IMG/VR virus record: IMGVR_UViG_3300031951_000599
Location: 1 to 35,791 of that record
Length of the DNA stretch: 35,791 nucleotides
Source of the DNA: a virus
Strand: one strand, 5' to 3'
Shown: positions 1-35,791 of the stretch, one piece after another
Layout: each line of letters starts with the position of its first letter
Numbering within the stretch: the stretch's first letter is position 1
The notes under the pieces: generated by a model
Seen by the model: the letters and a program-made list of their open reading frames with translations, nothing else
Told to the model about the DNA's origin: nothing
Database searches by the model: none
Translations under genes and position numbers: made by a program

Positions 1-1156
1 CAATCTGCAAAACATCATTGGCAGAAAACCCACCAGAAACAGAACCAGTAGTTGAGTTATTAAGATTTATTTGCCGATTTGCTGATGCGTATAATTGGTA
101 CAACCCAGTTGCACCCGACGATGACGATAGATCTACGTTAGCAGTAGCAAGCCCGAAAGAAACGCCGACTACAGAACTTGAAGCAGAACCGACAACGCAT
201 TCCATATACCATTTGCCTGACGAAGGAATCGCAAATGTTCCTCTAACACAAACCTGCGCCGCACCAGCAGACCATTTCAAATTTCCATCTGCCACCGTAC
301 CCGATGAATTTCTATCCAACGGATTAGCCACCGCATAATTCCCCCGCCCATTGCCGCCATCAGCCCACTGCGTTGGCACATCCAGCATCGAGTCATACGT
401 CACGCCAGCAGTCACGCTGATGTTGTTCGGTGTCCAGTTGTTGCCGTTGCCTGAGTAGTCCTTGCCGATAGCCGCAGCAGTAGCCGCGCTGTTGTCGGAG
501 AAGTTTAAGTAGAAGCCGTTAGTGCCGTAGGTGCCTGTGTACTTCTTCGGTTGCCAGACTCCGGTGACAGGATTGGTTTCGCCGAATGATGAAGGGTCTA
601 AGGCTTGGCCGTCGATGAAGTTGATCTCGGTTAGGTAGCCGCCAAGGTACTGGGAACCAGACCCAAGGCGACCGATGTGATGGGCGTTTGTAAAGTTGAT
701 GTAGGTGTCTTGGTTCAGACCGCCAGTAGTGACATCGGTTGCTTTTGTCTGCAATACGCCGTTGACGTACAGCTTCACCCGATCAGTAGCGGTAGACAAA
801 GTGGTATCTACTGCCGTCACGATGTGATACCACGCCGAAGGATCGCGGAAGATCGCGCTAGTAATGGCGTTATATCCAATCGTGCCTGCCACGCGATGGT
901 CGAAGCGAAGTCCTTGCGCTGTCGCATCAAAGGCAATCATTGACCAGCTTGTAGTCCCGGCATACGCCTCAAATAGCCGCTGGTCACCAGTCAAATCTCC
1001 TCGCTTGACCCACCCACTCCATGTCCATGTCTTGCGGTTTCCAGCGCCAGCAGGCGTCCTGCTAAAATACGCAGACGCACTCGACCGCAGACGAACGCTG
1101 CGGCTGATCTGGTAGCCCTCGGGGGTCGCCAACAGGAAGTTCTGAATGACGCTCAC
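1..1156 (-). CDS. Tail protein, N-terminal part (LamG/SPRY-like; continues across the window ends)
   Basis: A GTG start at 1156 overlaps the TGA of the upstream tail fibre gene (GTGA). The frame stays open to base 1, giving 385 codons plus one base. The first ~230 residues match the concanavalin/LamG-like domain typical of metagenomic phage tail proteins: NRKTWTWSGWVKRG near the N-terminus, VKLYVNGVLQT and FIDGQALDPSSFGE later. A SPRY-like stretch follows (KWYMECVVG, GVSFGLAT). There is no stop. Joining base 1 to base 35791 continues the same frame into the reading frame at 34614-35791, for a predicted whole protein of 777 residues. Its likely role is a receptor-binding or tail appendage protein. 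The family assignment is from recalled motifs and the join is inferred from frame and domain order. Confidence 0.85.
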   Translation of the reverse strand, partial: MSVIQNFLLATPEGYQISRSVRLRSSASAYFSRTPAGAGNRKTWTWSGWVKRGDLTGDQRLFEAYAGTTSWSMIAFDATAQGLRFDHRVAGTIGYNAITSAIFRDPSAWYHIVTAVDTTLSTATDRVKLYVNGVLQTKATDVTTGGLNQDTYINFTNAHHIGRLGSGSQYLGGYLTEINFIDGQALDPSSFGETNPVTGVWQPKKYTGTYGTNGFYLNFSDNSAATAAAIGKDYSGNGNNWTPNNISVTAGVTYDSMLDVPTQWADGGNGRGNYAVANPLDRNSSGTVADGNLKWSAGAAQVCVRGTFAIPSSGKWYMECVVGSASSSVVGVSFGLATANVDLSSSSGATGLYQLYASANRQINLNNSTTGSVSGGFSANDVLQI

Positions 1157-2739
1157 TTTACGTCACCTATCAGGCGAGCTGTGATTCTGGTAGAACTTTC
1201 TACATAGTAAGCTAGTACATCCACCGCACTATTACTCGCTGTGACGGATGGTGCCGTACCATTAGCAAACTTCCAGTAGCTTCCATACGCCAATGTCTTA
1301 GGTGAGCTTGCGTGTTGGGTAAATACGATCACACCAGACTGACCTGCTACCAAGTTCGTAGGATTAGCCAGCGTCGTGTTCTCAGTAAACGTATGCGTGA
1401 AGTTGTTACCCAAGCTGGCATCAACCGCAATGGATGCGCTTGTGCTTGTCAGCGATACAGGTGTGCCACGCTGTGCCTTGCTGTACGTCTGCACTACATC
1501 CGTCTTAGCTGTGTCAACGTCATATGCTTGTACATCTACGCCTACCTCAACATCCATCGCCTGCTGTGCTGCTGCTACTGTTGCCGCAGTGAACACGCCG
1601 ATACCGACTGTCGTGCCACCAAGGTTTGTTCTAGCAGTGGATGCGCTTTGCAGGTCAGAAAGGTTACTTGCCTTGGCAAGGAAGTCTGTGCCAGAGACAT
1701 AGGCTGCTACCCATGTGCTGCCGGTGTATACCTTCATGATGCCGCTAGTGCTATTGAAGTACAGCGCACCAGCTACCAGTGCATTGCCGTCATTGTCTAC
1801 AGATGGGTCAGAAGACTTAGCGCCAAGGTAGCGGTCATCGAATGAGTCGAAAGATGCCAGCGTCTGGTCACGGGCAGCTTCAGCAGCAGACTGTGCCGAT
1901 GCCGCATTAGAAGCTGATGTCGATGCGCTGCTGGCAGAACTAGCCGCAGCAAGTGCATGGTACTTGGCTGAATATTCACCGCCTGCTACTGGACTAGCTG
2001 TCTTGGTTGCCCAATCATTTGCCAGAGAAGCCGATGCAGCAGCAGCAGCTTCACTTGCAGCAGCCGCAACCTCAGAGTCATAAGCAGAGCCAGCGTCTAC
2101 CAACAAATACCACTTAGCCGCATCAGCGTTTGTAGAGATAGGCTGCGATCCTGTAGAGGTATGCTGAGTTAAGCACTGCCAGATGTTATTGTTGCTGGTG
2201 TCCTTGACGATATCTCGGACGTAGTACAGTACTGAAGCTGACCAGTTACCACGGTTGGTTCCTAGTGTGTCACCCAGTGTTGGATTACCATTTGCGTCAA
2301 ATGCTAGGTTCTTCCCGGCTCGCAGCGATGCACGGGGCAAGGTCATGTTGATCGTTGTCGGATCAGTCTGCGGAGCTTGTAGCGCACGACCTAGACCTTC
2401 AGCATTCTGCTGGTTAAAGATCGTCTGCTGATCCAACTCATCATTAACCGTGTTGGCAAAGAAGTCGCCACCAGTTGTAAAGTCAGTGGTACGTTGAATA
2501 GTACGGTTGCCGACGATTGCAATCTGCGTAGCACCAGTGGGCGACGCTACCAGCGTGACATAACCAGTACCATTACTATTAATGGTGACCGTGTAATCAG
2601 TGGTCAAGGTCAGCAGCGCGTCATCCTTGTAAACCGCAACGTCACCAGCCGCAAGGATTTCAAACGTGAAGTTATACGGGCCTGTGCCTGATGCGGCATA
2701 GACCACGCGCCTTGTCACATTGTTAATTGGTACGCCCAT
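1153..2739 (-). CDS. Tail fibre protein with T7 gp17-type N-terminal domain
   Basis: This 528-residue protein probably attaches the fibre to the tail and carries the first adhesin segment. Residues ~3-125 resemble the phage T7 tail-fibre N-terminal domain (PF03906 type): VVYAASGTGPYNFTFEI, then a DYTVTINSNGTGYVTL beta segment, then DELDQQTIFNQQNAEGL. A low-complexity Ala/Ser region around residues 220-295 is probably a trimeric coiled-coil shaft. It is followed by FDDRYLGAKSSDPSVDNDG and LYFNSTSGIMKVY, a module common in phage fibres. The start ATG at 2739 has AAAGGA upstream. The gene follows the large ejection protein and its stop overlaps the start of the next tail gene (GTGA), so the two are translationally coupled. 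Confidence 0.9.
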   Translation of the reverse strand: MGVPINNVTRRVVYAASGTGPYNFTFEILAAGDVAVYKDDALLTLTTDYTVTINSNGTGYVTLVASPTGATQIAIVGNRTIQRTTDFTTGGDFFANTVNDELDQQTIFNQQNAEGLGRALQAPQTDPTTINMTLPRASLRAGKNLAFDANGNPTLGDTLGTNRGNWSASVLYYVRDIVKDTSNNNIWQCLTQHTSTGSQPISTNADAAKWYLLVDAGSAYDSEVAAAASEAAAAASASLANDWATKTASPVAGGEYSAKYHALAAASSASSASTSASNAASAQSAAEAARDQTLASFDSFDDRYLGAKSSDPSVDNDGNALVAGALYFNSTSGIMKVYTGSTWVAAYVSGTDFLAKASNLSDLQSASTARTNLGGTTVGIGVFTAATVAAAQQAMDVEVGVDVQAYDVDTAKTDVVQTYSKAQRGTPVSLTSTSASIAVDASLGNNFTHTFTENTTLANPTNLVAGQSGVIVFTQHASSPKTLAYGSYWKFANGTAPSVTASNSAVDVLAYYVESSTRITARLIGDVK

Positions 2740-2759
2740 GTCTCAATCCTTTCGATTGA

Positions 2760-2787
2760 ATTGTATTAAATTATTTGCCATATAAGC
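2760..2787 (-). promoter_or_regulatory. Possible weak promoter before the tail fibre gene
   Basis: The short gap before the fibre gene contains TACAAT on the minus strand (2765-2760). This is the same -10 hexamer seen at two other late-block sites. The hexamer 16 bases upstream (GCTTAT) is a poor -35, so the call rests on the repeated -10 and on the position in a rare intergenic gap. Confidence 0.25.
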
Positions 2788-5700
2788 TATAGAATTTTTT
2801 GTTCCGGTCAATCATGGCACCCAACTCTGGGAACTCCACGCTGTCAGACAAAAAGCCATATTCCGTAAGATCAGGGATTTCAGTTTGTCCCAGTTCGGGA
2901 CTAGGGTCAAAGCCAATCATTCTTAGTTTGGCAATACGCCGGTACTTCTTGATAATGCTGTCCACAAACTTCTGAGCATCGCCCTTATTGAACTGCTCAC
3001 CCATTTCAATGGCGTACTTCTCTTTCTCTTTCAGCAAGTAAGGGACTGCCATCTCTAGGTTCATAGGAGCCGCTGTAGCCGTCTCCACAAACAAGGACGG
3101 GTCAATCATTACCTCCTGCCCGTAAAGCTTCTTGTAGCGGTTGTATTGAGTCACGGATAGCCTTATGCCATCCCATGTGTCCCGTGGCCTAGAGGTGCCG
3201 TGGTCAATGCTGACCATTGCCTCATTAAATGGATCACGCTTGCCTTTGCTGCCCTGCACCATTGGGATGACGTTTGCCGTAAATTCAAACATATTGTTCT
3301 CGGCATACTTGCGGCGACCAATGTCGTCCAACTCTGCTGGCAAACCTTCAGAGAAAACAGGAAGGCGGCTCTTAACCCGATTCATCTGCTCATAGAAAAT
3401 ACGAATATGCTCTGGCACATTCATCTGGTCAACACGGGTAGACCGGATCAGCGGGTCATTCAATCGCTCAATATGAGCAATGGCTGACGCATTGGTTGAG
3501 CCAAGAATCGGAGTGCCGGTATACAGCACATCAACATACTGTTTGGCAATACGATTCATAACCTCGTAAACCTTTTCGCCACCGTCTTCGTTACGAGTTC
3601 TTAGGATACCTACCAAGTCGCCAATAGCCTGCGCCGACGGCAAGTTCTTGATGTACTCAAGGTTTGAGCCAGCATAAGCCAAAGCCAGCTTCGTCCATTC
3701 ATCCTCGTCTGGTTTGCCCGTGTGGAAACGCTGGGCATCAGCAAAGTCTGCGCCCATTGCCAACACCGGACTAAAGACTGAGAACCGTGCGTAGCTGACA
3801 AACGTAAAGCCGCTGAAGTTACCTTGCCCTTTAGTCAGCGTTGTCAGCTTTGACAATCTTGCTTCAACATCTGGGCTGAGTTCGCCCGGCTTAAAAATCA
3901 GCGAATACTTTTGCCAGCCAAGTGCCTCAAGTGACTTTCTGTCTTGAACGTCAGATGGGCCAGAACCAGTCATCCTGCCATCAGTTGCAAGCTGGAGAGC
4001 CGTGTATCCAGCCATGCCACCCAATGCCAAACGAGACATAGCAAGATCACGCTCTTTGCCGCCAGCTTTCCACGCATCCATGAACTTGGGGCTAATAAAG
4101 TTCATTACTGGTGTTGCCGCAGCAGTATGCAAGAACTCCTGTGTAATCGCACGGGAGAACGGCAAGAACGGCTTTAGCACTGTGCTTTGGAATAACTGGT
4201 CTGTCTTCCAATAAAACTCGTTAAGCTTTGTCTCGCGGTTAAAGTCTTCCGTAAAGGTTGTTTGCTGCCTTGCCTTGTCCATGTTGGCTTGCATCGAGGC
4301 AGGCCGCTCATCAAGGAACGAAGCCACAATACGTTGAGTCTCCGCCAGAGAATCATCAGGGTTTAAGCCAGCCGCAATAAACTTATCGTACTCTGTTTGT
4401 GCAACGTGCCAAGCTTCCTCGTGCAATTGCATCCGCGCAGTAGTCAGCCCGATAAAGTCGTCGGCTGCTCTCATCGCACGGAACGGGACACTGTACATAT
4501 AGCCCATTGCATCCAAGCCCTTGCCAATAAAACTATTGGTAAAGTCAGGAGTCCGGAATAGTTCTTTGCTGCTAAAAGGCAGGCGTACTGGCACATCACT
4601 AAATGCAGCACCAGACAATGGAGCTACGACAGCATCACCCTTGGCTGAAGCCCGAAGCGCGTAGTCTTTACTAAACGGTGTAGGCAAAGTAAAGTCAACA
4701 CCCATACTAGGGATCTGAACCCGTGGGCCACCTTTTGCCAGCGTTTCCCACGCATCCATAATGCCGGGGCCAAAGCCAGACAGACGGGCTTGCAAATCAG
4801 CCAAGTAGAATCGTTCTGCCGGAGCGCCTCCAGTAGCCTCTACAACACCACGACGAGCCATGCCAACAGGAATGGAAACAAGACGCTCAACTGGTGCGCG
4901 AACTGTATTGATTACGCCAGAGGTAAAGCTGAATGCATGAGGAGCAATGTCTGTCAGAAGGTTGGACTGCCATGTGTTGATCCACGCATCACGCAGGCGC
5001 TGACCAAGACCTGCCTCAATAAGTTGATTCTTACCTTTACGGCTTGTCAGGGTCATATAATCATTGGCAAGCTGAAGCAGAGCTTTATCGCCACCCACAT
5101 CATCCAATATCTTACGGATGTCTAACGGAGCAAAGCCCGGCCCAGCATCCTTGACACGTTTAAACACGTTCATGGAACGCGCCACATCAACCTGTACGCC
5201 CTTCATGGTGCCAGTGATGACATTATGGAAGGCCATCTGCTGACGCAACTGTAGTTGGCCTGCTTGGTCAAGCTGACCAGCCGCCATCTTTTTCATCAAA
5301 TCGTCAAGCTGCTTTGCGCTCTGGTCATGCAGGTCAACCACGCCAGCAACCGTCTTTGCCAACTCGGAAGATCCGACAGTAGACTCAAGCGGCAAACCTT
5401 GCAGCAGCCGGTCAGCCACATTCTCACGGACACCAGCATTAATCATCCGCATCTTGATAGAACGCAGCGACATTGTTGGCTCGTTCTTGACTGAGTTCTC
5501 AGCCATAGTTCTAACCGTTGCCTGCATCCCTTCGCTGTCAAAAGCAATATTGCTAATAGGTGTTTCAGGAGTTGATGCAGCAGGGCCAGCAGCCTCAAGC
5601 CGCTGACGCTCTTTAACTAGGCGTTGAGCTTCGGTAAGTGGAACAGGCGCGATACTAGGTTTTACTACGGTAGTTTTAGGAGCTACCGTAACATTAGCAG

Positions 5701-5998
5701 CCGGTGATGGCGCAGGAGCAACAGGCGGTGGATCAGGAATAATCTTCGGTTCTTCTTTGGCTCTAGCACCTTTTTTAAGCAAAGGATTTAGCGCTTTCTT
5801 TGGGGTAAGAGTCTTTTTCAGCGTACCAAGGCCAAAGGCTGCTTGCTGCTCAAATTCCTCAAACGGCAAATCAGGCTGCGGCATTACATTGCCAGCATCC
5901 TCAACCCCAGCATTAGGGTCAAATACGGGCGCAGGAGATAGCTCGGCTGACTGAGCCATCTCCGACAACTTGCTGCCGATGTTTTGTTCAATCGCCAT
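2771..5998 (-). CDS. Large internal virion / DNA ejection protein (gp16-like position)
   Basis: At 1075 residues this is the largest gene wholly within the window. It lies directly between the smaller internal virion proteins and the tail fibre, the place of the large ejection protein in T7-like gene order. The N-terminal ~130 residues are Pro/Ala/Lys-rich and probably disordered, with VAPAPSPAANVTVAPKTTVV as an example. The rest is long and mainly helical, with mildly hydrophobic stretches (LALGGMAGYTALQLA near residue 670). I see no lytic transglycosylase motif with confidence. The start ATG at 5998 overlaps the previous stop (TAATG). The role in DNA entry is inferred from size, composition and synteny. 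Confidence 0.75.
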   Translation of the reverse strand: MAIEQNIGSKLSEMAQSAELSPAPVFDPNAGVEDAGNVMPQPDLPFEEFEQQAAFGLGTLKKTLTPKKALNPLLKKGARAKEEPKIIPDPPPVAPAPSPAANVTVAPKTTVVKPSIAPVPLTEAQRLVKERQRLEAAGPAASTPETPISNIAFDSEGMQATVRTMAENSVKNEPTMSLRSIKMRMINAGVRENVADRLLQGLPLESTVGSSELAKTVAGVVDLHDQSAKQLDDLMKKMAAGQLDQAGQLQLRQQMAFHNVITGTMKGVQVDVARSMNVFKRVKDAGPGFAPLDIRKILDDVGGDKALLQLANDYMTLTSRKGKNQLIEAGLGQRLRDAWINTWQSNLLTDIAPHAFSFTSGVINTVRAPVERLVSIPVGMARRGVVEATGGAPAERFYLADLQARLSGFGPGIMDAWETLAKGGPRVQIPSMGVDFTLPTPFSKDYALRASAKGDAVVAPLSGAAFSDVPVRLPFSSKELFRTPDFTNSFIGKGLDAMGYMYSVPFRAMRAADDFIGLTTARMQLHEEAWHVAQTEYDKFIAAGLNPDDSLAETQRIVASFLDERPASMQANMDKARQQTTFTEDFNRETKLNEFYWKTDQLFQSTVLKPFLPFSRAITQEFLHTAAATPVMNFISPKFMDAWKAGGKERDLAMSRLALGGMAGYTALQLATDGRMTGSGPSDVQDRKSLEALGWQKYSLIFKPGELSPDVEARLSKLTTLTKGQGNFSGFTFVSYARFSVFSPVLAMGADFADAQRFHTGKPDEDEWTKLALAYAGSNLEYIKNLPSAQAIGDLVGILRTRNEDGGEKVYEVMNRIAKQYVDVLYTGTPILGSTNASAIAHIERLNDPLIRSTRVDQMNVPEHIRIFYEQMNRVKSRLPVFSEGLPAELDDIGRRKYAENNMFEFTANVIPMVQGSKGKRDPFNEAMVSIDHGTSRPRDTWDGIRLSVTQYNRYKKLYGQEVMIDPSLFVETATAAPMNLEMAVPYLLKEKEKYAIEMGEQFNKGDAQKFVDSIIKKYRRIAKLRMIGFDPSPELGQTEIPDLTEYGFLSDSVEFPELGAMIDRNKKFYSLYGK

Positions 5999-6585
5999 TA
6001 TTTCTTTCCTTCGCCGTCAACAACTGCCGGTGTAGCAGCAGCAGTACCAGCTACCGCTTTCTTCGCTTTCTTTACGCCTTGAACAATTTTCTTGCTGCCC
6101 TTAACGTAACCTCCGGGAGCCATTACCTCGCCGATAGTTTCATATGGGTTCTCACCATCACCTACCTTGCCGACATTGGTGTCAAGCCAGTTCTTAATGT
6201 CTTCAGTGGTAGGTAGTATTGTCTGTTCCTGAATGCCGCGCAGAAAAGCATCTAGCTTGGTTTCGTCGCCACCACGTTTAAATATTTCTTTAACCCCACG
6301 ACCTAGCATTTCAAAGTCGCCAAAAATACCACCGAATCCCTGACCCACTCCCTTGATTGATGACGCTCCAATATCAGCCATGCCCTTGCCAACAGTCAGC
6401 ATCCCTTTACCAGCTTCAGCAACATTTTCAATTGCAGACTGGCTCTCAAACTTTTTAATTTGCCCCCTACTTGCGCCAGCGCTACCCATAGCCAACTGCA
6501 TACCTTCTAGTTCGTAGGCATCAGGCGCGTCAGGATATTCACGGAAATACAAGTAATCACCGTAATATTTGAAATCATCTTCCAC
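5998..6585 (-). CDS. Small internal virion-type protein, Gly-rich
   Basis: I chose the GTG at 6585 (protein begins MEDDFKYYGDYLYFREYP, 195 residues). GGAGGG sits six bases upstream, and it gives a short 11-base overlap with the preceding gene, whereas the longest open frame would start deep inside that gene. The middle has a glycine-rich amphipathic stretch (GKGMLTVGKGMADIGASS, then GVGQGFGGIFGDFEMLGRG) that could interact with membrane. The C-terminus is Lys/Ala-rich. The position between two large virion proteins suggests a component of the ejection apparatus, but no family was recognised. Confidence 0.7.
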   Translation of the reverse strand: MEDDFKYYGDYLYFREYPDAPDAYELEGMQLAMGSAGASRGQIKKFESQSAIENVAEAGKGMLTVGKGMADIGASSIKGVGQGFGGIFGDFEMLGRGVKEIFKRGGDETKLDAFLRGIQEQTILPTTEDIKNWLDTNVGKVGDGENPYETIGEVMAPGGYVKGSKKIVQGVKKAKKAVAGTAAATPAVVDGEGKK

Positions 6586-8788
6586 CTGCTGCCCTCCTTC
6601 TACGCTCCATCGTCTCAATGCTTTCTTGAGAGCGAACAATTGATTCAACGATAGCGTCAATCTCACCTTGGCTTGCTTTAGTTTTTGCAAGCTCATCAAC
6701 AAGTCTGCGTCGATAGTTTGGCGTAACCTTGACTGCTGCACCCGGCTCAAAAGATGGCGGGATAGAAACCAAGTCTATATTTTGCTCCACAGCTTTTTTA
6801 GGCAAGCTTGTTCCACCCCTACCATAAGCAGATCTAAGGTCGCTCTTGGTTCTGTCCAATTTTTTTTGTTCTTCTTCATTTAAAAATTTGCCTTCGACAT
6901 CCCTTCTTGCCTCATTAATATTTGGAGGCGTTTTTCTTTTCCCATTTTTAAATTCTGTTTTTTGATTTTCAAATTCAACATTAATTTCTGCCTCAAGGTC
7001 TCGTTCTATACGCGCCCTGTTTTGTGGATTTCTAACTCCAGAAGCATCAGCAATGTCCGACGCTCCACTCTTTACTCTATTGTCAATTTGTAGCTTTCTA
7101 TCGCCAACGCGCTTACCTAAAGAGATAAGTGTTTCTGGCTTAATCCTTTTGCCTTTAGCAGCATTAACCACAGCAATAGCAGTCGTAATAACTCCGCTAT
7201 CTATTTGGTCAACTATCCCCGCGACAGCTTTAGGATCGTCGTCAGGCTCCTCTGGCTTTGCCGTCATCAATGCAGGCCAGTTTTCTGGGGCATCAGCCAT
7301 TGTTAAGCCAGCTAAACTAAGCATCGTTTTTAATTGCTCTGGTGTCTTAATTTTCCCTGTGCGGATCTGATATTCAATCTCATGAGCATTTGATTTTCTT
7401 TGAAGCAATCCAACATCTTTAGGAAGAAACTCACCAGCCAATGTCAGCGCAGTTTTGGGCGTTATGCGATTAGCTCTAGCGTAATTAATGATACTTTCAG
7501 TTGTTGCTAAGTTCGGGTCTTTATTGGCTAGTTTGTCACGCAACTTAGCCACGGACTCAAAATCATCCTCGACATCCTTTTTCAACAGTGCCGGTAAATC
7601 AATCTGTAAAAACTTTGCGCTAACAACACTAGAATCCATGTTGGAAATTCTCATTAGTGTATTAAGCGCAGCAGCTTTTTCGTCTTCTGTAGACCCAATA
7701 TCAAGATAGGTCATTGTTGCCAAATTAGCTTCACTGGTAAGGTCAACCTTACGGACATCCCTGTCTTTGTTTTTTATCTCAATGAGTTGCTCAAATTGCT
7801 TGACCATTTTGTCACGAGCTTTTTTCTGGTCGGCAACAGACATACTGTCCCAGACACGCTGCAAGTCAGGCGGCAAGCTTCTGTCCCGGATCCTTGCATT
7901 AAGAGACACCATGTCACCACCAAGACCATCCATGCGAGACACAACCGCATTCTCAAGGACAGACATCTTGATGTCCGTCTCAATAGTTCCCAACTGCTCA
8001 AGAGCAAAGTTGCCAGCTTCAGCACCAGCGAGGGTAATCGCATTAGCAACGATCCGCGACTTTTCCGCTTGGATTAATTCATTAATGGGGATTCCATCTG
8101 CTGTTGAGCCTTCAATAATCTTCGCAACAGTATTGGGGAAGTTGCCAACTTCAGATGCAATCTTTACCTTATTCTTTGCTAATGCTATTGCACTTTCTTT
8201 TTTCGATGCGGATACCAATAACCGATTGGCATGGGTAGCAGCAGTTGCCTTAAATTTGTAGGCAGCATCTGGACTGACACCAGCCAAAGCCGAACTCCAG
8301 CCAGCAATCATCGCTTGGAAATCTTCAGCTACCTTTTTTGTGCTGACCTCGTATTCATGCCCTTCCTCATCTTTGCCAGTCTCAATTCTCAGTTGGACTT
8401 GATTAGCTTTATTAACAAGCTCAACTTCTGCATGGGCAGATAGCTCAATAGCACGAAACTTTTGTATGGATGCTTGATAAGGGTTTAAGCTAAAGTTTCT
8501 CTTAAATGCGTTTGGATCACCCTTACTCATTGCGTCTAGCTGGGCTAGATTTGGTGGGTTCTCCATAACAAACTCAAGGGCAGCTTCCTCAGACAGTCTC
8601 CCGGCTCGTTCAAACATAGACGCAGACAAATTTGATATGACTTTACCAAGAGATGACGAAGCATCTGCTGCCGCTTGATAGGCAATCTCTGGGCGCTGCG
8701 TACCAAAGTTCATGTTCGGCTGCGGCAAACTAGATATGCCAGTTACCGCAACATTCCCTGATTGAAGTCTTCTAACCGGATCTGCCAT
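6575..8788 (-). CDS. Internal virion / ejection protein (gp15-like position)
   Basis: A 737-residue, highly charged, almost wholly helical protein with no obvious enzymatic motif. The N-terminus has an Asn/Gln/Ser-rich lead followed by long helical runs (AAADASSSLGKVISNLSASM, then a FERAGRLSEEAALEFV segment). The C-terminus is very basic (METMERRRRAAGGR-like end). It lies in the order gp14-like, this gene, small Gly-rich protein, large protein, fibre. That parallels T7 gp14-gp15-gp16-gp17, so a structural or DNA-ejection role is likely. The start ATG at 8788 follows the previous stop by two bases. Confidence 0.75.
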   Translation of the reverse strand: MADPVRRLQSGNVAVTGISSLPQPNMNFGTQRPEIAYQAAADASSSLGKVISNLSASMFERAGRLSEEAALEFVMENPPNLAQLDAMSKGDPNAFKRNFSLNPYQASIQKFRAIELSAHAEVELVNKANQVQLRIETGKDEEGHEYEVSTKKVAEDFQAMIAGWSSALAGVSPDAAYKFKATAATHANRLLVSASKKESAIALAKNKVKIASEVGNFPNTVAKIIEGSTADGIPINELIQAEKSRIVANAITLAGAEAGNFALEQLGTIETDIKMSVLENAVVSRMDGLGGDMVSLNARIRDRSLPPDLQRVWDSMSVADQKKARDKMVKQFEQLIEIKNKDRDVRKVDLTSEANLATMTYLDIGSTEDEKAAALNTLMRISNMDSSVVSAKFLQIDLPALLKKDVEDDFESVAKLRDKLANKDPNLATTESIINYARANRITPKTALTLAGEFLPKDVGLLQRKSNAHEIEYQIRTGKIKTPEQLKTMLSLAGLTMADAPENWPALMTAKPEEPDDDPKAVAGIVDQIDSGVITTAIAVVNAAKGKRIKPETLISLGKRVGDRKLQIDNRVKSGASDIADASGVRNPQNRARIERDLEAEINVEFENQKTEFKNGKRKTPPNINEARRDVEGKFLNEEEQKKLDRTKSDLRSAYGRGGTSLPKKAVEQNIDLVSIPPSFEPGAAVKVTPNYRRRLVDELAKTKASQGEIDAIVESIVRSQESIETMERRRRAAGGR

Positions 8789-8790
8789 GA

Positions 8791-9579
8791 TTAAGTTTCT
8801 CGCCTTGAACGATTTTCAACAGGTACTGTGCTATTCGTTGTTTTTGGCTGTTGCGGATAGTTCATTGCAAAATTAGCCCCAGCTTGTGACAACTGAACCC
8901 CAGCCAACAAACCGCCCGTGCCTTTTGCAATTGTTCCTGCTTTTTTCAATGAGCCAGCATTTACAATAGCAGCTTCACGTTCGTAGAATGCCATATCATA
9001 GGATTGCTGCAACATTGTCGTAGCATCTTCCAAGCCTAATATACGAGCCGTCATGGCATTCAAATCACTGATGCCAACATCCTGATATACCTCGCGTACA
9101 TTTGCGCCACGGATACCTTGATAAGAACCGCCAGTAGCCACTACGCCAGACGCATACCCACGAGCCAGAATTGCTGCATTAGTGGCACGGAGGTTCTTTA
9201 ATTGGTTGTTGGCTTGAATCTTGTAGTTAAGCGTCTCATACTCAATCTTCATGAGATTGCGCTTAAACGCAGCCTCACCATACTCAACCGCTTTGTCTGC
9301 ACGAAGGCCAGCTAACCGCAAGTTCTCCTGCGCTTGTACAGCATAACCAGCCTGCTGGTAATAGCCCTGCGCCTGCTGCGCGTAAGCTGCACCAATGCCT
9401 GCAATAAGGCCACTAGCAGCAGCCATGCCCATTGCCATACCAGCACTTGGATCAGTAATAGATGCTGGTTGTTGTGCGTCAGCAATTACAGGAACAGGTG
9501 GCAATGAAGAGCTACCCGAAATGTTTTGACCAAACGCGACTTGGGTATTCATGTTACTCGGATCATAAGCGACAGCCAT
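8791..9579 (-). CDS. Internal virion protein, gp14-like
   Basis: A 262-residue protein. Residues ~46-70 are a Gly/Ala-rich hydrophobic segment (GMAMGMAAASGLIAGIGAAY) that could form a membrane helix. A long helical region rich in Ala, Gln and Tyr follows (AQQAQGYYQQAGYAVQAQEN). This pattern, hydrophobic N-terminus plus helical core, is typical of T7 gp14-type proteins that form the outer-membrane part of the ejection channel. It follows tail tubular protein B directly, with one base between its start and the previous stop. Confidence 0.75.
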   Translation of the reverse strand: MAVAYDPSNMNTQVAFGQNISGSSSLPPVPVIADAQQPASITDPSAGMAMGMAAASGLIAGIGAAYAQQAQGYYQQAGYAVQAQENLRLAGLRADKAVEYGEAAFKRNLMKIEYETLNYKIQANNQLKNLRATNAAILARGYASGVVATGGSYQGIRGANVREVYQDVGISDLNAMTARILGLEDATTMLQQSYDMAFYEREAAIVNAGSLKKAGTIAKGTGGLLAGVQLSQAGANFAMNYPQQPKTTNSTVPVENRSRRET

Positions 9580-9580
9580 T

Positions 9581-11569
9581 TTATGTCCCCTGATTCACAG
9601 CAACTTTGTAGTCAAGACCAAGTAGTGTCATCTTGAGTGGCAAAGTTTGGGTTACCTCAATAACAGCATCGCGGCTATAGCCACGGATACCGTTTAGTCT
9701 CTTAATGCCTGTGAACGGCGTAATCGCAATATCCAGCAAAGGGTTGTCAAAGTTCTGGAACGGCACAGGCTGGTTATTAATGTTCAAGTGCTGCGACTCA
9801 CTGACAATCGCGTTGACTTCGACAATCCGTTTTTTAAAACCAATACGAGAACCTGTCTGCAACTTGATCTCTACTGGCATTGTCTTGATGTAAACAGTAA
9901 TTGGCAAGCCGACCTCATAGCTAGCTGTTGACGAACGGTCAAAGGTAACACTGCCACCAACACTAACCGTCTCGTTGCCCTGCGGTACACCATCGCAGAT
10001 AACGTTTAAAGACTTACCAATATGTGGAAGACCACTAGCAGAAGCTGCGACACCACCAGTAAAGGCACAGTCAGTAAAACGACTATCGCTAAATAATTCA
10101 ACAAAATACCGAGTCGTCCCATTAAATACCCGTTTAGTTACCGTATAAATGTCTGTGACGTTTACGCTGACATCAATGAACTCACCGTCTGTGGTGAACT
10201 CTGATGGCGCTACAATTTGCTGAGAACGCAGGATGGAGTAGACCGCCATCGAGCCGTCAGTCGCATTAGTAATTAGAAGCAGGTCACCCTCGTCCGTAGA
10301 CGTAGCGCGACGCAAGGACAGACGAGTAGGGTTCTTTAACAGGTGACCCGACAGTAGCGAGATCCGCTGGGTAACGTAAGTCAGTTGTGTATCAGAGAAC
10401 AAGAACTCATTAAGAGCCTTGCCTTGCCTTTGGATAAACAAGGAGCCAGACTCAAGCGACTCGGCTCGTGTGCCTGTCTTTGCGCCATTACGGCTAACTT
10501 GCTTAAACGTAAACGTCAGCGGCGTGATCGGGTCAGTGCCTTGCTGCGGAACATAAAACTCGCCACCCGTTGTGAAGGCTTGCAAGTCGCGACCAGAGAT
10601 AATATCAACAATGATATTAAGCTGATTAGTATCAAGGGTAGCCTCAACAGCATCATCATCCAGAAACTCAGACGGTTTAAAGTCAAAGAACAAGGCCACC
10701 TTACTGCCCCAGATCGTAGACGGGCGTGACTTAGAGCCGCCGAAGTAGAGCCTACCTTCATGGAACGATACGCTGCGAGGCCAGCCTTTTGTAGACGACC
10801 AGACATCCTCATAGCCTGTCTCCAGTTCCCAATCGCCAGAAGCGATAGCCGTAGTGTTAAAGAATGGGAATTCAGTAATCGCCTCAACAACCGTACCGCT
10901 GATGTACTTTGTAATCCTGACCCGACCTTGTGGTGTCGCGTTGATGTACTGATTAACGTGCGTCGATAGGAACACTGACGAGCCAGCAGTCAAAGTAATA
11001 TTGCCAGACACAGCCGATGGGGTCAGCGTCGCAGCAGGATTACTGAATGTCTGGGTAAATGCGTATTTAGGGATAGAGTCAAACGTAATGGTGCTTGCAG
11101 TCCAAGCCGCGTCATTGGCACCACGGACGATCTTGATTGGCTGCAAATCTGGGTGAACGACAATCAACGTATCAGCCGATTGCGTCCAGCACAGTGATGA
11201 CAGCATGGTGCCTGTCAACGCAGATATCGTCAGGTAATTATCAGCCCCGCCATTGATAGCTGTAATCAACGCACCATTCTTAACCACATACATCCTGCCA
11301 GCAACAAAGCAGAGCATATAACGGTCATCGACGGAGAATTCAAAAGATATAAGCCGAACACCATTCGCGGCAGATGGTGTACTAGAATTAGGTAGCTCAA
11401 AAACGTGCTTAGTGCCGGGACGACGACGAGCGCCACCCTGTGGTTGGATAATGACATTAGTCGCTTTTGCCAATGCATTTTCGTACTGCGGGATGTCCAC
11501 ACGAGCGCGTAGCAACGGGTCTAGTTCCCCGGTACTAAAGTTCGTCTGGAAATCTAAGAATCTAGCCAT
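9581..11569 (-). CDS. Tail tubular protein B-like (tail nozzle)
   Basis: A 662-residue protein. Its beginning, with FQTNFSTGELDPLLRARVD and then NVIIQPQGGARRRPGTK, is the hallmark start of T7 gp12-type nozzle or stabilisation proteins of podoviruses. The remainder is beta-rich, with a conserved-looking stretch around residues 255-285 (GWPRSVSFHEGRLYFGGSKS). The start ATG at 11569 overlaps the previous stop (TAATG), coupling it to tail tubular protein A. Expected role: distal tube or nozzle of the short tail. Confidence 0.9.
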   Translation of the reverse strand: MARFLDFQTNFSTGELDPLLRARVDIPQYENALAKATNVIIQPQGGARRRPGTKHVFELPNSSTPSAANGVRLISFEFSVDDRYMLCFVAGRMYVVKNGALITAINGGADNYLTISALTGTMLSSLCWTQSADTLIVVHPDLQPIKIVRGANDAAWTASTITFDSIPKYAFTQTFSNPAATLTPSAVSGNITLTAGSSVFLSTHVNQYINATPQGRVRITKYISGTVVEAITEFPFFNTTAIASGDWELETGYEDVWSSTKGWPRSVSFHEGRLYFGGSKSRPSTIWGSKVALFFDFKPSEFLDDDAVEATLDTNQLNIIVDIISGRDLQAFTTGGEFYVPQQGTDPITPLTFTFKQVSRNGAKTGTRAESLESGSLFIQRQGKALNEFLFSDTQLTYVTQRISLLSGHLLKNPTRLSLRRATSTDEGDLLLITNATDGSMAVYSILRSQQIVAPSEFTTDGEFIDVSVNVTDIYTVTKRVFNGTTRYFVELFSDSRFTDCAFTGGVAASASGLPHIGKSLNVICDGVPQGNETVSVGGSVTFDRSSTASYEVGLPITVYIKTMPVEIKLQTGSRIGFKKRIVEVNAIVSESQHLNINNQPVPFQNFDNPLLDIAITPFTGIKRLNGIRGYSRDAVIEVTQTLPLKMTLLGLDYKVAVNQGT

Positions 11570-12183
11570 TAGAATCTCACCGCGACTAATTCGTAATCTT
11601 CGATAATCTGGGGCGGCTGGCCTTGAGCATCAATGTTTGACGCTTGACGGAAGTAGCCACCTCGACCATTCTCTGACGGAGCGCCAACAGCAACGCCCTG
11701 CCAGTAACCTGTTTTAGTCTCTTGCTCAGTAATCGGATAAGCCAAGTGCCATGCCATCATGTACTTCAGCAATTGGATGAAGTATTGCGGCATCGCGTAT
11801 TCTGGGGTTTGGTAAGGATAGTCAATGTAGACATCCTCGTAGTTTGTCAGCAGCTTGTCGCCCTGAATCTCCCAAAGTTTAACGGGACGGGCATAAGCAT
11901 TAGCTGTCTCAAAAACTGCACGGGGATTGCCAAGACGGTCTCCCGGCATTTGGTATTCGTATCGCCACTCCGTTGTCGGCGTAGTAAGCAGCCTAGACAA
12001 CCGTGTTTTCTTGTACGCAAATGACCAAGGGTACATGGATAACGTCATGTCCCGAACGTCTGGGTACAGACGGTCACAAGAGTTGGCCTCGTCTGTTCCG
12101 TCATTAAAAGACGAAATGGGCTTTGCGCCCAATAGGATCAATGCGTCAGAACAGATAGCAACTGCTGTATCGCCTGCTGCCAT
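11569..12183 (-). CDS. Tail tubular protein A-like (head-tail adaptor)
   Basis: A 204-residue protein of the T7 gp11 / podoviral adaptor type. The N-terminus ICSDALILLGAKPISSF and the RDMTLSMYPWSFAYKKTRL segment (about residues 43-61) are typical of the family, and the helical AWHLAYPITEQETK stretch follows later. It sits between capsid-associated genes and the nozzle protein, as expected. The start ATG at 12183 is preceded by GAGAGG. A long hairpin lies in the gap just upstream, so expression may be set partly apart from the capsid genes. Confidence 0.9.
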   Translation of the reverse strand: MAAGDTAVAICSDALILLGAKPISSFNDGTDEANSCDRLYPDVRDMTLSMYPWSFAYKKTRLSRLLTTPTTEWRYEYQMPGDRLGNPRAVFETANAYARPVKLWEIQGDKLLTNYEDVYIDYPYQTPEYAMPQYFIQLLKYMMAWHLAYPITEQETKTGYWQGVAVGAPSENGRGGYFRQASNIDAQGQPPQIIEDYELVAVRF

Positions 12184-12203
12184 AACAACCTCTCATGTAA
12201 TAA

Positions 12204-12237
12204 GGGGCCACTACCAAATTACTTCGGCAGCGGCCCC
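12204..12237 (-). terminator. Long hairpin between the decoration-like and tail tubular A genes
   Basis: GGGGCC pairs with GGCCCC, and the inner CTGCC pairs with GGTAG with one wobble, giving a stem of about 12 pairs around a ~10-base loop. On the minus strand it is followed only by TTATTA, not a clean U-tract. It could be a leaky terminator, an attenuator or an RNA-stability element between the abundant capsid mRNA and the tail genes. Confidence 0.5.
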
Positions 12238-12255
12238 GGATGATCCTAACTAAAC

Positions 12256-12534
12256 TTAGTCAGTATCAGTTGCTGTGATAGTCAGACCATCAGTGACATC
12301 AACAACACCGGAGGCGTTGCTTGCAACATAAACAAGCGTCAAAGCCTGAGTACCGCCAGTTGAAGAACGAACCAGAATAACGTCACCAACATTCAAGATG
12401 CTGGCGATTGCGTTGAAGTAACCGCTGGTGTTGATATCACCAATAGCATCAGTCGTTGAGTAAGCATACAAAGACGGGGCATTGCCAGCCTTTGATGCGC
12501 CAATGGTCGCAAAACCAGTTGAAGAATAAGCCAT
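12256..12534 (-). CDS. Small capsid-associated protein (probable decoration protein)
   Basis: A 92-residue beta-rich protein directly after the major capsid protein, with a strong AGGAGG ribosome site before the ATG at 12534. I recognise it as a common small protein of metagenomic phages that follows the capsid gene: it starts MAYSSTGFATIGASKAG, has LNVGDVILV in the middle and ends GLTITATDTD. A head decoration or stabilising role is inferred from position, size and fold type; no enzymatic motif is seen. Confidence 0.7.
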   Translation of the reverse strand: MAYSSTGFATIGASKAGNAPSLYAYSTTDAIGDINTSGYFNAIASILNVGDVILVRSSTGGTQALTLVYVASNASGVVDVTDGLTITATDTD

Positions 12535-12548
12535 GTCAGCCTCCTAGA

Positions 12549-13388
12549 TTAAGATTCGCGGCAGACGATCTTGACGATACCTTCATCGTCAATCGCCACA
12601 GCACCAGCCGAGAACATCGAAGCGATCAGGAAAGAAGTCTTCTCTGGCACATAGTTGATCTCAGTTTTAGGTGCAATGCCTTCTGCCAGACCCAGCGCAT
12701 CCTTGTGGAACGCGAAGCAGGTACGGTCGTTCGAGCCATCCTTAATCAGGCCACCCTCAGTGCGGTCACCCAGAACGTGGAAGGTGAAGCCCAAGAAAGT
12801 GTTGATCTCGCCCTGAACCAGCGCCTTGACAGTGTTGAAGTCAGACGAGGTAACAGCGGTTTCCGACAACAGGGAAGCCAGCGAGTTGGCATGGATGATA
12901 ATGTGACGGTTGTCCATAGGAACGTTGTTTGCGTTCAGCGTCTTAGCAGCTTCGCGCAGTTTGGCAACGTTCATGTTGCTGTCAGCGCCACCAATGTCAT
13001 TGCTGACCGAGGTGCCGCTCGATGCAGTCAGAGCGTCCAGAATCAGTTGATCCTGACGACGACCGATTGCGTTTGAGACAACTTTGACCAACTCACGACG
13101 CTCGTCGAAGTTGACCTTAGCTTGCATAAAGATGTCCGAATACTCAGCAGCGATGTAGTCGCTCAGAGTTGCGGTCACTTGCGAGTAGGTAACGTTCAGA
13201 GGAGTAACGTCAGTTTGAGGGATGCGGACTTGAGCAACGCCCTTGCCGATCTTAGGGAATTTGTAAGTTGAACCTTCAACACCTGAACGGATACGGACAG
13301 CCGGACGGAGAACCGCCGAAGCCTGATAGGCTTGCTTAACTTCCGCATCAAACAGGGTTACAAAGGCTGTAGACAGATTAATAGCCAT
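12549..13388 (-). CDS. Major capsid protein
   Basis: A 279-residue protein immediately downstream of the scaffold gene, with AAAGGT upstream of its ATG at 13388. It has HK97-fold-type podoviral capsid features: an N-terminal LFDAEVKQAYQ, SGVEGSTYKFPKIG, an E-loop-like basic/charged region (FMQAKVNFDERRELVKVV), and RRQDQLILDAL. It resembles the Phage_capsid_2-type proteins of environmental podoviruses. It has its own promoter and follows a strong terminator, consistent with the high expression a capsid needs. Confidence 0.92.
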   Translation of the reverse strand: MAINLSTAFVTLFDAEVKQAYQASAVLRPAVRIRSGVEGSTYKFPKIGKGVAQVRIPQTDVTPLNVTYSQVTATLSDYIAAEYSDIFMQAKVNFDERRELVKVVSNAIGRRQDQLILDALTASSGTSVSNDIGGADSNMNVAKLREAAKTLNANNVPMDNRHIIIHANSLASLLSETAVTSSDFNTVKALVQGEINTFLGFTFHVLGDRTEGGLIKDGSNDRTCFAFHKDALGLAEGIAPKTEINYVPEKTSFLIASMFSAGAVAIDDEGIVKIVCRES

Positions 13389-13528
13389 TTTGTTTACCTT
13401 TTGACAAAGTTATAAAGAGGTTTCTCGCTGTCGGTGAGCCGGGAGCCGGGCCGGTTGCTTGCAGTAGGATGCCAGCCAGTTGGGTACAACCATCTGAGGG
13501 TCGGTAATCTGATATGCCTCGGATACAT
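13389..13528 (-). promoter_or_regulatory. Untranslated leader of the capsid gene
   Basis: About 135 bases separate the predicted transcript start from the capsid ATG, unusual in a genome where most genes overlap. The leader is GC-rich and can fold, for example GTTG/CAAC around TACC, and GGTTG with a distal CAACC. AAAGGT just before the ATG is the ribosome site. I infer a role in mRNA stability or translation control of the capsid. Confidence 0.45.
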
Positions 13529-13556
13529 ATTGTAATCAGGTTTGTCTATCGCGCAA
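13529..13556 (-). promoter_or_regulatory. Sigma70-like promoter for the capsid gene
   Basis: Minus strand: -35 TTGCGC (13556-13551), a 16-base spacer, and -10 TACAAT (13534-13529). The promoter lies directly after a rho-independent terminator and upstream of the capsid leader. The same TTGC..-N16-TACAAT form occurs after the terminase gene, which raises confidence in both. Confidence 0.6.
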
Positions 13557-13577
13557 GTCTTTTTGATAGTTTTTTGC

Positions 13578-13605
13578 AAAAAAAAGCCCCGAGCCATGTC
13601 GGGGC
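13578..13605 (-). terminator. Rho-independent terminator between scaffold and capsid genes
   Basis: Read on the minus strand: a perfect 7-bp stem GCCCCGA/TCGGGGC, a 6-base loop, and eight T residues. It lies about 30 bases beyond the scaffold stop and would end transcripts coming from the terminase/portal/scaffold genes. Confidence 0.88.
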
Positions 13606-13634
13606 AAACTCCGTGAAGGAGCGGAGACTCCTAT

Positions 13635-14423
13635 TTAACCATATCGTTTCTGGAATAGGCGCTCTACTTTTTGGCGGTAAGCCGGGTCAGTTTCGTACTT
13701 GGGATCGCCGACCATAGCCTGCAACTCTAGGTCAGACATCTGGCCTTCAATCGGCATCGACTCTGTGGGGATACGGCCTTCGTAAGCCTCCCGAATCTTT
13801 GACAGAGCCTTGATACCACGGGCTGTACCACCCATGATCTTGAACTCCTCAAAGTCTTCAGCCGACCATACACCCTTGTTGACCAAGCCTCTAGCCCAGT
13901 TGACCATACCATTGATAACCGCATCGGCATTCGGCCCTAAAGCCTTACGCTCCGCTTGTATGTCAACGTCAGGAACGCCTATTGCATTTTCTGCAAGTCC
14001 ACGAAGCTTGCTGGCTATATCGTCAAATGCTGCTTGGGATACGCCGTTTTCAGCAGCCCAGTCCTTAAACATCGGGACAAACTCAAGCTGCTCTGCGTTT
14101 TCACCAAACGCTGAAATGTCATACTTGCCTTCTGGTGGGGCTTTATGTGCGCCCTTGGATACCATCTTGCGAAGGTCTTTCCAAGACTTAGCCATGCCCT
14201 CCATGTCTGGCTCGTTCTTATCCTTATTCCAAAAGTTCTCAGGCCACCAATCAGGCCGGTCTACTGGCTCGTCATCGGGGATGGATTCTGCGGAGCGGTG
14301 TTCTACCGCCGTCGCTTCAGGGTTATCAGGAGCTTTGTCTTCACTGGCTTCTACGTTGTCAAGTAGGCCAGTGGACTCTGCTGCTGCCGCACTAGGCTCG
14401 ACTGCCGTTTCGTTATCGCTCAA
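13635..14423 (-). CDS. Capsid scaffolding (assembly) protein
   Basis: A 262-residue acidic, helical protein just before the major capsid gene, the standard place for a scaffold. It has a disordered, acidic Ala/Glu-rich N-terminus. The motif DRPDWWPENFWNKDK and a KSWKDLRKMVSKGAHKAPPEGKY-like stretch (about residues 57-100) are typical of podoviral scaffold proteins, followed by a helical C-terminus. The start appears to be TTG at 14423, overlapping the previous TGA (TTGA) with GAGGAA just upstream. It is removed or recycled during head maturation in the family. Confidence 0.88.
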   Translation of the reverse strand: MSDNETAVEPSAAAAESTGLLDNVEASEDKAPDNPEATAVEHRSAESIPDDEPVDRPDWWPENFWNKDKNEPDMEGMAKSWKDLRKMVSKGAHKAPPEGKYDISAFGENAEQLEFVPMFKDWAAENGVSQAAFDDIASKLRGLAENAIGVPDVDIQAERKALGPNADAVINGMVNWARGLVNKGVWSAEDFEEFKIMGGTARGIKALSKIREAYEGRIPTESMPIEGQMSDLELQAMVGDPKYETDPAYRQKVERLFQKRYG

Positions 14424-14674
14424 AGGTTCCTCGCTCTATGTATACGGGACTCAATCTCTTTGACTAAAGAGCATCGCCCCTCTAAAAAATAGCCGTAGGA
14501 GGGATCACTCCCCGGCCCCCAGCATGGCTGCTCAATCGTTATCTCTCGAAACCACTTGAGCAACTTCTGCCCTTCCTCTGTGCCAAAGACCCTCAGACAC
14601 AGCTTATCCATATCGCTAGATTGTGGAGGTGCCATTGCTTCTTGCATTGCCTCCAGATCATCCCACCCAGCCAT
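14420..14674 (-). CDS. Bbp19-like phage protein
   Basis: I chose the ATG at 14674 (84 residues) because AAGGAGG lies just before it; it overlaps the end of the cupin-like gene by 17 bases. The middle (LRVFGTEEGQKLLKWFREIT) and the end (GRCSLVKEIESRI) match the small Bbp19-type proteins found between portal and scaffold genes in podoviruses. The function is not known to me in detail; it is presumably head- or portal-associated. Confidence 0.75.
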   Translation of the reverse strand: MAGWDDLEAMQEAMAPPQSSDMDKLCLRVFGTEEGQKLLKWFREITIEQPCWGPGSDPSYGYFLEGRCSLVKEIESRIHRARNL

Positions 14675-14984
14675 AAGCCTCCTTATTAGGAACAATGTTG
14701 TTATGTATTTGTGCTTCTTCTGCCTTCTCTGTCGCGTGTATGCAGTACCAGATCGTATCGGTCTGGGTGATGATAACGTGCGACAGCCCTGCCTTTATCT
14801 CAATGCAAGCAGGTGCTTCGTAAAACTTCTGCTGGCCTTCGATATCGACAATCACTGAACCTTTTGCCAGAATCGACAGATGCGAATAAGAGTGAACGTG
14901 CTGGGGAACCGCCCACCCTTTCGGCAAAAAGTATTCTTTCCCGTATAACCCATCAGCGAAGTGATGGTGCAGATCACATTCCAC
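14658..14984 (-). CDS. Cupin-like protein between portal and scaffold
   Basis: A 108-residue protein with a single cupin-type beta barrel. Motif 1 is PQHVHSYSHLSILAKG (His29, His31 and His35 could bind metal) and motif 2 is AGLSHVIITQ (His69). The start is GTG at 14984 with AAGGAG six bases upstream, overlapping the portal stop by 11 bases. Cupin-like genes in this place are known from environmental phages, but I know of no demonstrated function. It may be a small metal-binding virion or metabolic protein. Confidence 0.75.
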   Translation of the reverse strand: MECDLHHHFADGLYGKEYFLPKGWAVPQHVHSYSHLSILAKGSVIVDIEGQQKFYEAPACIEIKAGLSHVIITQTDTIWYCIHATEKAEEAQIHNNIVPNKEAYGWVG

Positions 14985-16605
14985 CCGGCGCTCCTTGCGG
15001 CTGTCCTTCCATCAGTGCCTGCTGCTGTCCTGCCATCGCCAACGCGGCCTGCTGTTGCAACATCATCTGCTGCTGACGCTCCATCAAGAAGCCACGCTCT
15101 GCCGCTGTATTTCTCACAGATGATGGAATGCCCAACTTGTCGCCAATGTAGTCGATCAACTCGCCTGTCTTAACTGCCAGCATTCCCTCCTGACCCATTG
15201 TAGAGGTAAGCTGCATGAACTGAACGATGTTGTTGATCTCCTCCATGTTCTGCGCCATTGCCAACGGAGCCACAGGGGAGACTTTGATCTCCAGACCATT
15301 GACCTTCAGTGGCATATTGACCAAGCCACGCTCGTCCATGACCTGCAAGATACGAGCAACCAGCGGAATCATCGTCTCGTTAATCAGACGACCAAAGGCA
15401 GAGCCAAGGTTTTGGGCTAGTTCCTTCATACGCTCTACCACCTCAGTAGCAGAACGTGCCGACATATTGTCTGGTGGCAGGGACTCATCTAGCAGAGTAC
15501 GCTTGATATTGGCACGAAGGTCGTTAATGACGATCTGGCTGACATTAAAGTCACCCGCACGAGGCAAAGCACGGAGTGATTCACCCTGTGGGCCACCGTT
15601 ACGAGCTACTGGGATAACCGCACCCGGCACAATCTTGACTGTCTGAGGATTCAACACACCATCGTCAGCAGCGGTGTAGACACCAGCCACAGCCAAGGAA
15701 GCATTCTTCAGTAGCAACTCAAGGGTTTTGTTCAGTGTCTTGATGTCTGGCATTGCTGTTAGCAACGGGCCACGACCGTAGACCTCTCCTGCAATCTTGG
15801 AGTAGCGGCTAATGACCCAAGGAGAGGACAGCATACGGCGGTAGACGACTTCCTCTTTTGTCTTTACCTCGATAACGTGGTAGCACCAATCGCCACGTTC
15901 TGCGTCATAGATAGTGGCCTCCAGCAGATCAATGTCTTCTGTTGGCTTGCTGTCAATCATCTGCTCCAAGTAGTCAGAGAATACAGCGTCTTTCCATTGC
16001 TGCTGGATGGCCTCTGCTTTCATACGCATACGGCGGTAGATCTTGTCTACAGTACCGTTCGCGCCTTCCTCATACGACACGAGGAACATGGGAACCGGCG
16101 TAAAGTTGATAGGCGAGATGTCATCGCCCGGCTGCACCATCATGCAGGCTGTGCCAACTGCTAGATCCAGCAGGAACTCACCAATAGCAATGTCGAAGTT
16201 CGACTGCTTGATGACTGCAAACATCTTCTCCATGTACACATCCATGATAGCCTGTGCTTGGTCACGCTGCTCAACAGGTACATCGGTGCCGGGTTCTAGC
16301 CTGCACCACTTACGCTGTGGCGGGAAGATGCCAGACTGAAGACGATTGGCAAACCGCTGAGTTGAGTTGATGGCTGTCGAGTCAAAGACCCGCGTCATCT
16401 TCTTAGCGCCCTTGGAGTTGCCGTCGTAGTAGCCGTAAAGCTGGCGTTGTGGCAGGGCAAACTCATAAGCATCGGTGTACAAGGACTCAAACAGATCCTT
16501 GTCTCGTTGCGCTTTCTCGGCACGGCGTAAGATCTCATCCGTCGGCATCTTCTTGCCTTGGTAGACCTTGCGGCGTGTACCCTTCATGTAGGACATCTCA
16601 GCCAT
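14974..16605 (-). CDS. Portal (head-to-tail connector) protein
   Basis: A 543-residue protein of the Bacteriophage head-to-tail connecting protein family (PF12236 type). Supporting stretches are the helical N-terminus with YEFALPQRQLYGYYDG, then TRVFDSTAINSTQRFANRLQ, FPPQRKWCRLEPG and VISRYSKIAGEVYGRGPLL. The C-terminus is Met/Gln-rich (QQQMMLQQQAALAMAGQQQA). Twelve copies would form the DNA entry ring. The ATG start at 16605 overlaps the previous stop (TAATG). Confidence 0.95.
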   Translation of the reverse strand: MAEMSYMKGTRRKVYQGKKMPTDEILRRAEKAQRDKDLFESLYTDAYEFALPQRQLYGYYDGNSKGAKKMTRVFDSTAINSTQRFANRLQSGIFPPQRKWCRLEPGTDVPVEQRDQAQAIMDVYMEKMFAVIKQSNFDIAIGEFLLDLAVGTACMMVQPGDDISPINFTPVPMFLVSYEEGANGTVDKIYRRMRMKAEAIQQQWKDAVFSDYLEQMIDSKPTEDIDLLEATIYDAERGDWCYHVIEVKTKEEVVYRRMLSSPWVISRYSKIAGEVYGRGPLLTAMPDIKTLNKTLELLLKNASLAVAGVYTAADDGVLNPQTVKIVPGAVIPVARNGGPQGESLRALPRAGDFNVSQIVINDLRANIKRTLLDESLPPDNMSARSATEVVERMKELAQNLGSAFGRLINETMIPLVARILQVMDERGLVNMPLKVNGLEIKVSPVAPLAMAQNMEEINNIVQFMQLTSTMGQEGMLAVKTGELIDYIGDKLGIPSSVRNTAAERGFLMERQQQMMLQQQAALAMAGQQQALMEGQPQGAPGGM

Positions 16606-17108
16606 TATTTCAGCCTTTCTTTCATTAGCATTGAGCGATCAGCACCACGTTGTGTCGGCATTGCATTTTTAGTGGACTCTTTCTTAGCAGACCATTGCCT
16701 TGCTTGGTCAAAGGTTGATAATCCAATATCATCAGGGTCTTTGTTGTACTGCCGCATAAAAAACTCTTTCCACGCCGTCTCATGTTTTGGAGATTTCAGC
16801 ATCTTATCTCCAGCAGACGAAGGCCAATGAGGTCTGTTGTCGTGTTTGCTAATAACCTCTTTTACACCAGCCTTCCATGCCCCACGATAATCGTAGTCGT
16901 TCTGTTGAGACAACATATCTATAACTTTGTTGTTGTCTAATTTTTCTGGTTTAAGATTATTCTCCGCAGCAATATCAGCCTTTATGGAGTTAAATAACTT
17001 TGTACCTTGAATCCAAGTGCGAAACTTGGCCTCTTCAGCAGGAGCTAAAGTAGTTGGCTTCCAATCTTGGGAAGAAAAGTTCTGATATTCTTTTATCCAA
17101 TCAGCCAT
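16605..17108 (-). CDS. Conserved phage protein upstream of the portal
   Basis: I chose the ATG at 17108 (167 residues, MADWIKEYQNFSSQDW), which overlaps the previous stop by eight bases; a longer start would lie inside the neighbouring gene. The stretch NDYDYRGAWKAGVKEVI (about residues 69-85), followed by HDNRPHWPSSAGDKMLKSP, resembles a recurring phage module of the 'YDLRGAW' type seen near portal genes. Probably virion-associated; function unknown. Confidence 0.7.
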   Translation of the reverse strand: MADWIKEYQNFSSQDWKPTTLAPAEEAKFRTWIQGTKLFNSIKADIAAENNLKPEKLDNNKVIDMLSQQNDYDYRGAWKAGVKEVISKHDNRPHWPSSAGDKMLKSPKHETAWKEFFMRQYNKDPDDIGLSTFDQARQWSAKKESTKNAMPTQRGADRSMLMKERLK

Positions 17109-17430
17109 TTTCTCTCTCCAGCTTGTACTTATCCAGTAAATTCCTGCCCTTTGCAGCCAACCGTCTTGCAGCACCAGCGGTTCTCGGCACAGGCTCACCC
17201 CATGCGTTCGCAGCTAATGCCAACCTTGTTGGATCACCATCTTCATCGACCAGTGGGCCACTTGGATTGGTGTAAAACCGTGTTAAAAAAGATCCTTTGC
17301 GTCTTGCTTTCTCGCCTGACGGAGACGATTCCTTGACTCCCGGCTGAAGATTCTTACTCTCGCCTGATGCCTCAAACTTGCGTCTGCCAGCCTCAGTCAA
17401 ACCGCCTTCAGGATCTTTGTATTTACTCAT
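17101..17430 (-). CDS. DUF6321-like phage protein
   Basis: A 109-residue basic protein starting at the ATG at 17430 (TGATG overlap with the previous stop). The pattern GGLTEAGRRKFEASG, then the RRKGSFLTRFYTNPSGPL stretch, then PTRLALAANAWGEPVPRT and AARRLAAKGRNLL, matches the DUF6321 type found in many environmental phages. Position among virion genes suggests a structural or DNA-binding role, but none is established to my knowledge. Confidence 0.75.
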   Translation of the reverse strand: MSKYKDPEGGLTEAGRRKFEASGESKNLQPGVKESSPSGEKARRKGSFLTRFYTNPSGPLVDEDGDPTRLALAANAWGEPVPRTAGAARRLAAKGRNLLDKYKLERENG

Positions 17431-17597
17431 CACTTCCCTCTAGCCGCTGCCATATTGTCGATTAAGTTTGGGTACGGACGACCAGCTTTCTGCGCTCGAC
17501 GCATAGCCATACGCTTCTGCGATTCGCTCAACTCTTTGGGCTTGCCTAAGTCTTTTGGCCTTGGCTGATCCCAAACTTCTTTCTTTGGCTTGTCCAT
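17430..17597 (-). CDS. Small basic phage protein (YPNLIDNM motif)
   Basis: A 55-residue Lys/Arg-rich protein starting at the ATG at 17597 (TAATG overlap) and ending by TGATG overlap with the next gene. The C-terminal GRPYPNLIDNMAAARGK is a motif I recognise from other small phage proteins in this region. It is translationally coupled on both sides. Function unknown; its basic charge is compatible with DNA or capsid interaction. Confidence 0.65.
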   Translation of the reverse strand: MDKPKKEVWDQPRPKDLGKPKELSESQKRMAMRRAQKAGRPYPNLIDNMAAARGK

Positions 17598-18190
17598 TAT
17601 TCGTACCACTCCAAGGCTAGATGTGCTGCGTGAGCAACACCGTTTACGTTTGTCAGTCGAAACAAGTAAGTTGTCAGTGGTTTTAAGACGTACTCAAGTG
17701 ATCCTGCATCGCCGCCACCTGCCTTCTTGCCTACACCGCCGGGAATAATCTGCCCGTCAAGCTCCGTACCTACTGCGGTCACTGTCGGGGCAAAGACCAT
17801 CGCAACTTGGCTTGGATTGCTGACTGCATAATTCCTGTTTCTGCTAATCGGCGTAAATGGTGTGCCACCACTGGTCGTCGAACCCTCGTAAATGTACAGT
17901 TCTGCGTCACCCAAGCACAAAGCTTCAACCATCAAATGAGGTATTACGCCTGCTGGCGAGGCCATTGCTATGTCGATGCTGGCACCAGCGGCTAGTTTTG
18001 CGCTAACTGGGTACATCTTGTAGGCAAAGAATGCTCTGCCGTCGTGGTTACGCTGGTGGTTCACGTCCACCATAATTGATGGTGCATCAGCACCGGCAAC
18101 GACGTAGTTGCCAGCGTTGTTCTTCTGAACCTGCGTGACGAACCGGGACTTGGTTGTCAGCGATTCAAGGGTGACTTCGGTGACTGCCAT
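17597..18190 (-). CDS. Probable virion decoration / structural protein
   Basis: A 197-residue beta-rich protein starting at the ATG at 18190 (overlaps the previous TGA). I recognise a common phage structural family: VDVNHQRNHDGRAFFAYKM, AELYIYEGSTTSGGTPFTP, DGQIIPGGVGKKAGG, and a closing EYVLKPLTTYLFRLTN ... ALEWYE. Members lie near portal and capsid genes and are thought to be virion proteins. The decoration role is inferred; no enzymatic residues are seen. Confidence 0.7.
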   Translation of the reverse strand: MAVTEVTLESLTTKSRFVTQVQKNNAGNYVVAGADAPSIMVDVNHQRNHDGRAFFAYKMYPVSAKLAAGASIDIAMASPAGVIPHLMVEALCLGDAELYIYEGSTTSGGTPFTPISRNRNYAVSNPSQVAMVFAPTVTAVGTELDGQIIPGGVGKKAGGGDAGSLEYVLKPLTTYLFRLTNVNGVAHAAHLALEWYE

Positions 18191-18366
18191 CAATCATCCT
18201 CGTCTTCGTATTCATCTTCAGGCATATCCATCTTGCCGGGCTTCTTCTTGCCGTGTGCTTTTGCCAGCATTTTCATTGCTTTGCGTTTAAGCGCCAAGTC
18301 TTTTGCCGACGGCAGCTTTTCTTCTTCTTCGTATTCTTTTTGCTCAATTGTGATGGTGAGTGGCAT
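18190..18366 (-). CDS. Small charged phage protein
   Basis: A 58-residue protein starting at the ATG at 18366, three bases after the previous stop. It begins MPLTITIEQKEYEEEEKLPS, continues with a strongly basic helix (LKRKAMKMLAKAHGKKKPGK) and ends in an acidic tail (MPEDEYEDEDD). The alternating charge suggests a disordered or nucleic-acid-associated peptide. No family was recognised. The tight packing and TGATG link to the next gene support it being real. Confidence 0.6.
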   Translation of the reverse strand: MPLTITIEQKEYEEEEKLPSAKDLALKRKAMKMLAKAHGKKKPGKMDMPEDEYEDEDD

Positions 18367-18368
18367 GA

Positions 18369-18524
18369 TTAACCTTTCTGTTTAGTTGCCTTACGAGCTT
18401 CCGAAAGCGCAATCGCTTGAGCCTGTTTAGGATCCTTAACCACCGGGCCACCTTTTCCAGAATGTAATGTGCCAGACTTGTATTCACGCATCACCTTCCT
18501 TACTTTTTTGTCGAACTTGTCCAT
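18369..18524 (-). CDS. DUF6496-like small protein
   Basis: A 51-residue basic protein, start ATG at 18524 overlapping the previous stop (TAATG). The sequence KVRKVMREYKSGTLHSGKGG, then PVVKDPKQAQAIALSEARKA, is the signature of the DUF6496 type, small proteins found widely in phages and bacteria with no known function. It sits in the cluster of small genes between terminase and portal. Confidence 0.8.
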   Translation of the reverse strand: MDKFDKKVRKVMREYKSGTLHSGKGGPVVKDPKQAQAIALSEARKATKQKG

Positions 18525-19129
18525 TAAAGCGTGACTCCTTTGGATAGCATTGGTCTTGATTGCGATCTGCGTCCTGTTGCTGCCAGCCGTGATGCCTTAC
18601 GTTCTGCTACTTCTCGCTGGAATCCTTCTTCTAATGCCTCGCGCTTTTCCTGCAAAGCAGACAAACTTTGTTCTCTGCCTGTTGTTTCTGGTGGTGTTGG
18701 TGCTTGCTCAGTAAACTGACCGGGGAATGGTTTATCTCGCTTTAGCACAATGTCGTAAGCCATATCAGGCGTTCTGCCTTTATTGGTCTTGACCTCACGA
18801 CCGATGCTCTCAATGCTCCAATCTTGAAGCTGGTTGTAGTTGACCATGCCCTGACCGGGCATATTTAAGTCATAGCTACCTGCTCGGAAGTTATACTTTG
18901 CGCTTGGGACTGTCATGCGCTCATACGGATCTTTCTGGTACTGCTCGATCATTGCGCGATAGTCTTGCAGACGCTTTTGGTAGTCGGCAGATTTCTTCTG
19001 GAAGTCTTCCAAGCCTGACGGAGAACTGGTAACTCTTTCCATTTGCTTTGCAACGTCGGAGACATCTTGCTGGTACTGTGTCGCCAAGCGGGATATGTCG
19101 CGCTGCCTTGCTGTAGGTTTCTTAGCCAT
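18524..19129 (-). CDS. Coiled-coil phage protein
   Basis: A 201-residue protein with a helical N-terminal half (RDISRLATQYQQDVSDVAKQ, then KSADYQKRLQDYRAMIEQYQK), a central less-helical part (NFRAGSYDLNMPGQGMVNY), and a C-terminal coiled coil (QEKREALEEGFQREVAERKA). The tail is basic. The gene lies between another coiled-coil protein and the DUF6496-like gene. Probably virion-associated; no family recognised. Confidence 0.65.
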   Translation of the reverse strand: MAKKPTARQRDISRLATQYQQDVSDVAKQMERVTSSPSGLEDFQKKSADYQKRLQDYRAMIEQYQKDPYERMTVPSAKYNFRAGSYDLNMPGQGMVNYNQLQDWSIESIGREVKTNKGRTPDMAYDIVLKRDKPFPGQFTEQAPTPPETTGREQSLSALQEKREALEEGFQREVAERKASRLAATGRRSQSRPMLSKGVTL

Positions 19130-19130
19130 G

Positions 19131-19523
19131 TCAGATCCCCGTGCCCATGCCGAGTGTTCCGAGTTCTGGTGTCAGTCGCTCATCAGAGAGTAATGCACGT
19201 TGACCGCCACGCGCTCTGGCTCGCATTTTTGAGGATTCTTCCTGTCCCATACGGCGACGTTCGTCCTCAAGTTCTTTGGCGATACGGGCAGCTTCGGCCT
19301 CCATTGCGCCCTTTTGCTCTGCGTATCGAGCTGTCTCAGCGGAGAGTCGTTCCTTAGCGATACTGGTTTGCTTTTGCTGCTCCAGCAGTTGAGCATCAGC
19401 CGACTTTTGGGCTGTGGCAGCTTCTTGTTGTGCTAATTTACGGGCTTCATTAGCAGACTGCCTTGCTTTATCGGCCTGATATACCGAACCTACCAACATG
19501 GCGGCTGAAATCCAGAATGGCAT
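19131..19523 (-). CDS. Membrane-anchored-like coiled-coil protein after the terminase
   Basis: A 130-residue protein. The N-terminus MPFWISAAMLVGSVYQADKA is hydrophobic, then a long Ala/Glu/Gln-rich coiled coil runs to about residue 100, and the end carries RARARGGQRALLSDERLTPE. This layout recurs in environmental podoviruses just after the large terminase. AAGGAGG lies upstream of the ATG at 19523. Likely a virion or ejection-associated protein; function is not established. Confidence 0.65.
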   Translation of the reverse strand: MPFWISAAMLVGSVYQADKARQSANEARKLAQQEAATAQKSADAQLLEQQKQTSIAKERLSAETARYAEQKGAMEAEAARIAKELEDERRRMGQEESSKMRARARGGQRALLSDERLTPELGTLGMGTGI

Positions 19524-19551
19524 ACATCCTCCTTAACAAAACTTTGAGGGA

Positions 19552-19579
19552 ATTGTATGCTTTTTACCCGACTATGCAA
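19552..19579 (-). promoter_or_regulatory. Sigma70-like promoter downstream of the terminase
   Basis: Minus strand: -35 TTGCAT (19579-19574), 16-base spacer, -10 TACAAT (19557-19552). It lies in the 86-base gap between the terminase and the next gene and would drive the portal/scaffold group. It shares form and spacing with the capsid promoter. Confidence 0.6.
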
Positions 19580-19585
19580 GCGTCA

Positions 19586-19604
19586 TGCTATCTTGGCGAT
19601 AGCA
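19586..19604 (-). terminator. Perfect hairpin just after the terminase stop
   Basis: TGCTATC and GATAGCA form a perfect 7-bp stem with a 5-base loop, five bases beyond the terminase stop codon and just upstream of the predicted promoter. There is no U-tract, so it may be a weak terminator, an mRNA end stabiliser or a protein-binding site. Confidence 0.45.
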
Positions 19605-19609
19605 AAATC

Positions 19610-21166
19610 TTAGGCAAAGATGTCGAAGTCGGTATTGGCTACGCTTTGCTGGATAAATTGACCGTTGGAACCCATAGGATTCTTGGTCATTCTGCGGTGT
19701 TCGCCCCCTCCCAGCAGCAGGTAGCCAAAAGCATCGCCAACGTGGGAGTGTTCGTTCTTGTTTGGAGCGTCTCGGAAGCGTTCTTGACCAGCGCCAACTG
19801 AGATCCGCTTGAAGTGGTAGCCGCCAGCCAAGGATTTCCGCAGTAGCTTGCAGGACTTGTCAACTATCAAGCCGGGTTTTCCTTGGATTAGGCGCTGCAT
19901 TGGGGCTGCGGCTGCTTCCCGGCGCACTTTAAAGTCGTTACTTGGCGTAGGCTGGGCGCGTAAACCCAATGTTCTCAGGTGGTCGAAGGCGGTGACTTCG
20001 TAGATAGCATCTCGCTGCATACCGGCGGGGTCGCCCCAGACGAAAATCTGTGCTTTGGGGAACCGGGCATTCAGTTCACCCAGCAGTTGCTGACCGAAAC
20101 GTTCCAGACCCATGTCAAAGGTGACGATCTCGTGGAGGACTTTCCATGTGCCAGCACTTGTCTTTTGTCCAATGACGGCGGCTGGGGTCAAACCGAAGTC
20201 GAGTCCTACTTGGATGGGCAGGGCTGGGTCGTATTCCAAGTCGGCGGACATCAGATTATCGTCGTACTCAGGCCAGACGGGTCTACCTTCCTGTACATAG
20301 GTGTATTTACCTTCGGCGTAGCAGCGTATCCAGTCTAGGTTTTTCCCGAGGAGCATTTGCTGGTAGTAGCCAGCGGGGAGGTTGCTGATGTTTTCAGCTT
20401 TAGGATTCTTTTGCCACCATCTTCCTGCGCTATAGATGCAATCGTTAGCTTCAGGATTTTCTGGAAGTTCTGCAAGATCAGCCTCGATGACTCCTCCGGG
20501 CTGTCTGAAGAATTCCCACTTAAACGCCCCACTCATCTTCTCCTTTTCAGCCAGCTTAAACCACCAATGGTCATCATCCATTGGGTTTGTATCCAATATA
20601 ATGCCGTGCCAACTAGCACCGCCGTCCCGCTTAGTCGGGTATCGTCCGACTCGGTGTGTCAATCCGTCGATCACTGCCTTTGGTAGTTCCCGTGCTTCGT
20701 TGACCCATGCACCTGTCAACTCCAACGAGAGTAGCTTTCTCACATCCTTTGGCTGATCCAGCGCAAGAAAGATCACCTCGCAGTCGATCCCAGCGGCACC
20801 ATCTCTTGCTGGCAGCTTGATGTGGTGGGTAATCGGTGGTGTCCATAGCAAGGGGCCAAAGGTATTCTCTGGGAACAAATCGAGCCACGTTTTAATCGTC
20901 GTGGTCTTTAGCATCGGGTAGCTGTTTCGGACAATCGCAAAGCGGCTGTACTTGATGCCGTCAATAGGACTAGGCTTTTGCTGCACGGCCTTCATCATGA
21001 TCTCGGCACAACAGGCGTATGACTTGCCTGAGCCTACTGGCCCCATGACTCCGCGAACGAATGCTTTAGATTGCAGGAACTTCCAGACGACTGGGCTGGT
21101 AGAGAAGTCGAGGTTTAGCCCTGTGACGGGCATCTCCTTTGTGCCTGCATCTTTAGTTTTACTCAC
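19610..21166 (-). CDS. terL: Large terminase subunit
   Basis: A 518-residue DNA packaging motor. The ATPase part has Walker A GPVGSGKS (residues 42-49) and a Walker B-like segment TGAWVNEARE (151-160). The nuclease part has GLDFG (321-325), WGDPAG (377-382) and a C-terminal HSHVGDAFGYLL. Length and motif order are typical. The start is GTG at 21166 with AAGGGG upstream, overlapping the previous gene by eight bases. It works with the small terminase at 21597-22040 and the portal. Confidence 0.95.
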   Translation of the reverse strand: MSKTKDAGTKEMPVTGLNLDFSTSPVVWKFLQSKAFVRGVMGPVGSGKSYACCAEIMMKAVQQKPSPIDGIKYSRFAIVRNSYPMLKTTTIKTWLDLFPENTFGPLLWTPPITHHIKLPARDGAAGIDCEVIFLALDQPKDVRKLLSLELTGAWVNEARELPKAVIDGLTHRVGRYPTKRDGGASWHGIILDTNPMDDDHWWFKLAEKEKMSGAFKWEFFRQPGGVIEADLAELPENPEANDCIYSAGRWWQKNPKAENISNLPAGYYQQMLLGKNLDWIRCYAEGKYTYVQEGRPVWPEYDDNLMSADLEYDPALPIQVGLDFGLTPAAVIGQKTSAGTWKVLHEIVTFDMGLERFGQQLLGELNARFPKAQIFVWGDPAGMQRDAIYEVTAFDHLRTLGLRAQPTPSNDFKVRREAAAAPMQRLIQGKPGLIVDKSCKLLRKSLAGGYHFKRISVGAGQERFRDAPNKNEHSHVGDAFGYLLLGGGEHRRMTKNPMGSNGQFIQQSVANTDFDIFA

Positions 21167-21350
21167 TGCTGCCCCTTGCGCGATCCCATGCCGCTGCTGC
21201 TTGTTTTAATGCGTACCCAACCGCCTCCTGACTGCGCTCATCGTTAGCAACATCAAGCACTGAAAATTCAAAATGACCATCCCAGTGATGTGTAATCACT
21301 AATGTGTAGGTTACTGGATGACGCTTTGTGGCAAGGTCTATGACAGTCAT
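21159..21350 (-). CDS. Small hypothetical protein
   Basis: A 63-residue protein between two overlaps: the ATGA overlap at its start and an eight-base overlap into the terminase. It has a beta-type segment (YTLVITHHWDGHFEFSVLDV) followed by a helix (SQEAVGYALKQAAAAWDRAR). I do not recognise a family. The tight coupling to neighbours supports it as a real gene. Confidence 0.6.
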   Translation of the reverse strand: MTVIDLATKRHPVTYTLVITHHWDGHFEFSVLDVANDERSQEAVGYALKQAAAAWDRARGSSE

Positions 21351-21610
21351 GCCTCACCCCGTTCGCGTATAGCGTCTGCTAATGTTTCAACAGCAGCTAG
21401 TTCATAGAATTCCTGCAACTGAGCGTGTTCGTCTGCTTGCTCATCGCACACCTTCGCGCATTCCTCGCGCTCTGATGCTGCAATTTCTAGGAACTTTTTT
21501 GCAACGTGTTTCCGCAACAATTCCATGTCAGCTTTACTTTTTCTGTCGTAATGATTTGCCCAATAATCTGCAGACATCCACGCCATACGGATAATGTCAT
21601 CTCTGGTCAC
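21347..21610 (-). CDS. Small conserved phage protein (REECAKVCDEQ type)
   Basis: An 87-residue protein starting GTG at 21610, overlapping the small terminase gene by 14 bases. The order DDIIRMAWMSADYW, then AASEREECAKVCDEQADEH, then ETLADAIRERGEA, is a pattern I recognise from many phage proteins of unknown function. Two cysteines flank the AKV turn. No role can be assigned. Confidence 0.7.
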   Translation of the reverse strand: MTRDDIIRMAWMSADYWANHYDRKSKADMELLRKHVAKKFLEIAASEREECAKVCDEQADEHAQLQEFYELAAVETLADAIRERGEA

Positions 21611-22040
21611 TGATTTCCTCTGCGTCTATGACTTCCGGCGCCTTAACATTAATGCCAATGACGCTGGGTTTATCGGACTCCTCGGCAGTATCCAGCAGCC
21701 CCGAGGCTTTGGCTAAGATTCTCAGTACACCCACTTTGTCGTACAGTTCTATGTCCAGAGTCCGCACACAACCGCCTTCTTTGTCGTAGCGCTCGTTGAC
21801 TTTGATGGACTTAATGGCTTGCAGTGCGTGTTCAGGGATGTCTTTACTGGCTTTAACTTGTATATTGCCTTGGGTATCCCACTCCATGATGTCGGTGAGC
21901 TTGGTATTAGCAATAGTCAGCAGGGCATAGGCGACAGCTTCCCTGTTCTTGGCGATAGTTGTGGAGCCTCCAAGTCGTTCTTGGACTTTACGGACTCCAC
22001 CCCAGTGTTTAATTGACGGTATTTGTTTGGTAACTGACAT
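21597..22040 (-). CDS. terS: Small terminase subunit (probable)
   Basis: A 147-residue protein ahead of the large terminase. The region AVAYALLTIANTKLTDIMEW and the later IKVNERYDKEGGCVRTLDIELYDK, then VLRILAKASGLLD, match the DNA-binding plus oligomerisation helices of small terminase proteins of the Terminase_2 type. The C-terminal tail is probably disordered. The start ATG at 22040 overlaps the previous stop (TAATG). Expected role: recognising phage DNA for packaging. Confidence 0.75.
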   Translation of the reverse strand: MSVTKQIPSIKHWGGVRKVQERLGGSTTIAKNREAVAYALLTIANTKLTDIMEWDTQGNIQVKASKDIPEHALQAIKSIKVNERYDKEGGCVRTLDIELYDKVGVLRILAKASGLLDTAEESDKPSVIGINVKAPEVIDAEEISDQR

Positions 22041-22759
22041 TACAGTGAGACATCAGACATCATTGATCTGCCCATTTGTTTTTTGCTGCTTATGACAATT
22101 TTCTTCCCCGGCTTAATCTTTTGTATTTCTTCAATATGATCGCTGCCCATAACGTAAACACCGCTGTCTTGGTTGGCAACAAACATCTGTCTTTGAGAGT
22201 TGGCTTTCTTTGCCATCTTCCCTGCCTTATTGGGGTAATCTTCCCAATCTTCATCAGGCCACATCAGTTCTTCACCAGCAGACAGGAACTTCTCAACATT
22301 TGCCTGAGTAGCCTTTTCTTTAGCCATTTCCACAAAGTCGGCATCTGATTCGCTAATCCCACGCAAAAACTTAATTAGCGTGTCAGAGGTAAACCGTTTA
22401 TTTTTAAAGAACCCAATCTTGTCTTGCGCTTTTAACGCCATTTGTATAATGGTTTTACTCGGCGAGACCAAGTGTTTCTTTTGGTTATTTTCTTCTGTGT
22501 TGGTGAATATGGTGTACAGGAACTCAGGTGGGTATCCTTTTACTTGTTTTGCAAATAGTTCATCCCATGATCCACGATAAGCGGACTTGGGTATTTCCTT
22601 GATGGCAGAGATATCCCCGCCGTTGCCTTCGTAGTAAGCACCATGCTGGCTGGCAATCTCCATTAACCGTTTAGCATCTGACCGAGACAAGCTGACGCTT
22701 TCGCCATGCTCAATGCCGACGTATGCCTTTTTGCCATTAACGAAGATTGCCTTGTCCAT
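22040..22759 (-). CDS. Unknown protein upstream of the small terminase
   Basis: A 239-residue, Lys-rich protein starting at the ATG at 22759, two bases after the stop of the Cys-rich microprotein. The N-terminal ~50 residues look like a small alpha/beta unit (MDKAIFVNGKKAYVGIEHGE). The middle is helical (KTIIQMALKAQDKIGFFKNK) and the end is basic (KPGKKIVISSKKQMGRS). I recognise no family and no catalytic motif. Its position suggests a packaging accessory or a DNA-binding protein, but this is a guess. Confidence 0.7.
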   Translation of the reverse strand: MDKAIFVNGKKAYVGIEHGESVSLSRSDAKRLMEIASQHGAYYEGNGGDISAIKEIPKSAYRGSWDELFAKQVKGYPPEFLYTIFTNTEENNQKKHLVSPSKTIIQMALKAQDKIGFFKNKRFTSDTLIKFLRGISESDADFVEMAKEKATQANVEKFLSAGEELMWPDEDWEDYPNKAGKMAKKANSQRQMFVANQDSGVYVMGSDHIEEIQKIKPGKKIVISSKKQMGRSMMSDVSL

Positions 22760-22761
22760 AA

Positions 22762-22908
22762 TCAATTACAAGTGGTATTACAGTTACCAGCATAGCAGCA
22801 GGTGGTGCAGTAGACACAACCATTAGGGCCACAGTAGCTGTTGTATGTGCAGGCTGCGTAGCTCATAGTTGCGGTAGCTGCTAGCCAGAGGGCGATGAGA
22901 TATTTCAT
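22762..22908 (-). CDS. Cys-rich exported microprotein
   Basis: A 48-residue protein with AAGGAG five bases before its ATG at 22908. The first ~19 residues form a signal peptide (MKYLIALWLAATATMSYAA, cleavage near AYAA/YAA-C). The mature part of only 29 residues has eight cysteines (C20, C26, C31, C34, C37, C38, C43, C47), with NGCVYCTTCCYAGNC at its core. It would be exported and either disulphide-bonded or metal-binding. It lies between the SSB-like gene and an unknown gene. No family is known to me; the reading is seen directly in the sequence. Confidence 0.7.
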   Translation of the reverse strand: MKYLIALWLAATATMSYAACTYNSYCGPNGCVYCTTCCYAGNCNTTCN

Positions 22909-23018
22909 ATGGCTCCTTTTTAGGATTATTAGTCGGGTACTCGCTGCACTGTGGCTGGCAGTTATCTAGATTCCAGCTACCCATTTCACAGGATCCGCTT
23001 TCCCCGGAGAACAATATA

Positions 23019-23306
23019 TCACCAAGGGATGTCGTCATCCATATTATCTTTTTTATCGTTAGGCATATATCCATTGCCTTTATCTATCGCGTGCTGGGTA
23101 GGTTCTGCTGGCACCATCTTCCCTAGACGTACCGAGTAAAACAGATCCCCGTTCTTCGTCTTCTTCTCCCATGCCGACAGGTAGAACAACTGACCATTTA
23201 ACTTCATCTTCCCAGACCAGTCCGGGCTATTCTCATTCTTCTTCTTATTTAAAAACAAATTACCATTGTCATCTTGCAACTCATATGGCTTATTACCGTA
23301 GTTCAT
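23019..23306 (-). CDS. Single-stranded DNA-binding-like protein
   Basis: I chose the ATG at 23306 (95 residues) because GGAGAG lies just upstream; a TTG four codons earlier is possible. The protein has the compact beta pattern of small OB-fold phage proteins: NYGNKPYELQDDNGNLFLNK, then MKLNGQLFYLSAWEKKTKNG, then LFYSVRLGKMV. It ends in an acidic tail DNMDDDIPW that mimics the DDDIPF tip of bacterial SSB, used to recruit partner proteins. The ssDNA-binding role is inferred from this tail and fold pattern. Confidence 0.6.
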   Translation of the reverse strand: MNYGNKPYELQDDNGNLFLNKKKNENSPDWSGKMKLNGQLFYLSAWEKKTKNGDLFYSVRLGKMVPAEPTQHAIDKGNGYMPNDKKDNMDDDIPW

Positions 23307-23339
23307 GTGGCTCTCCAAAGAGATTACTAAAAGTTATTT

Positions 23340-23351
23340 GCACAACTGTGC
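23340..23351. promoter_or_regulatory. Operator-like palindrome before the late block
   Basis: GCACA-AC-TGTGC is an inverted repeat with 5-base arms about 34 bases before the SSB-like gene. On the minus strand TATAGT, a possible -10, lies just upstream of it, though no good -35 is seen. A binding site for one of the phage regulators is possible. Confidence 0.3.
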
Positions 23352-23668
23352 CTATCTACTATACTTCATTGCAGGGGGCATAACCCACCCCTCCCGTCGG
23401 TAGCTTGTGACCAAGGGAATAAACGTGGCGAGTAGGACGGTACTCCTTATTCATACCCCCGGATGGGATCAGGTAGAGAATATCGGGACACATAGTTCTT
23501 GCAGAGGCTGGCCCCTCTGTTAGCCTAGATAAACTAGAACAAGCATCCAGTAATGGATTCCTCCTATATAAAAAATATGGGTTAGATTCTCTTTGCCCAC
23601 CCCGTGAGGGCCTTTCCTTCGTAGCCAACGCCTCTAAGCCAGCCGCTAACTACCTCACAGTTATATAT

Positions 23669-23702
23669 AAAAAAAGTCTGTAACAGCGGTTTTTCAGACT
23701 TT
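23669..23702 (-). terminator. Terminator downstream of the HTH gene
   Basis: On the minus strand AAAGTCTG and CAGACTTT form an 8-bp stem with a 14-base loop, followed by a run of T residues and then ATATATA. It lies ~90 bases past the HTH gene stop and would separate that unit from the late block. Confidence 0.6.
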
Positions 23703-23789
23703 ATCGTTATATAAAACCTGAAAAAGCTGGGAAAAATTGAGTGAGGTACCCACCGATACAGGCGGACGGTGGGGGGGCAAGGGGTGGCC

Positions 23790-24506
23790 TCACGCTGATG
23801 CCAGTCTGGCAGCGAACCAAGCAAGTCGATGCGGTGGCTCTCTGCGATGCTGCTGCCAGTCTGCGAAGACCTGCTGCAGGACACGCTCGAATGCCTCCCT
23901 GCTCAGGCCAGCAGCACACATCGACACCACTGCCTGCCTGTCTTCACTGGTTACAATCCTGACAATGCCAGCCTTGTTACACTCTGTTCGCCACATTAAC
24001 AAAACATCATCAACACTTAAATACGAACGTTCGTTCTTTTCTGCCGTTAGTGCAACCGTGTTGATCGGTTCTTTGTTTTGGTTGATTGCTTCGATTGTCT
24101 TGCTAGTCTGCCAAGCCTGAAGGGTAGGCGGCAAGTCTTCGAACTTGACTGAATCCATCAACGCATTATTTGACAATGTTTCATCATAGATAACTCTGAT
24201 AATCTGTGCTGTCTTCCCGTGACTGTGATTCTTGACTACCTTGAAATAACCTAGTTCTCGCAAGATTCTGATCTGCCTGCCTGCTGCTTGTCTGCTCACA
24301 CCTAAAGCTTTCCCGACATTGGCATGGCTCGGCCAGCACAAGCCTGCTCTGTTGGCATAACTGCAGACTGTCAGTAATACCCGCATCGCTGCTGGCCTGA
24401 TCCGCCTGTCATTCGCTGCTCTGATCGGGACTATTGAATACTTCCGCAAGTCCTGTGGCCTATGCTGCTCGATCAGTGGCTTCTCTGGTATCTCAAAGCT
24501 TTGCAT
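23790..24506 (-). CDS. Winged-HTH protein, candidate replication initiator or regulator
   Basis: A 238-residue protein with AAAGGA before its ATG at 24506. Residues ~40-95 hold a helix-turn-helix of the HTH_36 / replication-initiator type: AAMRVLLTVCSYANRAGLCW, PSHANVGKALGVSRQAAGRQ, then IRILRELGYFKVVKN as the wing. The C-terminal half is helical (SYLSVDDVLLMWRTECNKAG; VLQQVFADWQQHRREPPHRL), somewhat like DnaD/O-type replication proteins. No polymerase, primase or helicase is seen elsewhere, so it is the best candidate to recruit host replication. A transcription regulator is the alternative. It overlaps the ribbon-helix-helix gene by 14 bases. Confidence 0.7.
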   Translation of the reverse strand: MQSFEIPEKPLIEQHRPQDLRKYSIVPIRAANDRRIRPAAMRVLLTVCSYANRAGLCWPSHANVGKALGVSRQAAGRQIRILRELGYFKVVKNHSHGKTAQIIRVIYDETLSNNALMDSVKFEDLPPTLQAWQTSKTIEAINQNKEPINTVALTAEKNERSYLSVDDVLLMWRTECNKAGIVRIVTSEDRQAVVSMCAAGLSREAFERVLQQVFADWQQHRREPPHRLAWFAARLASA

Positions 24507-24672
24507 TAATCATCCTTTGAAGCTTGTCTTCCGTGCTTTCATGCTGTCTGCAATACTCCCTGATCGCTTGCTCTGCTATTGATACTCGTGAGCGTCTCTG
24601 CTGCTCTGCTTGCCGGTCGAGCATTTCCCTGACATCAACCCGCAACCTTAATAATGTGGCTTTCTGTTCCAT
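24493..24672 (-). CDS. Ribbon-helix-helix (CopG/Arc-like) DNA-binding protein
   Basis: A 59-residue protein, ATG at 24672. It has the classic short ribbon-helix-helix layout: a beta strand (ATLLRLRVDV, residues 5-14), helix A (REMLDRQAEQQRRSR), a turn with RVSIAEQ and helix B (AEQAIREYCRQH). The C-terminus overlaps the HTH gene start, so they are co-translated. Such proteins bind operators as dimers. It is the first leftward gene at the divergent promoter region, so it may control both early directions, as an autoregulator. The motif is seen; the role is inferred. Confidence 0.65.
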   Translation of the reverse strand: MEQKATLLRLRVDVREMLDRQAEQQRRSRVSIAEQAIREYCRQHESTEDKLQRMINAKL

Positions 24673-24716
24673 AGGCGGATGCTATCACAATGCAATAATC
24701 GATTGAAATAATTATC

Positions 24717-24744
24717 TTGTGTTCCTGCCGTCAAGATATATACT
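24717..24744 (+). promoter_or_regulatory. Early rightward promoter
   Basis: -35 TTGTGT (24717-24722), 16-base spacer, -10 TATACT (24739-24744). It stands ~50 bases before the first rightward early gene, in the divergent gap. On the opposite strand TTGACG (24734-24729) may be the -35 of a leftward promoter for the ribbon-helix-helix gene, but its -10 is poor. Confidence 0.5.
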
Positions 24745-24793
24745 TCGGTCAGCAGCACACAATCAACGTCAAAACCTGAAAGGACACGACACC

Positions 24794-24955
24794 ATGAAAG
24801 ACTCTACCGCTCTCATTCTTGCATCCCTTGTATTTAATATCCTGACCATCTGGTCTGTTGTCATTGGTTCGCCTGTTGGATTCTCTGCAATCCTTTGTTT
24901 CTCTGGTGCTGCCTTGGGTGGCATTGGCCTTGCTCATCTTGCCAGAGACAAATAA
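24794..24955 (+). CDS. Small two-helix membrane protein
   Basis: A 53-residue protein from the ATG at 24794, with GAAAGGA upstream. After MKDST come two hydrophobic helices (ALILASLVFNILTIWSVVIG; VGFSAILCFSGAALGGIGLA) and a charged end HLARDK. It is the first gene of the early block and its stop overlaps the next start (TAATG). Function unknown; first-position membrane proteins in phages often act in superinfection exclusion or host takeover, but that is only a suggestion. Confidence 0.6.
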   Translation: MKDSTALILASLVFNILTIWSVVIGSPVGFSAILCFSGAALGGIGLAHLARDK

Positions 24956-25041
24956 TGAAACCCTCAATCACTGACATTCTGGCAAGCGTATTTTCCTTTG
25001 CTTGCCTTGCTGTTTTCCTGTTTATGTGCCTTGCTTATTAA
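24955..25041 (+). CDS. Tiny single-helix membrane protein
   Basis: A 28-residue product: a short MKPSITD lead followed by one hydrophobic helix (ILASVFSFACLAVFLFMCLAY). The ATG overlaps the previous stop (TAATG), so it would be translated by coupling. Its size makes it uncertain, but the pairing with another membrane protein and the consistent hydrophobicity favour a real gene. Confidence 0.45.
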   Translation: MKPSITDILASVFSFACLAVFLFMCLAY

Positions 25042-25072
25042 TTAACTGTCAACCCAGAAAGGAAATGACATC

Positions 25073-25720
25073 ATGGTAAAAATCTCTGTTACTTCAAAGC
25101 TTGACGGCATCCGCTCATGGTCTTTACAGGCCATTGATACCTGCCCCGGTTCCATTGCTTCACCCGGCGAACTAGTAGACGCTTGCAAGGGATGCTATGC
25201 AACGACTGGCAATTACCGCTTCAATAACGTCAAGGCACCCAGACTGCATAATCAGGAAGACTGGAAACGTATCGAATGGGCGGATGATATGTGCCAAGAG
25301 CTGGAAAAAGACCGGTATTTCCGCTGGTTTGATTCAGGTGATGTATACACACTTGCCCTTGCTGAAAAGATTCTCGAAGTCATGAAGCGTACTCCGTGGT
25401 GCCAGCACTGGTTACCTACCCGTATGTACAAGTTTCCAAAGTTTCGGCAGGTATTCGCTGAAATGCAGGCATTGAAAAATGTATCCGTGCGATTCTCATC
25501 TGACAGCGTGACAGGCCAGTACACAAAGGGCCTTCACGGTTCCGTGATCATCCCGTCTGCTGCTGATGCCAAGAAGGGTATGACAGTCTGCCAAGCTTAC
25601 GAGCACGAGGGCAAGTGTAACGGGTGCCGTGCCTGCTTTCACAAGCTTGCCAAGGTCATCGCTTACCCAGCACACGGCAAGACCATGCACAAGGTTATAT
25701 CAATCAAGCTTGCCGCTTAA
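25073..25720 (+). CDS. GP88-like phage protein
   Basis: A 215-residue protein resembling the 'Gene product 88' family (PF17338 type). Cysteines are near the start (DTCPGS, LVDACKGCYATTGNYR). The core FRWFDSGDVYTLALAEKILE, then PWCQHWLPTRMYKF, then NVSVRFSSDSVTG is typical. A second cysteine cluster lies near the end (MTVCQAYEHEGKCNGCRACF). The eight or so cysteines suggest bound metal or an iron-sulphur cluster. No enzymatic role is established to my knowledge. GAAAGGA precedes the ATG. A strong terminator follows. Confidence 0.8.
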   Translation: MVKISVTSKLDGIRSWSLQAIDTCPGSIASPGELVDACKGCYATTGNYRFNNVKAPRLHNQEDWKRIEWADDMCQELEKDRYFRWFDSGDVYTLALAEKILEVMKRTPWCQHWLPTRMYKFPKFRQVFAEMQALKNVSVRFSSDSVTGQYTKGLHGSVIIPSAADAKKGMTVCQAYEHEGKCNGCRACFHKLAKVIAYPAHGKTMHKVISIKLAA

Positions 25721-25740
25721 CAGTACCAGAGCAGCACACA

Positions 25741-25764
25741 ACCTGCCTTCGGGCAGGTTTTTTT
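25741..25764 (+). terminator. Rho-independent terminator after the GP88-like gene
   Basis: ACCTGCC and GGCAGGT form a 7-bp stem closed by a TTCG tetraloop, followed by seven T residues. It would end most transcripts from the early promoter, so the recombination genes downstream are reached by readthrough or by a separate promoter. Confidence 0.92.
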
Positions 25765-25792
25765 AACGCCATATGAACCGAAAGGGATCACT

Positions 25793-25954
25793 ATGCCAGT
25801 CACACTCGCAACCTTGTATGAAGTAGCACCGAACCTGTCAGAGCCAGACGCATTGCAAGTCTTGCTGCTAGTCAATCTGTCTCAGCAGCAGGGTTACACA
25901 GTTACCCATTCACTGATCGAGCGAATCATTCAGCGAGTCACATTAACATTTTAA
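25793..25954 (+). CDS. Small hypothetical protein
   Basis: A 53-residue protein from the ATG at 25793, with AAAGGGA upstream. It is mainly helical (MPVTLATLYEVAPNLSEPDA; LQVLLLVNLSQQQGYTVTHS; LIERIIQRVTLTF). No family recognised. It is the first gene after the terminator and 13 bases before the exonuclease gene. Confidence 0.5.
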   Translation: MPVTLATLYEVAPNLSEPDALQVLLLVNLSQQQGYTVTHSLIERIIQRVTLTF

Positions 25955-25967
25955 TAAGGGGTTTATT

Positions 25968-26921
25968 ATGGTCGGAAAAGTCACACCGGACACAATGCTG
26001 TCCGCTTCCCGTCTACCTGCTGTCATGGGATTCAGCAAGTATAGAAGTCCGAACGATGAGCTATCAGCGACGATTGACGCACTCGGAAACAAGACACCCG
26101 AAAGCATTAGCAATGAAGCAATGGACTGGGGAAATACGTTCGAGTCGGCGATATTAGAAAGGGCGGCAGTCCGGCTGGGGCTGTCAAATATTCAGACTAA
26201 GCACCCAGAGCCATACTTTCACCCACTGCTACCGCTCGCCTGTAGTCTCGACGCAACTGCCGATGGCAACGGGATAGTCATCCACAACAACCCAGACCTT
26301 GGCATCATGGTAATGGATCACGAGTCGATTACCCTTGACGGTCGCGGCATACTGGAAGCCAAGCTAACCGCAGTGGCACCAGAGCATAGCCCAGCGCTCT
26401 ACAGAGGGCCGATCCAGCTTCAGGCACAGATGGATATCACCGGCGCTAAATGGGGCGCTCTATGCGTCTTATATCGCGGCACAGAGCTACGCATCTTCCT
26501 GTTCAAACCGCACGAGTCAACCCTGCAAGCCATCACCAATGCCACACTAGACTTTCAGCGGAGACTTGACATCTGGAAAATGGACAGGCATATTGATTAC
26601 TACCCGCCTGTCAACTCTGCCGATGCCGACAGGACTTGGGCGCAGGGAGAAGATGTTGCAGTCCAACTCGGCGGTGAATTTGAAACATGGGCGCGTGACA
26701 TTTTAGAAGCCAAGCAGGACATAAAGCAGTGCGAGGAAATCATCAATGATCGCGAAACTAAGATCAAAGAAGCTATGCAGACAGCCAGTAAAGCAATGAT
26801 AGGACGTTACCAAGTAAGTTGGCCTATGCGGAATTACCAAGCGACACAAGATCGCGTAGTCAAAGGAAAGGCGGCGTACTCAGTGCGTCAGTCAACATTA
26901 ACCGTGAAGGAAATCAAATGA
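25968..26921 (+). CDS. YqaJ-type recombination exonuclease
   Basis: A 317-residue nuclease of the YqaJ / lambda-exonuclease fold. Early residues give an LSASRLPAVMGFSKY motif (11-25) and WGNTFESAILERAAV (54-68). The catalytic core has SLDAT with Asp95, LEAKL with Glu130 and Lys132, and IQLQAQMDITGAKWGAL (149-165). It would resect double-stranded ends to give 3' single strands for the RecT-like annealase that follows. Its TGA overlaps the next ATG (ATGA), a tight pairing typical of exonuclease/annealase modules. Confidence 0.9.
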   Translation: MVGKVTPDTMLSASRLPAVMGFSKYRSPNDELSATIDALGNKTPESISNEAMDWGNTFESAILERAAVRLGLSNIQTKHPEPYFHPLLPLACSLDATADGNGIVIHNNPDLGIMVMDHESITLDGRGILEAKLTAVAPEHSPALYRGPIQLQAQMDITGAKWGALCVLYRGTELRIFLFKPHESTLQAITNATLDFQRRLDIWKMDRHIDYYPPVNSADADRTWAQGEDVAVQLGGEFETWARDILEAKQDIKQCEEIINDRETKIKEAMQTASKAMIGRYQVSWPMRNYQATQDRVVKGKAAYSVRQSTLTVKEIK

Positions 26922-27997
26922 GTAATCTCACAGTAAGGCAAGGGTTCCTGCCGACAACATTCGCAGAGGCCAAGGACTTCGCGTCCGAACTAGCCAACAG
27001 TAATCTTGTCCCCAAGAACTATGCAGGAAAGCCGCTGGATATCTTGGTCGCTATCCAATGGGGAACCGAGATCGGTCTTGCCCCGATGCAAGCTTTGCAA
27101 AACATCAGCGTCATAAATGGCAAGCCCAGCGTGTACGGCGATGCAGCGATGGCACTGGTGCAGGCACACCCAGCCTGTGAGGGCGTAGAGGAGTTCTTTG
27201 AGAACGAAGGTACACCGAACCCTGTCGCAGTCTGTATCGCCCACAGAAGGGGGCGTAAGCCTGTCACAGCACGGTTTTCAGTGGAGGATGCCAAACGGGC
27301 AGGACTGTGGAATAAGCAGGGGCCGTGGACTAGCTACCCCAAGCGAATGCTACAGATGAGAGCCAGAGGTTTTGCCCTGCGCGATGCCTTCCCGGATGCG
27401 CTGAAGGGACTCATCACCACTGAGGAGGCCAATGACTACCCGTCAGATGCCAAGCCAGCAGAGATCAAGGACATCCCACGCAACCCATTGGATGCTATCG
27501 CTCCAGCCAAATTGATAGAGGAAACCTATGAGGTACTTGAGACAGAGAGCCAGCCAGATGCCGACACACCGGAGCCAGAGGCAGAGGCGGCAGTCGTGGT
27601 TGAGGAGGTTGTCATCATTCAGGACGCTGCTTCCGTGGAAGGGGAGACGGTCGCTAGTCCAGTCGTTTCGCAGGAAACTGATTCCGAATGGCCTCTCTTT
27701 GTGCCGGGGAAGGAACCCGTATCCTACAGCTCGATGGATCAGTGGCTGGTTGAGTACAACAAGCTCGCCGATCAGGTTACGCAATCAGGCAAGGCAGCGC
27801 CGCGTACCCGTATGACCAAGCTTCGGGAACTGCGAGAAGCCAACGAACCCATCATGAAACGTCTTGATGCAATGGTGCGTGTAGTATTAACCCAAGCGTA
27901 CCAGACGCGGCTGAAATATCTCGGCGCAAAGATGAATGAGGAAGAAGGTAAATCAGATAACGTGAGGGCAGACAATGGACTACAACGTCAAGCTTGA
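26918..27997 (+). CDS. RecT-type single-strand annealing protein
   Basis: A 359-residue protein from the ATG at 26918. The N-terminal ~165 residues are RecT-like: DILVAIQWGTEIGLAPMQAL, NISVINGKPSVYGDAAMALV, and GPWTSYPKRMLQMRARGFAL ... RDAFPDALKGL. The acidic middle (~200-260, with PDADTPEPEAEAAVVVEEV) is probably disordered, and a helical C-terminus of about 80 residues follows. It pairs complementary strands exposed by the YqaJ-type nuclease. This recombination module could support replication and genome circularisation. Confidence 0.9.
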   Translation: MSNLTVRQGFLPTTFAEAKDFASELANSNLVPKNYAGKPLDILVAIQWGTEIGLAPMQALQNISVINGKPSVYGDAAMALVQAHPACEGVEEFFENEGTPNPVAVCIAHRRGRKPVTARFSVEDAKRAGLWNKQGPWTSYPKRMLQMRARGFALRDAFPDALKGLITTEEANDYPSDAKPAEIKDIPRNPLDAIAPAKLIEETYEVLETESQPDADTPEPEAEAAVVVEEVVIIQDAASVEGETVASPVVSQETDSEWPLFVPGKEPVSYSSMDQWLVEYNKLADQVTQSGKAAPRTRMTKLRELREANEPIMKRLDAMVRVVLTQAYQTRLKYLGAKMNEEEGKSDNVRADNGLQRQA

Positions 27998-28202
27998 GTT
28001 AGCAAAAGAATACTTGCGAAGTAGGAAGAAACTTATCAGCGAACAGATTGCTGATGACCCTAACCGCTTCATCCCAACACCAGCCGTAGAGACAGATATC
28101 AAGAGGACAATCAATGAATACAAATTATCCACCAGAAAAAATAAGGAAACCGGCTCATCGACTATTCGATTTTTTGATAAAAAATTATCGTTTAAAAAAT
28201 GA
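27975..28202 (+). CDS. Small basic hypothetical protein
   Basis: A 75-residue, Lys/Arg-rich protein overlapping the end of the RecT-like gene by 23 bases. It begins with a helix (MDYNVKLELAKEYLRSRKKL) and ends in a basic, beta-prone tail (SSTIRFFDKKLSFKK). It also overlaps the Cro-like gene. No family recognised; the basic charge suggests nucleic-acid contact. Confidence 0.5.
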   Translation: MDYNVKLELAKEYLRSRKKLISEQIADDPNRFIPTPAVETDIKRTINEYKLSTRKNKETGSSTIRFFDKKLSFKK

Positions 28203-28344
28203 CCATGCACTGGCAGTCGCGCTCGATATCGTGCCGTCTGCTATCTGCAAGATCCGGGCTGGCAGACCAGTCACAGCATCCATCATCCTCAAAGTCCATG
28301 AGAAGTATGAGATACCTGTGCGCGACATCAAGGGGTTGCTATGA
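28114..28344 (+). CDS. Cro/C1-like helix-turn-helix protein
   Basis: A 76-residue DNA-binding protein. The helix-turn-helix lies in RLKNDHALAVALDIVPSAIC and the recognition helix in KIRAGRPVTASIILKVHEKY. The C-terminus IPVRDIKGLL completes the domain. Small proteins of this kind are common in phages of Burkholderiales-type hosts. Probably an early repressor or Cro-like switch. The next gene starts at its stop (ATGA). Confidence 0.75.
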   Translation: MNTNYPPEKIRKPAHRLFDFLIKNYRLKNDHALAVALDIVPSAICKIRAGRPVTASIILKVHEKYEIPVRDIKGLL

Positions 28345-28520
28345 CCAAGCTAGAAAACACAGGCACTCGCTGGTGTACCTCATGCAATAGTCACCGGGAA
28401 ATACAAGGCGGCTACTGGAAGAAGTGCAACAAGACAAACCGATGGGTATGCCGACCATGCAAGCAGCATAAATCCCCAAGCTTCTACGGGAAAAATAATG
28501 CGATGCCTGCATTGTATTAA
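28341..28520 (+). CDS. Small zinc-ribbon protein
   Basis: A 59-residue protein, ATG at 28341 overlapping the previous stop. It has RWCTSCNSHREIQGGYWKKC (C12, C15, C29) and RWVCRPCKQHK (C37, C40), giving two CxxC knuckles expected to bind zinc. A likely protein- or nucleic-acid-binding accessory factor. The next gene overlaps its end by 23 bases. Confidence 0.65.
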   Translation: MTKLENTGTRWCTSCNSHREIQGGYWKKCNKTNRWVCRPCKQHKSPSFYGKNNAMPALY

Positions 28521-28707
28521 CTACAACCTGCGCGACTACCCCTCCCATGCAAAGGTGGGGTACGGAAGGTGCATGGCAGCAGACTTGCAAAGAGATGGGG
28601 CTGTGTTCATGTCAATCGCAGCAGAAGTAGATTGCGATGGGTACAGCCCTGCCAAAGACGGCATAGTTTTTAAACGTGAGGAATGGTATGAGAGCCGCAA
28701 GAATTGA
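28498..28707 (+). CDS. Small Cys-containing phage protein
   Basis: A 69-residue protein starting MRCLHCINYNLRDYPSHAKV with a CxxC pair; a second pair of Cys lies at GYGRCMA and AEVDCDGYSP. It ends EEWYESRKN. Such short Cys-containing phage proteins with an 'FMS...VDCDGY' pattern are common next to nuclease genes. It overlaps both neighbours. Function unknown; metal binding likely. Confidence 0.65.
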   Translation: MRCLHCINYNLRDYPSHAKVGYGRCMAADLQRDGAVFMSIAAEVDCDGYSPAKDGIVFKREEWYESRKN

Positions 28708-29002
28708 TGAGAACCAGAAGGAAATAGTCAAAGCCTTGCGGCACATGGGCTGCTTTGTTCAGCATCTGCATGGCGTAGGTGCTGGCTGTCCTGATCTGCT
28801 GGTGGGATACAAGGGATTCAATATCCTGCTGGAAGTCAAGGATGGCAACAAGAAACCATCAGACCAGAAGCTAACCCCAGACCAGATCATCTGGCACAGG
28901 GATTGGCGAGGGCAGGTGGATATCGTCAACAGCGTAGACCAAGCCATCCTCGCAGTGCTGCGGGTAGCCAGAGACTTGTCCGACTTGGATGACCTCAAGT
29001 GA
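28688..29002 (+). CDS. VRR-NUC-type nuclease
   Basis: I chose the ATG at 28688 (104 residues) because GAGGA precedes it. The PD-(D/E)XK core is seen in AGCPDLLVGYKGFNILLEVK (Pro35-Asp36, then Glu49 and Lys51), with DQKLTPDQIIWHRDWRGQ and VDIVNSVDQAILAV following. This is the VRR-NUC arrangement used by small phage resolvase or repair nucleases. It may cut branched DNA made by the recombination module. Confidence 0.8.
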   Translation: MRAARIDENQKEIVKALRHMGCFVQHLHGVGAGCPDLLVGYKGFNILLEVKDGNKKPSDQKLTPDQIIWHRDWRGQVDIVNSVDQAILAVLRVARDLSDLDDLK

Positions 29003-29035
29003 GCCTGTGGCGTAAACGACAAGTGAAGGAAAGCA

Positions 29036-29227
29036 ATGGAGAAAATAAAAGAATACGCAATCTTCCTGTGCCTGATACCGGCATGGGCGGTGCTGCTGTA
29101 CTGTCTAGTCAGAGTGAACATCAACCCGCCAACGAGACACAACATCTGCACAGTAGCGGAGATCAGTCCAGACGTAACACCACAGGAGCGGGAACGCTGC
29201 CGCATGATAAGGGGGCATAAGCTATGA
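29036..29227 (+). CDS. Small membrane or exported protein
   Basis: A 63-residue protein with AAGGA before its ATG. Residues ~6-26 form a hydrophobic helix (YAIFLCLIPAWAVLLYCLVR). The C-terminal part NICTVAEISPDVTPQERERC, then RMIRGHKL, is a recurring ending in phages of betaproteobacteria. The next gene overlaps by ATGA. Function unknown. Confidence 0.6.
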   Translation: MEKIKEYAIFLCLIPAWAVLLYCLVRVNINPPTRHNICTVAEISPDVTPQERERCRMIRGHKL

Positions 29228-29451
29228 CAATCTTCATCCCGGTTCTATGGGTTTGCATCAACGCTCATTGTGAGTTCATGCAGCAACGCGGCTTCTATAC
29301 CAACGAAGAAGAATGCAGGGAGGAAGTGCGCCAGCAAAAGCAGAAGATGCGTGACAGGGCTGAGATGAGTGAAGGTGAGCTTACGCAGCTAGAGGGCACT
29401 TGCATTGACGCGACAGTGGATAAAAACCTGAGAGCGAAGGGGGAGCAATGA
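29224..29451 (+). CDS. Small Cys-containing hypothetical protein
   Basis: A 75-residue protein. The start MTIFIPVLWVCINAHCEFMQ is hydrophobic and could be a short signal or anchor. Cysteines occur at residues ~11, 16, 31 and 60. A charged helix follows (EECREEVRQQKQKMRDRAEM). It overlaps both neighbours (ATGA). No family recognised. Confidence 0.55.
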   Translation: MTIFIPVLWVCINAHCEFMQQRGFYTNEEECREEVRQQKQKMRDRAEMSEGELTQLEGTCIDATVDKNLRAKGEQ

Positions 29452-29819
29452 CCATCACACTGACCCGCGAGGAAGCGCAGCAGGTGCTAGAAGCGCTAGA
29501 GCACGAAGTTCGTCGATCAGAGGTTGTTCCGGCTAAGACCTTGGATGCGGCTGCAATTCTGTTTGCCAAACTCGCGCAGCCTGAACCGGAGCCGGTGGCT
29601 GACAAGTACCTGATGGAAGTTGAATGCACAAAGTGCGGTGCAAAGCAGGATGGCGTTTTAACTGTCACCGCGCCACCACAGCGCGAATGGCAGGGGCTGA
29701 CGGATGAGGAATACGAAGCAATGGCAGAGCAGTATGTAACTAACTGCTATTTCGATACATTGGAATACGCAAAAGCCATCGAAGCCAAGTTGAAAGAAAA
29801 GAATGCGTCCCATCTATGA
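29448..29819 (+). CDS. Phage protein with 'REEAQQVLEALE' and EAA-type motifs
   Basis: A 123-residue protein starting MTITLTREEAQQVLEALEHE, then a helical, acidic linker with PEPEPVADKYLMEVECTKCG (CxxC) and APPQREWQGLTDEEYEAMAE. The C-terminus YAKAIEAKLKEKN resembles the EAA motif seen at the end of phage EA-type proteins. I recognise this as a widespread composite of short phage modules. Function unknown. Confidence 0.65.
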   Translation: MTITLTREEAQQVLEALEHEVRRSEVVPAKTLDAAAILFAKLAQPEPEPVADKYLMEVECTKCGAKQDGVLTVTAPPQREWQGLTDEEYEAMAEQYVTNCYFDTLEYAKAIEAKLKEKNASHL

Positions 29820-30222
29820 GACAGACGCTGACCTACAGCGCGAAAAGGAAGTACAGGAAGCACTGTTCCTCATGTGGGAAGTTGACTTTCACAAGCTACC
29901 TCGTGCCTACCATGTGGACTGGATGCTGACCAAGCGGGGAGAGGCCAAGGCATTTGCTGAACTCAAGTGCCGCAACAATCCTCGCAGTCAGTACCCAACC
30001 CTGATGCTGTCCATGCACAAGTGGATGCACGGCAAGGCAATGGCACAGGAGATCGGCGGCAAGTTTCTAGTCATCGTCAAGTGGAGTGACGGTATCTTCT
30101 ACCACACACAGGGCTGGTGCGATGTAACCTACGGAGTCGGAGGCAGGAAGGACAGGGGAGACAGTCAGGATATAGAACCAGTTGTCCATATCCCGACTGA
30201 TTACTTCAAGCGGGTCAGTTAG
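29803..30222 (+). CDS. Putative PD-(D/E)XK-like nuclease
   Basis: A 139-residue protein, the last of the early block. The segment YHVDWMLTKRGEAKAFAELK places an Asp and a downstream Glu-x-Lys in the order expected of PD-(D/E)XK nucleases. It is followed by a helical MHKWMHGKAMAQEIGGKFLV and a beta strand WSDGIFYH. The catalytic reading is inferred from this motif only. Its stop codon overlaps the end of the opposite-strand spanin gene by eight bases. Confidence 0.6.
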   Translation: MRPIYETDADLQREKEVQEALFLMWEVDFHKLPRAYHVDWMLTKRGEAKAFAELKCRNNPRSQYPTLMLSMHKWMHGKAMAQEIGGKFLVIVKWSDGIFYHTQGWCDVTYGVGGRKDRGDSQDIEPVVHIPTDYFKRVS

Positions 30223-30703
30223 ATTCCATCAGCATCTTGATTACGGATTCGTACTGCTCGCGGCATTGCTTGAGGAGGACTCTTGTTTCGTCTGCTCTGG
30301 TAGCTTCCCTTGCAAGAAATTCTCCATCTGGCCTATAAAGCTCTTTTCCAGTACATCCGGCGGCAGCGGGTCTAGCCTCGGCGGTACTGGGCACGGCACT
30401 GGCTTCGGTGGTGGGGCGGGACGGACGCTCGCGCATGCTGTTAGAAAGAGCGGTAGCACGAGCATTAAGATTCCTGATCTCACGATCTTTCTCCTGTCTA
30501 ATAGCGTCAGCATTCGCCTGCAATGCCTTCTCTTTGGATCTTGCCTCGGCTTGTGCCTGAGCATAAGCAGCTTCCTGTTCGGCGCGTTCCTTATCCCACT
30601 TCTGCTGTACTTCAGCCATGCCTAGTTTATGGCCTTTGTACACGCCAGCGCCGCCAGCAGCACCTACAACCAGCACAACCCCAAGGATCATCCACGGGTT
30701 CAT
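30215..30703 (-). CDS. i-spanin (Rz-like)
   Basis: A 162-residue protein with one N-terminal membrane helix (PWMILGVVLVVGAAGGAGVY, about residues 3-22) and a long helical periplasmic part: EVQQKWDKERAEQEAAYAQA, EARSKEKALQANADAIRQEK, IRNLNARATALSNSM. This is the Rz layout: inner-membrane anchor plus coiled coil. It is the last gene of the late block and carries the nested outer-membrane spanin in another frame. Together they would disrupt the outer membrane at lysis. Confidence 0.88.
   Translation of the reverse strand: MNPWMILGVVLVVGAAGGAGVYKGHKLGMAEVQQKWDKERAEQEAAYAQAQAEARSKEKALQANADAIRQEKDREIRNLNARATALSNSMRERPSRPTTEASAVPSTAEARPAAAGCTGKELYRPDGEFLAREATRADETRVLLKQCREQYESVIKMLMESN
30241..30483 (-). 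CDS. o-spanin (Rz1-like lipoprotein) nested in the i-spanin gene
   Basis: Entirely inside the i-spanin gene in another frame. I chose GTG at 30483 (80 residues) because GGAG lies seven bases upstream; an ATG at 30513 is an alternative. It begins with a lipoprotein signal (GILMLVLPLFLTAC; lipobox Cys17), then the proline-rich stretch VRPAPPPKPVPCPVPPRLDP typical of Rz1, and ends in a Ser/Asn-rich tail. The nested arrangement is the classic Rz/Rz1 pair. Confidence 0.82.
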   Translation of the reverse strand: MRSGILMLVLPLFLTACASVRPAPPPKPVPCPVPPRLDPLPPDVLEKSFIGQMENFLQGKLPEQTKQESSSSNAASSTNP

Positions 30704-30873
30704 TTCTGCCCCGGTACTTTCTTACCTTCCAGCTTCTTGTGTACCTTGATCGTCTTGCAAACCTTCTTCTCTTTGCCTGCCTTGTCCTTCTCCATGTGAC
30801 AGACTTCCTTCATCTCGCCACCAGCAAAGGCCAGCAGGGGAACAAACGCAATAAGTGCAATCAGTTTCTTCAT
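30700..30873 (-). CDS. Small exported basic protein
   Basis: A 57-residue protein from the ATG at 30873 with CGGAGG upstream and one base after the previous stop. The signal peptide is MKKLIALIAFVPLLAFA, followed by a Lys-rich mature part with two cysteines (MKEVCHMEKDKAGKEKKVCK). It would be periplasmic. Its place among lysis genes is suggestive, but no family was recognised. Confidence 0.65.
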   Translation of the reverse strand: MKKLIALIAFVPLLAFAGGEMKEVCHMEKDKAGKEKKVCKTIKVHKKLEGKKVPGQK

Positions 30874-30874
30874 G

Positions 30875-31387
30875 TCAAACCTCCGGTTCAGGTGCGGGTG
30901 GGGGAGCTTTCTTACCATCGAAGCCTACGCCAGCAGCTTGCTGGGCAACAGGCTCTCCAGTAAACACAGGTGCGGGTGGTGTCGGACGACCAGCAGCAGG
31001 CGCAGACTTGGATGCAGGCGCTGACTCAGGCAATACCTCCGGTGCCTTTGCAGCCTGTGCGCTGGCCTCTTTGAACCCAGCCATCGTGGTCTTCATCGCA
31101 TCCATCTGGCCTTGGTCTGTGCCGTTCAACATGATGCCGGACAAGATGCCGCAGAGGAACGAGGCCACCGGGATAATGACCTCAAAAAATTTCTGGTCAA
31201 TCGGACTAATGCCCTTCAACGGCTGGGTCACGAAGATCACGGAGTACAGGATCGTGAAGATGATACCCATCAGTGTCAGCGTCAGACAGATACCAATGAT
31301 GAACTTCAGTCGAGCCATCAGTTCGTCTGTGGTGTACAGCGTTCCACGATCAAGCATACGATCAGCGATTTTATTTAGCACAGTCAT
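30875..31387 (-). CDS. Holin candidate with two membrane helices
   Basis: A 170-residue protein. Two hydrophobic helices are visible: residues ~28-53 (FIIGICLTLTLMGIIFTILY) and ~69-88 (EVIIPVASFLCGILSGIMLN). A long Pro/Ala-rich cytoplasmic or periplasmic tail follows (ESAPASKSAPAAGRPTPPAP). It lies between a lipoprotein and spanin genes in the lysis cassette, near the endolysin, so a holin or holin-associated role is likely. It overlaps the lipoprotein gene by 17 bases. Confidence 0.6.
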   Translation of the reverse strand: MTVLNKIADRMLDRGTLYTTDELMARLKFIIGICLTLTLMGIIFTILYSVIFVTQPLKGISPIDQKFFEVIIPVASFLCGILSGIMLNGTDQGQMDAMKTTMAGFKEASAQAAKAPEVLPESAPASKSAPAAGRPTPPAPVFTGEPVAQQAAGVGFDGKKAPPPAPEPEV

Positions 31388-31610
31388 TCCTCCCCCCTTT
31401 GTCTTCCTTCGATTCTGTCGTTACCTTGCCACCATTGATCCACGGTTCCATGCGTTTCTGGTCTGCAAAGATATGGTCAGGGCAAGTCTGGTTTACCTCA
31501 CAGACTGGCTTCTGACATTCCTTACTCATCCAGTTGTCAGGGTTCTGGCAAGGGTATCGGTAACTCTGCTCACACCCAGCCAGCGCCAGCAGGATAAGCA
31601 GTCGGCTCAT
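31371..31610 (-). CDS. Small lipoprotein in the lysis cassette
   Basis: A 79-residue protein starting MSRLLILLALAGCEQSYRYP with a lipobox (LALAGC, Cys13 as lipidation site). The mature part has five more cysteines (PCQNPDNWMSKECQKPVCEV, NQTCPDH and a C-terminal NDCAK). Its ATG overlaps the endolysin stop. It may act in lysis or superinfection exclusion; no family is assigned. Confidence 0.7.
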   Translation of the reverse strand: MSRLLILLALAGCEQSYRYPCQNPDNWMSKECQKPVCEVNQTCPDHIFADQKRMEPWINGGKVTTESKEDKGGRNDCAK

Positions 31611-32233
31611 CAGTGGCCTCCCATTACATGGAGTGCATGGTTGTAGTGCTTGATCCTATCCTCCAGACCAATGTAGCCACCGTTGATCCTGCGTGTCAGT
31701 TCCTTGATGTCGCCACTGTCAGCCCACTTGTTCAGGTTGTTCGTCTCCCAGAACCAGCAGGCAGACTGAGCCGCACCCTCAAAGGTAGCCAGATACTCAG
31801 GCACATCATTGATGTTCATCTCCAGACTGTCAGCAAATGCTTGATAGTTATTACGTCCGGTAAGTTGGATAAGACCACGACCACAGAAACGCCAGCCATC
31901 GCCACTAGACTCGTCACCATTACCCATACGATTTGCGTAGGCACGGTTCGCAATAGCCGCTTGCTTGTTGAGCTTTGTTGCGTAGTCATTAGCGATTGCA
32001 TCTGTCGGGAAATACTTGGGGAAAATTTTACGGAGGGTGGCAGGCTTGTAGTTCAGGTTTTCTTTCAGTACCATGAAGCCACCAGATTCATGAGCGCACT
32101 GTGCAACGAAGGCAGCTATTCGGCGGGGAGTATTGATGTCGTAGTCGGGTAGCAGTTGGGTCAGCGCTTCATGCCAGTCAGCTACATACGGATTCTTCGG
32201 TAGCATCTGCTTCAGTTGGTTCAGTGTCAGCAT
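31610..32233 (-). CDS. Endolysin, GH19 (chitinase-like) family
   Basis: A 207-residue peptidoglycan-cleaving enzyme. Catalytic Glu49 lies in FVAQCAHESGGF and the second acid (Glu108) is likely in GNGDESSGDGWRFCGRG, followed by LIQLTGRNNYQAF, all signatures of GH19 phage lysozymes. No signal peptide is seen, so release depends on a holin. The start ATG at 32233 overlaps the previous stop (TAATG). Confidence 0.95.
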   Translation of the reverse strand: MLTLNQLKQMLPKNPYVADWHEALTQLLPDYDINTPRRIAAFVAQCAHESGGFMVLKENLNYKPATLRKIFPKYFPTDAIANDYATKLNKQAAIANRAYANRMGNGDESSGDGWRFCGRGLIQLTGRNNYQAFADSLEMNINDVPEYLATFEGAAQSACWFWETNNLNKWADSGDIKELTRRINGGYIGLEDRIKHYNHALHVMGGH

Positions 32234-32484
32234 TAGTCACCCCTCATTCGCTCGTTAATAATCTGCTTGCGTAATTCTCGGAGAGCGCGTATCTCCATCT
32301 CAACCGCAACCCGTGCGTTGTTCAAGTCCATGTACATCACACCCAGTACAGGCAGAACAACGACAAAAGTAAGTGCCATTACAAGTACACATAGGACGAG
32401 AGCAAACGATACGTCAGACTGCCCCGAAGAAGATGCAGTACGCCGAGGAACCACACTACGACGAAAAGGATTGCGCCAAACCAT
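32233..32484 (-). CDS. Small membrane protein in the lysis cassette
   Basis: An 83-residue protein with one membrane helix (SFALVLCVLVMALTFVVVLP, extended to VLGVMYM, about residues 26-52) and a charged helical C-terminus (VEMEIRALRELRKQIINERM). The full-length start overlaps the preceding gene by 106 bases out of frame. A shorter start at the ATG at 32379 would overlap its stop (TAATG) and give 48 residues. I favour the longer form because the helix would otherwise be cut. Possibly holin-like or anti-holin. Confidence 0.6.
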   Translation of the reverse strand: MVWRNPFRRSVVPRRTASSSGQSDVSFALVLCVLVMALTFVVVLPVLGVMYMDLNNARVAVEMEIRALRELRKQIINERMRGD

Positions 32485-33074
32485 GTTGCGTACTCTCGCC
32501 TTATTCTCGCTGCCCTACGTCTCTGTGCTGCCTCTCTCTGTAGCCTTGCAGTCTCACGCTTATGTGCCGCATCCTGCTCAACAACGATCTGCTTCCACAT
32601 CGCTTCGTACTTAGTCCACAATGCACCCAACTCAGGCGGTGCCTTGTAGACCATCGTCTCGCGTAACTCTGCCAGCATGGCATCCAACCTTGACCGGACG
32701 ATGACGCGCATCAATGCACGTTTACCTATGCTCTCAGTGCCGGTGTAGACCTGCTGTGCCTCTGCCTCCTGCTGGATAAACACCTTGCCGATCTTGTCGT
32801 ACTCATCCATCAGCACACCAAGATCATTGCCAATCTTGATGAACACATCGTTCGGGTCAGCCCTGCCTATCTCCTGTACCCGCTGCACCTCCTCGTTGTA
32901 CTGAATCTTCTGGGCATTGGTCGGGTTCTTGATCTTCCCGAACTGCGACTTCAGATCATCAAGTACATCCTTGACCTCACCTGCTGCGCCCTTGATGTCC
33001 TTGTATAGCTGGCATCCTTTCTTGACGGCAGCGACAGCAGCATTGGCAGCAGCTAGTAGGGTTAATGGATCCAC
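32379..33074 (-). CDS. C-terminally membrane-anchored helical protein
   Basis: A 231-residue helical protein: a short hydrophobic N-terminus (LTLLAAANAAVAAVKKGCQL), then the long helical region DLKSQFGKIKNPTNAQKIQY, then RRSRLDAMLAELRETM-like helices. One C-terminal membrane helix follows (WFGAILFVVVWFLGVLHLL, about residues 197-216). The last 106 bases also encode the start of the next gene in another frame. Similar proteins occur beside endolysin genes in environmental podoviruses. Function unknown. Confidence 0.7.
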   Translation of the reverse strand: MDPLTLLAAANAAVAAVKKGCQLYKDIKGAAGEVKDVLDDLKSQFGKIKNPTNAQKIQYNEEVQRVQEIGRADPNDVFIKIGNDLGVLMDEYDKIGKVFIQQEAEAQQVYTGTESIGKRALMRVIVRSRLDAMLAELRETMVYKAPPELGALWTKYEAMWKQIVVEQDAAHKRETARLQREAAQRRRAARIRREYATWFGAILFVVVWFLGVLHLLRGSLTYRLLSSYVYL

Positions 33075-33077
33075 ATA

Positions 33078-33356
33078 TTAAAAGAGATGCAACTGCTTCT
33101 TCATGGCGATGATCTCCTCGCGCAAGCTGTCGTTCATCTCCTCGCACTTACGGTTCTGCTCCTCGACCGCAGCCAGCCGATCAGACAGGCGTGTGACTTC
33201 CTCGCGCAGAGTAGCGATGACCTGCTGCCATGCAGCGTCAGTAGCATCAGCGGCCTTGTTGCTGCGGCTGTCAGCCATGATCTTCTGGTACATACCGTAG
33301 GCACCAGCGCCAGCAGCAGCGATACCGACACCGAGGTTAGTCAGCCAATCATTCAC
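33078..33356 (-). CDS. Small membrane-anchored coiled-coil protein
   Basis: A 92-residue protein from the GTG at 33356, chosen because AGAGGTG lies upstream and it gives an eight-base overlap with the previous gene. An N-terminal Gly/Ala-rich hydrophobic segment (NLGVGIAAAGAGAYGMYQKI) is followed by a coiled coil (EEVTRLSDRLAAVEEQNRKC; REEIIAMKKQL). The layout resembles an additional spanin- or holin-associated protein. No family assigned. Confidence 0.6.
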   Translation of the reverse strand: MNDWLTNLGVGIAAAGAGAYGMYQKIMADSRSNKAADATDAAWQQVIATLREEVTRLSDRLAAVEEQNRKCEEMNDSLREEIIAMKKQLHLF

Positions 33357-33549
33357 TTGGCACCTCTGGTTCTGTATCTGGTTCAGCAGGAGCGACAACG
33401 ATAGGCTCCGGGTCAGGCACCTCGGTGATACCGATAGCGTTCTTTTCGTGGATGGTGGTGAGCCGTAGCCAATTTGCTGGGAACGATGTTCCATCCTCAG
33501 TTTTAAATGGGGTGTCCAAAGGCAAAGGCTTACCATTGAGCAGAAACAT
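33349..33549 (-). CDS. Small DUF4376/tail-assembly-like N-terminal protein
   Basis: A 66-residue protein starting MFLLNGKPLPLDTPFKTEDG, then TSFPANWLRLTTIHEKNAIG and ITEVPDPEP. This is the pattern of the N-terminal module found in many phage proteins near tail genes. The Pro/Glu-rich tail (VVAPAEPDTEPEVPSE) is probably disordered. Here only this module is present, so it may be a truncated form or a stand-alone version. Confidence 0.65.
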   Translation of the reverse strand: MFLLNGKPLPLDTPFKTEDGTSFPANWLRLTTIHEKNAIGITEVPDPEPIVVAPAEPDTEPEVPSE

Positions 33550-34096
33550 ATGATTCCTCCAGTCTATTGAACTTACGCTGATTGTCAGCAGCAGTCAGAT
33601 ATTGCAAGTTGTTATGCGAATGAAAGCCACAGACCAGTTTACCTTGCAAAGGAATAATATGGTCAACGTGATACCCAGAAGGACAGTTCTTGTAGATCAT
33701 CTTTATCTGTTCAATGTCAGCCCATGACGGAATCTGCTTTCTAATAGCGGCACGACGCTTTGCCCCGTAGTGGTTTTTAATCCCGGGATTTTTTGCAACC
33801 CACGCATTGTTTGTGGCGTTCACCTTATCTTTGTTGGTGGCGTATTTGCGGCGAGTACGCTCACGTTCAGCTTCCGCATTGGCTTGATACCGATAGCGTC
33901 CCACAGCATTCTTGCGATCCTTATTTTGTTCAGCCCATGCCATCTGCCTAGCCTTTAGCGACACGTTCTTTACGCGCCTACACTCAACGCATTCATTGTT
34001 GCTAGTGTACCTGTCAGACAAATGCCCGTACTTACATGGCTTCCCGGTGTTATAGAACCGGACATCAGGAGACAGTCGATTGAATGCTGGCTCCAT
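33530..34096 (-). CDS. HNH endonuclease with zinc finger
   Basis: A 188-residue protein. The N-terminus has a Cys/His cluster (CKYGHLSDRYTSNNECVECR; C21, H25, C36, C39), followed by a very basic helical linker. The HNH core is GYHVDHIIPLQGKLVCGFHS (H143, D145, H146) and HNNLQYLTAADNQRKF. Free-standing nucleases of this kind are usually homing elements. It directly follows an endonuclease VII-type gene. Confidence 0.88.
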   Translation of the reverse strand: MEPAFNRLSPDVRFYNTGKPCKYGHLSDRYTSNNECVECRRVKNVSLKARQMAWAEQNKDRKNAVGRYRYQANAEAERERTRRKYATNKDKVNATNNAWVAKNPGIKNHYGAKRRAAIRKQIPSWADIEQIKMIYKNCPSGYHVDHIIPLQGKLVCGFHSHNNLQYLTAADNQRKFNRLEESYVSAQW

Positions 34097-34099
34097 TTG

Positions 34100-34612
34100 T
34101 TACCTCGCTAATGCGTTCTTGAATGGTGGATTTTGAAGGTAGGCAATTGCCCGTTGAAGCCCCGCAATATTGTCTCCTAGATGTCCTAGTCCTGTATTGC
34201 AACCAGAACAAAGGATGCCTCTCACTTCATTTGTGTCATGGCAGTGGTCAATGTTCATCCTGCGTCTAATCGCTTCCATTGGTTTTTGGCAGATGGCGCA
34301 GCCGCCGCCTTGTGTGGAAAGTAAATCAGTAAACTCCTGCATCGATATTCCGTACTGCTTGCGAATGATGTTGTCCTGCCGTTCAAGTCCAGACCAATTT
34401 TGCGGTTTGTATTTGCTGCATTCCTGCACTTTAATTCCTTGCTTCAAATGCTTTGCGTTTCGCAGATGCGTTTCACCACAATCGGCGCACTTCACAACGT
34501 ATTGCAAAGCGCCGTTTTTTTCTTTGGTGTCTGCAATTCCAACGACCTTCCCCAGAACTCCGTTGTAGTTCCGGTAGGCTTGGCGCGATGGGCGTGGGCT
34601 GTTCTTCGGCAT
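34100..34612 (-). CDS. Endonuclease VII-type nuclease
   Basis: A 170-residue protein. The C-terminal half has the recombination endonuclease VII signature: QYGISMQEFTDLLSTQGGGC, AICQKPMEAIRRRMNIDHCH (D122, H123, H125) and GILCSGCNTGLGHLGDN, with zinc-binding Cys105, Cys108, Cys135 and Cys138. The N-terminal half has a further CADCGETH cluster. It lies directly after the tail gene, the usual site of homing nucleases, and could alternatively resolve branched DNA before packaging. Confidence 0.88.
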   Translation of the reverse strand: MPKNSPRPSRQAYRNYNGVLGKVVGIADTKEKNGALQYVVKCADCGETHLRNAKHLKQGIKVQECSKYKPQNWSGLERQDNIIRKQYGISMQEFTDLLSTQGGGCAICQKPMEAIRRRMNIDHCHDTNEVRGILCSGCNTGLGHLGDNIAGLQRAIAYLQNPPFKNALAR

Positions 34613-34613
34613 A

Positions 34614-35791
34614 TCAGCGGGCTAAGGAAAATTTCAGCGGATTTTCTGCAAATGCAGCGTATATGTATGTTGCGCCACTAGAATTAATGTCCACGTTGGT
34701 CGAGCGAATCTTCCAGCCGTTTGCAGTAATGTCCTGTGCATAGACTGCATTTGTTTCGTCGGCGTTCGACAGGTTGGCGCGAAGCAGCGTATCCAACTGG
34801 TTAAACGTATTTCGCGCCGTGTCGATAATGTTCCACTGGCCTGTTGAATCGGTGCGCTTGTACATGATCCATCTGGCTCTAAATCCTAAAAACACAAACG
34901 GCCCGTCCGTGCTGCCGTTACCCGTGTACGATCCAAACGCACTGTAACCTGCTACTGCGGCGAATAGGTAGGCGACGAAGGTGGCTGTGTTCGCGTTTGT
35001 GCCGTTACCTGTGCCGACTGTAAAACTGGAACTGTTTGGGCTGGTGTTATTCCAATACAGTGCGCTAGTGGCTGTTGCGCTTGTAGCTTGCAAGAACAGT
35101 GCGCCTGTATTGCCAATAGACTTGTGATAAACGACCCAATCCTGTACTCCGCTGCGCTGCTTTACGATCATCATGTCCGGCGCAACACCCAGCGAGTGCG
35201 CCACAGTCCGAGCCACACCCGTCCCCGTATACGTCACAATATCGAAGCCCTGCGTCGCGCCTTCTTTCCATTGCCAGCCTACATAAGTTGAGCCGCTTCC
35301 ATTTGATTGACTATCTATCCCAACAGTGAAACCATTTGATAAAAATGCTGATTGAACTGCTGTCGTGGTTGCTTCTGCTCCTGTATCATTTGATTGAAGC
35401 CGTTTACCAGCACCACGAACAGAATCAAATAAACCATTACTATCAGCAGAGCTTCTTATTTTTAACCATACAAGATCAGGTTGAAATGAAACTCCGTTTA
35501 CTGTGTTATTAATGTCTCTTGCTACACCAGTACCTGTCCACAGCGTAGCCGCCATGTACTGAGCACCATTCTTGATAGTCGCATCAGGCAGGTTCAGCGT
35601 GTTCAGTGCTTTGAATCCTGTTGGTGGCGTGTAGGCGAAGGGGCGCTGACCGAAGTTCCAGTTCACGCTGTTGCTGTACACATTAGAAAATGGGAACAGA
35701 CCAACCATTGATGTTGTTGATGTCGCGTTTGCGCCAGTAGCAGGGTCACCGTTTGCTGTGTATGTTGAGTTATACCAAGTGTTATTCACAC
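34614..35791 (-). CDS. Tail protein, C-terminal part (DUF7483-like; begins at the other window end)
   Basis: Open from the right window edge to the stop at 34614, adding 391 residues plus one split codon to the N-terminal part at 1-1156. It holds repeated DUF7483-type beta modules: QPDLVWLKIRSSADSNGLFD, SVRGAGKRLQSNDTGAEATT, GFTVGIDSQSNGSGSTYVGW, APDMMIVKQRSGVQDWVVYH, and FGSYTGNGSTDGPFVFLGF. It ends YAAFAENPLKFSLAR. LamG, SPRY-like, then DUF7483 is the usual order in metagenomic phage tail proteins, supporting the join. The GTG at 35789 should not be taken as the real start. Confidence 0.88.
   Translation of the reverse strand, partial: VNNTWYNSTYTANGDPATGANATSTTSMVGLFPFSNVYSNSVNWNFGQRPFAYTPPTGFKALNTLNLPDATIKNGAQYMAATLWTGTGVARDINNTVNGVSFQPDLVWLKIRSSADSNGLFDSVRGAGKRLQSNDTGAEATTTAVQSAFLSNGFTVGIDSQSNGSGSTYVGWQWKEGATQGFDIVTYTGTGVARTVAHSLGVAPDMMIVKQRSGVQDWVVYHKSIGNTGALFLQATSATATSALYWNNTSPNSSSFTVGTGNGTNANTATFVAYLFAAVAGYSAFGSYTGNGSTDGPFVFLGFRARWIMYKRTDSTGQWNIIDTARNTFNQLDTLLRANLSNADETNAVYAQDITANGWKIRSTNVDINSSGATYIYAAFAENPLKFSLAR

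Follow-up and report, generated by a model that had tools for sequence, protein, structure and literature searches.

How does a phage come to carry, between its replication and packaging genes, a short reading frame packed with cysteines, and what could its product do? The question arises in a podovirus-like phage genome record of 35,791 nucleotides (IMG/VR record IMGVR_UViG_3300031951_000599, positions 1 to 35,791), the whole stretch of DNA that we analysed and here call the window. Its other genes include those for an internal virion protein, a phrog_376 tail protein, a portal-like head-tail adaptor, RecE/RecT-like proteins and an endolysin. In the direction of minus-strand transcription, a gene for an SSB-like protein ending in DDDIPW (23019..23318; phrog_18154, E 4e-10) is followed by an RNA element, the microprotein gene (22762..22908), a 240-residue open reading frame (22040..22765), the small terminase subunit gene TerS (21597..22040; Terminase_2, just under the Pfam cut-off) and, further down, TerL. 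The initial annotation, made from the window's sequence, was therefore right about the location. The 240-residue frame, with relatives in only two near-identical contigs, is an insertion that separates the microprotein gene from TerS and lies outside the conserved unit; in close relatives TerS follows the microprotein gene.

The microprotein gene, its cysteines and predicted fold

The initial annotation named no strand; the frame lies on the minus strand, from an ATG at 22908 down to 22762, with 48 codons before its stop codon (MKYLIALWLAATATMSYAACTYNSYCGPNGCVYCTTCCYAGNCNTTCN). A Shine-Dalgarno sequence, AAAAAGGAG (AGGAG at 22913..22917, minus strand), is placed four nucleotides before the ATG, which bears out the strong ribosome site described earlier; nearly all relatives have similar sites. 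Residues 1–18 (MKYLIALWLAATATMSYA; 22855..22908, minus strand) form a predicted signal peptide. By inspection and by a tally of 152 members, it has the features of Sec export, namely a basic start, a hydrophobic core and an AXA-type site, and a signal peptide with such a site occurs in nearly all of these 152 distinct proteins. The junction between SYA and the next Ala is a likely signal peptidase I site, judging by its sequence, and cleavage there would leave a mature part of 30 residues (22765..22854, minus strand) with eight cysteines, or of 29 residues if counted from the first cysteine. A lipoprotein reading fits poorly: a full lipobox fits in none of the 152 members, and the residue three before the first cysteine is Tyr or Trp in nearly all of them, being aromatic or Ala and never Leu, Val or Ile. 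No open reading frame of at least 40 codons with eight cysteines in its last 30 residues occurred in 40 first-order shuffles of the window; in the real window, one further stop-to-stop frame passes the same filter besides the microprotein frame.

Six cysteines are invariant in the 152 distinct full-length proteins, with the spacing C-13-C-2-CC-4-C-3-C, and the stretches between them change in length by single residues only, in the two predicted turns. The search patterns themselves account for part of the cysteine conservation in CTTCC; they did not select for the outer cysteines. The remaining two, Cys26 and Cys31, are both present in 71 proteins and both absent from 81, and no protein has one alone; the number of cysteines is even in every member. 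On a tree built without the columns for Cys26 and Cys31, the switch between six and eight cysteines requires at least two changes, so the gain or loss of these residues as a pair is supportive, from few events. The loss of the frame or of its cysteines was looked for in relatives, and both the frame and the cysteine pattern recur, with a median dN/dS of about 0.1 and synonymous changes at the codons of all six invariant cysteines. The gene is real, and the selection acting on its product is purifying.

AlphaFold2, with 128 mature sequences as input, predicts the mature part as a three-stranded antiparallel sheet (residues 2–9, 12–21 and 24–29 of the mature part), with a pLDDT of 91 and a pTM of 0.42. 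The program models no disulphides, and the pairing given here is our reading of the strand register, which is set by two tight turns such that the numbers of paired residues add up to 21 and 45. The predicted pairs are Cys2-Cys19, Cys8-Cys13, Cys16-Cys29 and Cys20-Cys25 (in full-length numbering Cys20-Cys37, Cys26-Cys31, Cys34-Cys47 and Cys38-Cys43), giving four cross-strand disulphides with no cysteine left over. The variable pair Cys8-Cys13 closes the first hairpin, as expected, and the register thus fits the paired gain and loss. By the same arithmetic, the conserved Thr3, Thr18 and Thr27 lie in one row across the sheet. A second structure prediction, of a full-length relative, gave a signal helix at residues 3–18 and strands that agree with the model of the mature part. 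Foldseek found no significant match in the PDB. The protein is short enough to be synthesised, and its disulphide pairing can be tested.

Eight cysteines in 30 residues, together with a CxxCC motif, might also suit a metal- or redox-active thiol protein, and the product had indeed been described as metal-binding-like. This fits poorly with a predicted register that pairs every cysteine, with two cysteines that come and go together and with the oxidising periplasm, and we regard it as very improbable.

An unnamed family in an exchange slot

Relatives of the microprotein in IMG/VR numbered 84 in a first scan, at least 120 by DNA pattern, 386 in an alignment scan and at least 579 in a second alignment scan (among 600 matches listed). 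The signal peptide and the cysteine pattern recur in these 579 or more stretches, which supports the earlier description of an exported cysteine-rich microprotein and corrects the impression of an oddity of a single phage. Sequenced phages are a different matter: two of 50,697 phage records contain the gene (MW202462 and MW202544). Both are from Manatee Spring and both have 34,712 bases, and they are perhaps the same phage; in both the microprotein gene is unannotated and an overlapping reading frame is annotated instead. Among 84,980 genomes there was a single match, on a MAG contig of 33 kb, about the size of a phage. A search of the PLSDB plasmids with one representative gave no match, and no tyrosine integrase was found in 25 longer contigs with the family. 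We rejected an integrated prophage gene on these last three counts. The scarcity in phage records and genomes and the lack of an integrase therefore point to phages that are mostly uncultured and apparently non-integrating.

For the microprotein, Pfam, NCBIfam, PHROG and PADLOC gave no match above threshold, and PDB sequences gave no match. Hundreds of uncultured phages carry this large family, which is strongly conserved and has as yet no name. In 2022 Fremin, Bhatt and Kyrpides described families of small, unnamed phage genes in the thousands, as cited in PMC11323111; going by that citation, these too are small genes that comparison brought to light, broadly of the kind seen here, and the microprotein family may be among them. 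Presence in at least 579 viral stretches and near-absence from 50,697 sequenced phage records illustrate how annotation pipelines miss such families. In five loci (L137:1406, L140:7770, L156, L170 and L034:66), divergent tandem paralogues lie directly upstream of the canonical copy.

Across phages, the gene that most often adjoins the microprotein gene on its upstream side is an SSB-like one. Of 13 informative loci with a TerL at least 89% identical, 12 have the microprotein gene; of 36 with a TerL at most 84% identical, none has it. In relatives without the gene, the gap between the SSB-like gene and TerS is as short as 24–39 bp, or is filled by a methyltransferase gene. The microprotein gene is therefore accessory, the cargo of an exchange slot that lies between the genes for the SSB-like protein and the small terminase subunit. 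The phages that carry it differ in their tail genes, the window's tail family being common to four of 26 phages with the microprotein. Comparing close relatives with and without the gene offers a natural way into what uncultured phages export to the periplasm.

Other genes were seen in the same place. In two of the relatives without the microprotein (L364:1514 and L366:739), the slot holds a cytosine-methyltransferase-like gene. A second, unrelated family of exported cysteine-containing microproteins, 41–42 residues long and with the pattern CPxGxxYxC...GKxxCGC, occupies the slot before the RNA element in other phages (L505:4888, L446:990 and L458:6484 on the plus strand; L417 and L450 on the minus strand); one member, searched against phage records, had no match. 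An unrelated slot-neighbour family matched phrog_1586 (spackle) with an E of 0.07 over its first 29 residues only, mostly signal peptide. Promoter and terminator scans gave matches no more numerous than in shuffled sequence.

A possible function at the host envelope

The microprotein probably acts in the host periplasm, given its putative signal peptide. A neutral product with predicted export and an accessory gene in the replication region, far from the lysis gene, together argue for an envelope-directed function. There are precedents. Spackle (gp61.3) of phage T4, a small protein encoded by an early gene, has a periplasmic signal that is cleaved off, contains a disulphide and acts in superinfection exclusion (PMC7677548); Llp of T5 and Cor of T1 and phi80, also small and exported, have a disulphide within the molecule and work from the periplasmic side on a receptor in the outer membrane (PMC9586334). 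Phage proteins that are small, exported and disulphide-bonded are thus able to block superinfection (PMC7677548, PMC9586334). The likeness is one of general design: Spackle is a 75-residue alpha-helical bundle with one disulphide, whereas the microprotein is predicted to be all-beta, and neither phrog_1586, the Spackle family, nor any other PHROG or Pfam family matched it. Llp and Cor are lipoproteins, whereas the microprotein family lacks a lipobox, and no sequence relation to them was found.

By analogy with these proteins, the reading we prefer, tentatively and at less than even odds, is a periplasmic protein that blocks superinfection by binding to a component of the envelope or to an incoming phage's injection machinery. 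The gene would be transcribed in the run of genes leading from replication into packaging, and could be expressed late. Its product would leave the cytoplasm through the Sec pathway and lose its signal peptide to signal peptidase I; oxidation in the periplasm would then give a flat beta sheet of three strands, linked by four disulphides between strands, or by three in other members. The sheet would then bind its target, and superinfection would be blocked as with T4 Spackle or T5 Llp; this step and the target are what we infer. We counted in favour of exclusion that the slot holds the second exported family in other phages, that the 25 contigs lack a tyrosine integrase, and that the endolysin gene (31610-32233) is about 9 kb away from the microprotein gene. 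Against it, the microprotein has no relation in sequence or fold to any known exclusion protein in PHROGs, Pfam, NCBIfam, PADLOC or the PDB. The initial annotation had proposed action in the periplasm, on superinfection or on the envelope; the periplasmic part stands as probable and the rest as the best functional guess. That the family is a new class of exclusion or envelope factor, a 30-residue disulphide-ladder sheet in an exchange slot shared with alternative exported cysteine microproteins and adjoining a new structured RNA, is a more doubtful proposition.

Close behind exclusion we rank a factor for host takeover, itself somewhat unlikely, which would bind a periplasmic or outer-membrane protein of the host and tune the host for phage growth, rather than act on a second phage; envelope stress, wall synthesis and the disulphide machinery are suggested targets. 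A predicted exported product, an accessory gene in the replication region beside an SSB-like one and a place outside the lysis region all suit such a factor, but they suit exclusion as well, and sequence does not separate the two. T4 RI inhibits lysis from the periplasmic side. A similar effect of the microprotein on the timing or inhibition of lysis, through the holin or endolysin, would agree with the predicted periplasmic destination and with the lack of an integrase; it is improbable, however, with the endolysin gene so distant and the microprotein gene beside replication genes in most phages.

A product resembling toxins or defensins had also been proposed, and a peptide freed at lysis could harm competing cells or help the progeny outside. 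Small size, many cysteines and secretion are shared with defensins and other cationic cysteine-rich peptides, and stable secreted peptides are usually small and rich in disulphides. Unlike the cationic peptides, the microprotein is neutral, with a predicted all-beta meander and pairing between neighbouring strands. In each of the 152 members the mature part has a net charge of 0 or +1; scarcely any Lys or Glu occurs in these sequences, which are rich in Thr, Asn and Tyr, and no immunity gene was recognised beside the microprotein gene. A cationic defensin thus fits poorly, with no clear positive charge in any of the 152 members, and a released peptide of any kind seems to us slightly less probable even than a role in lysis. 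Exclusion remains the reading we prefer.

A structured RNA element beside the slot

Between the SSB-like and microprotein genes lies a conserved structured RNA element (22932..23008, minus strand; GGGGAAAGCGGAUCCUG...CAGUGCAGCGAGUACCC). Its outer stem is formed around GAAAGCGGAUGCYG...CAGACGCAGCGAGUA and encloses a variable inner hairpin; the core contains a possible loop-E motif. When the core sequence alone was searched for, 79 distinct elements were found; every one of them has an outer stem of 3 bp or more, compared with 44% for swapped flanks. In an alignment of 61 rows, each of the six outer pairs varies at both of its positions, and the covariation is 0.319, against 0.089 when shuffled (reached in 0 of 500) and at most 0.085 when slid. 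Support for the element is comparative; the single-sequence folding energy of the window's copy alone is not significant (z −0.78). No Rfam family matches it at the gathering threshold, and when this region of the window was scanned permissively, the only matches were to microRNAs and due to chance.

At least 120 contig stretches in IMG/VR contain the element, typically some 9–14 nucleotides past a stop codon, often that of an SSB-like gene. It was at first suggested to be a dedicated partner of the microprotein. We rejected this as a sampling effect because a scan made independently of the microprotein put 104 of 116 elements in loci without the microprotein gene, and 10 within 60 nucleotides of it. 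The element is a separate candidate family of structured RNA.

Further conserved inverted repeats, AACACGCATGAGGATTGG ... CAGTCCTCAGTCGTGTTGGTG, were observed in a long stretch that separates the microprotein gene from TerS in close relatives (L137:1880-2110). This stretch may be a further structured RNA or else a packaging site, and similar inverted-repeat stretches lie downstream of the microprotein gene in loci L029 and L100.
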